Of a stretch of 58,690 nucleotides of DNA, positions 1 through 58,690 are shown piece by piece (positions within the stretch are counted from its first letter, which is position 1; every line of letters begins with the position of its first letter). Made by a program: the position numbers and the translations under genes. Below the pieces are notes generated by a model. It saw nothing but the letters and a program-made list of their open reading frames with translations, made no database searches and was not told the origin of the DNA. This DNA comes from Lactiplantibacillus garii (GTDB taxonomy: Bacteria > Bacillota > Bacilli > Lactobacillales > Lactobacillaceae): the NCBI RefSeq assembly GCF_003885105.1, contig NZ_QWZQ01000017.1, positions 1 through 58,690 of the forward strand, read 5' to 3'.

Positions 1-92
1 CACCTGTTCCCATGTCGAACACAGAAGTTAAGCTTCTTAGCGCCGAGAGTAGTTGGGGGATCGCTCCCTGCGAGGGTAGGACGTTGCCATGC
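1..92 (+). rRNA. rrf: 5S ribosomal RNA, 3' part
   Basis: The window opens inside a 5S rRNA. The conserved core GAACACAGAAGTTAAGCTTC lies at 17-36 and the molecule ends with GTAGGACGTTGCCATGC at 76-92, which would pair with the missing 5' end. About 25 bases are lost off the left edge. A terminator follows directly, so this is the end of an rRNA operon. Confidence 0.95.
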
Positions 93-99
93 AAAGTTA

Positions 100-127
100 G
101 GAATCAGCTGCGGCTGGTTCCTTTTTT
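100..127 (+). terminator. Intrinsic terminator of the rRNA operon
   Basis: A GGAATCAGC/GCTGGTTCC stem (one G-U pair) at 100-121 is followed by six T's. It lies 8 bases after the 5S end. Confidence 0.85.
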
Positions 128-150
128 ATATCCTAAAATTATTCAGCTGA

Positions 151-196
151 ACGCCGCTCGTTAACCGTGAAGAAACGGCAACAAGCGGCGTTTTTT
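151..196 (+). terminator. Second terminator behind the 5S gene
   Basis: The arms ACGCCGCT (151-158) and AGCGGCGT (184-191) pair, with further pairing inside (ACCGT/ACGG), followed by a T-run to 196. Tandem terminators after rRNA operons are common. Confidence 0.75.
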
Positions 197-205
197 GGTT
201 AATTA

Positions 206-334
206 ATGGAAAATGAGAATAAGGATGCGATTGGTGTCATTAGTGGTGATATTGAAATCCCTATGATAGCATATGAAGATGTAGGTAGTTGTTTATTATT
301 ACAATTAACTGTTTTAACAAATAATTATTTTTGA
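206..334 (+). CDS. Possible 42-residue ORF of unknown function
   Basis: An ATG at 206 opens 42 codons ending in TGA at 332. The peptide starts MENENKDAIGVISGDIEI and is acidic at first, then hydrophobic. There is no Shine-Dalgarno sequence and the region is AT-rich, unlike the neighbouring genes. It could be a decayed gene fragment or chance. The rest of the 197-446 gap shows only AT-rich sequence that may carry the promoter of the surface-protein gene. Confidence 0.15.
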   Translation: MENENKDAIGVISGDIEIPMIAYEDVGSCLLLQLTVLTNNYF

Positions 335-461
335 GAATGATTTATAAACGAATAGTTAATATTAACAAATTTTAAAGCAATGCTTGAATGAATTTAGTTA
401 ATGTAAATAAACATCATAGGTAGCTTGCAACTTATTATTCACTAAAATGGAGGGGACCATT

Positions 462-3400
462 ATGAGGTTAGTAAATGATAAATTACACTATAAGATGTAC
501 AAAAAAGGTAAACTTTGGCTATTTGCCGGAATGACCGTCGCGACACTCGCAAGCGGCGTACTGGTCGCTAGTGCGGATATGGGAGAAAATGTAAGCGCAG
601 CCAACCAAGCGGCAGAAACGGTGGCAACGGAAGTACCCGCGGCAACCGTTGCGAAAACTGACACCGCAGTCACCTCTGCAACGGTTGCTAGCCCAACTGC
701 CTCAGCATCTCAAACGAATCGGGAGCCATCAACTACGGCGAAGTTAGCAACTTCCGAAGCCGCGCCGCAATCTGCGCAACAGTCAACGCAAATTGATCCG
801 GTTACGCCAACTGATAAACAGGATTCAACTACCCTTGTGTCGGGTACGGAACCGACTAGTAGTACACCCAAGTCAGAACCGGTAAGTGGTTCTACCGAAC
901 CCGAATCCACCAGTACGGAATCAACAGTTTCAGCTACCAGTGATGAACAATCGGAACAGCTTGCGACTACGGATAAAGTTGTGGAACCGGCACCGGCAAA
1001 TACCCCGGACAAGGCTGAGTCAGCGGTACCCGCTGACCCAACGTCATCTGAACAAAAAGCGCCAGTCGTTTCGTCAGCTCCGGCTAAAAAGGCCCGGGCA
1101 GTGGCGAAGACCAAAGCGACGGTCGTCGACGCAAAGACGTTATCGGTCGCTAATGGGAGTAGCTGGACCATTGACGATACGGGTGTTTTAACGATTAACA
1201 GTGGGACGTGGGAATCCGTGGCTGGTGACGCCAATTCCTGGGTCAAAAGTAATTATTGGCGGACGGTCACGACCGTTAACATTACGGGACCGATTACCGT
1301 GACGGGTGGCACCCTTGTCAACGCGTTTTTTAAGCAAATCCAACCGATCATTAAGCCGATTACCAAGATTACGGGTCTGGAATACATTGATACGAGCAAC
1401 GTGACGAGTCTAAGCGGCATGTTCTCAGGTAATAAAATTTCAGATTTTACGGGCATTCAAAACTGGGATACCAGCAAAGTAACGGTAATGACGTCCTTAT
1501 TTTCTTCCAACAACGTGACCGACGAACGAAATATTCCGGTTCAAAATTGGAACGTTGGGAACGTCACGCAAATGGATAACATGTTCGCAAATACGCCCCT
1601 TCAAAGTCTCGACCTAAGTCGGTGGCGTCCGGTTAACCTGATGTCGGTTGGTGGCATGTTTAATAACTGTCCCAATTTAACGCGGGTCAACTTTACAGGG
1701 TGGCAGACGGCGGTTATTACGCAAGCTGCTAACATGTTTGCGGGTAATAGCAGCTTGGTGGAACTTGATCTATCCGGCTTTAACCTGACCCAATTGAAGG
1801 AAAATGGTGTGTGGAACGCCCTATTAGGAACTACTAGTCTGAAAACTTTGACCCTCAGTGACCAGTCCCGGTTATTGGTTGGAACACGGGACGCCGGGTT
1901 ACCAACTATTCCAACGAGTGGGGACTACACTGGTAATTGGGTCGTTGCCAAAAAGGATGCTAACGGTAACTGGGTCGCGGCCACTAAGGAAAAGACGGGG
2001 AGTAGCGCCGACCTGATGAACTTATACAGTGTGAATAGCACGATTCCAACGGGAAACGTAACTTACATTTGGCAAGAAGCCGATCCCGTTGCGGCCGGTA
2101 AAGTTACGGTGAACTACGTGGACCAAGCTGGTAACGTGCTGAAATCGGGTGAGGCAACGTACCCCAACGGTCAGTGGGTCGGCAAAAGCTATACGACGCA
2201 AGCTGAGAACTTTGTCGGCTACGAACTAGTTGGTTTGAGTAGTAATAGTTTGGCCGCTAACGGCACGTTAACGCTGAACGGTGGAACGGTGACTTACGTT
2301 TATCGTCAGGCCGCTGGTAAAGTTACGGTGAACTACGTGGATGAAGCTGGCAACGTGCTGAAAACGGGTGAAGCGACGTATCCCAATGGTCAGTGGGTCG
2401 GACAGACCTACGTCACGGAACAGCAGAACTTTGCCGGCTACGAATTTGTCCGGGTGGCGAGCAGCGGTTTAGCGGCCAACGGGACGTTGACCGTCAGTGG
2501 TGGAACGGTGACCTATGTTTATCGCCAGGCCGCTGGTAAGGTCACGGTGAACTATGTGGATGAAAATGGGAACATTTTGGCAACGGGTGAAGCCACTTAC
2601 CCGAATGGTCAGTGGGTCGGTCAAGACTACTCTAGTGCACCCAAAACGATTGCTGGGTACCAGTTTGATCGAATCGATAGTACCGGCTTAGCCGCAAATG
2701 GGATCCTGAATGCTAGTGGCGGAACGGTGACCTACATTTATAAGCAAACGGCGGGTAAAGTGACCATCAACTACGTGGACGAAGCTGGCAACGTGCTAGG
2801 TACTGGCGAGGCCACTTACCCGAACGGACTATTCGTTGGCAATCAGTACACCACTGACCAAAAGCAATTTACCGGCTATGAATTTTTACGGGTAGCAGGT
2901 AACGGACTGGCGGCTAACGGTACGTTGACCGCTGCTGGTGGGACGGTGACCTATATTTATCGGCAAGCTGCTGGCAAAGTCACGGTGAACTACGTGGATG
3001 AAAACGGCAATGTTTTGGTAACGGGTGAAGCAACCTATCCGAATGGTCAGTGGGTTGGTCAGGAGTACCAAACAAAACAGAAAACCATTAGTGGTTATGA
3101 ATTTGTCCGGGTGGCTAATAATGGACTGGTGGCTAACGGCACGTTGACCGCTGCCGGTGGGACGGTGACGTACGTTTACCGGGTTATTAAGGCTGAAGGA
3201 ACCGTCACAATCAATTTTATTGATGATACCACGGGAAAAGCCCTCACTGCTAAGACGGTGAGTGGGGATGAAGGGACGCAAGCAAATTTCAGTACGGCGG
3301 AACTCATTCGGTTTTATGAAGGTTTAGGCTACGTTCTGGTGAGTGATGATTACCCGGAAAATGGTGTTACCTATAACGACGGGACCCAGACGTTTAACGT

Positions 3401-4115
3401 TCATTTAAAACATAACTTTGTGAGCGTACCTGCAGAAAGTAAAACGGTCACCCGGACCATTCGCTACGTATACGCAAATGGTCAGTCTGCGGCGGCGGAT
3501 CACGTTGCCCAATTGACCTTTACGCGGCGGGGCTACCGGGATCTCGTGACGAACACCGTAACTTGGGACGCGTGGACGGCCGATTCAACAACCTTTGCGG
3601 CGGTGGCGTCACCGATCATTACCGGTTACCATCCGGATCAGGACACCGTAGCTGCAATTACTAACGTGATGGCGGATAGTCAGGATCTGGTCGTGACGGT
3701 GACTTACACGGCTAATCCAGTTGACCCAGTTGACCCAGTTGACCCAGTTGACCCGGTTGACCCGGTTGACCCAGTTGACCCGGTTGACCCAGTTGACCCA
3801 GTTGACCCGGTCGATCCGGTTGACCCGGTTGACCCAGTCGATCCGGTTGAGCCAAATAAACCGGGACATTCAACGGGGACGTCGACGACACAGGCAGACG
3901 GTCTGACTACCCGTGTTAGGACAACAACGGATACTAACCATGACGATGTTTCCAGCGTGAATGCAACAACGGCTAATCAGCAAACCAAGACGCCCGCCGC
4001 TGCCGCAACCGACCTGCCACAAACCAATGAAACGACTCGTGGTGGTGCCTGGTCATTAGTGGGTGCGACGTTGTTGACCCTGCTTGGTTTGGTTGGGTAC
4101 CGCCGTAAATCGTAA
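462..4115 (+). CDS. MucBP-repeat cell-wall-anchored surface protein (LPXTG type)
   Basis: Predicted sortase-anchored adhesin of 1217 residues. Start chosen at ATG 462, seven bases after GGAGGGG (449-455); the ATG at 447 overlaps that ribosome site. Order of parts: KxYKxGKxW-type signal peptide (KMYKKGKLW, residues 11-19, then a hydrophobic run); Ser/Thr/Pro/Ala-rich stalk to about 220; BspA-like DUF285 leucine-rich segment about 300-465 (repeated DTSNVT/DTSKVT and MF/LF units); five 73-residue MucBP repeats from 546 to 910 (GKVTVNYVD...), then a diverged MucBP-like unit; a Mub B2-like domain about 990-1085; 14 VDP triplets (1087-1128); LPQTN at 1185-1189, a membrane helix and the YRRKS tail. 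LPQTN followed by E fits the sorting signal common in plantarum-group lactobacilli. MucBP proteins bind mucus glycans; the ligand here is inferred. It is monocistronic, with its own terminator. Confidence 0.93.
2097..3191 (+). repeat. Five tandem 219-bp MucBP-encoding repeats
   Basis: Units start at 2097, 2316, 2535, 2754 and 2973, an exact 219-bp (73-codon) period. Each codes for GKVT(V/I)NYVD...GN(V/I)L...GEATYPNG...GGTVTY(V/I)Y. Synonymous differences between units show they are not a recent amplification, but they remain similar enough for unequal recombination. Confidence 0.9.
3720..3845 (+). repeat. 14 copies of a 9-bp repeat coding for Val-Asp-Pro
   Basis: Units GTTGACCCA/GTTGACCCG/GTCGATCCG repeat in register, coding for VDP 14 times and followed by one VEP. 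It forms an extended Pro-rich spacer between the last adhesive domain and the wall sorting signal. Any change in copy number keeps the frame. Confidence 0.9.
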
Positions 4116-4138
4116 TTCAAATTGATGATAAGGTTTTG

Positions 4139-4167
4139 AAAGTGGTGCGGCGCGCACCACTTTTTTT
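4139..4167 (+). terminator. Terminator of the surface-protein gene
   Basis: AAAGTGGTGCG/CGCACCACTTT forms an 11-bp stem with a 3-base loop, followed by a T-run. Confidence 0.9.
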
Positions 4168-4296
4168 AGTGGACGTTTAATTTGAACGTTGACCGTCGTA
4201 ACGATGTAAAAAGAATGTAAATTCGGGACCAATAATTGTTATTACCAGCATTAAGTGCTATGTTATTAGCATATTTTATGAAGTGGAGTGATGGTA

Positions 4297-4557
4297 ATGG
4301 CTAATATTACTGTGGGAGACCGGGTTAAGTGCCAGAAGAATGGCAATACCGATCACGATTTCTATGCGAAAGTGGAAAAAATTTACGAGAACTCCGCGTA
4401 CGTCACGATTACCCATTATGATCTGCGGGATGACATTAACGTGGCCGAACTTCAGTACCGGGCAGTCATCGCACTAAAGAAAATGAAGGTTGCTCAGCCA
4501 ACTGATAGCGAAAAAGAAAAAATGCAGGCAGTTAGTGCGGCGATGTTAGCCGATTAA
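4297..4557 (+). CDS. Small DUF2187-like protein
   Basis: 86 residues, soluble and charged. The start at ATG 4297 lies 8 bases after GGAG (4285-4288); GTG 4288 and ATG 4291 are too close to that site. The pattern VGDRVKCQKNG (about 6-16) then KVEKIYENSAYVTITHYDL resembles DUF2187 (YkvS-like) proteins, a small beta-barrel family of unknown role in Firmicutes. The C-terminal 20 residues are polar and helical. It is monocistronic. The family match is by eye and the function is unknown. Confidence 0.75.
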   Translation: MANITVGDRVKCQKNGNTDHDFYAKVEKIYENSAYVTITHYDLRDDINVAELQYRAVIALKKMKVAQPTDSEKEKMQAVSAAMLAD

Positions 4558-4593
4558 GCAGCTGCACGCTACTATATGGAAGATAAATTAACC

Positions 4594-4627
4594 GACTTGG
4601 GATACATTGTGCCCAAGTCTTTTTTTA
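4594..4627 (+). terminator. Terminator of the DUF2187-like gene
   Basis: GACTTGGG/GCCCAAGTC stem with a 9-10 base loop and eight T's. Confidence 0.9.
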
Positions 4628-4761
4628 TGTAGCCAAACTTTATTGAAATGGTCTAGCAAATTTTTATTAACTAACCATGCGACTATCCCTGTACATCGAA
4701 ACTTAGAATGGTACAATGGATTGTGATAGTTAATAACTGTTCTAAAGTAAGAGGGGGAATT

Positions 4762-6189
4762 ATGATGAATGCAACCGATCAAACGGTGACCTTGACGGGT
4801 CGGCGACGGTTTTGGTTCATTTTTACGTTATTGACCGGGACGTGGACCATGTCGATCAGTCAATCGTCGTTGTCCACGGTTTACCCGACCTTCATGCGTG
4901 ATTTTGGTATTTCAGCGTCAACGGTCCAATGGCTGACCACCGGGTTTATGCTGACGATGGTGGTGTTAATGCCGGTCAGTCCCTGGCTATTAAATAACAT
5001 TGGGTTTAAGAAATTATTCTTAACGGTGTTGGTTCTATTTGACGCCGGCTCCATTATTATTTACTTTGCACCGAACTTTCAAGTTATGATGGTTGGGCGG
5101 CTGATCAAAGCGGCAGCGGTGGGAGTCCTGTTCCCATCCTACCAATCCATTCTATTGACGATCACGCCCGAGGAAAAACGCGGTACCACGATGGGGGTCG
5201 CGGGCCTAGTCATGGGTTCGGCCTTGGCATCGGGTCCCATTATTTCGGGGGTCGTTTTAAAGTTTACCGACTGGCACGGTTTATTTGCCGTTTTCATTAC
5301 GGTCGCAACTATTTTGATTTTTCTTAGCTTTGTGACGATTAAAGACGTGATGGTCAACAAACCGTCTAAACTAGATCTGATTTCAATTGTGACCCTGCTT
5401 GGGTTTGCGGGTATTTTATACGTCGTAAATGAAATCGGCAAACCAAACGTTAACTGGACTTTCGGCTGGGTCTTACTCATCGTTTCAGTCCTAGCCGTCG
5501 CCTACTTTACGTACCGTCAGTTTCATTTGGAAACGCCGTTACTGGAGCTTCGCGTTTTGAAGACCTTTAACTATGATTTAGCCATTTTTCTAACGGCGAT
5601 TTCCTACGTCGCACTGATCGTGGTGACGATCATCTTCCCACTGTATTACCAAGGGGTCTTGAAGGTGTCACCGTTTGTTTCGGGGATGTCGTTAGTTCCC
5701 GGCGCGGTGTTCCTCAGTATTTTGAACCCGCTCACGGGGCGCTTGGCTGAAAAAATCGGGTATAAGCAGATTATGTTACTCGGTATGGGAATGATCGTAT
5801 TAGGATGGTTGATTCTCGCCGTAGTGACGGCGCAACTTAACCTAGTAACGATGATCCTAATTGCGGCGCTGATCGAAGGTGGGAACGCCTTTGTTATGAT
5901 GCCCGCGGTTACGTTGGGTGCTAACTCGCTTCCTAACGAGTTGATTTCCCACGGAACGGCCGTGATTACAACGGTTCGGCAAATTCTGGGTTCGGCCGGG
6001 GTGGCCGTCGCCACGTTAGTTCTCTCTAACGTAACGGCTAGCCAGTTAAAAGCCGGTGTTCCTAGTTTAGCCGCAAACTTACACGGTTACCACGTCGTGT
6101 TCTGGATGATGTTAGGCATCGAGATTGTTGGGTTGGTACTCGCGTTAATGTTGCGTGACGGCCGCCAAACGACGAAGGATGAGCATTAG
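4762..6189 (+). CDS. MFS multidrug exporter, DHA2 (EmrB/QacA) family
   Basis: 475 residues from ATG 4762, four bases after AGGGGG (4752-4757); ATG 4765 is equally possible. About 14 hydrophobic segments fit the DHA2 group of proton-driven drug exporters. Seen in the sequence: the N-terminal block FWFIFTLLTGTWTMSISQSS, the segment VQWLTTGFMLTMVVLMP typical of helix 2 in DHA2 proteins, GRLIKAAAVGVLFPSYQSI in helix 4, and PEEKRGTTMGVAGLVMGSALASGPIISG, which matches the exporter motif C (GxxxGPxxGG-like) in helix 5. Substrate unknown. It stands alone, facing the zinc lipoprotein gene across a shared terminator. Confidence 0.9.
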   Translation: MMNATDQTVTLTGRRRFWFIFTLLTGTWTMSISQSSLSTVYPTFMRDFGISASTVQWLTTGFMLTMVVLMPVSPWLLNNIGFKKLFLTVLVLFDAGSIIIYFAPNFQVMMVGRLIKAAAVGVLFPSYQSILLTITPEEKRGTTMGVAGLVMGSALASGPIISGVVLKFTDWHGLFAVFITVATILIFLSFVTIKDVMVNKPSKLDLISIVTLLGFAGILYVVNEIGKPNVNWTFGWVLLIVSVLAVAYFTYRQFHLETPLLELRVLKTFNYDLAIFLTAISYVALIVVTIIFPLYYQGVLKVSPFVSGMSLVPGAVFLSILNPLTGRLAEKIGYKQIMLLGMGMIVLGWLILAVVTAQLNLVTMILIAALIEGGNAFVMMPAVTLGANSLPNELISHGTAVITTVRQILGSAGVAVATLVLSNVTASQLKAGVPSLAANLHGYHVVFWMMLGIEIVGLVLALMLRDGRQTTKDEH

Positions 6190-6228
6190 TATTTAAAATT
6201 AGAACGTAAATTGGTTTCGTTGAATTGA

Positions 6229-6271
6229 AAAGCCATCATTATTCTCCGCTCGGGGAATAATGATGGCTTTT
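6229..6271. terminator. Bidirectional terminator between convergent genes
   Basis: AGCCATCATTATTC pairs with GAATAATGATGGCT, with A's on the left and T's on the right. It serves the MFS gene and the minus-strand zinc lipoprotein gene. Confidence 0.85.
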
Positions 6272-6303
6272 ATGGTTAGGCGTCCAAATTAAGGGCCCTT
6301 CAA

Positions 6304-7206
6304 TTAACGCTGTTTTTGGATCTTAGCTAACTGCTGGTACTGACTTAACATCCAGCTTTCGTAAGTTTGGTTGGCGGGCAGCGTTTCGGTTACCTTTAAG
6401 ACCGGTACGTTGTACTGTTTAGCCAACTTTACCATGTTCGTGATGATGTTACTGTCGGTTTGCGTGTTTTCCACAAAAAAGGCGATCCGGTGGTGCTTAA
6501 TGTCTTGTTGCATTTGCTGAATATCTTTGGGGGACGGGTCGGCGCCTTCCTCAATCGACTTGGCAAAGTGGTTATTACTGATTTGATACCCGAGGGCCTT
6601 TAACGAGTAGTCAAAGACTGGCTCGCTAACCGCGACCTTTTGACCGGCAGGGTGATTTTTTAACCGGTTAAGTTTCGTAGTGATTGGTTTTAACTGCGTT
6701 TGGTAAGCTTTGGCCTGCTGATAAAAATACCGTTTATGCTGCGGCTGGATCTTAGCCAGGTCGGCCGCAATTTTGGTGGCCAGTTTAGGCATCGTGGTTG
6801 GGTCGTACCAGACGTGTTCGTTGGCCCCGTCCTTTTGGTTGGCAATTGACGTTCCCACTTCGATGACCCGGGCCCCGCTTGCCTTATTAACAATGAGCTT
6901 TTGCATCCAGTCGTCGTATCCCAGGCCGTTATAGATGATCAAAGCGGCGTTACTAGCCTGTTTGGCCGTTTTAACGGTGGGTTCAAAATCGTGTGGATCA
7001 ATGCTCGGGCGGTTGATAACTGCCGTAACGTTACCGTACTTACCGGCCACTTTTTGAGCGGTTTGACCGTAAAAATCTAAACTCGTAATAATGTTGATCT
7101 TGCCACTACTAGTTTGTTGCGTGGCGTTTTTTGACTGGCAACCGGCCAACAGTGCGCTAATTCCCAGTAGTAGACCTAAGGTGACCCAGATTCGGCGGAA
7201 AGACAT
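6304..7206 (-). CDS. Zinc ABC transporter substrate-binding lipoprotein (ZnuA/TroA family)
   Basis: Extracytoplasmic metal-binding lipoprotein of 300 residues. Start taken at ATG 7206, eight bases after GGATGGGG; TTG 7212 is an alternative. Signal peptide with lipobox LAGC (Cys23). Metal-ligand signatures: SIDPHDFEP near residue 72 and NEHVWYDPTTM near 133, both giving His ligands, and VSEPVF/FFVENTQ segments in the C-terminal lobe. The His/Asp-rich loop of many ZnuA proteins is missing. No ATPase or permease gene is nearby, so it would have to work with a transporter encoded elsewhere. The Zur-type box upstream argues for zinc rather than manganese. Confidence 0.88.
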   Translation of the reverse strand: MSFRRIWVTLGLLLGISALLAGCQSKNATQQTSSGKINIITSLDFYGQTAQKVAGKYGNVTAVINRPSIDPHDFEPTVKTAKQASNAALIIYNGLGYDDWMQKLIVNKASGARVIEVGTSIANQKDGANEHVWYDPTTMPKLATKIAADLAKIQPQHKRYFYQQAKAYQTQLKPITTKLNRLKNHPAGQKVAVSEPVFDYSLKALGYQISNNHFAKSIEEGADPSPKDIQQMQQDIKHHRIAFFVENTQTDSNIITNMVKLAKQYNVPVLKVTETLPANQTYESWMLSQYQQLAKIQKQR

Positions 7207-7227
7207 CGACAAAACCCCATCCTTTTT

Positions 7228-7248
7228 AAATCGTAATAATTACTGTTT
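7228..7248 (-). promoter_or_regulatory. Zur-type operator
   Basis: AAATCGTAATAATTACTGTTT matches the Bacillus Zur box AAATCGTAATNATTACGATTT at 18 of 20 defined positions. It lies 22 bases upstream of the zinc lipoprotein start. Confidence 0.75.
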
Positions 7249-7375
7249 ACTTTAACTAAAAAACGGGTCAGCGTCAAGTATTAAGATAACGTTTAATCTT
7301 GGTCGTTATCGTATCCATTTGATCACCGACCTGCTAAAATAGCGGTACGATTGAAATAAAGGAGGCGGCGAACGC

Positions 7376-7906
7376 GTGATTTTTACAATTATCATTCTTT
7401 TTCTCTTAGGAACGGCAATCTTTAGGGGCTTTCACCGCGGATTCGTAATTGAAATGTTACATTTAATCGGGACAATTGGGGTCCTGATCTTTGCGCGGTT
7501 ACTTTATCAGCCGTTAGGGACGACGATCAGCGGGCTGTTGACTAGTTTACATTTAATGACTGCGTCGGTTGGCAGTACCCTGATTATTAACCTAATTGCA
7601 TTTTTCATTTTAACCTCGCTCGGTTGGGCCGTCATCCGAATGTTAGCGCGGGTTTCGCGCAGCGTGACCTGGTTACCCGTCATCAAGCAAGTGAACAGCT
7701 TAGCGGGTGGCGTCGTGGCGTTTGTCGTGTCGTACTTAGTGATTTTTGTTTGCTTATCACTAGCGAACTTATTCAATACGACCTTTATCCAAACGCAGAT
7801 GGATAATTCACCGTTGGCGACGTTTATCGTTAAAAAAACGCCCGGTTTGACTAGTCAGTACTTGGGTGATTTGGTTAAATTTGACTCCGGTACGCAAAAT
7901 TTATAA
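7376..7906 (+). CDS. CvpA-family membrane protein
   Basis: 176 residues from GTG 7376, ten bases after GGAGG (7361-7365). Four hydrophobic helices at roughly 1-18, 25-45, 63-88 and 105-130, with an N-terminal RGFHRGFVIEMLHLIG block typical of the CvpA family (colicin V production-like proteins). Family members are often near mutS2 or polX in lactobacilli, but not here. Monocistronic, with its own terminator. Biochemical role unknown. Confidence 0.85.
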   Translation: MIFTIIILFLLGTAIFRGFHRGFVIEMLHLIGTIGVLIFARLLYQPLGTTISGLLTSLHLMTASVGSTLIINLIAFFILTSLGWAVIRMLARVSRSVTWLPVIKQVNSLAGGVVAFVVSYLVIFVCLSLANLFNTTFIQTQMDNSPLATFIVKKTPGLTSQYLGDLVKFDSGTQNL

Positions 7907-7922
7907 TAAATACGGTTAGTTT

Positions 7923-7954
7923 GGCGCTCGGAAAACGATTCCGGGCGCCTTTTT
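7923..7954 (+). terminator. Terminator of the cvpA-like gene
   Basis: GGCGCTCGGAA/TTCCGGGCGCC stem with a short loop and five T's. Confidence 0.9.
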
Positions 7955-8016
7955 ACTGGGATTCCAAACGTTTCCGGTTTAAAACGGGTTATTTGTCGGA
8001 TTACTCGCACGTTTCA

Positions 8017-8025
8017 TGCTATCAT
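8017..8025 (+). promoter_or_regulatory. Likely promoter of the folate operon
   Basis: Extended -10 TGCTATCAT 33 bases before the folB start. No good -35 at standard spacing (TTGTCG at 7993 is 21 bases away). No known riboswitch fold was recognised in this short leader. Confidence 0.35.
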
Positions 8026-8057
8026 TATAGGTAAAAACTAGCTTAAGAGGGATACTT

Positions 8058-8426
8058 ATGGGAATGATTCGAATTAACAACTTACGCTTCCACACGTTTA
8101 ACGGGGTACTACCAGAAGAACGCCGAAACGGGCAACAATTGGGTCTGGATATTGCCATTAAATACCCGATTGAAACGAAGGTCTTACACGACGACGTGCA
8201 CGAAACGATTAATTACGCCGAAGTCCGGCACGTGACTGAACAATTTATTACGACCCACTCGTATAAGTTGATTGAATCGTTGGCGAACCACTTGTTAGAA
8301 ACGTTGTTAGCCAGTTTTCCATCGGTTGATTTAGTTAACATTAAAATTCGTAAGTACAGTGTCCCGATGCCGGGAATCTTTGATAACGTCGAGATTGAGG
8401 TGGAGGGGGCGCCGGATGCCCAGTAA
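8058..8426 (+). CDS. folB: Dihydroneopterin aldolase
   Basis: Converts 7,8-dihydroneopterin to 6-hydroxymethyl-dihydropterin and glycolaldehyde in folate synthesis. 122 residues, the usual FolB length. Family marks: RINNLRFHTFNGVLPEER at the N-terminus (H and G around the active site), INYAEV in the middle (Tyr/Glu positions), LIESLANHL, and a KYSVPMPG segment with the C-terminal conserved Lys/Pro. Start ATG 8058 lies after AAGAGGGA (8045-8052). First gene of the folate operon; its end overlaps folK by 11 bases, so the two are probably translationally coupled. Confidence 0.95.
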   Translation: MGMIRINNLRFHTFNGVLPEERRNGQQLGLDIAIKYPIETKVLHDDVHETINYAEVRHVTEQFITTHSYKLIESLANHLLETLLASFPSVDLVNIKIRKYSVPMPGIFDNVEIEVEGAPDAQ

Positions 8427-8928
8427 TCAAGAACGGGTTTATTTAAGTGTGGGTTCCAACATTCACCCGCGGGTTCAAAACATTCAGCGGGCACTGCGAC
8501 TACTCCGCGCCGTCGCGGCAATCACGGTGGTGGCCACCTCGCACTGGTACGAAACGGAACCGTGGGGCAACCGCGACCAGGCCAACTTTTATAACGTGTC
8601 GGTGGCACTGACGACGACGCTGACGCCGGACGAACTGTTAGCCGAATTACACGTGATCGAACAAGCCCTCCACCGGCGACGATTAATCCACTGGGGTCCG
8701 CGGACGATCGACCTCGACATTATCTTTTGGGGGGCACGGCAAATTCACACGCCACTATTAACGGTTCCCCACGCCCAAGCGGCCCACCGCAACTTTGTGT
8801 TATTACCGACCCAGGAAATTGCGGCGGATGACCCGCTGGTAGGCCCGCAAGTTGACCGACTGGTCGCAAAAAATCAGGATCAGAGTTGGATAAAAAAAGT
8901 GAGAAATGTGAGTGAGTTAGATGATTGA
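8416..8928 (+). CDS. folK: 6-hydroxymethyl-dihydropterin pyrophosphokinase
   Basis: HPPK transfers pyrophosphate from ATP to 6-hydroxymethyl-dihydropterin. 170 residues from ATG 8416, six bases after GGAGGGGG inside the end of folB. The N-terminal VYLSVGSNIHPR matches the family's LGSN start, ETEPWGNRDQANFYN matches the TxPWG-x-DQ-xFxN block, and WGPRTIDLDIIFWG is the diagnostic HPPK signature (GPRxxDLDIL) carrying the Mg-binding aspartates. Stop overlaps the folE start by 8 bases. Confidence 0.95.
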   Translation: MPSNQERVYLSVGSNIHPRVQNIQRALRLLRAVAAITVVATSHWYETEPWGNRDQANFYNVSVALTTTLTPDELLAELHVIEQALHRRRLIHWGPRTIDLDIIFWGARQIHTPLLTVPHAQAAHRNFVLLPTQEIAADDPLVGPQVDRLVAKNQDQSWIKKVRNVSELDD

Positions 8929-9490
8929 TGAAAAGAACAAGGCTAAGATCGAACGTGCAGTCCGCGATATTTTAACGGCGGTTGGTGAAGATCCCGACCG
9001 GGCCGGACTGGTGGAAACACCGGAACGGGTCGCCCGGATGTACGCCGAGGTCTTTGCGACTAAGACGGCGGCACCGTTTGATAATTACAAGTTGTTTAAA
9101 GTGGAAGATCCAACTGAAATGGTGTTATTAAAGGATATTCCGTTCTATTCAATGTGTGAACACCACTTACTGCCATTTTTTGGAACGGTGCAAGTGGCTT
9201 ACGTACCGCAACACGACCAAGTGATCGGATTGAGTAAGATTCCACGGCTGATTGACTACTGTGCGAAGCAGCCCAACGTGCAAGAACGCTTAACGGTCAA
9301 CATTGCCAAGGAACTCCAGCGAATTTTGGACCCGGCCGGAATTGCCGTTTCCATTACGGCTCGCCACATGTGTATGGAAATGCGGGGCGTGTCGAAGCCC
9401 GGAGTTCATACGGAAAGCAGTTATTATAGTGGTCAGTTTAAGACGGACTTGGATTTAAAACGAGAATTTTTACAACGAATCGCAAAGTAG
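8921..9490 (+). CDS. folE: GTP cyclohydrolase I
   Basis: Opens GTP to 7,8-dihydroneopterin triphosphate, the first step of folate synthesis; normally a homodecamer. 189 residues, the standard bacterial length. Zinc ligands are visible: Cys79 and His82 in SMCEHHLLPFFG and Cys151 in ARHMCMEMRGV. GLSKIPRLIDYCAKQPNVQE is the conserved substrate-pocket segment. ATG 8921 overlaps the folK stop, within a tightly packed operon. Confidence 0.97.
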   Translation: MIDEKNKAKIERAVRDILTAVGEDPDRAGLVETPERVARMYAEVFATKTAAPFDNYKLFKVEDPTEMVLLKDIPFYSMCEHHLLPFFGTVQVAYVPQHDQVIGLSKIPRLIDYCAKQPNVQERLTVNIAKELQRILDPAGIAVSITARHMCMEMRGVSKPGVHTESSYYSGQFKTDLDLKREFLQRIAK

Positions 9491-9499
9491 GGTGATTGG

Positions 9500-10837
9500 G
9501 TGGACACAGCAACCGTAACCAAAAAATATCAGGCGTTATTGGGTCGACTGAACCAGGCCATGTTAGCGGATAATCGTCAGCGCGTGCCGCTACTCCGGCG
9601 AATTATGGCTCATTTGGGGCACCCCGACCATTATTTTCACGTGATCCACATTGCGGGGACTAACGGCAAGGGCTCGACCGGAGCCATGTTAGCCAGTATT
9701 TTACGGGCCCAGGGTTATCAGGTCGGCCGGTTTAGCAGTCCGGCAATTAATGACGACCGCGAACAGTTACAACTTAATGGTCACTGGATCAGTCCGGCTG
9801 AATTCATTGATACTTACCACGAGATTGTGCCGGTTTTAAATAACATGGACTTACAGGCGCACGACGTTTCCATCTTCGAGTGGTTTTTCCTAATCAGTAT
9901 GGTCTGGTTTCGTAACCATAACGTCCAGTGGGCCGTTGTGGAAGCCGGATTGGGTGGCCTGTACGATGCCACTAACGCGCTGGCGAGTCCCCAATTGACC
10001 GTGTTTACGAAAATTGCGCTGGATCACACCCGAATCCTGGGCCCGACGATCCGCGCCATTGCACAGAATAAGTCAAAAATCATCAAACCCCACACGACGG
10101 TCGTAACGTTGGCAGATCAACACCCGGACGCCCGCGCCGTTTTGCGGACGGAGGCCTTAAATCAGGGCGTGACCCTCGTAACGGCGGAGAAACTAACCAT
10201 GACCACGCAACGCCAAACGGTCAACGGGATGGTCGTATCCGCGCACAGTCAACTATTTGACTGGTCAGACCTGCACGTGAATGTGAGTGGTGATTATCAG
10301 TTGCAAAATCTTAGTCTGGTTTTAACCGCCGTCGCGGTACTGCAACGGCAACAGGTGGCCCTGACTAAGGAAGCTGTTCGGGTCGGTTTACAACGAATCG
10401 TGTTACCGGGGCGGTTGACCGTTTTACAGCGGGAACCGCTAGTTATTGCGGACGGAGCCCATAATCCGGACGGAGTGGCCGCGTTGGTGCGTAGCGTCCA
10501 AACCCTATTACCCGGACGGGACTTGATTTACGTCGTAGGGGTTTTGCGTGATAAGGCCTACCCCCAGATGTTAAAACGTATTTTACCAACGGCAAGTTTA
10601 TTGATTACTAATACACCGGCTAATCCAGAGCGAGCCCTGCCTGCCGGTGAGTTGGCACACACGGCCACTCGTTTAACGGTGACGGGGGGACCGGAGATCG
10701 TGGTGGAACCTACCATGGTCGCCGCTTTAGCCTTGGCACAACGACGGAGTACGGCTAACAGTGCGATTATCGTAACCGGGTCGTTTTACGTTGTACGGGA
10801 GCTCCAACAAGCCGGATGGAAGGGACTGGGACAATGA
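9500..10837 (+). CDS. folC: Folylpolyglutamate synthase / dihydrofolate synthase
   Basis: Adds glutamate to dihydropteroate or folates using ATP. 445 residues from GTG 9500 with AGGGTGA upstream. The P-loop IAGTNGKGST is at 51-60, the omega-loop segment GRFSSPAINDDREQ follows, EAGLGGLYDATNA holds the second Mg/ATP motif, and a C-terminal Mur-ligase domain includes ADGAHNPDGV. The family's usual SPH is SPA here, a small deviation. Its last codon overlaps the next gene (ATGA). As a second-step folate gene inside the biosynthetic operon it most likely acts as dihydrofolate synthase. Confidence 0.95.
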   Translation: MDTATVTKKYQALLGRLNQAMLADNRQRVPLLRRIMAHLGHPDHYFHVIHIAGTNGKGSTGAMLASILRAQGYQVGRFSSPAINDDREQLQLNGHWISPAEFIDTYHEIVPVLNNMDLQAHDVSIFEWFFLISMVWFRNHNVQWAVVEAGLGGLYDATNALASPQLTVFTKIALDHTRILGPTIRAIAQNKSKIIKPHTTVVTLADQHPDARAVLRTEALNQGVTLVTAEKLTMTTQRQTVNGMVVSAHSQLFDWSDLHVNVSGDYQLQNLSLVLTAVAVLQRQQVALTKEAVRVGLQRIVLPGRLTVLQREPLVIADGAHNPDGVAALVRSVQTLLPGRDLIYVVGVLRDKAYPQMLKRILPTASLLITNTPANPERALPAGELAHTATRLTVTGGPEIVVEPTMVAALALAQRRSTANSAIIVTGSFYVVRELQQAGWKGLGQ

Positions 10838-11442
10838 AAACGTGGTTGATTGCTTCCAACAATGGTGGTAAGAGCCGGGACTTGGCAGCTTGCCTGGCTT
10901 ACTACGGCTTACGTGCGGAACCGTACTTGCAGCACCGACCCCAACTAATGTTCCCGCCGGAAACGACCACTAGTTACGTGGCTAACGCGCAGGCGAAGGC
11001 CCGCTTTGGCGCACAACGGCTAGGCGTGCCAGTTATCGCGGATGATAGCGGGCTAGAGATAGCGGCGCTACCCGACTTTTTGGGTGTGACGACCGCCCGC
11101 GACCTCGGCACGCACGTGGGTGGTTTTGACCGTAACCAGGAGATCATCACGGCAATGGCCGCGTTACCGAATGCGCACCGGCAAGCAACGATGCGGGCCA
11201 CCTTAGCCGTTGCGTGGCCCAACGGTCGCGTATTAACCGCACAGGCAACCGTGGACGGTTACGTGACGCGGCACCAAGTCGGCGGATATTCCGGTGGCTT
11301 TGACCGGCTATTTTGGTTACCCCGTTACGGGCGGACTTTAGCAGAGCTGCCGGATCAATGGCGAATTCCGCTAACGCACCGCGGCCGGGCCGCTAGGAAT
11401 TTGATTCAACAATTGCAGCAAACGAAAGGATCGGTGGAATAA
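10834..11442 (+). CDS. Ham1/RdgB-family nucleotide pyrophosphatase, divergent
   Basis: 202 residues from ATG 10834, which overlaps the folC stop (ATGA) and follows GGAAGGGA. Ham1/RdgB enzymes cut non-canonical purine NTPs to NMP and PPi. Seen: ASNNGGKSRDL for the usual (A/S)(S/T)NNxxK start and IADDSGLEIAALPDFLG for the ADDSGL catalytic block, both well kept. The later blocks differ: family GYGFGYDP(I/V)F reads GGYSGGFDRLF, and SHR reads THRGRAA, so the base pocket is altered. Because it is locked inside the folate operon and no Nudix DHNTP phosphatase is present, it may act on dihydroneopterin triphosphate; that is inference. Confidence 0.8.
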   Translation: MKTWLIASNNGGKSRDLAACLAYYGLRAEPYLQHRPQLMFPPETTTSYVANAQAKARFGAQRLGVPVIADDSGLEIAALPDFLGVTTARDLGTHVGGFDRNQEIITAMAALPNAHRQATMRATLAVAWPNGRVLTAQATVDGYVTRHQVGGYSGGFDRLFWLPRYGRTLAELPDQWRIPLTHRGRAARNLIQQLQQTKGSVE

Positions 11443-11443
11443 C

Positions 11444-12595
11444 ATGCAAGTACAAGATATCACCAGTTCAATAGCACAAACCAAGGACTTTACCAGCGTT
11501 GCCCTCAACGCCCAAATTCAGCGGCAGCAACAGTTGGTATTACGTTTTAGTGACTATAATCGTGAGCAACAAGTTCAATTGACCCAGCTCTGTCAGCAAC
11601 TGGACGGTACCGTCCAAGCGGGGCCGGAACAATTGACGGTCCTGTTAAATCAAGCGGCCGGCCGGCTATTGGCTAAACATTGGGCACGTTTCTTTAACGA
11701 CCAGCCTACCGTTCAAATTCAACTGACCCAAATTATGAAACAGTATGATATTTTTTGGCAAGCCGGTGACCACCGCTTTAACCTGACGTCTAAGCCGTTA
11801 ATTTACGGTATTATGAACATTACCCCGGATTCGTTTTACGATGGCGGGCAGTACAAAACGATGGCGGACGTTGTTAACCACGTTGGTGATATGCTGCAAG
11901 CTGGGGCGGACGTGATCGAAGTCAATGGTCAAACGACCCGTCCCGGGTTTAAGGAAGTTTCACCGGAAGTCGAATTAGAGCGGACGTTACCGTACGTCCG
12001 GGCAATTAAAGAACGTTTTCCGGAAGCCGTGATTGCTGTGGATACATATAAGTACCCGGTCATGCAAACGTTAATGACTGAAGGTGTCAGCATCATCAAC
12101 GACGTTAACGCCTTTACGGATGATCCCCGTAAGTTGCGGTTGATGGCGGATAGTCGGGTGGGCTTACTGACGATGCATAGTAGTCGGGACCGTGAGTATC
12201 CTGATTTAACGAGTGGGATGCGGACCTTCTTTGAACAAAACTTAGCCGCGTTGACCGCTGCCGGGATCGATGTTGAACGAATTGCTTTGGACCAAGGTAT
12301 TGGTTATTCACGGGTCGCGCATGGTGAACAGGACTACGTGATGATGCGGAACATCGACGAATTTAACTACTTGCGGCGACCAATGATGGTGGCGATTTCG
12401 CGTAAGGGCTACCTCGGACTGCTGCTCGGTTTAAAGAAAGAGGACCGCTTGCCAATGACCTTAGTCACCGAAACGGCTATGATGATGAAGGGCGGTCGGA
12501 TCATCCGGGTGCACGACGTGGCCGAAACCCAGCAAATGGTCACCCTGTTAGAGCGAATTGAAAACGGCTACTGGTTGGTCAGCGACCATGATTAG
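11444..12595 (+). CDS. folP: Dihydropteroate synthase with N-terminal extension
   Basis: Joins para-aminobenzoate to hydroxymethyl-dihydropterin pyrophosphate; target of sulfonamides. 383 residues, about 110 longer than typical FolP. The catalytic TIM barrel starts near 120: YGIMNITPDSFYDGG (pterin-pyrophosphate loop 1), DVIEVNGQTTRPG (loop 2; usual DIGGEST reads EVNGQTT), AVDTYKYPVMQ, INDVNAF, and AISRKGYLG near the C-terminus (usual SRK/R). The first 117 residues are Gln-rich and not recognised. GGTGGA lies five bases before the ATG. The gene overlaps the downstream glycosylase by 8 bases. Confidence 0.92.
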   Translation: MQVQDITSSIAQTKDFTSVALNAQIQRQQQLVLRFSDYNREQQVQLTQLCQQLDGTVQAGPEQLTVLLNQAAGRLLAKHWARFFNDQPTVQIQLTQIMKQYDIFWQAGDHRFNLTSKPLIYGIMNITPDSFYDGGQYKTMADVVNHVGDMLQAGADVIEVNGQTTRPGFKEVSPEVELERTLPYVRAIKERFPEAVIAVDTYKYPVMQTLMTEGVSIINDVNAFTDDPRKLRLMADSRVGLLTMHSSRDREYPDLTSGMRTFFEQNLAALTAAGIDVERIALDQGIGYSRVAHGEQDYVMMRNIDEFNYLRRPMMVAISRKGYLGLLLGLKKEDRLPMTLVTETAMMMKGGRIIRVHDVAETQQMVTLLERIENGYWLVSDHD

Positions 12596-13115
12596 TCCAA
12601 CTGATTTTGACGACTTTACGGCTAACGGCGCCAAGGACTACGACGCCTACTTCGGAACGCCGACCCACGACGACCACGTTTTATTTGAATTGTTGACCGT
12701 AGGAATTTTACAAGTAGGTCTTAGTTGGCAGGCTGCGGCGGCGCAACTGCCCGTATTACGTCAATTCATGGACGGTTTGCGGGTCGAACGGGTCGCCGGG
12801 TACGAAGATCCCGAGTGGGAACGGCTGATGGCAACGCCGCAAGTCATCCATAACGGTCGGAAGTTGCGGGCGATTATTAAAGACGCCCGCGGAATCATCC
12901 TAATTCAGCGGGAATTTGGCAGCTTTAGCAACTACCTCTGGCAATACGTGGACGCCACGCCGTTATTGATGCCGGCCCCGGATGACGAGTTACCGCACCA
13001 GTCACCACTGGGCACACGGGTGGCAAAGGACTTGCATAAGCGCGGCTTTACCTTCGTTGGTCCGGTCGTGACCCACATGTTTTTGCTAGCGGCGGGGATC
13101 ATTAAAGTTAATTAA
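12588..13115 (+). CDS. tag: 3-methyladenine DNA glycosylase I-like protein
   Basis: 175 residues from ATG 12588, eight bases inside the end of folP, so probably translationally coupled. Tag removes 3-methyladenine from alkylated DNA. Matching family blocks: DYDAYFGTPTHDDHVLFELL (usual YHDxEWGxPxHDDxxLFE), VGLSWQAA (usual QAGLSW), RKLRAIIKDAR, and QREFGSFSNYLW. The Cys near the N-terminus and the C-terminal HxxxC of E. coli Tag, which form the zinc snap, are absent; the protein stops right after VGPVVTHMFLLAAGI. It is the last gene of the folate transcript, perhaps only by position. Confidence 0.85.
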   Translation: MISPTDFDDFTANGAKDYDAYFGTPTHDDHVLFELLTVGILQVGLSWQAAAAQLPVLRQFMDGLRVERVAGYEDPEWERLMATPQVIHNGRKLRAIIKDARGIILIQREFGSFSNYLWQYVDATPLLMPAPDDELPHQSPLGTRVAKDLHKRGFTFVGPVVTHMFLLAAGIIKVN

Positions 13116-13170
13116 TGTGATCTGCTTAAGAATACTAAAGATGGTAATTACTTGTTTTTAAGCGTAAACA

Positions 13171-13203
13171 AAAATGATCAGCAATTAATGCTGGTCATTT
13201 TTT
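13171..13203. terminator. Bidirectional terminator (folate operon / CDF gene)
   Basis: AAAATGATCAGC pairs with GCTGGTCATTTT around a short AT loop, with T's on the plus side and A's on the other. Confidence 0.85.
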
Positions 13204-13214
13204 GGATGAATCAA

Positions 13215-14102
13215 TTAAATCGAATCATCGGTGGTTTCAAAATCAACCTTGCCAAGTTCGACCTGGATGGTAATGTGGGTCAGCGGGAATTTTGAACTGA
13301 GTTCCTTATTCAATTTTTCCAAAAACTCGTTGTTGCCGTCCAAAGTGGAACGGCAAAGGTGAACCGTCATGGCGGTCTCTGTCGTACTCATGCCCCAGAT
13401 ATGGAGGTCGTGAACTTGGTTAACGGTCGGTTGGGCGACTAAGTAGTCGTGAATGGCTTGCTGGTCAACGTTACTTGGGACCGCCTCGAGTGAATAATTC
13501 ATCGCGTCGCGCAGTAGGCCCCACGTCCCAATCAGAATAATGACGGCGATCAATAGTGAAACGACTGGGTCTAACCAGTACCAGCCGGTTTGTAAAATGA
13601 TAAAGCCGGCTACGACCACCCCAACGGAAACGCCGGCGTCGGCGGCCATGTGCAAAAAGGCACCCTTAATGTTTAAATCGTGTTTTTGGCCCTTCATAAA
13701 GAGGAAGGCGGTAAAACCATTAACGAGGATCCCGATGGCCGCCACAATAATGACGTCCCATTCCGCGACCGGCCCGGGATGGGATAAACGCTGAATGGCT
13801 TCCACTGAAATTGCACCAATGGCGACCAGTAAGAAGACGGCGTTGAAGAGGGCGGCTAAGATTGACGAGCTCTTATAACCGTACGTGTACTTAGCGTTAG
13901 CACTCTTTTGACCGAGCCACAGGGCTAACCAGGAGATCAGTAAACCTAAAACGTCGCTGAGGTTATGACCGGCATCGGCAACGAGGGCTAACGAACCGCT
14001 GGCGAAACCGTACCCCGCTTCTAAAACGATGAAAACCGAGTTAAGTAGTACGCCAATTTTAAAGGCGCTGGTTTGTTGTTGAATTTGATGGTTGTGTTCC
14101 AT
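13215..14102 (-). CDS. Cation diffusion facilitator (CzcD-type zinc exporter)
   Basis: 295 residues, start ATG 14102 after AGCAGGTG. Proton-coupled divalent metal efflux. Six membrane helices; helix 2 carries LVADAGHNLSDVLGL (HxxxD metal site) and helix 5 carries HMAADAGVSVGVV (second HxxxD), the arrangement of zinc-type CDFs. The C-terminal cytoplasmic domain (about 210-290) has DLHIWGMS and VHLC, with the ferredoxin-like metal-binding fold of the family. The N-terminal MEHNHQ is short and His-poor. A palindromic operator sits in its upstream region; no metal regulator gene is next to it. Confidence 0.93.
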   Translation of the reverse strand: MEHNHQIQQQTSAFKIGVLLNSVFIVLEAGYGFASGSLALVADAGHNLSDVLGLLISWLALWLGQKSANAKYTYGYKSSSILAALFNAVFLLVAIGAISVEAIQRLSHPGPVAEWDVIIVAAIGILVNGFTAFLFMKGQKHDLNIKGAFLHMAADAGVSVGVVVAGFIILQTGWYWLDPVVSLLIAVIILIGTWGLLRDAMNYSLEAVPSNVDQQAIHDYLVAQPTVNQVHDLHIWGMSTTETAMTVHLCRSTLDGNNEFLEKLNKELSSKFPLTHITIQVELGKVDFETTDDSI

Positions 14103-14171
14103 AATTTAACACCTGCTTCTAGGTTAAGTTTACACCTTAAATGGGTGTATTGAATATATATGAATAAGCAA

Positions 14172-14195
14172 ACATATGAATGACTGTTCATGTGT
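14172..14195. promoter_or_regulatory. Palindromic operator upstream of the CDF gene
   Basis: ACATATGAA (14172-14180) and TTCATGTGT (14187-14195) are inverted with a 6-base spacer and one mismatch, the TGAA...TTCA layout of ArsR/SmtB-type (CzrA-like) metal sensors. A minus-strand -10-like TATATT at 14153-14158 would place this on the -35 region of the CDF promoter. Assignment to that regulator family is inference. Confidence 0.5.
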
Positions 14196-14273
14196 ATTGT
14201 AACATGTGGAATAATTAACCACAATATGAAAGTAACGGGTGAAAATTCACTTTAAATTTACATTGACAAGATT

Positions 14274-14294
14274 ATCTAGTTTTATAGACTAGAT
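14274..14294. promoter_or_regulatory. Perfect 7-7-7 dyad before the hemolysin-III gene
   Basis: ATCTAGT (14274-14280), seven bases, ACTAGAT (14288-14294). It sits directly upstream of the -35 at 14298 and just downstream of a separate TTGACA at 14263. Possible operator; the binding protein is unknown. Confidence 0.45.
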
Positions 14295-14297
14295 GTG

Positions 14298-14326
14298 TTG
14301 ATATTGACATGTGATGATGGTATGCT
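14298..14326 (+). promoter_or_regulatory. Promoter of the hemolysin-III gene
   Basis: TTGATA (14298-14303), 17 bases, TATGCT (14321-14326), 30 bases before the start codon. Confidence 0.55.
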
Positions 14327-14355
14327 AGTTACAACAAAAACATGAGGTGATCAAC

Positions 14356-14994
14356 ATGGGACAGTCGTCGCGGCGTTATCAAATTACGAACGAAGTTTTG
14401 AACTCAGCGACCCACGGAATTGGGATTGCGTTAAGCATCGTTGGGTTTGTTTTTTTGATGCTCAAGGCTTACGGGGACGGTTCCGCACTGGAATGGGCGG
14501 CGTTTATTATTTACGGTTGTTCGCTGTTTGTGTTGTATACCTGCTCAACCCTGTTTCACGGACTGTACTTTACCCGGGCCCGGGAAGTTTTTCGGATCTT
14601 TGACCATAGCGGGGTGTATATTTTGATTGCCGGAACATACACACCGTACAGTTTGTTGGCCATTAAGGGTTGGCTTGGTTGGACGATCCTACTCACGATT
14701 TGGGTTTTAGCAATTGCGGGGATCGTGGTCAACGCGGTGTGGCCCGGACGGTTACGTAAGGTCGAAACGGTCATCTACGTTTTGATGGGGTGGATGTGTC
14801 TCGCGGGTGGTAAACAGCTGTGGACCCACCTAGGCGTTACCGGTTTTTGGCTCCTCGTTGCCGGTGGCGTAGCCTTTACCTTGGGAGCTTTGCTATACAG
14901 CTTTCCGAAGATTAAGTACATCCACGTGATTTGGCACGTGTTTGTTTTGATTGGGACGCTACTCATGTATTTTTCGATTTATTTCTATATTTAA
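14356..14994 (+). CDS. trhA: Hemolysin III family membrane protein (TrhA/YqfA, PAQR superfamily)
   Basis: 212 residues from ATG 14356, with GAGGTGA at 14344-14350. Seven hydrophobic helices. PAQR-family metal motif pieces: NSATHGIGIAL in helix 1, CSTLFHGLYF (SxxxH) in helix 2, FRIFDHSGVYILIAGTYTP (D and H ligands) and a C-terminal HVIWHVFVLIG (HxxxH). Homologues affect membrane fluidity and lipid homeostasis; the name hemolysin is historical. Divergent from the CDF gene. Confidence 0.92.
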   Translation: MGQSSRRYQITNEVLNSATHGIGIALSIVGFVFLMLKAYGDGSALEWAAFIIYGCSLFVLYTCSTLFHGLYFTRAREVFRIFDHSGVYILIAGTYTPYSLLAIKGWLGWTILLTIWVLAIAGIVVNAVWPGRLRKVETVIYVLMGWMCLAGGKQLWTHLGVTGFWLLVAGGVAFTLGALLYSFPKIKYIHVIWHVFVLIGTLLMYFSIYFYI

Positions 14995-15005
14995 ATAAAA
15001 ATTGA

Positions 15006-15048
15006 AGGCGCTCAGTAAATCGTACAACGATTACTGGGCGCCTATTTT
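15006..15048 (+). terminator. Terminator of the hemolysin-III gene
   Basis: AGGCGCTCAGTAAATCG pairs with CGATTACTGGGCGCCT; the following T-run is weak (ATTTTAG). Confidence 0.7.
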
Positions 15049-15055
15049 AGTGGAG

Positions 15056-15285
15056 AAAGGATTCCGGTTAGCGCCGCAGTCAGCCTGGTGCCAACCCCGC
15101 GTTAACTTACCCGCTCGGCTAATCTTCACCCGAAGTTCGCCTGAACCTCACACTTTATTGAAACGTGCTCGGGTCCGGCAACGGGTTCCGGTTAGCGACG
15201 CGGGCAAAATTATGCCCAGCCCGCATAACCTTGCCCGCTCGGCTAATCCTCACCCGAAGTTCGCCTGAACCTCACACTCTGTAAC
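15056..15285 (-). repeat. Two tandem copies of a ~124-bp dispersed repeat (family B, divergent)
   Basis: TTCCGGTTAGCG at 15062 recurs at about 15186 and CCCGCTCGGCTAAT at about 15110 recurs at about 15234, giving a period of ~124 bp. Each unit ends CCTGAACCTCACACT. Read on the minus strand the unit starts AGAGTGTGAGG and ends near CGAGCACGTTTCAA, aligning with the repeats at 25689, 39596 and 58393. No credible gene lies in it. Confidence 0.75.
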
Positions 15286-15326
15286 TAAACTGTAATCATC
15301 CAGGCGTTTCTTTTTATTGTGTTTTT

Positions 15327-15332
15327 TATAAT
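15327..15332 (+). promoter_or_regulatory. Likely -10 of the SMR transporter pair
   Basis: TATAAT in a T-rich stretch, 49 bases before the first SMR start. No good -35. I looked for a guanidine-type riboswitch and saw none. Confidence 0.4.
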
Positions 15333-15380
15333 TTTTCCGTAAAATGGTAGGACAACTGAAATTTTAGTGAGGTGAGCAAA

Positions 15381-15689
15381 ATGGCATACGGTTTATTGTT
15401 TGGTGGCATTTTTATGGAAGTAGTCGGGAGCTTTTTCTTGAAGCGCGCGAACGGGTTTCGCAACTTGATACCCACGGTGATGGTACTAGTCGGGTATTTT
15501 AGTTCGTTAGTTTTAGTAACCTTAGCGATGCAACGCCTACCACTCGGGGTGACGTATGCCATGTGGGCCGGCCTGGGAACCTTTGCGACCGTCGTGTTAG
15601 CGGTAGTAGTTTACCGGGAACGGTTAAACCTGGCTAAAATTAGCGGGTTACTAGCGATCGTGATTGGAGCGATTCTGTTAAACGTTTAA
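15381..15689 (+). CDS. SMR-family small multidrug transporter subunit 1
   Basis: 102 residues from ATG 15381, after GAGGTGAG (15369-15376). Four helices; the catalytic Glu of EmrE-type proteins is in GGIFMEVVGSFFLKRANGF (Glu13), and helix 3 has YAMWAGLGT, the family's dimer/substrate segment. Paired with the next gene 16 bases downstream, as in YkkCD or EbrAB, where two unequal subunits form the antiporter. Substrate unknown. Confidence 0.9.
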   Translation: MAYGLLFGGIFMEVVGSFFLKRANGFRNLIPTVMVLVGYFSSLVLVTLAMQRLPLGVTYAMWAGLGTFATVVLAVVVYRERLNLAKISGLLAIVIGAILLNV

Positions 15690-15705
15690 AAAGGGGGAAC
15701 TACAA

Positions 15706-16083
15706 ATGCGAGCATGGGTACAATTAGTTTTTGCAATCGGGGTTGAAATTGCGGGTACCAGCCTGTTAAAATTATCAGCCGGTTTTAGCCACCCGTTCAT
15801 CGGGATGGCCGGGATGTTACTATACGGCTTAGCTATTTTTAGTTTCTCCCGTGCGTTAAGTCGGATTCCGCTCAGTGTCGGCTACGCCGTTTGGGCCGGG
15901 GTGGGCACCGCGGTGACCGGACTCATTGGAATTTTACTCTTTGGCGAAATTATGACCGCAATTAAGGCAGTTGGGTTTTCGGCCATCATCGTTGGCGTAA
16001 TTTTATTAAATGCGCCGGTTAAAGCCCCAACTAACGAGGCCACTGTGAGGCAATCTCGGTGGCGGACGCGGGTTAACCGTTAA
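15706..16083 (+). CDS. SMR-family small multidrug transporter subunit 2
   Basis: 125 residues, GGGGG ribosome site before ATG 15706. Four helices with Glu14 in FAIGVEIAGTSLLKLSAGF and YAVWAGVGT in helix 3. It differs from subunit 1 by a basic 20-residue tail (RQSRWRTRVNR), which would help fix opposite orientations of the two subunits under the positive-inside rule. Same operon as subunit 1. Confidence 0.9.
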   Translation: MRAWVQLVFAIGVEIAGTSLLKLSAGFSHPFIGMAGMLLYGLAIFSFSRALSRIPLSVGYAVWAGVGTAVTGLIGILLFGEIMTAIKAVGFSAIIVGVILLNAPVKAPTNEATVRQSRWRTRVNR

Positions 16084-16105
16084 CTAATATAATCGGATTA
16101 ATATT

Positions 16106-16140
16106 AAAAGGGTTTCCGGATAGTTTCCGGGAACCCTTTT
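16106..16140. terminator. Bidirectional terminator between convergent genes
   Basis: AAAAGGGTTTCCGG pairs with CCGGGAACCCTTTT, one mismatch. Confidence 0.85.
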
Positions 16141-16150
16141 AACGTAGTGG

Positions 16151-17272
16151 TTAGTCTTCTGGCCAGACGTCTTGAGCCGTTGCAATGACTAAGTTTAATT
16201 TAGCCCACTGTTGTGCTTCAGTTAACTGGTTACCCTCTTCGGTGGAGGCAAAGCCGCACTGCGTGGATAACGCTAAGTTGCTTAGTGGAACCTTTTCGCT
16301 GGCCGCTTGAATACGCGCCTTAACGTCGGCGGGATTTTCAAGTTCGGGGAACTTGGAGGTGATTAAGCCCAACACGATTTGTTTGTGATCATCGTGATTC
16401 CAAATTTGGTCGAGAACTTCGAACCCACCAGCCCGCTGGTTATCGTATTCGAGGAAAAGCCCATCGTAGTTCAACTGACCTAAATAGGGCGCAACCACGT
16501 CGTAACTGCCGGAGAAGAGGTAGGTGGACTTAAAGTTACCCCGACAAATGTGGGTAGTTACCGTCAAGTCGGCGGGTAAATCTTTTAACGCTGCGTTAAT
16601 GACGGTCACCGCGTCTTCAGCCATCTTAGTGTACTTCGCGTGGTCTTCCTGATCGTCGTTAAGTTTACTAATCAAAAAGGCCCAGGTCGTGTCATCCAGC
16701 TGTACGTAACGACAGCCAAGGTCGTAAAAATGTTGGATGGTTTCGTGGTACGCCGTCGCCAGGTCGGTTAAATAAGCGTCCCAGCTATCGTAAAATTGCG
16801 CCCAGTTGTCACTGCGGTTGTCCCGAAACAGCATCGTCGGTGACGGAATTGTTTGCTTGGCTAAAACGCCGGCGGGAACTAGTGATTGTAAATATTTAAA
16901 GGCCGCAAAGAACGGGTGGTCCGGATTATAAGCAACTTTACCAACGAGTTCGGCATTATCGGTGCGGGTGTGGTCGCCCTTAAACTTATAACTTTTGTGG
17001 TAATCGTACTTACCGACACCGGTTAACCCCCAGAGAAAATCGAGGTGCCACCAGCTGCGTGAAAATTCGCCATCGGTGACCGCTTTTAAGCCGAGCTGAA
17101 CCTGTTTTTCAACGATTCGTTTAATTTCGGTTTGTTGAATGGTGATTTCCTGTTCACGGGTAATTTCTCCGGCGGCTAATTGGGCGTGGGCCTTTTTGAG
17201 ACTGGCCGGGCGGAGTAAACTGCCGACGACGTCGTAGCGGAAGGGTGCTTGTAAAGTGGTTGTAGTGGTCAT
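16151..17272 (-). CDS. Cobalamin-independent methionine synthase-like protein (YxjG/YxjH type)
   Basis: 373 residues from ATG 17272, nine or ten bases after TAAGGAG; an upstream TTG at 17281 is too close to that site. It matches only the C-terminal catalytic half of MetE. Zinc-binding elements: THICRGNF (His and Cys) near 245, EYDNQRAGGFEVL, and LSTQCGFAST (second Cys) near 340. The N-terminal FRYDVVGSLLRP is the family's substrate block. Proteins of this type occur in B. subtilis under methionine control and may use an unusual methyl donor or acceptor. The T-box directly upstream means transcription responds to an uncharged tRNA. Confidence 0.9.
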   Translation of the reverse strand: MTTTTTLQAPFRYDVVGSLLRPASLKKAHAQLAAGEITREQEITIQQTEIKRIVEKQVQLGLKAVTDGEFSRSWWHLDFLWGLTGVGKYDYHKSYKFKGDHTRTDNAELVGKVAYNPDHPFFAAFKYLQSLVPAGVLAKQTIPSPTMLFRDNRSDNWAQFYDSWDAYLTDLATAYHETIQHFYDLGCRYVQLDDTTWAFLISKLNDDQEDHAKYTKMAEDAVTVINAALKDLPADLTVTTHICRGNFKSTYLFSGSYDVVAPYLGQLNYDGLFLEYDNQRAGGFEVLDQIWNHDDHKQIVLGLITSKFPELENPADVKARIQAASEKVPLSNLALSTQCGFASTEEGNQLTEAQQWAKLNLVIATAQDVWPED

Positions 17273-17311
17273 AGATATCAAACTCCTTAGTTAGTGTAAA
17301 AGTTGGGAACG

Positions 17312-17585
17312 AAAAAAGCGTCGCCCTGAAATAATGTTTGTCATTATTCAGGACGACGCTGGGCCGTGGTACCACCTGGTTTTAAGCCGTATCACTACGA
17401 CTTACTCAAGACAACTGCACGTGCAATTGCCAACTAGGCTAACGGCTAGTTAAACCGGCTTTGATTTGCTTAACTGTTCATCAAAGCGAACTGTACCCGA
17501 GACCATCTTCATTGGTTGCCCCGGTGTCGTTTCACCACCCCGACACTCGCTGTACGGTTTCACCAACTACTCATCTTTTAATCGT
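17312..17585 (-). promoter_or_regulatory. T-box leader controlling the MetE-like gene
   Basis: Read on the minus strand: a stem I starting AGATGAGTAG near 17577; the T-box core AGGTGGTACCACGG at 17364-17377, close to consensus AGGGTGGNACCGCG; then a long terminator hairpin (17317-17360, AGCGTCGTCCTGAATAATG and its partner) with a T-run to 17312. An ATG triplet (17504-17506) follows GAAG where the specifier loop is expected, which would mean tRNA-Met; this reading fits the downstream gene but rests on an unmodelled fold. Confidence 0.9.
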
Positions 17586-17718
17586 TCTTTAATTATTGAA
17601 TTCTATCTTACGGGTCTTTACTCGGAAAGTCAAATTTAATTTAAAACCCCGACCAATCGTTCCCGTAAAACTTATCATAATGCTATAATGCAACTAATAT
17701 ATCAAATGGGGGTTCACG

Positions 17719-18762
17719 ATGGATCGAATAATTCGTTTTTTCAAACGGGACGACGTTGACATGTACTTAACGCTGGCGTTTTTAATCGTTGTTATTTACT
17801 TGATGCGCGGCTTTGCGACCGTAATTTTGTTAACGACGATCTTTGCCTTTTTGGGGATTAAGGTTAGTCGTTGGTTAAATTTAAAAACGCACTTACCGTA
17901 CTGGATCGCAGTCATTGTCGTTTACGTGCTGGTGATTGGAATTTTTATCGGTGCGCTTTCCTACGCCGCGCCGACGCTGGTCACCCAATTAAAGGTTATT
18001 CCGGACATGTTGGCTAAGGCGATTACGAATCACCCGGTCTTAAATAAAAATATCGATAAATGGGTTAACCAGGCTATTCATAGTAGTGAGTTAATTCAAA
18101 ACGGGAAGTCAATTCTGGTCACGGGAATTAAGAAATTGGGGAACGTCGGGACCGGCTTTACGCACGTCCTCATGGCAATCTTTTTAAGCTTCATTTTTGC
18201 CGTCTCCCGTGGTCGGATGATGTTGTTTGGCCGCCAATTTTTAAAATCAAGATTTAAAAAGTTCTTTGGTAATATCTATTACTTAACGCATAAATTCATT
18301 ATGATTTTGGGCCGCATCATTGAAACCCAACTAATTATCTGCACGATCAATACCGTCTTAATGACAATTGGGTTCATGATTATTGGCATGCCCAGTATCA
18401 TGGTGTTAGCGATTATTGTCTTTATTTTAGGCCTCGTACCGGTTGCGGGGGTCCTGCTGTCCATGATTCCGTTAACGTTACTCGCGTTTGCCTCCGGCGG
18501 TATTATGCGGGTCGTTTGGATCATCATCCTCGTGATTTTAATCCACGCGTTTGAGTCCTACTTCCTACACCCCCGGTTAATGGCGGACCGGACCGATTTA
18601 CCGGTTTTCGTAACGTTCATTACCTTAATCATCATGGAAAGTCTGTTAGGTGCCTGGGGCCTGATCATCGGGATTCCAATCGTCGCCTTCTTCCTAGACG
18701 TGTTTGATGTTCAAAACTCAGAACCAAGACGGGCGCCGTCAACCAATCATTCTGCTAAATAA
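17719..18762 (+). CDS. AI-2E family (PerM/YdbI-type) membrane protein
   Basis: 347 residues from ATG 17719 with GGGGG at 17708-17712. Hydrophobic helices at about 17-55 and 65-90, a soluble stretch (about 95-150), then four or five more helices. The C-terminal half has VPVAGVLLSMIPLTLLA (family P-x-x-G segment) and SYFLHPRLMADRTDLPVFVTFITLI, matching the conserved block of the AI-2E transporter family. Members differ widely in role (quorum-signal export, Na/H exchange), so no substrate is assigned. Monocistronic. Confidence 0.88.
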   Translation: MDRIIRFFKRDDVDMYLTLAFLIVVIYLMRGFATVILLTTIFAFLGIKVSRWLNLKTHLPYWIAVIVVYVLVIGIFIGALSYAAPTLVTQLKVIPDMLAKAITNHPVLNKNIDKWVNQAIHSSELIQNGKSILVTGIKKLGNVGTGFTHVLMAIFLSFIFAVSRGRMMLFGRQFLKSRFKKFFGNIYYLTHKFIMILGRIIETQLIICTINTVLMTIGFMIIGMPSIMVLAIIVFILGLVPVAGVLLSMIPLTLLAFASGGIMRVVWIIILVILIHAFESYFLHPRLMADRTDLPVFVTFITLIIMESLLGAWGLIIGIPIVAFFLDVFDVQNSEPRRAPSTNHSAK

Positions 18763-18780
18763 TATTAATAACGGCATACC

Positions 18781-18809
18781 AGTCCCCGGTCATTCCGGGG
18801 ACTTTTTTT
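18781..18809 (+). terminator. Terminator of the AI-2E family gene
   Basis: AGTCCCCGG/CCGGGGACT stem, 5-base loop, T-run. Confidence 0.9.
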
Positions 18810-18895
18810 GAATTACACGCCCCGATTACTGAATGAAATCAAGGTTAAAATGGTTCTGGAAGTACGCTTAAGTTCTATAAGTTAGTGAGTGGTTT

Positions 18896-19485
18896 CCGCC
18901 TTCCGGTCGGCCGCGATTGGGCTGGAACGCGGTGGGCACAACTTGAAGCCAAGCACAGCCCGCTTGTCTCCAAGCTTGGCCTTTTACTAGGCCGAGAAAG
19001 GACCCCGGCCAAGTAAAATTTCACCGCTGAGCCCATCGCTGCTTTCCCTCCCGGCTAAAGGAGTCGTTGGCGCCGTGTAAAGTGGGCATAGGTTGTTATT
19101 AATTAGATTTCAATTTAAAAATTGCCCTTATGAAACTTAGAATAAACCAACTTAGTTATCATCGAAATTAAACTAGATTGCTAATTTTCCAATTGCCAAA
19201 ACGCTACTACTTACCGGTTACGGGCGATTCCGTAATTAAAATTACAGAAACCGTTATTAAAAATAAAAACACCATTAAAGTTTTAAAAACGTGCACCAGC
19301 CGTAGCGCCAACGATTAGCTTAAGCCGGGAGCGACCGCGCTGATGAGCTCAGTGGTGAAATTTGACTTACGGTCGGTTTTTTCGACCGTTACGTCAAAGG
19401 CCGAGGTTGGAGACCGGCGTGGGTTTCGACGGGCTTCAACTCGTGCCCACCACGCTCCAGCTCAGTCAGCGCCGAGCGGGAGGCG
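18896..19485. repeat. Long imperfect palindrome built from two inverted copies of repeat family A
   Basis: The left arm (18896 to about 19076) and right arm (about 19297-19485) are inverted copies. Landmarks on the left are GCTGGAACGCGGTGGGCAC, AACTTGAAGCC, TTGTCTCCAAGCTTGGCCTTT, AAATTTCACCGCTGAGCCCATC and TCGTTGGCGC; the reverse complement of the right arm has GCTGGAGCGTGGTGGGCAC, AGTTGAAGCC, GGTCTCCAACCTCGGCCTTT, AAATTTCACCACTGAGCTCATC and TCGTTGGCGC. The 220-bp centre is AT-rich with no gene. A third copy of the outer part starts at 58598. This fills the 18810-19560 gap. Confidence 0.85.
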
Positions 19486-19563
19486 AATATTGACACTAAC
19501 TATGGAAATGTCGGCGCACTATGGCGTACTAGCATCACCGCAGTTTGACTAAGAGGGTAAAAC

Positions 19564-19603
19564 AAAAAAACGGGCCGGCAGTGACCATGACTGCCGACCC
19601 GTT
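19564..19603 (-). terminator. Terminator of bglA
   Basis: Minus strand: AACGGGTCGGCAGT pairs with ACTGCCGGCCCGT, followed by seven T's. Confidence 0.9.
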
Positions 19604-19642
19604 GAGATTCTCTTATTCAATTAGTAACCGACCACGAACGGG

Positions 19643-21097
19643 TTAATCTTGTAGCGTTTCACCATCGCTGGCGATGACCTTTTGGTACCAGTAGTAGCTG
19701 TCCTTGGGGTAACGGGCCAAGTCCTTAGCGTCCGTATCGTTTCGGTCAACGTAAACAAAACCGTAGCGTTTGTCGTAACCGTTGAGCCAACTTAATAGGT
19801 CGGTGAAGGACCAGGCACAGTAACCAAGTACGGGAACACCGTCGTCGAGGGCCCCCTTGAGGGCTAAAAGGTGTTGTTGCAGGTACTTAATACGGTAATC
19901 GTCGTGAACTTGGTGATCTTCCGTTAGTTGATCTAAGGCGCCCAAACCGTTTTCCGTTACTAGGATGGGTAACTGGTATTTTTCGTACAGTTGGCGGAAA
20001 GCGACTCGGAAACCAACCGGGTCAATTTCCCACCCGAAGGCGGTCTTTTCCAAATCGGGATTTTCAACCGAATGGAAAAGCAACTTTTCGGGACTAAGGC
20101 CGTTTTCGGCGTCACCGGCCATTAAGTACGGGTCGATGTTCGTCAACTGCTTGGTAGTCGTGGGAGTGTGGTGGGTTGGTGCTTCAACCGTCCCACCGTG
20201 GTAGTAATTTAGACCAATGAAGTCCGGGTGTGCTGATTTTAATAACTGGTCGTCAGCCGCCGTGACTTCGGGGGCGATGTTTAACGATTGCAACGTCCGC
20301 ATAATTTTAACTGGGTAAGTGCCGCGGCAGTAAACGTCCATCCACCAGTCATTGTTGAACTGGTTGGCGTTGACGGCGGCTAACACGTCCGCGGGATTGC
20401 TGGTAGCCGGGTAAACTTCACCGTAGCCGAAGCTCGGACCGATTTTGCCACCAGGAACTAACTCGTGGAAGAGATTAATGGCCGTAGCGTTGGCCAAGTT
20501 GACCACGTGGTTCGCTGCGTACATCCGCTTGATGTCCTTGACGTTCGGTGGGTGTGATGCCCACCGGTAGCCTAGGGCGGTAAAAACGTTTTGTTCATTA
20601 AAAGTGACCCAATACTTGACGGCACTGCCTAAACGTTCAAAAACGACCCGACAGTACTTCGCAAAGGCGTCAACGACTTTGCGTGATTCCCAACCGCCAT
20701 ACTTATCTTGTAAGGCTTGGGGTAAGTCCCAGTGATAAAGGGTCACGACCGGTTCAACTCCGTGGGCTTTTAGGTCGGCGATTAAGTCGGCGTAAAATTG
20801 TAGTCCGGCTTCGTTGACCGCACCGTCGCCGTCCGGAATGATCCGACTCCACGCGATGCTAAAACGGTACGCTTTTAGGCCGAGCTGACCCATTAAAGCA
20901 ACGTCTTCGTGGTAACGGTGGTAGTGGTCAACGGCCACGTCGCCGTTGGTTCCGTTCTTAGTCTTGCCCGGAATCTTAGCGAAAGTGTCCCAAATTGAGG
21001 GCCCTTTGCCGTCCGCGTGCGGGGCGCCTTCGATTTGGTAGGCCGCCGACGCCGCACCCCAGAGGAAATCGTGGGGAAATTGATTAGCAGGTTCCAT
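19643..21097 (-). CDS. bglA: 6-phospho-beta-glucosidase, GH1
   Basis: Hydrolyses phosphorylated beta-glucosides delivered by the PTS. 484 residues, usual GH1 length. Acid/base Glu168 in YWVTFNEQN (commonly NEP), nucleophile Glu382 in VTENG, N-terminal FPHDFLWGAASAAYQIEGA signature. Ser436, Lys443 and Tyr445 in DLLSWLNGYDKRYGF are the phosphate-binding trio that separates 6-phospho enzymes from plain beta-glucosidases. AGGAGG lies about 12 bases before ATG 21097. Same strand as, and 112 bases after, the AraC regulator; the divergent EIIC is the likely supplier of substrate. Confidence 0.95.
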   Translation of the reverse strand: MEPANQFPHDFLWGAASAAYQIEGAPHADGKGPSIWDTFAKIPGKTKNGTNGDVAVDHYHRYHEDVALMGQLGLKAYRFSIAWSRIIPDGDGAVNEAGLQFYADLIADLKAHGVEPVVTLYHWDLPQALQDKYGGWESRKVVDAFAKYCRVVFERLGSAVKYWVTFNEQNVFTALGYRWASHPPNVKDIKRMYAANHVVNLANATAINLFHELVPGGKIGPSFGYGEVYPATSNPADVLAAVNANQFNNDWWMDVYCRGTYPVKIMRTLQSLNIAPEVTAADDQLLKSAHPDFIGLNYYHGGTVEAPTHHTPTTTKQLTNIDPYLMAGDAENGLSPEKLLFHSVENPDLEKTAFGWEIDPVGFRVAFRQLYEKYQLPILVTENGLGALDQLTEDHQVHDDYRIKYLQQHLLALKGALDDGVPVLGYCAWSFTDLLSWLNGYDKRYGFVYVDRNDTDAKDLARYPKDSYYWYQKVIASDGETLQD

Positions 21098-21209
21098 AAA
21101 TTAACAATGCCTCCTAAACTGACTTGTTAGCTTAAACTTAGCATAGCCGGTAGGCAAAGTAATTACCGAGATGTACGTAAAAATACCATAAAATGAAACT
21201 AACTCCAGC

Positions 21210-22028
21210 TTAAAAGTAAAAGTGCCTGAATTTACCGGGAGTCACCCGTTCCGCTCGTTTGAACATCATAATAAAGTAGCTGTAAGTATTAAAGCCAACC
21301 ATTCTACCAATTTCTTCAACTGATAGATCCGGCTGATTAAGGAGTAGTTCCTTTGCTTTACGAATTCGCAAGTCAATTAAAATTTGGTGCGGAGTACTCC
21401 CGTAATAGGTCCGAAAAGTTTCTAGGATGTACTGAGTACTGTAGTGGGTGACCCGTTGAAAGTCGCGGTTATCTAAGTCGTCAGTGTAGTGGTCCCGAAT
21501 CAGGTCCAGAATTGGCGCGATGATTTTCTGATAACCTTGCTGGTTACGCGGATTATCCAGCATGTATTTTTTCAATAGGAGTAAAAAACTGTAGACCAGT
21601 TCCGAGGACCCGTAGATGTGAAAGGGGTCGGTATTTTCGATAGCGTCGTAGTGGTTTTGAATGAAATCACGAATTTTAGCGTCGGGTTGACTAAGGTACA
21701 GGTAATCCCGAAAACCGAGGGTCGTGGTAATTTCACTCACCAGCGCCCCGCCAAACGTAAAGTAGCCCGTCCGCCAGTTGGCGTTTTCACCGGGAGTTGC
21801 ACTGTGGTAACGATGCGGAATGCCCTGATTGATCAGGATACCTTGGCCCGGATTTAACGTGAGTGTTTGATTTTCAATCTCTACAATTCCACTGCCGCGA
21901 TAAGTTTGTAGCCAGTGAACGTAGGGATAACCCTGAGGTCGATTAACCGCTTCCTGACGCCAATCGTAGCCAATACTATCTAAATAAAGTGGCAGTGAAC
22001 GGTCTTTGTCTTTAAAACTATAGCGCAT
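21210..22028 (-). CDS. AraC-family transcriptional regulator
   Basis: 272 residues; ATG 22028 preceded by GAAGGTG. The N-terminal half (about 10-110) is a cupin-like sensor domain (GIVEIENQTLTLNPGQGILINQGIPHRYH). The C-terminal 100 residues hold two helix-turn-helix units, with RIRKAKELLLNQPDLSVEEIGRMVGFNTYSYFIMMFKR as the AraC signature region. It lies between bglA and the divergent EIIC gene, so it most likely activates both when a beta-glucoside is present. Confidence 0.92.
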   Translation of the reverse strand: MRYSFKDKDRSLPLYLDSIGYDWRQEAVNRPQGYPYVHWLQTYRGSGIVEIENQTLTLNPGQGILINQGIPHRYHSATPGENANWRTGYFTFGGALVSEITTTLGFRDYLYLSQPDAKIRDFIQNHYDAIENTDPFHIYGSSELVYSFLLLLKKYMLDNPRNQQGYQKIIAPILDLIRDHYTDDLDNRDFQRVTHYSTQYILETFRTYYGSTPHQILIDLRIRKAKELLLNQPDLSVEEIGRMVGFNTYSYFIMMFKRAERVTPGKFRHFYF

Positions 22029-22044
22029 GGTTTCACCTTCAACT

Positions 22045-22085
22045 TGTGTTATTTAGTGAGCAATTTCTTTAATTACAATAACACA
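22045..22085. promoter_or_regulatory. 9-bp inverted repeat in the AraC/EIIC divergent promoter region
   Basis: TGTGTTATT (22045-22053) and AATAACACA (22077-22085) are perfect inverted copies separated by 23 bases, so centres lie about three helical turns apart. A plausible EIIC promoter follows (ATTACA at 22072, 17 bases, TATTGT at 22095-22100). Likely site for the AraC-family protein encoded next to it. Confidence 0.5.
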
Positions 22086-22133
22086 GGCCTATGGTATTGT
22101 GAACGCATAGAAAGAAATTAGGAGTTGATAAAA

Positions 22134-23405
22134 ATGAAACCGCTAACTAATTGGTTCCAGAACAAATTTACCCCGGCACTAGCCAAGTTCGGGAACATGA
22201 AGTACCTCGTTGCGTTACGTGACGGGATGATTATTACCGTACCGTTTACGGTGTTCGGAAGTATTTTTATGATCATTGCCAACCTGCCAATCAATGGCTG
22301 GAGCAATCTGATCAAACCGATTCAACCGATGCTTCAAGCACCAGTTACCATGACCTTTGGTATTTTGGCCCTAATCGTTGCAATTGGGATGAGCTACCAA
22401 ACTTCGAAGGCCAACCACATTGACCCGTTATCCGGGACCGCCATTGGGACGGTAGCGTTCTTAATGGCCATGCTGAACAATAAGGGGACCATTGATTTGG
22501 CCGACCTTGGTTCCGGCGGGATGTTTACCGCGATTGTGATCGCCATTTTATCTTCTGAAATTATGCGATTCTTTATTAAGCGTCACATCGTCATTAAAAT
22601 GCCCGATGCCGTTCCACCGGCCGTTGCCAGTTCGTTTGCTTCCCTATTACCAGGGAGTGCCGCCTTATTAGTTGTTTGGGTCATTCGGGTCGTTTTCAAC
22701 ATTCAAATCAACAGTGTTATTCAAGCCATCTTCTCACCGCTCGTGGTCGGTTTGAACAGCTTCTGGGGTGTTGAATTTATTCTCTTCTTGACGTTACTCA
22801 TGTGGACCGTTGGGATTCACGGTAACAACGTGATTGGGGCGGTTGCCTCACCAGTTTACCTGCAATTTTTGACTGCTAACATCAACGCCGTTTCGGCTGG
22901 CCGCGCTGCCACCCACGTTACGGCGGACGGTTTCCTAAACTTTGGGATGAACATCGGTGGGACTGGTGCCATCTTAGGATTAGTGATCTGTATGTTGTTT
23001 GCTAAGAGTCAACGTTACAAGCAGTTAGGCCGGTTAGGTTTTCTGCCTTCCGTCTTCCAAATTAGTGAACCAATTATGTTCGGGTTCCCGGTTGTTTTGA
23101 ACCCGTCACTGATGATTCCGTTTATCTTAGTTCCAATGGTACTTCAAGGAATTAGTTACTTCCTAATCAAGTACGGTATCATTGGCATGATGATTGCCCA
23201 AGTACCGTGGACCACGCCAACCATGCTGAATGGGTACTTGATCACTGGTGGTGACTGGCGGGCACCGGTATGGCAGTTTATCCAGTTAGTCATTAGTGTG
23301 GCGTGCTACTGGCCATTCTTTAAAGTTTGTGACCGGAAAGCTTACGCTGAAGAACAACAGAGCGCGGCTGAAGAAGCCACTGCTGGGGAACACGCCCAAG
23401 CTTAA
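22134..23405 (+). CDS. PTS EIIC component, cellobiose/lactose (CelB) family
   Basis: Membrane permease of a phosphotransferase system, 423 residues from ATG 22134 with AGGAG at 22120-22124. About ten helices. Family marks: VALRDGMIITVPFTVFGSIF near the N-terminus, GIHGNNVIGA in the middle, and FQISEPIMFGFPVVLNP, the conserved Glu-containing sugar-binding loop. No EIIA or EIIB gene is adjacent, so it must share these with another system. The C-terminus is an acidic, Ala/Glu-rich tail. Divergent to the AraC gene and bglA; beta-glucosides are the likely substrate. Confidence 0.92.
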   Translation: MKPLTNWFQNKFTPALAKFGNMKYLVALRDGMIITVPFTVFGSIFMIIANLPINGWSNLIKPIQPMLQAPVTMTFGILALIVAIGMSYQTSKANHIDPLSGTAIGTVAFLMAMLNNKGTIDLADLGSGGMFTAIVIAILSSEIMRFFIKRHIVIKMPDAVPPAVASSFASLLPGSAALLVVWVIRVVFNIQINSVIQAIFSPLVVGLNSFWGVEFILFLTLLMWTVGIHGNNVIGAVASPVYLQFLTANINAVSAGRAATHVTADGFLNFGMNIGGTGAILGLVICMLFAKSQRYKQLGRLGFLPSVFQISEPIMFGFPVVLNPSLMIPFILVPMVLQGISYFLIKYGIIGMMIAQVPWTTPTMLNGYLITGGDWRAPVWQFIQLVISVACYWPFFKVCDRKAYAEEQQSAAEEATAGEHAQA

Positions 23406-23434
23406 AACGGATTACGAATTTAATCTATAAAACG

Positions 23435-23484
23435 AAGCGTCCCCCGTAACCGGTGATCAAAATCGGTTGCGGGGGACGCTTTTT
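23435..23484. terminator. Bidirectional terminator between EIIC and kup
   Basis: AAGCGTCCCCCGTAACCG pairs with CGGTTGCGGGGGACGCTT (one G-U), followed by T's. Confidence 0.9.
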
Positions 23485-23487
23485 ACG

Positions 23488-25539
23488 TTATTTTTTAGCG
23501 TGGTGACGCCCACCCTTTTGGGGGTGCATCGCGTGGTGGACTTGCAAACTAGTTAACGTAGGGTCGGTTGCCGGTGTCGTAAAGAGCGGAATGGTTTCTT
23601 CCAAAACGTCGCTGAATTCCAAGCCGTACCAGATGGCGGGGGACGGAGTAATGTTTTGGAGCAGGACCCGGCCGCCGATTAGGAGGCGGTCCAGTTGGTG
23701 CATCGTCGGGTAACTCGCAAGGTCCATGATCTGCTGGTTTTGAACGACGAACTTAAAGTCACCGACCCGCCGCGGTTTAGTCGTTCCGTAGTTGGAGCGT
23801 TGCGGGTCGATACTGCGATTGTTGATTAAGGTGGTGACGATCTGCCGCAAGTATAAATTGACGTGTTGGGATTTTCGAAATCCTAAGTTGAGCTGGACTT
23901 CCACAATATTGCGGGTCCCGAGCATGTCGATGCTGTAATTACAATCGTACGGGCGGTTCGTTTCGTTAATCGTAATGAACCAGTAAACCTTTGCCCGCTT
24001 GGGCCGCTTATCTAAGATGGAGTAGAGGATGGAACGTTTGACGCGGTGTTGGTGGTCAACCTTCGCCAAATAAACTAGGTTGGTCGCAAACAGTGGGATG
24101 CGGTCGTCGTGGCTGAGTTGGATCAGCTGTTGACGGTAGTCGAGGATGTTGATTTGTTCGTTGGCCCGGTTATATTTTAAGCGGCGTTTATTACCAAAGA
24201 ACCAGGTGACCATGATTAAAAAGATGGTCAACGTTAGTCCGAGGGTCAAATACCCCCCGTGAATAAACTTAGTTAAACTGGCCGTTAAAAAAACGGTTTC
24301 CAGCAGGCCAAAGCCAATTAACAGCGCAAGTGCCGCGTGTCGGTGGCCCTTCATGCAGACCCACTGACTTAACAGAATGGTGGTCATGAGCATGGTGATC
24401 GTAATTGCTAAGCCGTACGCCGCTTCCATGCGGGCCGATGATTGGAAAATCCAAACGATACCCAGGGTCCCGGCACAGAGTAACCAGTTAATGGCACCGA
24501 TGTAAATTTGACTGCGAACGTTGCTGGGATGGCGGATGATCATCCGGGGCAGAAACTTTAACCCGATGGCTTCATCGACTAAGGTGTATGAGCCGGTGAT
24601 CAGGGCTTGTGACGCAATGATGGCGGCTAGGGTCGCAATGATAATCATCGCAATTCGCAAATTGGCGGGGACCATTTCGTAAAACGGGTTTAAGTTGGTC
24701 GCGTTTTGCCAGGTGGCCGTGTTGTAATGACCAATGATCCAAGCGCCCTGACCTAAATAATTCAAAATTAACGTGAGGTAAACGAAGGGCCAGGTCGCGT
24801 TAATATTGGCCTTACCAACGTGGCCCATGTCGGAATAGAGGGCCTCCGCCCCGGTCGTTGCGAGAAAGACGCTGCCGAGAATGAAGATGCCCATTTTGTT
24901 GGTGGGACTAAATAAGACTTGTAGGGCGTATAACGGGGAAAGGGCCTTTAAAATTTCGGGAGCTTGTCCAATGTTAATGACACCAAAAACACCGATGGCC
25001 GTGAACCATAACAACATAATCGGCCCAAACGAACGGCCAATTACGGCGGTACCAAAGCCTTGGATCATGAATAGAATTAATAGGATTCCGGTAACGGTCA
25101 GGGGGACTAACCACGGGTGTTGACTAAAAATCGCAAAGTTAGGAATTCCCCGTAAGCCTTCCACGGCGGAGGTGACCGTGACGGCTGGGGTTAGCGTTCC
25201 GTCGGCGAGTAGGGCGGCGCCGCCAATTAGTGCAATAAAAATTAGCCACTTAGCCCGGTGACGGACGAGGGCGTATAACGCAAAAATACCACCTTCATGG
25301 TGGTTATCAGCCCGCAAAGCAATGATGACGTACTTAACGGTGGTGATGAGCATTAACGTCCAAAAAATTAGGGAGACGCTCCCGATGACGTAGTCGGGGG
25401 TGGCCTGGTTTAGCGCCCCGTTATCGTTAATGATGGCGTTCATAACGTAAAGTGGTGACGTTCCGATATCGCCGTAGACGACCCCTAGCGTAATCAACAT
25501 GCCAAATAGCGAACGTTTTTGCACTTTTTGCTTGTCCAT
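23488..25539 (-). CDS. kup: KUP-family potassium uptake protein
   Basis: Proton-coupled K+ importer, 683 residues. Start set at ATG 25539, nine bases after a GGGGGG run; an ATG at 25584 has no ribosome site. Twelve helices fill about 1-450. Marks: [14 protein letters not shown] (the family's N-terminal signature), [40 protein letters not shown] and [15 protein letters not shown]. The cytoplasmic tail (about 455-683) is basic. Homologues in lactic bacteria (KupA/KupB) bind c-di-AMP there; this was not tested. Confidence 0.95.
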
Positions 25540-25688
25540 CGTTGTCTTTCCCCCCCGTCGCGCCGTACTTGATTGGTGCCTCATACTATACTAGGTTTTG
25601 CGTAGGACTGGGAATTTTACCGCTCCAAACGGGACGTTTTCCCCCGTTTTTCCGGCGGGCTTTGTAAGCTGAATGAAGTTTCACGGTC

Positions 25689-25861
25689 AGAGTGTGCCAA
25701 AAGTCGGTTAGCTGGTGAGCGTTAACGGCGTATGGCGAATAATCCTGGGCTTGGATTGTTTGACATACGGGGTTAAGCGGAGCCCGCTGACTTTTGAAAC
25801 CCGTTTCGACAATAATTATTCGGAGATGAAAACGAGACCGTGACTTTTGTCACAGCCTCAT
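25689..25861 (+). repeat. Dispersed intergenic repeat, family B, copy 1
   Basis: Nearly identical to 58393-58564. It starts AGAGTGTGCCAAAAGTCGG, includes AATCCTGGGCTTGGATTG and CCCGTTTCGACAATAATT, and ends in a GTGACTTTTGTCACAGCCTC hairpin. It occupies most of the 25540-25953 gap between kup and the APC permease gene. No gene or known RNA family recognised. Confidence 0.9.
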
Positions 25862-25890
25862 AAATTTAACGCGGTCAGGCTGCTTGGTTC

Positions 25891-25926
25891 AAAAAAAAGC
25901 GACCATCCCCAACCGGGAACGGTCAC
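25891..25926 (-). terminator. Terminator of the APC permease gene
   Basis: Minus strand: AGTGACCGTTCCC pairs with GGGATGGTCGCTT, followed by T's. Confidence 0.9.
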
Positions 25927-25953
25927 TTGTGAGTTGTCATCAGTTAGAAACCG

Positions 25954-27390
25954 TTACTTGGTGAACTTAGACGGCTTTTTAGCCAGAATACCGTTTAACT
26001 TGGAGTGCTTGATGGAATAGCTGAAGTAAACGATCATCCCGACGGCTAACCAAATAACGAACCGTAACCAGGTGACGGGTTTTAAGTTGATCAGTAAGAA
26101 AACACAGCAGATAATGGACATAATTGGAACAAATGGAACCCACGGGGTGCGGAACGGCCGGCGTAAATCGGGTTGGGTCTTGCGTAAGTGCAAAACGGAG
26201 AACGAAACGAGTACGAAGGCGGTCAACGTCCCAATGTTAACGAGTTCGGCCAACGCGGCGAGGGGAATGAAGCCGCCCATGACGGCCGCGATGACGCCGA
26301 ATAGCAGGGTGGACTTTACCGGAGCGCCCGACTTTTTATCAATGGCACTGAAAACGGGAGGGAGTAAACCGTCGCGTGACATTGAGAAGGAGATACGGGT
26401 TTGGCCGTACAGGCAAACGAGCATTACGGTCGTCATACCCAGAATGGCACCTAAATCAACAATTCCGGCAATCCAGTTTTGACCAGAATAGACTAAAACC
26501 GCGGATACCGGGTGATCAATGTACTTCGCGAACATCCGAAACGGAACGACTCCGGTCATAATGGCGGATACGCTGACATAGAGGATGGTACAAATCCCCA
26601 GCGATAGGAGCATGGCTTTGGGCAACGTTTTTGATGGTTCCAAGGTCTCTTCAACGCTGGAAGAAATGGCGTCAAAACCGATGAAGGCGAAGAACACGCT
26701 GGAAGCTGCGCCGAAGACCCCCTTCATCCCATAGGGCAGGAGTGGTGTCCAGTTGGCCGGTTTAATAAACCGCATGGCCGTAAAAATGAAAAGGAGCACG
26801 ATGGCAATCTTAATGACTACCATGACGTTGTTGACCCGTTTGGTTTCCTTGACCCCCACGGAAAGTAACGTCGTGATCAGTAAAATGATGGTGAACGCCG
26901 GTAAGTTAAAGAAGCTCGTCACGCCCGGTGTGGAACCCGCCGCGGCGCTTAAAACGGTCGGTAATTTGAGCCCGAAACCGGCAATGAATGATTGAAAGTA
27001 CCCGGACCAGCCGGCCGACACCGTCGAAACGGCAAATAGGTATTCAAGCATTAAATCCCAACCAATGATAAACGCAATAATTTCACCTAACGTGGTATAC
27101 GAGTACGTGTAAGCCGAGCCGCTTTCGGGAACCATTGCGGCAAATTCGGCGTAACAGAGGGAGGCAAACAAGCAGGCCACCGCGGCCATTACGAACGAGA
27201 TCATTAAGCCGGGTCCGGCAGTCAGTGCCCCGGTCCCGGTCAAGACAAAAATCCCGGTCCCAATAATTGCGCCGATACCAAGCATGGTCAAGTCGAAGGT
27301 TTTCATTTCTTTACGGAGTGGACTGTGGTAGTGGGCTAACATGTCGTTGATATCCTTTTTTCGAAGTAATCGATTGTGTGATAAATCCAT
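25954..27390 (-). CDS. APC-superfamily amino acid permease (cationic amino acid transporter type)
   Basis: 478 residues from ATG 27390, eight bases after GGGG; ATG 27396 (two codons more) is possible but too close to that site. Twelve helices. Family marks: MLGIGAIIGTGIFVLTG (helix 1 unwound GxxxGxGIF), PESGSAYTYSYTTLGE, FFAFIGFDAISSSVEE (helix 6), and a C-terminal RPFRTPWVPFVP. The YfnA/CAT layout suggests amino acid/proton symport. The specific amino acid is unknown. Upstream lies a cluster of TTAGCTAA-type palindromes. Confidence 0.92.
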   Translation of the reverse strand: MDLSHNRLLRKKDINDMLAHYHSPLRKEMKTFDLTMLGIGAIIGTGIFVLTGTGALTAGPGLMISFVMAAVACLFASLCYAEFAAMVPESGSAYTYSYTTLGEIIAFIIGWDLMLEYLFAVSTVSAGWSGYFQSFIAGFGLKLPTVLSAAAGSTPGVTSFFNLPAFTIILLITTLLSVGVKETKRVNNVMVVIKIAIVLLFIFTAMRFIKPANWTPLLPYGMKGVFGAASSVFFAFIGFDAISSSVEETLEPSKTLPKAMLLSLGICTILYVSVSAIMTGVVPFRMFAKYIDHPVSAVLVYSGQNWIAGIVDLGAILGMTTVMLVCLYGQTRISFSMSRDGLLPPVFSAIDKKSGAPVKSTLLFGVIAAVMGGFIPLAALAELVNIGTLTAFVLVSFSVLHLRKTQPDLRRPFRTPWVPFVPIMSIICCVFLLINLKPVTWLRFVIWLAVGMIVYFSYSIKHSKLNGILAKKPSKFTK

Positions 27391-27450
27391 AAACATCGCC
27401 CCATTCGTTTTAATGATTCTTATTTTAATCGGATTATTAATTTTGATAAT

Positions 27451-27498
27451 GGCTAATTAGCTTTAAAAATGGTGGAATTTTAGCTAATTTAGCTAAAA
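27451..27498. promoter_or_regulatory. Cluster of TAGCTAA palindromes upstream of the APC permease gene
   Basis: TTTTAGCTA/TAGCTAAAA (27478-27486 and 27490-27498) is a perfect 9-3-9 dyad, and a GGCTAATTAGCT palindrome lies at 27451-27462. The cluster is 60-110 bases upstream of the permease start. Candidate operator for an unidentified regulator. Confidence 0.45.
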
Positions 27499-27593
27499 TT
27501 AATTTAAATAAACGAATTATATGGGCTTCTGATAAGCGAATTGTTCTAGATAGTCACTATGGTGAACCTACCGGACTAAAAAGTTTTAAGGAA

Positions 27594-27627
27594 TAAAAAA
27601 AATAGGCCCGGGTTTTACCGGAACCTA
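27594..27627 (-). terminator. Terminator of the 49-residue peptide gene
   Basis: Minus strand: ATAGGTTCCGG pairs (with wobbles) with CCCGGGCCTAT, followed by a long T-run. Confidence 0.75.
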
Positions 27628-27641
27628 TCTATAGAACGCTT

Positions 27642-27791
27642 TTAACGGTGTTTACGAAAGTAATTATAAGCTACGGACAGTAGAATGATGATCAAGAGTA
27701 TCCCGATTGCGGCCCGCGGTCCGGCCGCCCGTTCCGTCATGTGAAACATCCGGATGGGACCGAGGCCGTGGACGCCAAACATTGCTAACAT
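27642..27791 (-). CDS. Single-helix small membrane protein, 49 residues
   Basis: ATG 27791 is seven bases after a full AAGGAGG. The peptide begins MLAMFGVHGLGPIRMFHM, then about RAAGPRAAIG, a hydrophobic helix ILLIIILLSVAY (about 30-43) and a basic YFRKHR tail. Its own ribosome site and terminator make it a real gene. The layout (short N-terminal segment, one helix, positive C-terminus) fits a small membrane protein. It is divergent from the cardiolipin synthase gene. Function unknown. Confidence 0.7.
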   Translation of the reverse strand: MLAMFGVHGLGPIRMFHMTERAAGPRAAIGILLIIILLSVAYNYFRKHR

Positions 27792-27922
27792 TTAAAAATC
27801 CTCCTTAGCGCGATTATTACCGTTTTTATTGAAAAATGCAAAAATTCCATTCGCAAAAGATTATTATTGCAATGGGTTCTGCGGTAGAATGAATTTATCA
27901 TTAAAATAGGTGGGTGCCTTCA

Positions 27923-29368
27923 TTGCAATATATTTTGCCAATTATAAACGTCATTGTGATTATTAACGCGGTGGCAGCGGTTATTACGGTTTTCCGTGAC
28001 CGTCGGGATATTGCGGCGACCTGGGCTTGGCTGCTCGTGTTGATCATGATTCCGGTTGCCGGATTCGTGGCGTACGCGTTTCTGGGCCGGAAGTTGCCGA
28101 AAAACCGGTTATTCCGATTAAAAAAAGAGACCCAAATTCGCTTAGAGCAAATGATTCAACGCCAGCGTGACGAGCTCGGTTCGGAACTGATGCCGGCCGA
28201 CGCGGTTACGAGTTCAGTGCGGGGGATGGTCAGCTTGTTCTTGAATTCGGACGGGGCGTTGCTTAGTCGGAAAAATCGGGTCAAAATTTTTACGGACGGC
28301 CACGAGAAGTTTCACGCCATGTTTCAAGATATTGAGGCTGCTAAAAAACATATTCACATTGAATATTACACCTTTTATAACGATCGAATCGGTAACGAGT
28401 TGCTGCACTTGTTAGAACGGAAGGCGGCCGAGGGAGTTGACGTCCGGGTTTTGTACGATCCGTGGGGGTCGATGGGCACTTTTCGGAGCTTCTTTAAACA
28501 CCTGGAAGAACTGGGCGGGCACGCCCGACCATTCTTGGGCGCGCATTCGGCGATTCTCGACTTTCGGTTAAACTTTCGTGATCACCGGAAGATTGTGGTT
28601 ACGGACGGGCGGGTCGGCTACGTCGGTGGTTTTAACGTTGGCGATCAGTACCTTGGGCGCGACAAGAAATTCGGTTATTGGCGCGACACCCATTTGCGGA
28701 TCGTAGGCTCCGGCGTGTTCGAATTGCAGGAACGCTTCATTCGCGATTGGAACGCTACCGACGCGGAACACCGGATCGAACCGTCCGCCGAAATGTTCCC
28801 GGTGATCAAGGTTAAGGGGAACACGTCGTTACAAATTGTTTCGAGTGGCCCCGACAACGATGGCCAACAAATTAAAATGGGTTATATTAAAATGATCATG
28901 ACCGCGCAACAACGTTTGTGGATTCAGTCACCGTATTTGATTCCCGATGATTCGGTACTGGATGCAATTCGCATCGCGGCCATGTCCGGGGTCGACGTAC
29001 GGATCATGGTACCGGATAAACCGGACCACGCTTTCGTCTACCGGGCAACGCAATATTATGCCAGCGAACTCGCGGAAGCTGGCGTCAAAATTTATTATTA
29101 TAATAATGGTTTTATTCACGCCAAAACGATGGTGATTGATGGGCAAGTGGCATCGGTCGGTTCGGCTAATATGGACTTTCGAAGCTTTAAGTTAAACTTT
29201 GAAGTGAACGCCTTTTTGTACGATACTGACTTAGCGAAGGAACTAGAAACGGTTTTCCTACGGGATCAGGACTTAAGCAGTCTGGTCACCGTGCAAGATT
29301 TCAAGGACCAGTCGTTCTGGTTGAAGTTTAAGCAAACCTTCTCAAGACTATTATCGCCAATTCTATAG
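27923..29368 (+). CDS. cls: Cardiolipin synthase
   Basis: Joins two phosphatidylglycerols into cardiolipin at the membrane. 481 residues from TTG 27923, eight bases after AGGTGGG; GTG 27914 touches that site and is less likely. Two N-terminal helices (PLDc_N: WAWLLVLIMIPVAGFVAYAFLGR) are followed by two phospholipase-D domains with HxKxxxxD motifs: HRKIVVTDG near 220 and HAKTMVIDG near 398, the second followed by GSANMDFRSF. Length and order match Gram-positive ClsA. Monocistronic. Confidence 0.95.
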   Translation: MQYILPIINVIVIINAVAAVITVFRDRRDIAATWAWLLVLIMIPVAGFVAYAFLGRKLPKNRLFRLKKETQIRLEQMIQRQRDELGSELMPADAVTSSVRGMVSLFLNSDGALLSRKNRVKIFTDGHEKFHAMFQDIEAAKKHIHIEYYTFYNDRIGNELLHLLERKAAEGVDVRVLYDPWGSMGTFRSFFKHLEELGGHARPFLGAHSAILDFRLNFRDHRKIVVTDGRVGYVGGFNVGDQYLGRDKKFGYWRDTHLRIVGSGVFELQERFIRDWNATDAEHRIEPSAEMFPVIKVKGNTSLQIVSSGPDNDGQQIKMGYIKMIMTAQQRLWIQSPYLIPDDSVLDAIRIAAMSGVDVRIMVPDKPDHAFVYRATQYYASELAEAGVKIYYYNNGFIHAKTMVIDGQVASVGSANMDFRSFKLNFEVNAFLYDTDLAKELETVFLRDQDLSSLVTVQDFKDQSFWLKFKQTFSRLLSPIL

Positions 29369-29385
29369 CTTTAACTGGTAAGACC

Positions 29386-29434
29386 AAAAACGTACGGCTT
29401 AGTTAGGAAAGACAACTAAGACCGTGCGTTTTTT
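29386..29434. terminator. Bidirectional terminator between cls and the phosphatase gene
   Basis: AAACGTACGGCTTAGTT pairs with AACTAAGACCGTGCGTTT around a short loop, T's to the right. Confidence 0.9.
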
Positions 29435-30215
29435 AATCCAAATAGAGTTTTTTCAAGTCGTTTACGTCGGCAACTGACAGACCTAAAACGTCGTGCAAGT
29501 AGCCCAGGCCACTTCCATAGAGGTCGTCAAAGACCCGGAAGACCATTTTTAAGTTATCGGCTTCAACGGACATGGCGACGTTGAACTGACTGGCAAGGTC
29601 ACCGGCGTTAGCCTTAGTAATGATGGTGTCAGTATCCATGCTGTCCGCCGCCATGAAGACCGCGTTAGTCAGCAAGTAGTCTTGCATGATGGTTTCACGC
29701 GGGACGTCGAGGGCGGTCATGATCAGGGCGGCGGCGACACCGGTGCGGTCCTTGCCCGCTGCACAGTGGAAGAGGACGGATTGGTTAGGTTCGGTGTTTG
29801 CTAGTAAGGTGGCGAAGAGTGTTTGCCAAACTTTAACGGGATGACTGTCGGTCACCATCTGTGCGTACGTTTGGGCGTTAAACGAGTCGTCAACGACGAG
29901 CCGTTTGATCAGCCGTTTTAGGCGGCGGTCAAAGCGCCGGTTGTCGGTAAAGGGGTAAACGGACGTGTTGAGATACTTAGTCCGTTTAGGGTAGCGGTCC
30001 GGGGACATCTGGGCCTCGTTCTCCTGCCGCAGATCAATGTCGTACCGCAGGCCGTAATCGTCCAAGTAAGCTAAGTCCGATTTAGTTAAAAGTGACATGC
30101 CGCCGCAGCGAAGCAGCTTTTGCCACTTAAGGGTCTTGCCGGCCGCGTTTTCGTAACCGCCGAGTTCCCGAAAATTGATACCGTGTTCCAAGCGTAAAAC
30201 CCGATTATGTTCCAT
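29433..30215 (-). CDS. Tyrosine-protein phosphatase (Y_phosphatase3 family)
   Basis: 260 residues, ATG 30215 after GAGGTAA. The catalytic P-loop is CAAGKDR (Cys151-Arg157), inside LFHCAAGKDRTGVAAALI. The N-terminal block GINFRELGGYENAAGKTLKWQKLLRCG is typical of this family of secreted or cytosolic dual phosphatases (LipA-like), which can act on phosphotyrosine and phosphoinositides. There is no signal peptide, so it acts in the cytoplasm. Neighbours give no clue to the substrate. Confidence 0.92.
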   Translation of the reverse strand: MEHNRVLRLEHGINFRELGGYENAAGKTLKWQKLLRCGGMSLLTKSDLAYLDDYGLRYDIDLRQENEAQMSPDRYPKRTKYLNTSVYPFTDNRRFDRRLKRLIKRLVVDDSFNAQTYAQMVTDSHPVKVWQTLFATLLANTEPNQSVLFHCAAGKDRTGVAAALIMTALDVPRETIMQDYLLTNAVFMAADSMDTDTIITKANAGDLASQFNVAMSVEADNLKMVFRVFDDLYGSGLGYLHDVLGLSVADVNDLKKLYLD

Positions 30216-30322
30216 AAGTGATTACCTCGATTAGTGATTTAATCTAAGTATAACCGCTTTCATTGCCGCTGTCAGGGGAAATTGAGGGCTAGAAGTATCA
30301 AAAAAATACGGAGACAAACTTT

Positions 30323-30368
30323 AAGGCGTGTAAATTACCCAAAGTAAACGGGAAAATTTACACGCCTT
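30323..30368. other. 14-bp perfect hairpin
   Basis: AAGGCGTGTAAATT (30323-30336) and AATTTACACGCCTT (30355-30368) with an 18-base loop. There is no clean T-run on either side. It lies beyond the guaC terminator, upstream of the phosphatase gene. Confidence 0.6.
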
Positions 30369-30389
30369 GCATTTTCGTGGCAATGGTGC

Positions 30390-30453
30390 AGAAAAGTGGG
30401 TCACAAGTCAGCTTGTCCCGCTTAACGTAAAACAATCTGACTTGTGACCCACT
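30390..30453 (-). terminator. Terminator of the purA-guaC transcript
   Basis: A 17-bp perfect stem: AGTGGGTCACAAGTCAG (30395-30411) with CTGACTTGTGACCCACT (30437-30453). On the minus strand it ends in TTTT. The 25-base loop is unusually long. Confidence 0.7.
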
Positions 30454-30469
30454 CTAATCTGTTAAAAGC

Positions 30470-31447
30470 TTAGTCGCCGTTATAGATGGAATTCTTCACA
30501 ATCACGTAGTCGCATTTCGTGATGGCTTTTAAATCGCGTCCGCCGGCATAGGAAATGGAGGATTGAAGATCTTCTTGCATTTCATTTAACGTGTCGGCAA
30601 GGTGTCCACGGTAAGGGACCAACATTTGTTTACCCTCGACGTTTTTGTGTTCGCCTTTTTGGGTTTCACTAGCCGAGCCGTAATACTGTTTGTAAGTTTT
30701 GCCGTCGATTTTAATGACGTTACCCGGGGATTCCTGGTGACCGGCTAACATGGAGCCAATCATGACCATGGTGGCGCCAAAGCGAATGGACTTGGCGATG
30801 TCACCGTTAGTCCGGACACCCCCGTCCGCGATAATTGGTTTGCGCGCCGCTTTGGCACACCACCGCACGGCGGCTAGTTGCCAGCCACCGGTTCCAAAAC
30901 CGGTCTTGATTTTAGTAATGCAGGCCTTACCGGGCCCGACGCCGACCTTGGTAGCGTCGGCGCCGGCGTTTTCTAAGTCACGAACCGCCGCCGGAGTGGC
31001 AACGTTCCCGGCAATCACAAAACTTGTTGGCAACACTTTTTTAATGTGCTTGATCATTTCAATCACGCTGTCGGCGTGGCCGTGGGCGATATCAATCGTC
31101 ACATATTCGGGAACGCAGTCGTTCATGGCTAATTCGTCGATAAAGTCATACTCGGAAGATTTGACTCCCACGGAAATGGAAGCGAACAGGTTGGCAGTGT
31201 GCATACTTTCAACAAAGGCGCGCCGCGTTTCTGGCGCAAACCGGTGCATAATGTAAAAGTAATCGTGGCTGGCTAACCACTTTGCAAGTTCTTCGTTGAT
31301 GACGGTTGCCATGTTGGCGGGAACTACCGGGATTTTAAACCGGCGGCCGCCGAGCTCCACGGTCGTGTCCGCTTCCGAACGGCTGTTGATGACACACTTG
31401 TTCGGAATTAATTGAATATCTTCGTAGTCAAAAATTTCCATTGCCAT
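30470..31447 (-). CDS. guaC: GMP reductase
   Basis: Reductively deaminates GMP to IMP with NADPH. 325 residues, usual for the short bacterial GuaC. Catalytic Cys176 sits in [32 protein letters not shown] and MIGSMLAG are the phosphate-binding segments shared with IMP dehydrogenase, and the CBS domains of IMPDH are absent. The start ATG 31447 follows AAGGAG. It lies 18 bases after purA, so the two are co-transcribed and form a purine interconversion pair (GMP to IMP to AMP). Confidence 0.96.
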
Positions 31448-31465
31448 AAGTCCAGCACTCCTTAA

Positions 31466-32755
31466 TTAGTTCCAGATATCGTGGTCGATAACGTTAGTTT
31501 GTTCGCGGTCGGGACCAACGGAGAAGGTCGCAATTTTGACGCCGACCAATTCTTCGATCCGCTTTAAGTAGTTGCGGGCGTTTTCTGGTAATTCAGCTAA
31601 CGTCTTGACACCGGTAATATCTTCGTCCCAACCAGGCAGTTCGTCGTAGATTGGTTTGCAAGCTTCCAATTCTTTTAAGCTGGCTGGGTAGTGGTAAATC
31701 GTTTCGCCGTTTAAATCGTAGGCGGTACAGATTTTAATCGTCTTTAAGCCGGTTAACACGTCTAAGCAGTTTAAGCTGAGGTGGGTTAAACCGGATACCC
31801 GCTTAGCGTGGCGTAAAACGACACTGTCAAACCAGCCGATACGCCGGGGCCGTTTCGTAACGGTTCCGTATTCATGAGCGGTTTCGCGAATGAAGTTCCC
31901 GACTTCGTCAAATAGTTCGGTTGGGAACGGGCCGTCACCCACGCGGGACGTGTAGGCTTTGAGGACACCAACGCAGTTATCGATCTTAGAAGGGCCGACG
32001 CCGCTCCCGATGGTAACACCACCGGCGACCGGGTTGGAAGACGTGACGTAAGGGTAGGTTCCTTGGTCAATGTCTAACATGACCCCCTGAGCGCCTTCAA
32101 ATAAGACCCGTTTGCCATCATCCAGTGCGTCGTTGATCACTACGGAAGTGTCGGTAACGAACGGCTTTAATTTTTGGCCGTACGCGTAGTATTCTTCAAA
32201 GATATCGTCAAATTTTAGTGGTTCCATGTCGTAAAGCTTGGTAATAATTTGGTTTTTTTCAGCTAAGTTTCGTTTTAGGAGGGTGGCAAAGGTGTCCTTA
32301 TCCAAGAGGTCCGCGACCCGAATCCCAATTCGTTCGGCCTTGTCCATGTAGGCCGGACCGATCCCTTTGTTGGTGGTCCCAATCTTACCGCTGGCCTTGG
32401 CTTTTTCTTGTGCACCGTCTAGGACGATGTGGTAAGGCAAGATAACGTGGGCCCGGTTAGATACCCGGAGGTTGTCGGGGTTCACACCGTTATCACGTAA
32501 GTAATCTAGTTCTTCAACTAAGGATTTCGGGTTTAGAACCACGCCGTTACCAATAACGGCTAACTTGTCATGGAAGAAGATCCCGGATGGAATCAGTCGT
32601 AATTTAAAAGTTTTACCATTAAATACGATGGTGTGGCCAGCGTTGTCGCCGCCTTGGTAACGTGATACCACATCTGCTTCCTGACTTAAAAAGTCCGTGA
32701 TCTTTCCTTTACCTTCATCGCCCCATTGGCTACCTACTACTACGACTGATGCCAT
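31466..32755 (-). CDS. purA: Adenylosuccinate synthetase
   Basis: Makes adenylosuccinate from IMP, aspartate and GTP. 429 residues; ATG 32755 chosen because GAGGTGG lies just before it. Marks: [11 protein letters not shown] (GTP-binding P-loop with the catalytic Asp, residues 8-18), NAGHTIV (catalytic His), [16 protein letters not shown], and [13 protein letters not shown]. First gene of purA-guaC and divergent from purB, which performs the next reaction. Confidence 0.97.
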
Positions 32756-32838
32756 GTTTTTCCACCTCATTAAATAGTTTTAATTATGAATGTTCAATAG
32801 CAAAGAGCAGTGAAACGTTCACCACTCCAACAGCAATG

Positions 32839-32867
32839 AGTATAGCAATTTTTATCGTAAAACGCAA
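32839..32867 (-). promoter_or_regulatory. Promoter of purA-guaC
   Basis: Minus strand TTGCGT (32862-32867), 17 bases, TATACT (32839-32844), about 85 bases before the purA start. Confidence 0.6.
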
Positions 32868-32872
32868 CTTTA

Positions 32873-32885
32873 AATCCGAATGTTC
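32873..32885. promoter_or_regulatory. PurBox-like sequence
   Basis: AAATCCGAATGTT matches 11 of 13 positions of the lactococcal PurBox AWWWCCGAACWWT. It lies just upstream of the purA -35. Weaker ACGAAC elements (minus strand) occur near 32986-32991 and 33027-33032, flanking the purB -10. A PurR role is plausible, not shown. Confidence 0.4.
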
Positions 32886-33014
32886 TTATTTAGCGTTCTT
32901 TTTAATGTTCATGGTTAAGGACAAAATGCTGAAATATAAGCGGTTTTATTCCGTTGCTAATGAAAAATAAGTGGACTTTTTCATTGTTCGTCCCTACCCA
33001 ACCCGCAGCCGGTA

Positions 33015-33023
33015 TGGTATAAT
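33015..33023 (+). promoter_or_regulatory. Promoter of purB
   Basis: Extended -10 TGGTATAAT, 50 bases before the start codon. The -35 region (TACCCA) is poor, as is common with TGn promoters. Confidence 0.6.
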
Positions 33024-33072
33024 AATGTTCGTGTTTTGTTAGTGAATAAGTCAATAGAAATGAGGATTTGCA

Positions 33073-34371
33073 ATGATTGATCGTTATACGCGTCCTGAAA
33101 TGGGCAAAGTATGGTCGCTAGAAAACCAGTATCAAGCTTGGTTAGAAGTTGAAATTGCAGCGGATGAAGCTTGGGCAGAGTTAGGCAAGATTCCGGCCGA
33201 AGACGTCGCTAAAATTCGGGATAACGCTAAGTTTGACGTTGACCGGATTGCCGAGATTGAAGCCGTGACGCACCACGACGTCGTGGCCTTTACCCGGGAC
33301 GTTTCCGAATCATTAGGTGATGAACGCAAATGGGTGCACTACGGTTTAACGAGTACCGACGTGGTCGATACCGCACAAGGCTACCGTTTAAAACAAGCGA
33401 ATGCCATTATTCGTCAAGATTTACAAGCTTTACGCACCACACTAGCACAACAGGCTAAAAAATATAAATACACCGTTGAAATGGGGCGGACGCACGGTGT
33501 TCACGCCGAACCAACGACCTTTGGGCTGAAGTTAGCCCGCTGGTACTCCGAAATCAACCGCAACATTGAACGCTTTGACCACGCGGCGGCCGGCGTTGAA
33601 GCGGGCAAGATCAGTGGAGCGGTTGGGACGTTCGCCAACATCCCACCGTTCGTTGAGAAGTTCGTTTGTGACAAACTGGGAATTCGGGCGCAAGAAATTT
33701 CGACACAAGTTTTACCACGGGACTTACACGCTGAATACATTGCAACGATTGCTTTGATGGCAACTAGTGTCGAAGTGATTGCCACCGAGATTCGGGGCTT
33801 ACAAAAGTCTGAAACTCACGAAGTTGAAGAATTTTTCAACAAGGGCCAAAAAGGCTCTTCGGCCATGCCGCATAAACGGAATCCAATTGGTTCCGAAAAC
33901 GTCACTGGTTTGGCCCGCGTCTTACGCGGCCACATGATGACGGCTTACGAAGACGTTCCGTTATGGCACGAACGTGATATTTCGCACTCTTCGGCTGAAC
34001 GGATCATTTTACCGGATTCCACCATTTTGATTGATTACATTTTGACTCGAATCAATAAAATTGTTTCTAACTTAACGGTCTTTCCGGAACGAATGAAGCA
34101 AAATATGGACGCAACGTACGGGTTGATTTACAGCCAACGGGTCCTCCTGAAGCTGATTGATACCGGGATGTCCCGGGAAGCGGCTTATGACTTAGTACAA
34201 CCGCTGACCGCCAAAGCTTGGGATGAGCAGTTACATTTCAAACCGTTAGTTGAAGGAAACGCCGAGATCCGCCAACACCTAGATCAGGCCGCCATTGATG
34301 ATGCGTTTGATTACCACTACCACTTACGGCACGTGGACGATATCTTTAAGCGTTTGGGCCTAGATGATTAA
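33073..34371 (+). CDS. purB: Adenylosuccinate lyase
   Basis: Removes fumarate from adenylosuccinate (to AMP) and from SAICAR (to AICAR). 432 residues; GAGGA precedes ATG 33073. The fumarase-superfamily signature [11 protein letters not shown] is present with the flexible catalytic-Ser loop, along with [22 protein letters not shown] and [16 protein letters not shown] (catalytic His). Divergent from purA, whose product it uses. Confidence 0.97.
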
Positions 34372-34420
34372 TTAAAACGAACAAGCTAAAGCGCACGTTT
34401 TAGCGGGTTTACTACAAAAT

Positions 34421-34469
34421 AAGGCGCCTAAATTACTCAAAAACTGAGTAGTTTAGGCGCCTTAAAATT
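34421..34469 (+). terminator. Terminator of purB
   Basis: A 19-bp stem (one G-U) starting AAGGCGCCTAAATTACTCA, loop AAAAC, followed by AAAATTTT. Confidence 0.8.
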
Positions 34470-34514
34470 TTGTTAGCGTAGTGGAGCAGTTGGACTTGAA
34501 AAATTGAACTGGGT

Positions 34515-35852
34515 TTATGCCCGGTGCCAAGCGGCGTAACCAATTGTTGGGAAAAGTCCGATCAGCCGGTTGACCTGATTACGGTCCATTTTAAACTCAA
34601 TGGCGGGAAGGAGGGCGTTGACCGCGTTTTCCGCCTGGTCACTCATTTCCGTGACGCCTACGAGGTGACCCGCGGCGTCGTGCACCTGCTTACTCTGGGC
34701 AAGCGGTTCGCGGTCGACTTGATAGTACCAGTAATTGGCCAAGTCGTTGGTCGTTACTTTGAGCCCCTGAGCAGCGGCTTGCTCGACTGTGACACCGGCC
34801 TGGGCGATCCGTGGTGACGTAAAGACCACCGTCGGAATGGTTGGAAATTGGATTGGGGCGGTCGTTTGGCCCGAGAACAATTGCATTAAATATTTTGATT
34901 CAAAGTAGGCGGCCGGGGTAACTTTTGGTTGATCGCTCTGAATTACGTCACCGGCGGCGTAAATATTGGCAACCGTTGTTTGCAGGTGGTCGTTAACTTG
35001 AACGCCAGTGCGGGCATCAAATTGAACGCCCACTTTTGTGAGTCCTAAGCCGTCCAAGTTAGGGATACGGCCAGTGGCGTCGAGAATCCAGTCGGTCGTA
35101 AGTTGTTGATGGTCCCCGTAGTTAACGCGGTACTGGTCGCCTGCTTGTTCAAAGGACTGAACGTTGGCGTTCGTGATGAACGTGACGCCGCGTTGTTTGA
35201 GGTCCGCCACGACCTTTTGGACGAATGGTTGGTAAAATTTGCGCAGGACGGTGTCACCGCGGAGTAGTACTGTGACCGCAGCACCGGCTTCGTTAGCCAT
35301 GGTGGCAAATTCCATGCCGATATAGCCGCCACCCACGATTGTCAGGTGGTCTGGTAGCTGGGTCAAGTTCATGAAGGCTTCACTGTCGTGGGCGAGTTCG
35401 GTCCCTGGGATCGCGAGTCGGTGGGGCTTTAAGCCGGTTGCGATGACAATTTTTTCGGCCGTCACGTCCTGATTACCGTTGATCGTCACCGTGTGGGCGT
35501 CTTTAAACTGTGCGTGACCCTTAATGATTTTGGCCCCGGCGTCTTCTAACCGCGCGGTCAATCCCTGGGGTAACGGGTCAATGATTGATTGTTTATGAGC
35601 AACGTTAGCCGTCCAGTCAATTTGCGGGTGGTTTTTAAGAACGGTTCCTAACCGGTCAGCTTCTCTGGTGATTTTAACGGCTTCGTCCAGCGTGATTTTG
35701 GCGTTACAGCCACGGTTAGGACAAGTCCCACCAATTAAGCCGCTTTCGATAACGCCGACCGAGACACCGGTGGCAGCCAGCGGGGCGGCCCCGTCAAACG
35801 TTGCGTGGCCGGCCCCAATGTAGAGTACGTCGAAATCAAATTTAGTTGTCAT
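34515..35852 (-). CDS. FAD-dependent pyridine nucleotide-disulfide oxidoreductase, atypical
   Basis: 445 residues, AGGAGG before ATG 35852. Overall fold of class I flavoprotein reductases: FAD-binding VLYIGAGHATFDGA, redox pair Cys44/Cys49 in GGTCPNRGCNAK, NAD(P)-binding TIVGGGYIGMEFA, FAD motif NIYAAGDV, and a dimerisation domain from about 325. Two departures: GAG-H-A instead of GGGPGG near the N-terminus, and the C-terminal HPTxxE that supplies the active-site base in glutathione or lipoamide reductases reads FPTIGYA. Annotated in relatives as glutathione or mercuric reductase-like; a true thiol substrate is uncertain. A cre-like site lies upstream. Confidence 0.85.
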   Translation of the reverse strand: MTTKFDFDVLYIGAGHATFDGAAPLAATGVSVGVIESGLIGGTCPNRGCNAKITLDEAVKITREADRLGTVLKNHPQIDWTANVAHKQSIIDPLPQGLTARLEDAGAKIIKGHAQFKDAHTVTINGNQDVTAEKIVIATGLKPHRLAIPGTELAHDSEAFMNLTQLPDHLTIVGGGYIGMEFATMANEAGAAVTVLLRGDTVLRKFYQPFVQKVVADLKQRGVTFITNANVQSFEQAGDQYRVNYGDHQQLTTDWILDATGRIPNLDGLGLTKVGVQFDARTGVQVNDHLQTTVANIYAAGDVIQSDQPKVTPAAYFESKYLMQLFSGQTTAPIQFPTIPTVVFTSPRIAQAGVTVEQAAAQGLKVTTNDLANYWYYQVDREPLAQSKQVHDAAGHLVGVTEMSDQAENAVNALLPAIEFKMDRNQVNRLIGLFPTIGYAAWHRA

Positions 35853-35902
35853 TATGAATAGTCCTCCTATAAATGATTTGCTGGCTTAAGCATAACGGGT
35901 TT

Positions 35903-35916
35903 TAAAAGCGCTGACA
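35903..35916. promoter_or_regulatory. Possible CcpA cre site
   Basis: TAAAAGCGCTGACA fits TGNAANCGNWNNCA with one mismatch, 51 bases upstream of the flavoprotein start. Confidence 0.4.
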
Positions 35917-35947
35917 ATTAATTTGATTAGTTTCCTTATTTTTAAAA

Positions 35948-35988
35948 TAAAAAAACAACTTCTTAAGGGGCCGCCCTAAGAAGTTGTT
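35948..35988 (-). terminator. Terminator of the nitroreductase gene
   Basis: Minus strand: AACAACTTCTTAGGG pairs with CCCCTTAAGAAGTTGTT, followed by seven T's. Confidence 0.9.
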
Positions 35989-35999
35989 ACCAAGTCTGA

Positions 36000-36458
36000 T
36001 TATTTAATGATTTCTTTTTTGATCCGATCGTCCGGTAAATTCCGGGGTGTAAAGGTTTCTGTGGTTTGACCTAAGGTTAGCACAACCAGTGGTTTGAAAC
36101 CGGCGGGTAGAACGTCGGCTGGAATCGACCCTAAACTGGCCATGTTGTAGTTGGCACCCAGACCAAGGTCTTCGGCGGCCAGTTCCATGTTGTGGACAAT
36201 GATGCCGGCTGAGACGCCTTCCATGGTGGTTGCGGCGTTTGCAGCGACGATGATCACTGTTGGCGCACCGTGAATTCCGTTCAATTGGGCCAAAACGTCT
36301 TCCTTTTGAATGGCAATGATCCGGTAGTTTTCAAACTGGCTCATGCCAACTGCCCCGGCGTTACCGGCCTTTAAAATCGTTTGAAGCTGTTCGTCAGAAA
36401 TTTGACCGTTAAATTCCCGAATGGCTTTTCGGGACTGGATCATTTTGAGTGTTTCCAT
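36000..36458 (-). CDS. Nitroreductase-family FMN protein, short form
   Basis: 152 residues, shorter than most nitroreductases (about 170-220). GTGGGGGT precedes ATG 36458. The family start is clear: MIQSRKAIREFNGQ (FMN-phosphate Arg/Ser), followed by KAGNAGAVGMSQFENYRIIAI and a C-terminal NLPDDRIKKEIIK. The middle GLGANYNMASLGSIPADVLP matches the short-form anaerobic type found in lactobacilli. Likely flavin-dependent reductase of quinone or nitro compounds. Gene stands alone. Confidence 0.85.
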   Translation of the reverse strand: METLKMIQSRKAIREFNGQISDEQLQTILKAGNAGAVGMSQFENYRIIAIQKEDVLAQLNGIHGAPTVIIVAANAATTMEGVSAGIIVHNMELAAEDLGLGANYNMASLGSIPADVLPAGFKPLVVLTLGQTTETFTPRNLPDDRIKKEIIK

Positions 36459-36531
36459 TATAAAATACCCCCACTTAAATTGAAATTAACTTAATCATAC
36501 CCGTTTTTGAATCCGTTTGCACGCTCGTTTT

Positions 36532-37167
36532 TTATTTAGCGTGGTGCCGTTGGTGGGATTGCCGGTCGTACTTACGCTGCAGTTTTTTAGAGAGGGTGTG
36601 TTCCTTGGCAGCGTTTTTCTTTTGCTTTTTAAAAGGCCGCTTTTCCGCGTAAAAGACACAGTAGTCATTTAAGACGGTTACCTGAACGTGACCAAAAGTA
36701 CTGCGGATTTTATTTTCGTACCACTTACGGCGCTTAGTGACCATGTAAAGGTGGCCGCCCATGGTGAGGTGGCGGTGAGCGTCCTCAATAAAGTTTTTAG
36801 CTACCGCGAAGTCGGTGTGGTACGGCGGGTTAGATAAGACGAGGTCAAAGGATTGTCCCGCAAGCTTTTCAAAACCGTTACTTTGTAAAATAGTGGGGGT
36901 CACCCCGTTACGCTGGGCATTCATTTTAGACAGACCAACCGCGTTTTGGTCAACGTCGACCATCGTGACGCGGTCGTGCGGATACTGGGTTGCCAGGTAA
37001 ATACCAACAAAGCCGAAGCCGCAACCAAGGTCTAGTACTCGTAGACCGTCTTGGGTGTGGAGCTGTTCCATCATTGATTCGGTACCGAGGTCTAGGCCGT
37101 GGGGAGAAAAGACTTCGGGGTCAGTCTCGAATTGTAGCGTGGTTGCTTGATAGTTTATGGTTAACAT
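36532..37167 (-). CDS. Class I SAM-dependent methyltransferase (RsmC-like)
   Basis: 211 residues; AAGGAG before ATG 37167. SAM-binding motif I VLDLGCGFGFVGIYLA near 43-58, acidic motif II TMVDVDQNAV, and motif IV NPPYH (about 113-117), the N-methylation signature of guanine-N2 rRNA enzymes such as RsmC/RlmG. The 40-residue tail is very basic (KKQKKNAAKEHTLSKKLQRK), suited to RNA binding. The target base is not known. Confidence 0.88.
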   Translation of the reverse strand: MLTINYQATTLQFETDPEVFSPHGLDLGTESMMEQLHTQDGLRVLDLGCGFGFVGIYLATQYPHDRVTMVDVDQNAVGLSKMNAQRNGVTPTILQSNGFEKLAGQSFDLVLSNPPYHTDFAVAKNFIEDAHRHLTMGGHLYMVTKRRKWYENKIRSTFGHVQVTVLNDYCVFYAEKRPFKKQKKNAAKEHTLSKKLQRKYDRQSHQRHHAK

Positions 37168-37245
37168 AAGAGATGCTCCTTAATGAAACTGCTTTCCCGT
37201 TAAGCATACGTGTTCGGGAGTGGTGAGTAAAGTCTGCGGCGGTAA

Positions 37246-37274
37246 TTGTGTCGTTTCAAGCTGACGCTTATACT
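37246..37274 (+). promoter_or_regulatory. Promoter of the glycerate kinase gene
   Basis: TTGTGT (37246-37251), 17 bases, TATACT (37269-37274), 34 bases before the start. Confidence 0.6.
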
Positions 37275-37307
37275 AAAACTAACGATGAAGAAAAAGAAGG
37301 AATTTTG

Positions 37308-38432
37308 ATGCACGCTTTAATTGCAATTGATTCGTTTAAAAATTCGATGACTAGTTTAACGGCCAATCGGACCGTAGCGACAGCGCTTGCGAAACACCAC
37401 GTAACGGCGAGCCAGGTCGCAATTGCTGACGGGGGTGAGGGCACCGTCGCCGCTTTTTTAGCGAACCAACCTGGTGGTCAAGCCGTCACCGTAGCAACCG
37501 TCGACCTAGCGCAGCGCCCAATTCAAGCCACGTACGGTTATTTTGCGGAACAACACTTAGCCGTGATTGAAGTTGCGGCGGCCTCCGGGATTCAATTTTT
37601 AACGGCCGGTCTTAACCCCGCTAATACCAATACATACGGGACAGGATTATTGATCAAGGCGGCGATTGAACACGGTGCGACTAAAGTGATTTTAGGACTA
37701 GGCGGTAGTGGCACCGTTGACGGTGGTGCGGGTATTTTACGGGCTCTGGGAGTTGGCTTTTTTGATAAAAATGATCAGCCGTTGATGATGGTTGGGGCCG
37801 ACCTAGCCCGGGTAGCACGAGTTGATACGAGTAAGGTGTTGCCGAAGCTTAGCCGAGTGACGTTCATTAGTGCCGCTGACGTGACTAATCCGCTGACGGG
37901 GAAACTGGGCGCAACCCGTGTATTTGGCCCCCAAAAGGGCTTGGATAGCGCCCAGTTGGCAACGTACGACGCGGCCATGGCCAATTATATGCAAGTGGTA
38001 ACAGGCAGTGTTGAGAAGCACCCGGCCGACGGGGCAGCCGGTGGAATTGGTTTCGCTTTACGCTACTTTTTACACGCCCAAGTTCGTTCGGGATTTGAAC
38101 TGATTGCCCAACTAAGTCACCTTAAAGCCCAGATTCAGCAAGCTGATTTAGTCATTTCGGGCGAAGGCCAGGTCGATGACCAGAGCTTTATGGGCAAGGT
38201 CCCTATTCAAATCAGTCACCTAGCCCAAGCGGCGGGAAAGAATTGTTACTTATTGGTAGGTAATCAGAAGGGGGCCGCGGCGACCTTCGCAAAGCAGGGA
38301 GTAACGGCGGTCCTACCGATCGTTGACCGGGTCATGACCCTAGAAGAGGCGCTGCAACGGGGACCGGAAAACCTAGCACGGACGGCTGACCGCTTAGCCC
38401 GACTGATTACTAACCCCGTTAAATTAAACTAA
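37308..38432 (+). CDS. Glycerate kinase (GlxK/GarK family)
   Basis: Phosphorylates glycerate. 374 residues from ATG 37308, five to six bases after AGAAGGAA; a longer reading frame upstream lacks a ribosome site and overlaps the promoter. Family marks: IAIDSFKNSMTSL at the N-terminus (usual DSFKGS), QVAIADGGEGTVAA, LGLGGSGTVDGGAGILRALG in the middle, and VISGEGQVDDQSFMGKVP near the C-terminus. Monocistronic with its own promoter and terminator. Whether the product is 2- or 3-phosphoglycerate is not visible. Confidence 0.93.
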   Translation: MHALIAIDSFKNSMTSLTANRTVATALAKHHVTASQVAIADGGEGTVAAFLANQPGGQAVTVATVDLAQRPIQATYGYFAEQHLAVIEVAAASGIQFLTAGLNPANTNTYGTGLLIKAAIEHGATKVILGLGGSGTVDGGAGILRALGVGFFDKNDQPLMMVGADLARVARVDTSKVLPKLSRVTFISAADVTNPLTGKLGATRVFGPQKGLDSAQLATYDAAMANYMQVVTGSVEKHPADGAAGGIGFALRYFLHAQVRSGFELIAQLSHLKAQIQQADLVISGEGQVDDQSFMGKVPIQISHLAQAAGKNCYLLVGNQKGAAATFAKQGVTAVLPIVDRVMTLEEALQRGPENLARTADRLARLITNPVKLN

Positions 38433-38461
38433 GCGTTACGGCTTACAGTTAGTTATTAATC

Positions 38462-38500
38462 AAAAATGCGCCCAACCATCAATTAGGTTGAGCGCATTTT
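38462..38500. terminator. Bidirectional terminator between convergent genes
   Basis: AAAATGCGCCCAACC pairs with GGTTGAGCGCATTTT. Confidence 0.85.
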
Positions 38501-38507
38501 AACTGGT

Positions 38508-39452
38508 CTAATTATTTTGGGGCAGGTAATTAGCCAAAAAGGCGGTTACGTGTTGTTGGTAGGCTACCGGGTCAATCCAAAAACTTTCGGCGTGAGTGGC
38601 GTTGGGAACTTGCCACATTTTTTTAGGACCGCCAGCGGCTTGGTAGTTTTTCTTTAACATCCAGCTCGGCACGTAAACGTCTTTTTCACCGTGAATGAAA
38701 AAAATTGGTCGGTGGTTGTGCCGTAACTGTTCTACGGAACTAACGTCACTTAAAAAGTAGCCCATGCGGTGGCGGTTAATAAAACTAACAATCGGCACGA
38801 AAGGGTACTTAGGCAGGTGAAACTGGCGCTTTAACAAGTAGGCCAGTTCCTCTTCAATGCTAGTGTAGCCGCAGTCGGCAATGATGGCTTGAACTTGGTT
38901 GGGCAACTTTTCACCACTCATCATCTCGACGGTGGCGCCTCCCATGCTGACACCAAAAAGGACAATTTGACTGCGCGACCCGTTGTTTTTAATGACCCGG
39001 GCGATCCAGCCGAGGTAGTCGCGCCGGTCTTGCCAGCCGAAGCTAATGTACTTACCGGCACTTTGGCCGTGACCGCGGTCGTCGGGTAACAGGACGTTGT
39101 AACCCATCTGGTGGAACATATAGGCGTAGTTGGCCATGGTTTCACCGTCACCCTTGTAACCATGGGAAACGATGACGGTCCGGTTACTAGTTGTGCTGGC
39201 CGGAACGTAGGTGGCAACTAGCCGGTTGGCTTCATCGTTGATGTTTAGTTGCCAAGTTTGAACGGGCTGACGGTGCAGCCAGTCGACGTAGGACCAGTAG
39301 GCACTGGCATACTTTTGCTTATCGGCAGACGTTTCGGGAACGTAGTCGACCCGTTTAAAGGCAAAGTTGTATAGCTTTTCGCTCGCAAGTAGGGTCGCTG
39401 AAAAAAGGGTAACTGGGGCCCCTAAAGCGGCGAGCAGGCGGCGCTTTTTCAA
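38508..39452 (-). CDS. Membrane-anchored alpha/beta hydrolase
   Basis: 314 residues from TTG 39452, eight bases after GAGGAG; GTG 39461 abuts that site. An N-terminal basic-hydrophobic segment (KKRRLLAALGAPVTLFSATLLA) should anchor it facing outward. Catalytic triad candidates: Ser in GVSMGGATV, Asp in HGEKDVYVP and His in NATHAESFW; oxyanion region VSHGYKGDGE. This is the BAAT/YfhR-like extracellular hydrolase family common in lactobacilli. Substrate unknown. Confidence 0.88.
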   Translation of the reverse strand: MKKRRLLAALGAPVTLFSATLLASEKLYNFAFKRVDYVPETSADKQKYASAYWSYVDWLHRQPVQTWQLNINDEANRLVATYVPASTTSNRTVIVSHGYKGDGETMANYAYMFHQMGYNVLLPDDRGHGQSAGKYISFGWQDRRDYLGWIARVIKNNGSRSQIVLFGVSMGGATVEMMSGEKLPNQVQAIIADCGYTSIEEELAYLLKRQFHLPKYPFVPIVSFINRHRMGYFLSDVSSVEQLRHNHRPIFFIHGEKDVYVPSWMLKKNYQAAGGPKKMWQVPNATHAESFWIDPVAYQQHVTAFLANYLPQNN

Positions 39453-39595
39453 TTTGATCACTCCTCATTCTCTCACCTAATCATCATAAGCCCGGGACGG
39501 GTGGGGGAGCAAGTTGGGATGCGGAAAATTCAGCTGGTTCGTTCGTAAAAATGGCTGGGGTTTGCCGCGGAAGTACGTAATTAACGGTGATTGCC

Positions 39596-39701
39596 GAAAC
39601 GTGCTCTGGCCCAGCTGCTCCCTGTGCTTGCTATGCTACCAGCACCATGCCCAACCCGCATGATAAATGCTCAGGAGCAACCCGCTTGGACCTCACACTC
39701 T
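39596..39701 (-). repeat. Dispersed repeat, family B-like (divergent)
   Basis: On the minus strand it begins AGAGTGTGAGGTCCAAGCGG, has ATGCGGGTTGGGCAT in the middle and ends GAGCACGTTTCG, matching the 15056-15285 units (AGAGTGTGAGG, ATGCGGGCTGGGCAT, GAGCACGTTTCAA). It touches the terminator of the small RNA at 39704. The flanking 39462-39595 shows nothing recognisable. Confidence 0.65.
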
Positions 39702-39703
39702 AC

Positions 39704-39839
39704 AAAAAAACCACCGCCTCAGCGATGGTAGGAGTAGTTCATTTCGCAAGGTGGAGTGCCCAGCGAAACTGATTTTCATTAACTTTGGAGGAGTAAATGA
39801 AAAAGGTTCTGATGACTGGGCGTAAAACTCAGTCACCAT
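39704..39839 (-). ncRNA. Predicted small RNA 1 (C-rich-loop family)
   Basis: Minus-strand reading, 5' to 3': hairpin 39813-39835; hairpin 39774-39802 with stem TTTCATT/AATGAAA and loop TACTCCTCCAAAGTT; hairpin 39742-39768 with stem TTTCGC/GCGAAA and loop TGGGCACTCCACCTT; unpaired CTACTCCT; terminator CCATCGCTGAGGCGGTGG with seven T's. Loops expose sequences complementary to Shine-Dalgarno sites. No open frame of note on this strand. Family call rests on three more copies at 40683, 42315 and 45015. Confidence 0.6.
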
Positions 39840-39845
39840 GTTATC

Positions 39846-39874
39846 AGTATAGTCCTTTGATTGTTAAAAGATAA
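39846..39874 (-). promoter_or_regulatory. Promoter of small RNA 1
   Basis: Minus strand TTATCT (39869-39874), 17 bases, TATACT (39846-39851), placing a transcript start near 39839. Confidence 0.5.
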
Positions 39875-39938
39875 ACGAAAACACCGTTTATTCGACAATG
39901 ATTACGTGAACGGGTCAAGTGTTGCAGTTTTACCGCGA

Positions 39939-40565
39939 TTAGATGGCCGTGCGGGACTTGGTCGTTAACTGGTTATGTTGAAACGTTAACGTCACGTTTG
40001 CCGCGGGCTGGCCCTGAATGTGATCGTACGTGACCGTTTGGACGTTCTCAGTTGCGGTCCCCCGGTTAGAAACGACGTTGGGCGTTCCGAGTTTAGCAGT
40101 AACTTGGTCGTAGGCCGCACCGGTCGGTAATTGATCCAGAGCTGCCGTAGTGATTTTGGTGTTTGGGTCTAACTTTGCGTCCCGGTAATTCTTCGCAACG
40201 ACGCTATTATCGTGGAAGCTAACGCTGACTACGGCCCCGGCTAAACTTTTATCCGGATTTTCCCAAACGTAGGTTTTGACAGGACGGTCGTAGGCGTTTA
40301 AATGCGTGTAAGTCGTGTGATTAGGTTTACCGAGTAATGCCCGGACCTGTTCAATGGTGCTGGCATAGTCGTCTGGTTTAATGGCTAGTTGAATGCGATC
40401 AAAATTAGCACGGGTTACCCCCGGAATAAGTTTAGTTGTGCTGGGCCGCGAGGTGGCGCGGCGGTCGTCGTGGTGTGTGGCTGAAGACGTTGCGGTAGGA
40501 TGACTACACGCGGTTAACGTCAAAAGTAACAGGCCTGAAAGTGCCACGATGATGTTTCTGAACAT
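39939..40565 (-). CDS. Lipoprotein with two BLIP/SmpA-like (DUF3862-type) repeats
   Basis: 208 residues from ATG 40565, eight or nine bases after GGGGGA; a longer upstream reading frame has no ribosome site. Signal peptide with lipobox LTAC (Cys at about 20) and a Ser/Thr/His-rich linker to about 45. Two similar units follow: ANFDRIQ...STIEQVRALLGKPNHTTY and TTAALDQLPTGAAYDQVTAKLGTPNVV, the pattern of BLIP-fold DUF3862/SmpA-OmlA domains found in lactic acid bacterial lipoproteins. Function unknown; it lies between two of the predicted small RNAs. Confidence 0.8.
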   Translation of the reverse strand: MFRNIIVALSGLLLLTLTACSHPTATSSATHHDDRRATSRPSTTKLIPGVTRANFDRIQLAIKPDDYASTIEQVRALLGKPNHTTYTHLNAYDRPVKTYVWENPDKSLAGAVVSVSFHDNSVVAKNYRDAKLDPNTKITTAALDQLPTGAAYDQVTAKLGTPNVVSNRGTATENVQTVTYDHIQGQPAANVTLTFQHNQLTTKSRTAI

Positions 40566-40682
40566 TGGTTGATTCCCCCATGGTTTTGAAAAACGGTCTA
40601 GTCCTTTTTCAATAAAGATACCATTGATTTTCAGAGATGTACATAGGTGCCGTGAAAAAGTGAAGAAAATGATGTGGACAAT

Positions 40683-40835
40683 AAAAAACCACCGTATCGG
40701 GGAATACGGTGGAAAAAGGAGTAGGGTAGGCATGCGACGGGGAATCACATGCCACTATGAATTTCATTACTTTGGAGGAGTAAATGAAAAATTTTAGGTT
40801 GTGTTATAGCTGATTGAGTTAACCTCAATTGCTAT
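40683..40835 (-). ncRNA. Predicted small RNA 2 (C-rich-loop family)
   Basis: Minus strand: 5' hairpin ATTGAG/CTCAAT (40813-40829); hairpin 40762-40789 with stem TTTCATT/AATGAAA and loop TACTCCTCCAAAGT; hairpin GGCATGTG/CGCATGCC (40729-40753) with loop ATTCCCCGT; unpaired TACCCTACTCCT; terminator CCACCGTAT/ATACGGTGG with loop TCCCCG (40689-40712) and six T's. A -10-like TATGAT lies at 40842-40847 but no clear -35, so the 5' end is approximate. Confidence 0.6.
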
Positions 40836-40919
40836 GATGTAATCATACCGAGGGCGTGTGAAGAATATGTGAACGAACCGGTTTAATGTGGTGAAAAAAG
40901 TAATAAGGAAAGTTAAAGA

Positions 40920-41033
40920 GTGCAAAAAAAGCCGGTCAGCTTCTGAGCAGAGCCTAGGCCCGCCGATAATCAACGGTTTGTGTTGATTGTCGGCGGGCCG
41001 TAGCTCAGCGCAGGAAGTTGGCTTTTTTTGCAC
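40920..41033. repeat. 114-bp palindrome with terminator-like ends on both strands
   Basis: Outer arms GTGCAAAAAAAGCC (40920-40933) and GGCTTTTTTTGCAC (41020-41033) are perfectly inverted; inner arms of 18 bp (GGCCCGCCGATAATCAAC at 40957-40974, 40982-40999) pair with one G-U and leave a 7-base loop. Each strand therefore reads as a hairpin ending GGCTTTTTTT. The surrounding 40848-41133 holds no credible gene. Confidence 0.8.
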
Positions 41034-41133
41034 GTTTCTAAAGCGGCAATGGAGGGTTTAAAGGCTAAGATGTGCCGCAATAATGAGGGTGGTAGGCTGT
41101 GGTGGGCTGTAACTAGCGCGAGCAACATCGGTA

Positions 41134-41178
41134 ATAAAAAAAGGATCCACAACCAACGTTTTTCAACGGTTGTGGATC
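41134..41178 (-). terminator. Terminator of the zinc peptidase gene
   Basis: Minus strand GGATCCACAACC/GGTTGTGGATCC, 12-bp perfect stem, followed by seven T's. Confidence 0.9.
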
Positions 41179-41196
41179 CAAAATAGTTTCGTCATT

Positions 41197-41895
41197 TTAA
41201 TTGTCGTCGCGATGACCACCGAAAAGAATAATCAACCGCAGTAGTTGTAAGAAAGTTGACAGTGCGGCGGCCACGTAAGTCAACGCGGCGGCGACCAATA
41301 CTTTCCGTACCATGGGAACTTCGTCGCGGGTCAAAACTTGACCGTTGGACAGGATTTGTAAAGCTCGGCGTGACGCGTTAAATTCTACGGGGAGTGTCAC
41401 GAGTTGAAATAGTAGTGCTAATGAAAAGAGAAAAATACCAACGTGGATCAGCGTTTGGTTGTAACTGAGTAAAACGCCGACGATGATAATCGGTAACGAT
41501 AACGTTGAACCGAGGTTAGCCGCCGGAACCAGGGCCGTACGTAACCGCATGGGCCAGTAGTTGACGTGGTCTTGAACGGCGTGACCGCATTCGTGAGCAG
41601 CCACACCAATGGCTGCCACCGAAGTTGAATCAGCTGTAGATTCGGATAGGCTCAGGACCTTAGTTTGACCATTATAGTTATCGGTCAAATCACCACTGAT
41701 TTTTTGGACGCCAACGTCGTTAATGCCGGACTGCGACAAAATGAACCGGGCCGCGTCACTACCGGAGTAGTTGGACTGGCTACGGTACGCGTCAAAGTGG
41801 CGGAATGTACGGTTAACGTACGCGGACGCTGCCATTGAAATGACCAAGCCAATGATCACGAGTAAATAAGTTGGATCAAAAAATGAATAGAACAA
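41197..41895 (-). CDS. Membrane zinc metallopeptidase (YugP family)
   Basis: 232 residues from TTG 41895, seven bases after AGGAGG. Helix at about 9-24, catalytic zinc motif HECGH at 101-105 followed by AVQDH, then three more helices (about 120-165 and 200-225). LPVEFNASRRALQIL after the second helix pair carries the conserved Glu that completes the zinc site. The catalytic domain faces the cytoplasm in the family model. Substrate unknown. Monocistronic. Confidence 0.93.
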   Translation of the reverse strand: MFYSFFDPTYLLVIIGLVISMAASAYVNRTFRHFDAYRSQSNYSGSDAARFILSQSGINDVGVQKISGDLTDNYNGQTKVLSLSESTADSTSVAAIGVAAHECGHAVQDHVNYWPMRLRTALVPAANLGSTLSLPIIIVGVLLSYNQTLIHVGIFLFSLALLFQLVTLPVEFNASRRALQILSNGQVLTRDEVPMVRKVLVAAALTYVAAALSTFLQLLRLIILFGGHRDDN

Positions 41896-41992
41896 ACTGA
41901 TTCCTCCTCATGGTTGGGATGTTGTTAACGGATATTTTAGCAGATTTAATGAACGGATACCAAATCAAGATTGGTCAGAAGTGTTTTTTCTG

Positions 41993-42019
41993 TTGCCTTA
42001 CAAACGGACTCGGTATAAT
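41993..42019 (+). promoter_or_regulatory. Promoter of the 55-residue protein gene
   Basis: TTGCCT (41993-41998), 15 bases, TATAAT (42014-42019). Spacing is short. Confidence 0.5.
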
Positions 42020-42066
42020 TCGGGGTGTCTAGATGTTACCGAGTTCAAAGTTAGGGGTAAGGACAA

Positions 42067-42234
42067 ATGGAGAAAGTATATCGCACGCTAACCTATGGGG
42101 AGATTCCTTTAAGACTTGACTCCGGTAAGGGGTGGGTGTTTCCAAAGGGTGTCGAGATTAAAGCCAAGGTCAATATGGACACTGGGGAAGTCACGTTTTT
42201 TATTGAGCCGCAGGATTTGGAAGCATTGAAATAA
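42067..42234 (+). CDS. Small protein of unknown function, 55 residues
   Basis: ATG 42067 follows TAAGGA; the gene has its own promoter and a strong terminator. The peptide starts MEKVYRTLTYGEIPLRL, then GKGWVFPKGVEIKAKVN and TGEVTFFIEPQDLEALK. Alternating hydrophobic residues suggest a small beta-sheet protein. No family recognised. Confidence 0.65.
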   Translation: MEKVYRTLTYGEIPLRLDSGKGWVFPKGVEIKAKVNMDTGEVTFFIEPQDLEALK

Positions 42235-42242
42235 ACTGATTG

Positions 42243-42292
42243 AGCACGGGTGTTAGGTGACCCCGCTGTCACCTAACACCCGTGTTATTTTT
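42243..42292 (+). terminator. Terminator of the 55-residue protein gene
   Basis: ACGGGTGTTAGGTGAC/GTCACCTAACACCCGT, a 16-bp perfect stem, then TTATTTTT. Confidence 0.9.
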
Positions 42293-42314
42293 GAAACCCG
42301 GATACCAGCACGTC

Positions 42315-42459
42315 AAAAAACCTCCGTACGGGGAATACGGAGGAAAAGGGAAAGTAAATGTTAAATTAGGATACACACACATCAATCCATTGCTTGGGGG
42401 GTAATGAATGATTAAAGTTAGGGGGTCGTTAAGGAATGGGGAGTTCCTTAATGACTATG
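42315..42459 (-). ncRNA. Predicted small RNA 3 (C-rich-loop family)
   Basis: Minus strand: hairpin TTAAGGAA/TTCCTTAA (42429-42451) with loop CTCCCCA; unpaired ACCCCCT; hairpin around 42380-42415 with CATT/AATG closing a loop ACCCCCCAAGC; linker rich in TTTCCC; terminator CCTCCGTA/TACGGAGG (42321-42343) with loop TTCCCCG and six T's. A TATACT -10 lies at 42465-42470, with a weak -35. Confidence 0.6.
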
Positions 42460-42657
42460 AACACAGTATAGCGGCTGGTCATGAAGAAATTGTGATGGCA
42501 AAACACTAAAAGGGTGATCTTCATTTGAAAAATTGGTAGTACCCGTTGAGCCTTGCACGCTTTTACAAAGTTTATAATCAAATTATGTTACGTACGCAAC
42601 TAAAGGGCGCCCAAAACATTGATGTAGCGCGCTTGTCTGCTTGGAAAAAAGGCGTGA

Positions 42658-42666
42658 TGCTATAAT
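42658..42666 (+). promoter_or_regulatory. Promoter of the degV-like gene
   Basis: Extended -10 TGCTATAAT, 31 bases before the start codon. Confidence 0.55.
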
Positions 42667-42697
42667 CGGTACAACTTAATCGAAAGCGTGATTTCTA

Positions 42698-43537
42698 ATG
42701 AAGATTAAAATCGTCACTGATTCTGCGGTCCAGTTGACCGCGGCTGAAATTAAACAATATGATATTCAAGTTGTGCCGTTGCTAGTGGGGTTTGGCGGCG
42801 ATTTGATCGCCGACACCGCGGTTGACCCGGCGGAATTTGACCGACAAATGAGCATTAGTCCCGTCTTGCCAACGACGAGTCAACCGCCCATTGGCGACTT
42901 TGTGAGCGTGTACGATGCGTTGACGGCGGACGGAAGCCAAGTCCTGTCACTCCATTTGACGGAAACACTTAGTGGGACGGTCAACGCGGCCCGCCAAGCA
43001 GCTAAGTTGAGCCAGGGGGACGTTACGGTCGTTGACACGCAGGCAGCCGATCGCGGGATGGCTTTTCAGGTCCTAACCGCCGCCCGAATGGCGCACGCCG
43101 GGGCTAACATGGCGACCATTCTAGCTAAAATTGCGGTCATTCGGCAGCATACTAAAACTTACCTGTTTGTCGATACGCTGGATAACCTCGTTAAGGGTGG
43201 CCGGGTTCCCAAGTTAGCAGGAGTTGTGACCAACTTGATCAAACTGAAGTTTGTGTTTGAATTGGTTGATGGCAAGCTAAAATTTTACACCCGGGGGCGC
43301 GGAAAAAAAGCGTTGATCAAGGCGCAGGAACGGATTTTAGCTGAGTTACAGGATGCGACCCGAATCGAAGCGGCGGGTATTTCGTACGTTGGCGATCCGA
43401 GTGTGGCCCGTGAACCGGAGGCCCTCTTAAAAAAGGTGACCCCCCAAGCAGATCTAATGTGCGCGCGGACTAGCGCCGTCATAGCAACTCACGCCGGCGT
43501 GGGCGCGTACGCCCTGATGTTTTATACTGTGGATTAA
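42698..43537 (+). CDS. DegV-family fatty-acid-binding protein
   Basis: 279 residues. DegV/FakB proteins hold a fatty acid for phosphorylation by the kinase FakA. Marks: KIVTDSAVQL at the N-terminus (usual TDSxxDL), PTTSQPPIGDFVSVYDAL (the TSQP fatty-acid loop), LTETLSGTVNAARQA (SGTYQ-like), and KGGRVPKLAGVV. The ribosome site before ATG 42698 is weak (GAAAG), so the start relies on homology-like length. Monocistronic. Confidence 0.92.
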   Translation: MKIKIVTDSAVQLTAAEIKQYDIQVVPLLVGFGGDLIADTAVDPAEFDRQMSISPVLPTTSQPPIGDFVSVYDALTADGSQVLSLHLTETLSGTVNAARQAAKLSQGDVTVVDTQAADRGMAFQVLTAARMAHAGANMATILAKIAVIRQHTKTYLFVDTLDNLVKGGRVPKLAGVVTNLIKLKFVFELVDGKLKFYTRGRGKKALIKAQERILAELQDATRIEAAGISYVGDPSVAREPEALLKKVTPQADLMCARTSAVIATHAGVGAYALMFYTVD

Positions 43538-43576
43538 ATTTAGTGTGTCGTTTTACTATTAAAATATTATTAGACA

Positions 43577-43585
43577 TGCTATAAT
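43577..43585 (+). promoter_or_regulatory. Promoter of lrgB-lrgA
   Basis: Extended -10 TGCTATAAT, about 130 bases before lrgB, which leaves a long leader. Confidence 0.6.
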
Positions 43586-43591
43586 TAATAA

Positions 43592-43677
43592 ATAATGAAT
43601 TAGAGCCGTGTTGGCGCACTGTTCTGAGCCTAACCACCATGTAAATGATGACTAGACCCGGATAGGGCGCCTTTTTT
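43592..43677 (+). promoter_or_regulatory. Structured leader with terminator upstream of lrgB
   Basis: From the inferred start the leader reads through a closing helix GGCGC (43613-43617) with GCGCC (43667-43671), an inner CCTA/TAGG pairing and a small CAT/ATG hairpin, then six T's (43672-43677). It ends 36 bases before lrgB. This looks like transcription attenuation; it matches no riboswitch class I recognise. Confidence 0.5.
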
Positions 43678-43713
43678 GTTACTCCCAGTCACTAAAAGAA
43701 AGTAGGAAAACGT

Positions 43714-44442
43714 GTGAATTATCTTCTCAATAATCCATTTTTCGGGATTGGACTCTCAGTCCTGGTTTACGGGATTGGCGAGTATTTATATCACAAAACA
43801 AATCGCTTCGTATTGTTCCAACCGTTATTTTTTGGAATGCTGCTCGGGATTGGTTTACTGGTATTGATGGCGTCGATTCTTCGAGCTCCCGTTCAGAAAG
43901 TTTATGAAGCGTACCAAGTGGGTGGTGACTGGCTATTCTGGTTCGTCGCACCCGCAACGGTCTCGTTTGCGGTGCCGCTGTATAAACGCAACGACATTTT
44001 TAAAAAGCACTGGGACGTGATTTTGATTGCGCTCTTCTTAGGACTGTTATTGTCATTATTTGGGATTTACGGGGTTTCTCGGTTGTTAGGGCTAACCGAC
44101 GCAGCCATGGGTGCCATGCTGGTGCAGGCCGCAACGACCGCCATCGCACTGCCAGTAGCGGAAGCGGTTGGTGGGGATGCCGCCATTGCGGCGTTCGCCG
44201 TTATTTTAAACTCTGTCTTGGTTTACGCGTTAGGTGATCACTTTATTCGGTGGTTTAAATTGCATAAGAACCCGTTGGGCGCTGGCCTAGGTTTTGGAAT
44301 CGCCGGTAATGCCGTGGGCGCGACTAAGGCAATTGAAGTGGGCGAAGCGGCGGGTGCGACCGGTGCAATTGCGTTCGTGATTGCTGGAATTCTCGTTAAC
44401 TTCATGGTTCCGGGGTTTGCAAGTTTGGTTGGTTTAGGTTAG
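43714..44442 (+). CDS. lrgB: LrgB-family membrane protein
   Basis: 242 residues from GTG 43714, six bases after AGGA. About eight helices. Marks: PLFFGMLLGIGLL, FVAPATVSFAVPLYK, TTAIALPVAEAVGGDAAIAA (the most conserved LrgB segment) and GNAVGATKAIEVGEAAGA. LrgAB/CidAB proteins influence murein hydrolase activity, and LrgAB takes part in pyruvate uptake in some Firmicutes. Here lrgB precedes lrgA, the reverse of the usual order, and no LytST two-component genes are adjacent. Confidence 0.92.
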   Translation: MNYLLNNPFFGIGLSVLVYGIGEYLYHKTNRFVLFQPLFFGMLLGIGLLVLMASILRAPVQKVYEAYQVGGDWLFWFVAPATVSFAVPLYKRNDIFKKHWDVILIALFLGLLLSLFGIYGVSRLLGLTDAAMGAMLVQAATTAIALPVAEAVGGDAAIAAFAVILNSVLVYALGDHFIRWFKLHKNPLGAGLGFGIAGNAVGATKAIEVGEAAGATGAIAFVIAGILVNFMVPGFASLVGLG

Positions 44443-44452
44443 GAGGAAATTA

Positions 44453-44872
44453 ATGAAAAAAGGTACTTTTATTAAGCAAATTATGATTTACGGTGTGATC
44501 CTATTTGTCAGTAGTTTACTCTCATACTTGTCCGGTCAATTGTGGCCCGCATTTCCCATGCCAACGGCGTTAATTGGGATGGTCATGCTGTACCTGTTAC
44601 TGACGTTTAAGGTTGTTAAGTTGGAGCAGGTTGCCGGGGTCAGCAACTTCTTTGTCCAGATTATTAGTTTAATTTTTATTCCATCTGGGATTGCGTTGGT
44701 GACCAAGCTGGACGTTTTAAAGGCGGAGGGGCTCCAAATCATTCTGGTCGTTATGCTTTCAACACTGATGTTACTCCTATTTACGGCTGGAATTGCCTGG
44801 ATTTTGGTTCAGGTCAAGGAGTGGTTGATGACGCGGAGCAATCGTTCAGCAGCGGATCTTGAAGAGGATTAA
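44453..44872 (+). CDS. lrgA: LrgA/CidA-family holin-like protein
   Basis: 139 residues; TAGGAGG before ATG 44453, 10 bases after lrgB. Four helices (about 8-27, 33-52, 64-84, 93-118). LWPAFPMPTALIGMVMLYLLL is the family signature (usual PGSxxGM). Acts in the membrane with LrgB. The charged C-terminus (SAADLEED) is cytoplasmic. Confidence 0.92.
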   Translation: MKKGTFIKQIMIYGVILFVSSLLSYLSGQLWPAFPMPTALIGMVMLYLLLTFKVVKLEQVAGVSNFFVQIISLIFIPSGIALVTKLDVLKAEGLQIILVVMLSTLMLLLFTAGIAWILVQVKEWLMTRSNRSAADLEED

Positions 44873-44929
44873 ATCCAGGTGGCACTCCATTTACCTCGTT
44901 GTAGATTGGGTACCAGTTGGATCTAATGA

Positions 44930-44968
44930 AGCGGACCCGGGGAAGCAAACGTTCCTGAGCCCGCTATT
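44930..44968 (+). terminator. Possible terminator of lrgBA
   Basis: AGCGGACCCGGGGAA pairs imperfectly with TTCCTGAGCCCGCT; the following T-run is weak. Confidence 0.4.
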
Positions 44969-45014
44969 TGACTGGTTAGTCAAGCTTTAGCCACGACGGC
45001 GTTAGTTTTTGCCA

Positions 45015-45221
45015 AATAAAAAGCCACTACATCAGCGGATGCAGTGGTCAAGGAGTAGGAAACATCAAAGTGGGGGCTTTGATGAACCCCATTCATAAGA
45101 CTTGGGGGAGTCCATGAATGAAAATGATTGTTAATCGACGTTATGGCAGCAACGCCACCAACAATCGCAAAACTAAAGAATATTAAGGATTGACAGTTAG
45201 TTGGTCACTTACTATCAATCT
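45015..45221 (-). ncRNA. Predicted small RNA 4 (C-rich-loop family, longest)
   Basis: Minus strand: 5' hairpin with arms GATTGATAGT/ACTGTCAATC; hairpin GATTGTT/AACAATC (45126-45166); hairpin CATTCAT/ATGAATG (45090-45120) with an inner GACT/AGTC stem and loop CCCCCA; hairpin CATCAAAG/CTTTGATG (45063-45084) with loop CCCCCA; unpaired CCTACTCCTT; terminator CCACTGCAT/ATGTAGTGG (45024-45047) and T-rich tail. It has the best promoter of the four. Confidence 0.65.
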
Positions 45222-45227
45222 GCGACT

Positions 45228-45256
45228 ATTATAATTGCAATCCCGTAAGCCTGCAA
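45228..45256 (-). promoter_or_regulatory. Promoter of small RNA 4
   Basis: Minus strand TTGCAG (45251-45256), 17 bases, TATAAT (45228-45233). Confidence 0.65.
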
Positions 45257-45273
45257 CTAATTGAGCTGATTAA

Positions 45274-45825
45274 TTATTTCAAGGAAATTCGTGGTTGAAA
45301 ATCTTCCGCAAATAAACCCATGTGGTACAAATCGTAACGATGCCCGTCACGCTTGACGGCGCGCGCGTTCGTTCCCTCAAATTCGAAGCCGCTATTTTGG
45401 TAAACTGCGATGGCAGATTGGTTTGTTGCGATGACGTCCAAACAAACTTTGTACAGGTTTAATTCGTTAAATCCGTAGTTGAGCATAAGATTTAACGACT
45501 CAGTACCATAACCTTGACCGCGATCTTCGGCGTTGCCGATTGCAATGGCTAGCTGGCCAACTTGATTGTTCCACTCAATGTTAAACAGGGTGACGAATCC
45601 TAGCAAGCGTTCGTCCGCTAAACTATGAATGTGAAAATAAAATTCGGTATTTTGATCTAAGTTACGGTAGGTACGTTCCAAGTCTTCCCCGGATAAGGGA
45701 CGGGCTGGCGCGGTATCCATTTTACGAACAAAGTCGGCGTCGGCGTACCAATCACTGATTTCGTCAAAGTCTTCTGGTTGGGGCACGTTTAACGCAACGC
45801 GCGGACCCACTAAAATATTTTTCAA
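45274..45825 (-). CDS. GNAT-family N-acetyltransferase (RimJ/RimL-like)
   Basis: 183 residues from TTG 45825, with GGGGGA nine bases upstream. Acetyl-CoA binding is shown by GNAEDRGQGYGTESLNLMLNYGF (motif A, Q-x-x-G-x-G/A) and the C-terminal NQSAIAVYQNSGFEFEGT motif B. The N-terminal VALNVPQPEDFDEISDWY is typical of RimJ/RimL-type proteins, which acetylate protein N-termini, polyamines or antibiotics. Substrate not predictable. Confidence 0.88.
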   Translation of the reverse strand: MKNILVGPRVALNVPQPEDFDEISDWYADADFVRKMDTAPARPLSGEDLERTYRNLDQNTEFYFHIHSLADERLLGFVTLFNIEWNNQVGQLAIAIGNAEDRGQGYGTESLNLMLNYGFNELNLYKVCLDVIATNQSAIAVYQNSGFEFEGTNARAVKRDGHRYDLYHMGLFAEDFQPRISLK

Positions 45826-46015
45826 TTGCGATCCCCCGTTTATTTAAAACTTTTTCTGAAAAGAACCATGGTTCCATCATAAGCCACTTTTGCGTAAAGG
45901 GCTACTGTCAGTAAATTTACATTTATTTTATATGATGGGTTGGTAAAACTTTACGTTGACTGGCTATATTAAAGTTAACCATTTGGTGAATATTTTAGGT
46001 AGAGAAGTGATTAGA

Positions 46016-46861
46016 ATGCAATGCTTACACGTGATTCAGATTTCTGATCCACATTTGACGCCCCACGGACAGGTCCCGGCGCACCATCAACGGGTTGATC
46101 CATGGGCCAAATTGGCGGCAATTATTGATGATTTACGGCAACTACCGTTTCAACCCGATTTAATCGTCTTTACGGGGGACCTGATTCATAATGGCAGTGC
46201 CGATGACTATCAGCGACTACACGCGGTCGTGCATACGATGAAGTCAGAATTTAACTGTCACGTGCGCGTTATTCTGGGTAACCACGATTGCCGGGCGGCG
46301 TTTTACACCGGTTACCTACCAGCCGATCCCGGACCGTACTACGCTAACCGAATGCGCATTGGCAATAATGATTTTTACTTTTTGGATTCTAAAGTGACCG
46401 GCTACGAAGCGGGGTGGTTAGCGCCGAGTCAATTACAGTGGTTGGGGAAACACCTCCGACAGGCGCCAACCAAACGGGCCTTTCTTTTTTTACACCACCC
46501 CTTAGACGGCCCGACCATGGGGAATATGCACTACGCGATTTTACAAAATACACCGGCGTTGCTATCGGTATTACGGGGACATAACGTTGGCGGCGTTTTT
46601 AGTGGGCACGTCCACTTTCCCACGACCTACGTTAACGGTGATCACGTTTTAAACGTGGTCGCGGGTTCGGCCGCCTATGATATTAATTGTACCAATCCGC
46701 GTCGGCACCTAGTTCGGGAAAGTAGCAGTTACCAAATCATTACGATTGATCATGGCCAGGTCGGGGTCACGACCCGGCAATTGTTACAGGACAGTGCCGT
46801 TATTGACGAATTTGCAATTACGAGTACCCGTTTTTTGGGCAAACGTCCCAGCGGGTATTGA
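46016..46861 (+). CDS. Calcineurin-like phosphoesterase (CpdA-type)
   Basis: 281 residues from ATG 46016 after GAGAAGTGA; an upstream in-frame ATG has no ribosome site. All metal-binding motifs of class III phosphodiesterases are present: SDPH (Asp11/His13), TGDLIHNG, LGNHDCR, FLHHPLD and SGHVH. The order and spacing fit the CpdA/Icc group, which cleaves cyclic nucleotides or phospholipid headgroups. No signal peptide. Lactobacilli lack a classical cAMP system, so the in vivo substrate is open. Confidence 0.88.
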   Translation: MQCLHVIQISDPHLTPHGQVPAHHQRVDPWAKLAAIIDDLRQLPFQPDLIVFTGDLIHNGSADDYQRLHAVVHTMKSEFNCHVRVILGNHDCRAAFYTGYLPADPGPYYANRMRIGNNDFYFLDSKVTGYEAGWLAPSQLQWLGKHLRQAPTKRAFLFLHHPLDGPTMGNMHYAILQNTPALLSVLRGHNVGGVFSGHVHFPTTYVNGDHVLNVVAGSAAYDINCTNPRRHLVRESSSYQIITIDHGQVGVTTRQLLQDSAVIDEFAITSTRFLGKRPSGY

Positions 46862-46890
46862 ACTTGATAGCGTTTGCAACGATGTCGGCG

Positions 46891-46896
46891 TATAAT
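46891..46896 (+). promoter_or_regulatory. -10 of the PLDc_N protein gene
   Basis: TATAAT 32 bases before the start; no clear -35 at 17 bases. Confidence 0.4.
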
Positions 46897-46927
46897 TGAG
46901 TTAATTAAATTCGAGGGGGCCTGCACC

Positions 46928-47158
46928 ATGTTCAAACACTGTTGTCAGCACCGACATTCCCGTAAACCATTATCTCGTCACGTATGGCAGCGTATTTTAC
47001 CACTCGCCGCGCTAGAAGTGACGGCCAGTACCATCGTTATAACGGATGTTTTACGAGTTAAATCCGTCCGTCACGGGCATAAAATTGGCTGGTTACTATT
47101 AGCCTTTGTGCAACCAATTGGACCGTGGCTCTATTTCGCGTTTGGTCAGGAACGATAG
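46928..47158 (+). CDS. Small membrane protein with a PLDc_N domain
   Basis: 76 residues from ATG 46928, eight bases after GAGGGGG (46913-46919). The N-terminal 20 residues are rich in Cys, His, Arg and Lys; two helices follow (about 23-41 and 53-70). The second, HKIGWLLLAFVQPIGPWLYFAFGQ, matches the PLDc_N domain seen at the start of cardiolipin synthases. On its own this domain occurs in small antibiotic-response and membrane-stress proteins. Function unknown. Confidence 0.75.
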   Translation: MFKHCCQHRHSRKPLSRHVWQRILPLAALEVTASTIVITDVLRVKSVRHGHKIGWLLLAFVQPIGPWLYFAFGQER

Positions 47159-47168
47159 GCATTAATTA

Positions 47169-47235
47169 AAAACGGGGGTCGTTGGGGAACCGAGTACTTA
47201 GTACGACGTTTCCCCAGCAATCCGCGTTTTTTTAG
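47169..47235. terminator. Bidirectional terminator between convergent genes
   Basis: AACGGGGGTCGTTGGGGAA pairs with TTCCCCAGCAATCCGCGTT (imperfect) around GTACTTAGTAC, T's on the right. Confidence 0.75.
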
Positions 47236-47717
47236 GATTCACTGTGTGTTAAATTTAACCGTTTTAAATCCGCGGTTTTAGTGACTTGTAGTAGCTTTTG
47301 GCAGTCGGGGCACAGTCCGTAGACTTCCATGTTATGACCAGTGACGAGGTAGCCGGATAACGCGGCTGCCTTAGTTTCGACACCCGATAAGTCGGGTTCA
47401 AAAACGTCGGTGATTTTTCCGCAGTTCTCACAAACAACGTGGTAGTGCGGTCGACCAAAGAAGTCGTAGTGGGTGCCAGCGTCGCCGTTTTGGAGCTCGA
47501 TGACGATGCCTAGGTCGACAAATAGTTTTAAGGTGTTGTAAACCGTCGCCAAGCTTAAGTTTGGCAGTTGGGTATCTAAGGCCTGGTAAATGGTTTCTAC
47601 TGAAGGGTGATTATGGTGTGTAACGAGGTAGGTCAGGATAATCTGCCGCTGGGGGGTTACCCGGATCTTGTGGTCTTTTAATTGCTGCAAGGCTTGCGTT
47701 AACATATCTTCTGCCAT
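47232..47717 (-). CDS. perR: Fur-family regulator, PerR-like
   Basis: 161 residues, AAAGGAGG before ATG 47717. Winged-helix DNA-binding half (RVTPQRQIILTYL, LSLATVYNTLKLF). Metal half: HHNHPSVETIYQAL supplies the first His, DAGTHYDFFGRPHYHVVC gives the Asp-x5-His-x-His set of PerR, then CENCGK and CPDC bind structural zinc. The YDF/GRPHYH pattern is PerR-like; Zur and Fur differ in this segment. Expected to sense peroxide with Fe or Mn. The Zur alternative cannot be excluded by eye and would matter for the operator at 7228. Confidence 0.85.
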   Translation of the reverse strand: MAEDMLTQALQQLKDHKIRVTPQRQIILTYLVTHHNHPSVETIYQALDTQLPNLSLATVYNTLKLFVDLGIVIELQNGDAGTHYDFFGRPHYHVVCENCGKITDVFEPDLSGVETKAAALSGYLVTGHNMEVYGLCPDCQKLLQVTKTADLKRLNLTHSES

Positions 47718-47914
47718 GACGCGGTTCCTCCTTTGTAAGATTCAACCTTATTAAACCACACTTATTAGAAGGATTCCAATTTAGAAACGTTACTAAATGA
47801 AACTTTTGACAAAATTAAGCAATGAAATAGTCCGGAGTGGTTTACGTGCCTGAATTTGCTCGCTACACTAACGATAGTTAAGTTTTTCAGTCACGTGTGA
47901 TGGGAGGGCGAACA

Positions 47915-48496
47915 ATGAAACAACAAATTGTACCAGCTTTACCAACGGAACGGGTTCAATACGAGCAGTGGTACCAATTAGGTTTAGCAGCCATGACGGC
48001 TACGACGATTCGTCTGAGGCGCTTGGCGCATCAGCGCGAGGATGGGTTAGTCGGTTGGTTACCGCAGTTTACGGTTCGTTGTTCGGCGCCCAATGCGGAT
48101 CAACGCTTGACGGACGTTCAACGCGCAGTTGCCCAGTTGGCGGTTGCTCCGACCAGCGTGCTAGTTACGACCGAGTGGGTTGAAGCGACGTTTACGTTTG
48201 TCGGAACTCCGGGAAAGGCCGCGGTTTGGAACGCGACCGATGGGGCCTTGTGGCGCTTATACGACGGACTCCTGACCAGTTTAGTTGGAACGGAATTTCA
48301 ACCGTTGACTCAAATTCGGGTCGGACTGACCCGGGGCAACGGGCTTACTCCCCAAGTAGTACGGCCCAGCTTTGCGGCGTACGCCGCGCCGACGACTAAT
48401 TTGACCGTTATGGCCACCCCACCGGAGTTAAGCCAGTATGCGCCCACTGCGAAACCGGAGCAGGGAGGTAAACTAGTCCCGTTTAAACCCTTTTAA
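47915..48496 (+). CDS. Protein of unknown function, 193 residues
   Basis: ATG 47915 lies six bases after GGGAGGG. No family recognised. It has no signal peptide or helices long enough for the membrane, is rich in Thr, Ala, Val and Leu, and has a WxxxF-rich middle (TTEWVEATFTFVGTPGKAAVWNATDG) suggesting a beta-rich fold. A Pro-rich C-terminus ends KLVPFKPF. Neighbours are perR (divergent) and the condensation-like gene (convergent). Confidence 0.7.
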   Translation: MKQQIVPALPTERVQYEQWYQLGLAAMTATTIRLRRLAHQREDGLVGWLPQFTVRCSAPNADQRLTDVQRAVAQLAVAPTSVLVTTEWVEATFTFVGTPGKAAVWNATDGALWRLYDGLLTSLVGTEFQPLTQIRVGLTRGNGLTPQVVRPSFAAYAAPTTNLTVMATPPELSQYAPTAKPEQGGKLVPFKPF

Positions 48497-48527
48497 ATCA
48501 AAATAGTGGTACCACCATAAATTTCAA

Positions 48528-48569
48528 AAACGCGTCCATTACTCGGTTGATTGAGTAATGGACGCGTTT
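48528..48569. terminator. Strong bidirectional terminator
   Basis: A 17-bp perfect stem AAACGCGTCCATTACTC/GAGTAATGGACGCGTTT with an 8-base loop; five T's on the minus side. Confidence 0.85.
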
Positions 48570-48612
48570 GGTTCTAATAATAATTGTACGTTAGGTTTGC
48601 CACGGTAGCGAG

Positions 48613-49872
48613 CTATTCAGCTTTGGTATTAACGACGTGTTCAACACTGGTGGTCGTGGTCAGTTTAGTTTGTGCCCAGACTAATAGTTGGGCCTGAATG
48701 TTTTCTAAAATTTTCATGGATAATTGGTAGTCGCGCTCGGAACCGTTACTGTTGAAACTCAGTGTGCAGGTACCGGCAAAGGTGCTGGCGGCAATTTCCA
48801 TTGTCGGGGTGATTCGAAAAGCCCCGGAAAACACACAGTTAACGACCGTTAACCCGTGAAATTTAAGCCGCTGTTGGTCAACGACGCCAAAATTGGTGTA
48901 GGTCAGTGGGCGCTGAGCCAGCCATCGGCGTGTAACTTTGCGCATTAAACTAATTGGCATCGTGTGGTTCATTTTTTGCAAGTTAGTTAACCGGTAAAGG
49001 AAGGCGGCACGTTCACGTTCGGTGGTCAATAAGTCGTGGACCTGGTTGACCAATGTACTGAACGGTGCGTCAACGTCTACTTTAATCGTCAAGAAGACGT
49101 TACCGGTTAAGTTAGCGATGCGGGTGGTTTTTTCAGCTTCTGGAGTGAACCGGCGGAAGTTGATGGGACACGGCAAGGTAATCGTCGTGTGGCCCGTTAA
49201 GACTTGGAGGGCCTTAGCGTACGCGGCCAGAATTGCTTCACTGATGCCCACGTCCTGAGCCTTAGCGACCCGCCGCACCCGCATAAACTGCTTACTGCTG
49301 AGCATGACGTGACCGCCGTGACTTAGCGTGATCCCCGGATAGTGGGGAAGCTTAACGGCGTCGGTCGTCAGGTTAGGGTGTGGCCGGGGCCGGGAAAATT
49401 GGCGTTGAAGTTGCGTCATCACGGGACGCAGCCGGCGCTCGTTTTGATAGCCGGTCAGGTCATCAAAATTATAGGCTTGCGCAAGTAAGTAAAGGTACTC
49501 TTTGAAACCGGTACTGTCGGTCAGGAGGCGACTCATGAAGGCCTGCAAAACGTCGTACTGGTCGTGATGGATCACGAAGAGCTGTAGTTGGGGGCCCTTT
49601 ATAAAGTCAAAAGCGCCGTTTTCGGGACTATAGGGACTTTGAACTTCGTGAACCAGGTCGTTAACGGGCTGGTCAGTGACCACGAACCGGTTATGGTCGG
49701 CCTGATAACCAGCAAAAATTTCGGGGACGATCTGCGCGGAGGCGAGGACGGCGGCCTTTAGCCGTTCAACGTCGATCTTGCTAGAAAAGACGATTCGTGA
49801 ACGCATCAACGGCGCCGCGTCATCCGTGAGTAACATATTTAAAAAGTCGAGTACTTCACCACGATAATACAC
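48613..49872 (-). CDS. Condensation-domain/acyltransferase-like protein lacking the usual active site
   Basis: 419 residues from GTG 49872, six bases after GGGGGG; the longer frame includes that site. The overall pattern is that of CoA-dependent acyltransferases (NRPS condensation, PapA, WS/DGAT): RSRIVFSSKIDVERLKAAVLASAQIVP at the start, then GISEAILAAYAKALQVLTG and LTYTNFGVVD later. The catalytic HHxxxDG block reads SRLLTDSTG (about residues 113-121), so both His and the Gly are replaced. There is no signal peptide, carrier protein or adenylation domain. It could be a non-catalytic or altered transferase. Confidence 0.7.
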   Translation of the reverse strand: MYYRGEVLDFLNMLLTDDAAPLMRSRIVFSSKIDVERLKAAVLASAQIVPEIFAGYQADHNRFVVTDQPVNDLVHEVQSPYSPENGAFDFIKGPQLQLFVIHHDQYDVLQAFMSRLLTDSTGFKEYLYLLAQAYNFDDLTGYQNERRLRPVMTQLQRQFSRPRPHPNLTTDAVKLPHYPGITLSHGGHVMLSSKQFMRVRRVAKAQDVGISEAILAAYAKALQVLTGHTTITLPCPINFRRFTPEAEKTTRIANLTGNVFLTIKVDVDAPFSTLVNQVHDLLTTERERAAFLYRLTNLQKMNHTMPISLMRKVTRRWLAQRPLTYTNFGVVDQQRLKFHGLTVVNCVFSGAFRITPTMEIAASTFAGTCTLSFNSNGSERDYQLSMKILENIQAQLLVWAQTKLTTTTSVEHVVNTKAE

Positions 49873-50111
49873 TGTTAACCCCCCGATCAATTAATCTAAC
49901 AGTTAGTATAACAGACTCCAATCCGTGGGGTTGGGTGGGAGGCTGGTTTTTGAAAAAAGTTAATAAACACCGGCTTAAATCAAGTTTGGGCGGGAGTCGC
50001 CATACTGGTAAAGCAACCTAGTTTGTTAGATTGCTGAAAGGCAAAGTAAGTAGAGGGGGTGAAAATAATTGGCCGGATAGTGAAACCGGTTCCGAATTTT
50101 GCAAAAAAACT

Positions 50112-50193
50112 GGTATACTGAAATTAAGCCTAACTTAGTATTCGGTGTGTTCCGGTGCTAAGTTGTCCGGTAATTAGCCGCAATCGACTAATT
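50112..50193 (+). promoter_or_regulatory. Promoter and structured leader of the 85-residue protein gene
   Basis: Extended -10 TGGTATACT at 50111-50119, then a ~100-base leader with AACTTAG/CTAAGTT (50132-50164) and AATTAG/CTAATT (50172-50193) hairpins before the ribosome site. The rest of the 49873-50226 gap has a CTAACAGTTAG palindrome at 49896-49906 in the upstream region of the minus-strand gene and nothing else I can name. Confidence 0.45.
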
Positions 50194-50226
50194 CGGGATT
50201 AAAAATAATAGTAAGGGGTTTTTCGT

Positions 50227-50484
50227 ATGAACAAGGAACGTAAGTTGATTTACGTCATTTTAAATGACGAAGATGTCGAATATGATCTAGAAGAATTACC
50301 AGATCAATACGTGGTTTACATTCGGCAACAAAAGGGCGATCCGCGCGACAAAGCGTTAGTGAATACTGAAATTCAGAAATTATTTAAAGATGCCGAGTTA
50401 AACTTTGAGGAAAAGGTTAAACCAGCCAACCACAAGGCCGACATTGTGTTGGTCGTAAAACGGACCTCCGTTGCGGACGACTAA
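50227..50484 (+). CDS. Small acidic protein of unknown function, 85 residues
   Basis: ATG 50227 follows AAGGGG with 8 bases spacing. Starts MNKERKLIYVILNDEDVEYD and has EIQKLFKDAELNFEEKVK in the middle and ADIVLVVKRT near the end. Mixed alpha/beta, no Cys, no membrane helix. Not recognised. Own promoter, structured leader and terminator. An IS200/IS605 element has inserted just downstream. Confidence 0.7.
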   Translation: MNKERKLIYVILNDEDVEYDLEELPDQYVVYIRQQKGDPRDKALVNTEIQKLFKDAELNFEEKVKPANHKADIVLVVKRTSVADD

Positions 50485-50490
50485 TTAAAG

Positions 50491-50538
50491 AACTGACCCC
50501 GGCGTTACGGGTTTTCGTAACGGGAGGTCAGTTTTTTT
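50491..50538 (+). terminator. Terminator of the 85-residue protein gene
   Basis: AACTGACC and GGTCAGTT close a long stem with inner GCGTTACG/CGTAACG, followed by seven T's. Confidence 0.9.
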
Positions 50539-50640
50539 GAACCGGGCGAGGAAACACGTTCTTTAAAGAGTGTGTTTCCTCGCCTATTATTTTTGTGCAA
50601 AGTGCATATGGGTGTGAAAAATCGTGCTATAATTACTTAC

Positions 50641-51093
50641 ATGAAAGACAAAAGTAGATTAACATATGGTAGAACTTCCGTGTTTAATCTCAATTATCAT
50701 ATTATCTGGGGTACTAAATATCGCAATCGTGTCTTGAAAGGCAACGTTGAGATTGTATTGAAGCGTATCTTGCTAGAAATAGCTTCAAAATATGGTTTTA
50801 GTATTGATTATATGGAAATTGGAAAGGACGACCATCTTCACCTATTAGTTAGCGCACCCCCTAAGCTATCCGTTACCAATATTGTTCGCTGGCTTAAAGG
50901 AATTAGCGCATATCGATTGTTTAGAGAATGCCCAGAATTACAAACAAGTTATTGGAAATCAACCAACCGCCACTTATGGTCACCAAGTTATTATGTTGAA
51001 AGTATTGGCACAACTAATCAGCAAACAGTCGCAAAATACATTGATGATCAACGTTTAAAGGCGGTGGAATTGAATGACCCTGCAAGCAATTAA
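50641..51093 (+). CDS. tnpA: IS200/IS605 transposase TnpA (Y1 HUH family)
   Basis: 150 residues from ATG 50641; an upstream in-frame ATG overlaps the end hairpin. An extended -10 (TGCTATAAT, 50625-50633) lies very close, and there is no ribosome site, so expression should be low. Catalytic HUH motif is HLH at 65-67 (KDDHLHLLV), and the nucleophile is probably Tyr133 in VAKYIDDQ. Mobilises single-stranded DNA by copy-free excision and insertion. It appears intact. Confidence 0.92.
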   Translation: MKDKSRLTYGRTSVFNLNYHIIWGTKYRNRVLKGNVEIVLKRILLEIASKYGFSIDYMEIGKDDHLHLLVSAPPKLSVTNIVRWLKGISAYRLFRECPELQTSYWKSTNRHLWSPSYYVESIGTTNQQTVAKYIDDQRLKAVELNDPASN

Positions 51094-52213
51094 AATTAGA
51101 ATATATCCAAATTTAGAACAGCAAACGAAAATAATTGATAACTTCGGTTGCTGTCGTTTTGTTTGGAACCAGTTATTAAACATGCAGATTGAGCGTTATC
51201 ATAATGGTGGGTCGTATGTCAGTAGGTTCGGGATGAATTATTTGATAAAACGTTTAAAACAAGAGTACCCATTTCTCAAACAAGCCGATGCCACTAGCCT
51301 AGTGAATGTTAGTCGTGATTTAAATCAGGCGTTTCAGAAGTTGTTTAAGGAACACGTGGGCCACCCTAAATTTAAATCGCGTAAATTCCCCAAACAAAGC
51401 TATCAGGCTAATTGCGTTAACCATAATATCAAACAAATAGATAGCCATCACGTTAAACTGCCAAAGCTAGGCATGGTTTCTTTCAAAGCAGGTCGTCAAA
51501 TTACCGGTATAATCAAAAGCGTCACGATCCGTCTGTCAGCAACTGGTAAATACTACGCCATTTTCCTAGTTGATAGTGAAATTTCACAACTTCCAAAGAC
51601 CGGTCAGTTCGTCGGGATTGATATGGGCGTTGCTGATTTAATGATTACTAGTGATGGTATCAAGTTTCCGACGATCCGTTTTGATAAAAAGTTAGCCCAA
51701 AAGAAACACTACTGGGAAAAACGGTTGGCTCGTAGACGGTTACAAGCTAAAAAAGAAATTGCGTGGGATCACCACAATAAAGTAATCGCACCCCGTGAGC
51801 TATCTGATTTCAGCAACTACTTAAAGGCTAAACACATGGTTGCCAAATATAATGAAAAGATTGCCAATCAACGTCATAACTACCTGAATCAACTCACAAA
51901 GCAATTAGTTGAACAGTATGATGTGATTAAAATTGAAGATTTGAAAACCAAAAATCTGCTTAACAATCACAAATTGGCACGGGCAATCGCTAACCAAGCG
52001 TGGCGGGAACTGCATTCACAACTAGCCTATAAATGTGACTGGTACGGGAAGTAGTTAGTCACCGTTAACCCTAGCAAGACCAGTCAAATTTGCGCCAACT
52101 GTGGCTATGATGATGGTAAGCACGGGCTAACGATTCGTCAGTGGACGTGTCCTAATTGCGGTATTAGTCACGATCGAGATATTAATGCCGCTAAGAATAT
52201 TCTAGGTGCTTAA
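51074..52213 (+). pseudogene. tnpB: TnpB RNA-guided nuclease, interrupted by a stop codon
   Basis: The frame opens at ATG 51074 and runs 326 codons to TAG (52052-52054); the same frame then continues without a break to TAA at 52211, giving a 379-residue protein if codon 327 were sense. RuvC Asp183 (GIDMGV) and Glu288 (KIEDL) are before the stop; the zinc ribbon (ICANCG...TCPNCG) and third RuvC motif HDRDINAAKNI are after it. So the nuclease as encoded lacks a catalytic Asp. The context fits a CAG to TAG change. No frameshift seen. Confidence 0.9.
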
Positions 52214-52234
52214 AAAGACTGTCTAGGCTGGGAA

Positions 52235-52318
52235 CCAGCCGTGGTCAATAGCTGTAACCGCTACGTGTAAGTCAGCAGTGTTCCCAGAAGCCCGGTCATT
52301 TATGGCCGAGTAGTTCAC
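52235..52318 (+). ncRNA. Likely omega-RNA (guide scaffold) at the IS right end
   Basis: In this family the 3' end of tnpB and the right end are transcribed as the guide RNA. Here GGGAACCAGC (from 52230) faces GTGTTCCC near 52278, and the terminal hairpin GCCCGGTCATTTATGGCC precedes GAGTAGTTCAC. The guide would be the bases from 52319 on. Assignment is by analogy. Confidence 0.5.
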
Positions 52319-52361
52319 GTGGCATAATAAACGGTAATTTGACTTTTAGGGGGTGAAGGTA

Positions 52362-53012
52362 ATGACGATTGAAGAGCTATATCAAAGGATGTTTAAAACG
52401 ATGGGCCCGCAACACTGGCTCCAGCCGGGCGTCCCGCCCGCAGAGACTCCTTGGGAGATTTTATGGGGCGGTATCCTGGTGCAAAATACGAACTGGCGCA
52501 ACGTGGACTACGCCCTGGTAAATTTGAAAACGGCCACCGGATTTGAGCCGGAACGCCTGCTGGCCCTTTCAACTGAACAGTTAACCGCGCTAGTGAAGCC
52601 GGCTGGGTTTTACACCCGTAAAGTACCAACGCTACAAGGCCTTGCGAAGTGGTGTGGGCAGTATCAGTTTGATTTAGTCACACTGCGGTCCCTGCCAGCG
52701 GTGCAACTACGGCGGGAGTTAAAAGCGTTACGTGGTGTTGGCGACGAGACCGCCGACTACTTTAGTATGTACGTTTTTAACCAACCGACGATTATCGTTG
52801 ATACCTATTTGCGACGGTTGTTTGGTTGGTTAGGGCAACCATTGCCCAGCAGGTACTTACAGGCCCAAGCAAAGATTCAAGCTAACTGGGCCCATGATTT
52901 TACGACTGCGCGGGAGTTTCACGCGTTGATCGTTGAATTTGGTAAGCGGGTTAAAACGACCGCGGACTTCGAAACGTCCTTTTTGGGTGGGCAACGATTG
53001 ACCCTCGATTAA
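52362..53012 (+). CDS. HhH-GPD base-excision glycosylase, endonuclease III-like
   Basis: 216 residues from ATG 52362, after AGGGGGTGA. Helix-hairpin-helix LRGVGDETADYF with the downstream catalytic Asp in IIVDTYLRR. In endonuclease III the same block reads GVGRKTA and its Lys forms the Schiff base; Glu is here instead. The C-terminal four-Cys iron-sulfur cluster is also missing. It is thus probably a monofunctional glycosylase, or a binder of altered bases. The IS605 right end lies 44 bases upstream, so its native promoter may be displaced. Confidence 0.87.
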   Translation: MTIEELYQRMFKTMGPQHWLQPGVPPAETPWEILWGGILVQNTNWRNVDYALVNLKTATGFEPERLLALSTEQLTALVKPAGFYTRKVPTLQGLAKWCGQYQFDLVTLRSLPAVQLRRELKALRGVGDETADYFSMYVFNQPTIIVDTYLRRLFGWLGQPLPSRYLQAQAKIQANWAHDFTTAREFHALIVEFGKRVKTTADFETSFLGGQRLTLD

Positions 53013-53080
53013 GAAGGTAGTTGAACTAATAAAGTCGTTTGTTCAGTGCTTATATAAACGAACATATTGGGTGAACTTGT

Positions 53081-53109
53081 TTGACCGTCAATTTATTGAC
53101 GGCTATTAT
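53081..53109 (+). promoter_or_regulatory. Promoter of the trehalose operon
   Basis: TTGACC (53081-53086), 17 bases, TATTAT (53104-53109). Confidence 0.7.
53085..53102. promoter_or_regulatory. Palindromic operator in the trehalose promoter
   Basis: CCGTCAATTTATTGACGG, an 8-2-8 perfect palindrome filling the spacer between -35 and -10. Expected to bind a repressor, probably TreR (GntR family), whose gene is not in the window. Confidence 0.6.
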
Positions 53110-53121
53110 TATAAACATAAA

Positions 53122-53135
53122 TGAAAGCGCTTTTA
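53122..53135. promoter_or_regulatory. CcpA cre site of the trehalose operon
   Basis: TGAAAGCGCTTTTA differs from the optimal TGAAAGCGCTTTCA at one position. Located just downstream of the inferred start site, where CcpA would block elongation. Confidence 0.8.
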
Positions 53136-53168
53136 TTATTTTACAACCTAAATTGGGGGAGGGTTTAA

Positions 53169-54815
53169 ATGCAACTTTCAAAACAGGTGATTTATCAAAT
53201 CTATCCGAAATCGTTTTATGACAGTAACGGTGACGGGGTGGGTGACTTACGGGGGATTATCGCAAAACTACCATATTTGACCCAACTGAACATTGACATG
53301 ATCTGGTTCAACCCGTTCTACGTTTCGCCTCAAAATGATAACGGGTATGATATTCAAGATTATTATCAAATTGACCCACTCTTCGGAACGATGGCAGATT
53401 TCGAAGAGCTGGTTCAAAAGTTAAAGGATGCCGGTATCGGCGTGATGCTGGACATGGTGTTTAACCACACGTCAACGGCTCACGAATGGTTTCAAAAAGC
53501 GCTGGCTGGTGATCCGGAGTACCAAAAATACTACTACCTCCGGCCCGCTAAGGCGGATGGTTCGTTACCAACGAACTGGGAGTCTAAATTTGGTGGTTCC
53601 GCGTGGGCCCCGTTTGGTGACACGGACCAGTACTATTTACACCTTTACGATCCGACCCAGGCCGACCTAGACTGGCACAATCCGGCGGTCCGGCAAGCCT
53701 GTGCGGACGTCATTAACTTCTGGCAGGCAAAGGGGGTTCAAGGATTCCGCTTTGACGTCATTAACGTGATTGGTAAGGACCAAAAATTAGTCGACGCGCC
53801 GCCCGGAACTCAGAGCAAGTTGCTCTATACGGACCGGCCAATCGTTCACGACTATTTAAAAGAGTTAAGTTCAGCGAGTTTTGGCAAGCACAAGCACGAC
53901 GTTACGGTGGGGGAATTGTCCTCAGCGACGCTGGCGAACAGTGTGGCTTACTCCCGCCCGGACGACCACGAATTGTCAATGGTCTTTAATTTCCACCACT
54001 TAAAAACGGACTACGATCACGGGCAAAAGTGGACCGACCGCCCGTTTGACTTTCAAGCCCTGAAAACCATTATTAATGATTGGGCAATTGGGATGGATGC
54101 TGGCGGTGGTTGGCAGGCCCTGTTCTGGAATAACCACGACCAGCCACGGGCAGTTGATCGTTTTGGCGACGTGACCCATTACCGGGAAAAATCGGCCGAG
54201 ATGTTAGCCACGACCATTCACCTCCTCCGGGGGACCCCGTTTATTTACATGGGGGAAGAAATCGGGATGACCAATCCAAAGTACCATCAGATTGAGGATT
54301 ACGTGGACGTGGAGTCACTCAATGCTTATCACAAATTGCTTAAGGACGGTCACCCGGAGCGGGCGGCGTTCCACTTGGTACACGTGAAGTCGCGGGATAA
54401 CGCCCGGACCCCGATGCAGTGGACGGCAGAACCACTAACGGCCGGTTTTACGACCGGGACGCCGTGGTTGAAGCCGACCAACCAGGACGCGGTCAACGTC
54501 GCCAACGAACTGGCTCACGGTGAGATCTTCAACTATTACCAACGCTTGATTACGCTCCGAAAACGCTATGACGTGGTTTCGGATGGGGATTACGAACCGT
54601 TACTTGTCGATCATCCGCAGGTGTTAGCTTATATCCGCAAGTACCAACAACAGAAATTAGTCGTTTTAAATAATTTTTACGGTCGCAAGACAACGGTCAC
54701 GTTACCGGACGAATTCGTTAACGCCCGGGTGTTGATTTCTAATTATCAGCACGTGGTTGCCGGAAAGTCCGTCATTTTACGACCATACCAGTCAGTTGCT
54801 TTGTTACGCGATTAG
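53169..54815 (+). CDS. treC: Trehalose-6-phosphate hydrolase (GH13)
   Basis: Splits trehalose-6-phosphate to glucose and glucose-6-phosphate. 548 residues; GGGGGAGGG precedes ATG 53169. GH13 motifs: DMVFNHTS (region I), GFRFDVINVI (II, nucleophile Asp), VGELSS (III, acid Glu) and NNHDQPR (IV). IYQIYPKSFYDSNGDGVGDLRGI is shared with oligo-1,6-glucosidases; specificity for trehalose-6-P is taken from the adjacent trehalose PTS, 22 bases downstream. First gene of the operon under TreR-like and CcpA control. Confidence 0.93.
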   Translation: MQLSKQVIYQIYPKSFYDSNGDGVGDLRGIIAKLPYLTQLNIDMIWFNPFYVSPQNDNGYDIQDYYQIDPLFGTMADFEELVQKLKDAGIGVMLDMVFNHTSTAHEWFQKALAGDPEYQKYYYLRPAKADGSLPTNWESKFGGSAWAPFGDTDQYYLHLYDPTQADLDWHNPAVRQACADVINFWQAKGVQGFRFDVINVIGKDQKLVDAPPGTQSKLLYTDRPIVHDYLKELSSASFGKHKHDVTVGELSSATLANSVAYSRPDDHELSMVFNFHHLKTDYDHGQKWTDRPFDFQALKTIINDWAIGMDAGGGWQALFWNNHDQPRAVDRFGDVTHYREKSAEMLATTIHLLRGTPFIYMGEEIGMTNPKYHQIEDYVDVESLNAYHKLLKDGHPERAAFHLVHVKSRDNARTPMQWTAEPLTAGFTTGTPWLKPTNQDAVNVANELAHGEIFNYYQRLITLRKRYDVVSDGDYEPLLVDHPQVLAYIRKYQQQKLVVLNNFYGRKTTVTLPDEFVNARVLISNYQHVVAGKSVILRPYQSVALLRD

Positions 54816-54837
54816 AACAGAAGGGGGAGAATCGCAG

Positions 54838-56838
54838 ATGAAACAAGTGCAATTATTAACGCCGGTCGCGGGGAAATTGATCCCGTTGAACGCTATTCAG
54901 GACCCGGTATTTTCACAAGGCATGATGGGCCAGGGGTTTGGAATTGAACCGACCGTGGGAAACGTGGTTGCTCCGGTTAGTGGTGAAATCACGATGGTGG
55001 CCGATACGCTGCACGCCATCGGCTTTAAAGCTAATAACGAATTGGAAGTATTAGTCCACTTAGGAATCGACACCGTTGAAATGGGCGACCGGCCCCCGTT
55101 TAAGATTCAAGTGAAGGCCGGGGACCACGTGGAAGCGGGCGACCCGATTGGAACGATGGACATTGAAGCCGTTGCGGCGGCCGGTAAACGGACGACCGTT
55201 ATTTTAGCGGTCACGAATTCGGCGGACATGGTCGCTAATTTGGATGCCCAGTTAGGTGACGTTAAAGCGGGTGTGGTCGGAGCCGTGGTAGATTTAAACC
55301 GGGAAGTCCAACCGGTCGTTAACACGCCTAAACCGCAGGGCAAGGGGAGTAAGTACGACGCCTTAGCTACCCAGATCATTACGCAGGTTGGTGGCGCGGC
55401 GAACGTGAAGAGCGTGATTCACTGTATTACCCGGGTCCGCTTCTATCTAAAGGACGAAAGCCAGGCCAACGACGAGGTGATCCGGGACTTAGACGGGGTC
55501 ATCGACGTGGCTAAAGCCGGTGGTCAGTACCAGGTGGTGATTGGACCGGCCGTGAATGACGTGTACGATGCCATTATTAATCAATTAGGACCGGGCTTCG
55601 GTGACGACGAAGCGTCGACCGCCGCGATGGAAAAGGAAGCTAACCGGGCGGCTTGGCAAAAGATGACGCCGTGGCAAAAGGTGAAACACGGTTTTAGTAG
55701 TTTAATTGGGGTCATTACTGGTTCAATGATTCCGGTGATTGGACTCCTGGCAGCTTCCGGGATCTTAAAGGGAGTCCTGGCGTTACTAACCACCTTTAAC
55801 ATCGTTTCGGATAAGGCGCCGACCTACGTAATTATTAACGCGATGGGTGATTCGGTCTTTTACTTCCTGCCAATTTTCGTCGGCTTTACGGCGGCTAAAA
55901 AATTGGGCGCCGACCCCGTGATCATGGGAATTGTCGGTGGGGTATTGACGTACCCGACCATCGTGGGCTTAGCGTCCGGTGGTAAGGTGACCGGTCACTT
56001 GCTGGGAATGGCGATTAACGCGGATTTCTTCGGCATTCCGGTGCACGTGGCGTCTTACACGTACTCAATCTTTCCGATGATTGCCGGTGCCTGGTTGGCA
56101 AGTAAGCTGGAACCGTGGTTAAAACGGGTGATTCCAACGGTGTTAAGGATGATTTTTGTTCCACTGATTGAAGTTGTGTTGATTTCTGGTGTGATCGTCA
56201 TCTTCATCGGCCCGTTAATTACCGCTTTTTCCGGGGCGCTGGCTGCCGGAATCATGGGAATTTACCAACTCAGTCCGGCGATTTCCGGTTTGATTATTGG
56301 TGGTTTTTACCAAGTCTTAGTTATCTTCGGGTTGCACTGGGCAATTATCCCAATCGTGGTCAACGACATTACCACGACTGGTCACAGTTCAATCAACGCG
56401 ATTGTTTCCGCCACGATGGTGGCCCAAGGTGGTGCGGTCCTCGCCATTGCTTTGAAGACTAAGGTTGCGAGCGTCAAGGAATTAGCTTGGCCGGCCACGA
56501 TCTCCGCGTTTTGTGGGGTGACCGAACCCGCCATGTACGGGATCAACTTGAAGTACGGGCGGACCTTCGTAACTGCCAGCATCGGTGGTGCCGTTGGTGG
56601 GTTCTTAACTGGTTTGCTAAACGTGAACATGTGGGGCTTTGCCGGGTCACTGATTGGGGTAACTTCTTTCATTAACCCGAAGGGGCTGGACTTTAGCTTA
56701 TTCGGCTTCTTGATTGCCTCGGCTGCCACGATTATCGTTTCCTTTACGTTGACGTACCTGTTTGGCTTCTCGGACGCGGACGTTAAGAACGTTAAAAAGG
56801 CGCCAGCGAAGAAACATTTGGGTGAACAGGTTGCGTAA
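54838..56838 (+). CDS. treB: Trehalose PTS permease EIIABC, fused in A-B-C order
   Basis: Imports trehalose as trehalose-6-phosphate. 666 residues from ATG 54838, seven bases after AAGGGGGAGA. EIIA (1-155) with phospho-His74 in VLVHLGIDTVEM; linker; EIIB (about 175-260) with phospho-Cys196 in VIHCITRVRF; EIIC (about 290-660), about ten helices with GVTEPAMYGINLKYGR as the sugar-binding loop. The A-B-C order is unusual; glucose-family permeases more often run C-B-A or B-C-A. The sugar is inferred from treC next door; a related alpha- or beta-glucoside cannot be excluded. Confidence 0.92.
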   Translation: MKQVQLLTPVAGKLIPLNAIQDPVFSQGMMGQGFGIEPTVGNVVAPVSGEITMVADTLHAIGFKANNELEVLVHLGIDTVEMGDRPPFKIQVKAGDHVEAGDPIGTMDIEAVAAAGKRTTVILAVTNSADMVANLDAQLGDVKAGVVGAVVDLNREVQPVVNTPKPQGKGSKYDALATQIITQVGGAANVKSVIHCITRVRFYLKDESQANDEVIRDLDGVIDVAKAGGQYQVVIGPAVNDVYDAIINQLGPGFGDDEASTAAMEKEANRAAWQKMTPWQKVKHGFSSLIGVITGSMIPVIGLLAASGILKGVLALLTTFNIVSDKAPTYVIINAMGDSVFYFLPIFVGFTAAKKLGADPVIMGIVGGVLTYPTIVGLASGGKVTGHLLGMAINADFFGIPVHVASYTYSIFPMIAGAWLASKLEPWLKRVIPTVLRMIFVPLIEVVLISGVIVIFIGPLITAFSGALAAGIMGIYQLSPAISGLIIGGFYQVLVIFGLHWAIIPIVVNDITTTGHSSINAIVSATMVAQGGAVLAIALKTKVASVKELAWPATISAFCGVTEPAMYGINLKYGRTFVTASIGGAVGGFLTGLLNVNMWGFAGSLIGVTSFINPKGLDFSLFGFLIASAATIIVSFTLTYLFGFSDADVKNVKKAPAKKHLGEQVA

Positions 56839-56863
56839 CACTCAACTGAACAGTTAAACCATT

Positions 56864-56891
56864 GGTCGGGCAAACGGTGCCCGACCTTTTT
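56864..56891 (+). terminator. Terminator of the trehalose operon
   Basis: GGTCGGGCA/TGCCCGACC stem, 5-base loop, T-run. Confidence 0.9.
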
Positions 56892-56915
56892 AATGGCCCG
56901 TATCAGACTAACTGA

Positions 56916-56944
56916 TTGACAAAACGGCGTAAATCGGTTTAAAT
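56916..56944 (+). promoter_or_regulatory. Promoter of the NmrA-like gene
   Basis: TTGACA (56916-56921), 17 bases, TTAAAT (56939-56944). Confidence 0.6.
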
Positions 56945-56962
56945 GTAACTTATAAAGTTACA
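56944..56962. promoter_or_regulatory. 8-3-8 palindromic operator next to the NmrA-like promoter
   Basis: TGTAACTT ATA AAGTTACA, perfect, covering the transcript start. GTAAC/GTTAC palindromes are typical for HxlR-family redox regulators; no such gene is in the window. Confidence 0.55.
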
Positions 56963-56980
56963 TGAAGGGCGGAAGTTAAC

Positions 56981-57841
56981 ATGAAATATACGATTACGGG
57001 TGCTACTGGGCATTTAGGCCGACAAATTGTGAACGCCATGGCCAAGCTGGTACCGGCGAACGAACTAAACTTGGGCGTGCACACGCTCAGTAAAGCGGCG
57101 GCGTTGAAAGATCAGGGGATGGCAATCAGTGCCATTGACTATAACGATGCCGCCAGTTTAACGGCGGTGTTACGGGATAGTGACGTGTTTATTTACGTCC
57201 CTAGCAAGAGCCACGATAGTTTTAGCCGGGTCACGGAGTTTGAAAACGTGCTTCAAGCGGCGACGACCGCCCACGTCAGGCACTTGCTAGTCATGGGATT
57301 CATTGCGGATCAGGTCGATAATCCGTTCGCACTGTCCGCGTTTTACGGTTACGTACCGCGTCGGTTGGCCGCTAGTGGGCTGCATTACACGATCATACGT
57401 AACGCGTTATACGCCGATCCACTCGTACCGTACTTGCCCGAATTAATTGAACGTCAAAACGTGATTTACCCAATGGCTGACCAGGCGCTAAGCTTCATTA
57501 GTCAGGCGGATAGCGCCGCCGCGTTTGCCAAGGTGGCGACCACCCCGGCCCTGTTAGCAGACGGGCGGATTTACACGTTGACCCAGCAACGTAATTACAC
57601 GATGCTGGAACTAGCGGCCGTGTTAAGTCGGGTGAGTGGGCAGCCGATTGGGTATCAGCCAGTTAGTTTGCAAACCTTTAGCGACCTTTATAACCAGGGG
57701 AACGAAGGCCCAATGTTAGCTTCGATGTACGCCGGTGGGGCGCGGGGGTTACTGGACACGGTTAGTGATGACTACGCGACCATCATGGGGCATCCGGCCC
57801 AGTCGTTACCGGACTATTTACAAACGAACTACCACGGATAA
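56981..57841 (+). CDS. NmrA-family NAD(P)-dependent oxidoreductase (quinone oxidoreductase 2-like)
   Basis: 286 residues, start ATG 56981. Rossmann nucleotide motif GATGHLG at 7-13; the atypical SDR lacks a YxxxK triad, as in NmrA/QOR2 proteins. YTIIRNALYADPLVPYLPELI and GRIYTLTQQRNYTMLELAAVLS match the family's C-terminal half. Probably reduces quinones or senses the NADP(H) ratio. Its own promoter carries a palindrome suited to redox control. Confidence 0.9.
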   Translation: MKYTITGATGHLGRQIVNAMAKLVPANELNLGVHTLSKAAALKDQGMAISAIDYNDAASLTAVLRDSDVFIYVPSKSHDSFSRVTEFENVLQAATTAHVRHLLVMGFIADQVDNPFALSAFYGYVPRRLAASGLHYTIIRNALYADPLVPYLPELIERQNVIYPMADQALSFISQADSAAAFAKVATTPALLADGRIYTLTQQRNYTMLELAAVLSRVSGQPIGYQPVSLQTFSDLYNQGNEGPMLASMYAGGARGLLDTVSDDYATIMGHPAQSLPDYLQTNYHG

Positions 57842-57890
57842 ACCTCTTACCGAAAATTCAAGCCAGTTTTGCGGTAGCACCAAAATTCCA

Positions 57891-57899
57891 TGCTATAAT
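57891..57899 (+). promoter_or_regulatory. Promoter of the MerR-type gene
   Basis: Extended -10 TGCTATAAT, 35 bases before the start. Confidence 0.55.
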
Positions 57900-57934
57900 T
57901 TAACGTAGTAAAAGTATGGAAGGGAGGCGCCAGC

Positions 57935-58381
57935 ATGGCAAACGGGTCACGGTCGGACTTTCGGGAAATGTTTCATAAGGGGCAACTGACCATTGGTATT
58001 AGTGAACTGAGTAAAATGACTGGTGTCTCGCCACGCCAGCTACGTTACTGGCAAAAAAAGGGGTACATTATTCCAAAAAATCAGGATGAACCGGGGCGCG
58101 CGCGGATCTACACCATGCGAATGGTAATCAAAGCGGCTGCTATGAGCAATTTGTTGCAGACCGGTTATACGTTGAAGGCGGCGGCCGCGCAAGTGGATGA
58201 GCGGATGCGGCCGGCTCAAACGATGTACCACGTTTTATTTGATCGGTACCAGGGCTTTGAAGTGGCGGACAACGGTGAAATTTTGGTGGACCTGGGGACG
58301 TTTGACCCGGATCCGACGCAGGAGTTATACGCAAAACTGGTCGGCGACCAGGCGGAGTTTGAGTTGAAAAAGAAAAATTAA
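57935..58381 (+). CDS. MerR-family transcriptional regulator
   Basis: 148 residues, GGGAGG before ATG 57935. Helix-turn-helix and wing: IGISELSKMTGVSPRQLRYWQKKGYI (usual tyrosine/arginine layout, LRYW), then ARIYTMRMVIKAAAMSNLLQTGYTLKAAA. The effector domain is short, with no Cys pair, so it is not a metal or redox sensor of the classic type. Close to the MerR regulators of lactobacilli without known ligand. Its target is unknown and it has no palindrome with a 19-bp spacer adjacent. Confidence 0.88.
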   Translation: MANGSRSDFREMFHKGQLTIGISELSKMTGVSPRQLRYWQKKGYIIPKNQDEPGRARIYTMRMVIKAAAMSNLLQTGYTLKAAAAQVDERMRPAQTMYHVLFDRYQGFEVADNGEILVDLGTFDPDPTQELYAKLVGDQAEFELKKKN

Positions 58382-58392
58382 GACTGAGCGTT

Positions 58393-58564
58393 AGAGTGTG
58401 CCAAAAGTCGGTTAGCTGGTGAGCATTAACGGCGGATGGCGAATAATCCTGGGCTTGGATTGTTTGACATCCGGGGTTAAGCGGAGCCGTTGACTTTTGG
58501 CACCCGTTTCGACAATAATTGTGCGGAGATACTAATGAGGCTGTGACTTTTGTCACAGCCTCAT
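58393..58564 (+). repeat. Dispersed intergenic repeat, family B, copy 2
   Basis: Near-identical to 25689-25861 in the same orientation, ending in a fully paired GAGGCTGTGAC TTTT GTCACAGCCTC hairpin. It starts 12 bases after the MerR stop. The hairpin could end that transcript. Confidence 0.9.
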
Positions 58565-58597
58565 TTCCTACGATTAGTCAAGCCCAGATTGTGGAAG

Positions 58598-58690
58598 CCT
58601 TCCGCCTTACCGGTTGGTTCTAAAGCAGCTGGAACGTGGTGGACACGACTTTAAGCCAAGAACCCCACTTGTCTTAAAGCTCGGTCTTTG
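58598..58690 (+). repeat. Dispersed repeat, family A, partial copy at the window edge
   Basis: CAGCTGGAACGTGGTGGACAC, then GACTTTAAGCCAAG and CACTTGTCTTAAAGCTCGG align with the left arm of the palindrome at 18896. Truncated by the window end. Confidence 0.75.

What the first reader, a model, noticed from the sequence alone, without database searches (positions are those of the whole stretch)
39704..45221. Family of four minus-strand small RNAs with C-rich, anti-Shine-Dalgarno loops
Four separate intergenic elements within 5.5 kb (39704-39839, 40683-40835, 42315-42459, 45015-45221) share one plan on the minus strand: two to four hairpins, loops such as ACTCCTCC, ATTCCCCGT, CTCCCCA, ACCCCCC and CCCCCA, a C/T-rich unpaired linker (CTACTCCT in three), and an intrinsic terminator with a T-run. 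Stems change in sequence while the loops stay C-rich, which is what selection on loop pairing would give. C-rich loops that pair with GGAGG sites are known for staphylococcal sRNAs and streptococcal csRNAs; membership in a known family was not tested. Inference: a local set of translation-repressing RNAs, possibly undescribed in lactobacilli.
Basis: partly seen in the sequence, partly recalled or inferred. Interest (0 to 1): 0.88.

Follow-up and report, generated by a model that had tools for sequence, protein, structure and literature searches.

The report
Lactobacillus anti-Shine-Dalgarno small RNA family
Four small non-coding RNA genes in this Lactiplantibacillus genome belong to a family, absent from the Rfam catalogue, that is found in many lactobacilli and appears built to be switched on by a shared regulator and to cover the ribosome landing sites of messenger RNAs.

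Summary
E1-E4 are minus-strand sRNA genes, each with a predicted promoter, a hairpin with an anti-Shine-Dalgarno loop, a C/T linker and a terminator. The genome (a Lactiplantibacillus) holds two more, E5 and E6. E2 is in 21 of 21 genus genomes, with compensatory changes in hairpin 2 and an invariant hairpin 1. A covariance model matches 133 of 301 Lactobacillaceae genomes, other Lactobacillales families, and an Rfam LhrC gene. E2, E3, E5, E6 and most distant relatives examined carry a direct repeat like TTCACA-N5-TTCACA about 9 nt before the -10, as expected of an OmpR-type response regulator; inverted, it lies upstream of prsA in 21 of 21 genomes. Best reading: multicopy sRNAs induced by a two-component system that block ribosome-binding sites, working like Listeria LhrC and streptococcal csRNAs. 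Not shown: transcription, the regulator, any target. No window element reaches an Rfam sRNA threshold; nine literature searches found no description in Lactobacillaceae. New variant of a known kind.

The parts
39704..39839 (-). E1 sRNA (about 136 nt): 5' hairpin, HP1 with loop CCTCCAA, HP2, linker CTACTCCT, terminator
   Evidence: 14 rows aligned, window included
39846..39851 (-). E1 predicted -10 TATACT; no response-regulator box upstream (best score 6 of 12, background)
39773..39804 (-). E1 HP1, anti-SD/anti-start hairpin
40683..40835 (-). E2 sRNA (about 153 nt): 5' hairpin, HP1, HP2, linker CCCTACTCCTTTTT, terminator with loop CCCC
40762..40789 (-). E2 HP1, loop CCTCCAA; 5' arm plus loop complementary to GGAGGAGUAAAUGAAA
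40729..40753 (-). E2 HP2, loop TCCCC, changes on both sides in 6 of 10 pairs
40857..40873 (-). direct repeat TTCACA-N5-TTCACA, predicted response-regulator box of E2
40842..40847 (-). E2 predicted -10 TATGAT, 9 nt after the box
42315..42458 (-). E3 sRNA (about 144 nt): 5' hairpin with loop CTCCCCA, HP1 with CCCCCC, linker ACTTTCCCTTTT, terminator with loop TCCCC
42480..42495 (-). E3 box TCACA-N5-TTCATG (9 of 12)
42465..42470 (-). E3 predicted -10 TATACT
45015..45221 (-). E4 sRNA (about 207 nt): two 5' hairpins, HP1 with loop CCCCCA, HP2 with loop CCCCCA, linker CTACTCCT, terminator
45228..45233 (-). E4 predicted -10 TATAAT with TTGCAG 17 nt upstream; no box

Best explanation
E1-E4 (with E5 and E6 elsewhere in the genome) are genes of a multicopy family of trans-acting small RNAs. 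For E2, E3, E5 and E6 an OmpR-type response regulator, probably one sensing envelope or secretion stress, binds TTCACA-N5-TTCACA just upstream of the -10 and switches transcription on; E1 and E4 have other promoters. The RNAs present C/T-rich stretches in the HP1 loop (CUCCUCC), usually the HP2 loop (UCCCC), a single-stranded linker (UACUCCU) and often the terminator loop. These make first contact with Shine-Dalgarno sequences; HP1 then opens and its 5' arm plus loop (UUUUCAUUUACUCCUCC) pairs across SD and start codon, blocking translation initiation, as reported for Listeria LhrC on lapB. Shown here: genes, structure, conservation, promoter box. Inferred: transcription, regulator, repression, targets.
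For: E2 in 21 of 21 genus genomes. HP2: 6 of 10 pairs with changes on both sides; whole structure 24 such cells against 10.9 in shuffles, 0 of 500 as high; HP1's 10 pairs and loop invariant in 18 distinct rows. Model R1, built from E1- and E2-type rows only, finds E3 (8.7e-7), E4 (1.1e-4), E5 (5.9e-6) and E6 (5e-3). Lactobacillaceae: 133 of 301 genomes, 19 of 40 genera. Of 41 hits outside the genus that I fetched, 37 have box plus -10 at score >=10 of 12, against 39 of 8200 dinucleotide shuffles and 0 of 41 on the antisense strand. The box pattern alone, in the own genome, gave two perfect sites: E2 and a new sRNA, E6. Genus-wide 69 box+(-10) sites, by sequence class 56 of E6, E2, E3 or E5 type and 13 other; reversed pattern 1. 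Box upstream of prsA in 21 of 21. Same plan and pairing region reported for LhrC (PMC4132741, passages).
Against: No RNA data. Apart from E1, E2 and E5 themselves nothing in the own genome matches the complement of HP1 within 3 mismatches, and two looser patterns gave no convincing target. E1 and E4 lack the box: 13 of 14 E1 and 13 of 13 E4 rows score 7 or less. E3 rows fit it less well than E2 (9 of 29 at >=10; 22 of 29 if TTCAYA is allowed). No response regulator gene was seen near the fetched loci, by a crude motif scan without positive control. The box score, threshold and -10 requirement were set after seeing E2/E3; random stretches of the same loci, which include the sRNA promoters, reach >=10 in 2.4%. 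13 of 41 HP2 loops outside the genus are not C-rich.
Confidence: 0.78

Rival explanations
1. The elements are cis-acting leaders or attenuators of the genes downstream (hydrolase, DUF3862 lipoprotein, zinc peptidase), not free sRNAs.
For: E1, E2 and E3 lie upstream of and in the same direction as genes.
Against: Each ends in its own terminator-like hairpin. E2 precedes a different gene in G010; E3 exists as four tandem copies in one G005 intergenic region and next to unrelated genes in G003; E4 is convergent with lrgA; E5 and E6 have other neighbours. A cis-leader should keep its gene.
Confidence: 0.05
2. The RNAs are decoys: C-rich loops sequester an RNA-binding protein or G-rich RNA in general rather than individual mRNAs.
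For: Repeated C-rich loops in one molecule and many copies are what a sponge would have; no specific target with long complementarity.
Against: HP1 also contains a conserved anti-AUG next to the anti-SD, and in LhrC such sites pair with mRNA (PMC4132741, passages).
Confidence: 0.1
3. Convergence: Lactobacillaceae sRNAs, Ref84 and LhrC share only the generic C-rich plan and not ancestry.
For: No window element reaches the Rfam thresholds for Ref84 or LhrC; UCCC loops are reported from several Gram-positive sRNAs (PMC4132741); the LhrC copy's own promoter scores only 9 of 12 for the box, as 15% of shuffles do.
Against: R1 hits an Rfam LhrC gene itself (E 8.8e-4); an intermediate (L242, unnamed family f5) scores 45.1 bits for Ref84 (threshold 52) and 33.8 for LhrC (threshold 110) and carries the box; predicted 5' ends (AUAGC.., AUACC..) look like LhrC's AUAAGC, by eye.
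Confidence: 0.3
4. Repeat elements (MITE-like) or small coding genes that mimic sRNAs.
For: Tandem and dispersed copies; an open frame runs through E2.
Against: E2 with its promoter is kept across the genus with compensatory stem changes; one-base indels break the E2 frame in G013 and G007; the frame crosses the terminator.
Confidence: 0.02

Closest known systems
LhrC family of Listeria (RF00616; LhrC1-5, Rli22, Rli33-1)
   Same: Multicopy; hairpin A, single-stranded linker and terminator each with a C/U-rich site; SD plus start-codon pairing region; dependence on a two-component system (PMC4132741, PMC7602753, passages). R1 retrieves an Rfam LhrC copy.
   Different: Window elements do not score as LhrC in Rfam; most have an extra hairpin HP2; the LisR-responsive region is reported upstream of -53, while here the box abuts the -10; lactobacilli are reported to lack Hfq (PMC4132741).
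Ref84, Enterococcus sRNA (RF02846)
   Same: Linker UACUCCUU, CCACCG-type terminator, 5' UACCAA..AACAAC; E2 27.6 bits, L242 45.1 bits.
   Different: Below the threshold of 52; no paper held both 'Ref84' and 'Enterococcus faecalis', so no function to compare.
Streptococcal csRNAs (CiaRH regulon)
   Same: Direct hexamer repeats with 5-nt spacing about 10 nt before the -10; anti-SD and anti-AUG; several copies (PMC3091779, passages).
   Different: CiaR hexamer is TTTAAG, here TTCACA; the anti-TIR lies in an unpaired region there, in a hairpin here; CiaRH is reported only from streptococci.
rli32 of Listeria (RF01468)
   Same: Weak match over linker and terminator of E2, 26.1 bits.
   Different: Threshold 100; VirR-dependent (PMC7602753, passages).

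Membership tests
LhrC (RF00616) | Score at or above Rfam gathering threshold (110 bits) | tested here: not met
   No LhrC match listed for window 39600-45300 even at E<=5
LhrC (RF00616) | Several homologous copies per genome | tested here: met
   Six in the own genome; R1 gives 4-8 matches in each of the 15 genus genomes (E5 can give two)
LhrC (RF00616) | Redundant C/U-rich sites in hairpin loop, linker and terminator loop | tested here: met
   E2 and E3 fully, E4 in loops and linker, E1 not in the terminator loop
LhrC (RF00616) | Expression dependent on LisRK | not testable with these tools
   no expression data; regulator not identified
LhrC (RF00616) | Pairs with SD/start region of envelope-protein mRNAs | tested here: inconclusive
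   complement to SD and AUG present in HP1, but pattern searches gave no specific target
Ref84 (RF02846) | Score at or above gathering threshold (52 bits) | tested here: not met
   E2 27.6 bits, E5 23 bits
csRNA (CiaRH-dependent) | CiaR repeat NTTAAG-N5-TTTAAG before the -10 | tested here: not met
   E2/E3/E5/E6 have TTCACA-type hexamers with the same spacing
[quoted passage not shown]
   UUUCAUUUACUCCUCC in HP1
OmpR-type response-regulator regulon | Direct repeats with 11-bp period at a fixed distance from -10, conserved | tested here: met
   37 of 41 family hits vs 39 of 8200 shuffles; 69 genus sites vs 1 control; E2 20 of 20, E5 11 of 21, E3 9 of 29 at >=10 of 12
OmpR-type response-regulator regulon | Binding by a named regulator | not testable with these tools
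   no binding data

The most novel reading that the evidence does not exclude
One ancient sRNA family, controlled by one OmpR-type regulator recognising TTCAYA-N5-TTCAYA, runs through the Lactobacillales: it includes Listeria LhrC, enterococcal Ref84 and the Lactobacillaceae genes described here, and together with prsA forms an envelope/secretion-stress regulon that cuts the load of secreted proteins while raising a foldase, an Hfq-free Gram-positive counterpart of the E. coli sigma-E/Cpx sRNA response (comparison recalled). (Lowered from my first 0.35 because the LhrC copy's own promoter scores only at background for the box.)
Probability: 0.3. Interest if true: 0.88.

Novelty: new variant of a known kind. 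Interest (0 to 1): 0.74.

Why it matters
To my knowledge (recalled) few trans-acting sRNAs of lactobacilli are characterised, and they are reported to lack Hfq (PMC4132741). A conserved, multicopy, promoter-marked family, present in L. plantarum too, gives a defined set of genes to test, may join families described apart (LhrC, Ref84), and points to a two-component system that can be found through its box.

Tried and rejected
Rfam at gathering threshold on the window: only a T-box and a 5S fragment. Permissive Rfam on 39600-45300: Ref84, OmrA-B, rli32, ceN30, MIR856, all below threshold. E5 region at E<=1: nothing. Ref84 model in the own genome: L247 (28 bits), L249, L251, L252 looked like chance, without the hairpin plan or box; the same model rang below its cut-off in 7 of 14 control genomes, so its weak hits mean little by themselves. 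Target with long complementarity to HP1: none but the sRNA loci; the two looser patterns returned the sRNA loci plus one extra site each: L258 opens only an 18-19-codon frame, and my script read L255 off its site, so L255 is unsettled. Duplex energies of E2 against start regions of window genes had no control and gave nothing convincing. Response regulator beside the loci: none by motif scan, no positive control. R2, a family-wide model, kept only terminator pairs and was not used. In one search the box column is valid only for plus-strand loci, as minus-strand loci were not turned; I rely. A regex failed for E6 and was repeated. In one search one of 21 prsA starts (L303) was mis-picked; one search found its box. 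Literature: nine searches, seen as listings and abstract starts, showed no paper on these RNAs in Lactobacillaceae; subscription journals are mostly missing from that library.
Full report
WHAT IS THERE. Each has a plausible -10 (picked by eye and from alignments; the generic scan chose other hexamers), a set of hairpins and a terminator. Folding z-scores are -4.5, -6.9, -4.4 and -4.5, 0 of 200 shuffles as stable in each case; of E4 only 146 of 207 nt were folded. The common unit is HP1 (E2: UUUCAUUUACUCCUCCAAAGUAAUGAAA), usually HP2, a C/T linker (UACUCCU in E1, E2, E4; ACUUUCCCUUUU in E3) and the terminator.

MORE COPIES. BLAST of E2 in the own genome gave a fifth copy, E5 (C136:42077-42349). 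A search for the promoter box alone gave a sixth, E6, on C116 beside a MarR-type gene. Model R1, built from E1- and E2-type sequences, finds E3, E4, E5 and E6 without having seen them; E6 only at E 0.005 in 429 kb.

WHOSE GENOME. An exact HP1 pattern in the 84,980-species collection hit 35 stretches, all Lactiplantibacillus, Paucilactobacillus or an uncultured Lactobacillus MAG.

CONSERVATION. E2 is in 21 of 21 genus genomes. In 20 cluster regions my rule found 74 elements in sense and 0 in antisense; after dropping two false ones and adding the window's four they sort into E1 14, E2 20, E3 29, E4 13. The rule misses some that R1 finds, such as E2 of G007 and E1 of G010. E3 occurs as four tandem copies in G005. 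Four of the 76 overlap a frame of 100 codons or more in my ORF list, the window's being an upstream extension of the DUF3862 gene's frame. On 21 E2 orthologues (18 distinct), HP1 never varies, while HP2 has changes on both sides in 6 of 10 pairs; one HP2 pair (columns 50/56) is unpaired in 11 of 18. The whole structure has 24 double-change cells against 10.9 in shuffles, 0 of 500 as high, and slid controls collapse.

PROMOTER. 20 of 20 aligned E2 promoters carry (T/G)TCACA-N5-TTCACA 9 nt before TATGAT. On a 12-point score with a -10 required, E2 scores 11-12 in 20 of 20; E5 9-11 (11 of 21 at >=10, 21 of 21 if TTCAYA is allowed); E3 8-11 (9 of 29; 22 of 29 if loosened); E1 reaches 10 in 1 of 14 and E4 in 0 of 13. 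E4 has TTGCAG-N17-TATAAT. Six Paucilactobacillus copies printed show the box by eye. Across the genus, TCACA-N5-TTCAC-N10-TANNNT occurs at 69 sites, reversed control 1; by sequence class 21 are E6, 20 E2, 11 E3-type, 4 E5 and 13 other. The classes rest on the site letters; of the E6 class I read the 14 loci held and all 14 are followed by the sRNA. A one-mismatch box hit lies upstream of prsA. It is kept, inverted, as TRTGAA-N5-TGTGAA in 21 of 21 genomes while the DNA on its far side diverges; 213 of 20000 random 220-nt stretches of the cluster loci hold such a pair in either direction, sRNA promoters included.

BEYOND THE GENUS. R1 matches 133 of 301 Lactobacillaceae genomes at E<=0.01, genus included, in 19 of 40 genera; the weaker matches (E 1e-3 to 1e-2) I did not check, and the list of places was cut. 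I fetched 41 of the better hits outside the genus. All 41 HP1 loops hold CC; 13 HP2 loops and 8 terminator loops do not, and L199 has no HP2. 37 of 41 have the box with a -10 at score >=10, against 0.5% of shuffles. In the order, 106 of 395 genomes match, 63 of them outside the family by my count of the rows; about 4 would be expected by chance at this cut-off. Of 30 hits read there, 21 reach score >=10 with the consensus loosened to TTCAYA, against 2.5% of block shuffles; the f9 copies are the weakest (7 of 15). One hit (G466, E 8.8e-4) lies on a gene that Rfam calls LhrC, and that 1.8 kb holds three LhrC copies; but the LhrC promoter itself scores 9, as 15% of shuffles do. L242 is intermediate: Ref84 45.1 bits, LhrC 33.8 bits, box 11 of 12.

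HOW IT MOST LIKELY WORKS. The LhrC paper reports three redundant UCCC sites, any of which can make first contact, after which stem-loop A opens and pairs with -21 to +7 of lapB; it also states that lactobacilli have no Hfq homologue (PMC4132741, passages). HP1 has the same layout: loop anti-SD, 5' arm anti-AUG. csRNAs have the same promoter geometry and anti-TIR logic under CiaR (PMC3091779, passages). I therefore infer induction by an OmpR-type regulator, probably in envelope or secretion stress, and repression of translation initiation. PrsA carrying the box fits a secretion-stress regulon (inference). No target stood out, which fits short-seed pairing with many mRNAs but equally a sponge.

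KNOWN OR NEW. None of the four elements reaches an Rfam threshold and nine searches of an open-access library showed no description in Lactobacillaceae (listed in Tried and rejected). A WCFS1 tiling-array paper reports 106 predicted start sites in regions without linked genes (PMC3447810, passages), which could include these; not checked. The kind, TCS-driven multicopy anti-SD sRNAs, is known; this lineage, its box and its spread are, as far as these searches go, not described.

Noticed in passing
L126:1501-1517 (own genome C77:27075-27091) and L289-L309: Inverted TTCAYA-N5-TTCACA-type box upstream of the foldase gene prsA in 21 of 21 Lactiplantibacillus genomes, at the edge of the conserved block.
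   Followed up: partly
L128:1501-1517 (own genome C44:51063-51079): TTTACAATTTCTTTACA, read inversely TGTAAA-N5-TGTAAA (WalR-like, recalled), just upstream of a gene that by eye looks like a secreted lysozyme-type hydrolase.
   Followed up: no
window 39587-39715 and L014:2350-2440: By eye, a similar GC-rich stretch (GTAGAGTGTGAG..CAAGCGGGTTG..GCGGGTT.GGCAT) follows the terminators of both E1 and E5; looks like a dispersed repeat.
   Followed up: no
window 40921-41032: Large hairpin-forming stretch upstream of E2 in this genome; the aligned E2 upstream regions of the other genomes differ there.
   Followed up: no
window 17346-17591 (-): T-box leader (Rfam RF00230, 97.2 bits).
   Followed up: no
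L014:2230-2268 (inside E5): E5 contains an extra, nearly invariant segment GCGGCATGTGAACGTCCCCCCGCTTATATGAATAAACG in the 21 copies printed, not seen in the other copies; unexplained.
   Followed up: no
upstream of E2 in several relatives: A second conserved repeat, CTTAACAAAGGCTTAG-like, starting about 45 bp upstream of the main box.
   Followed up: no
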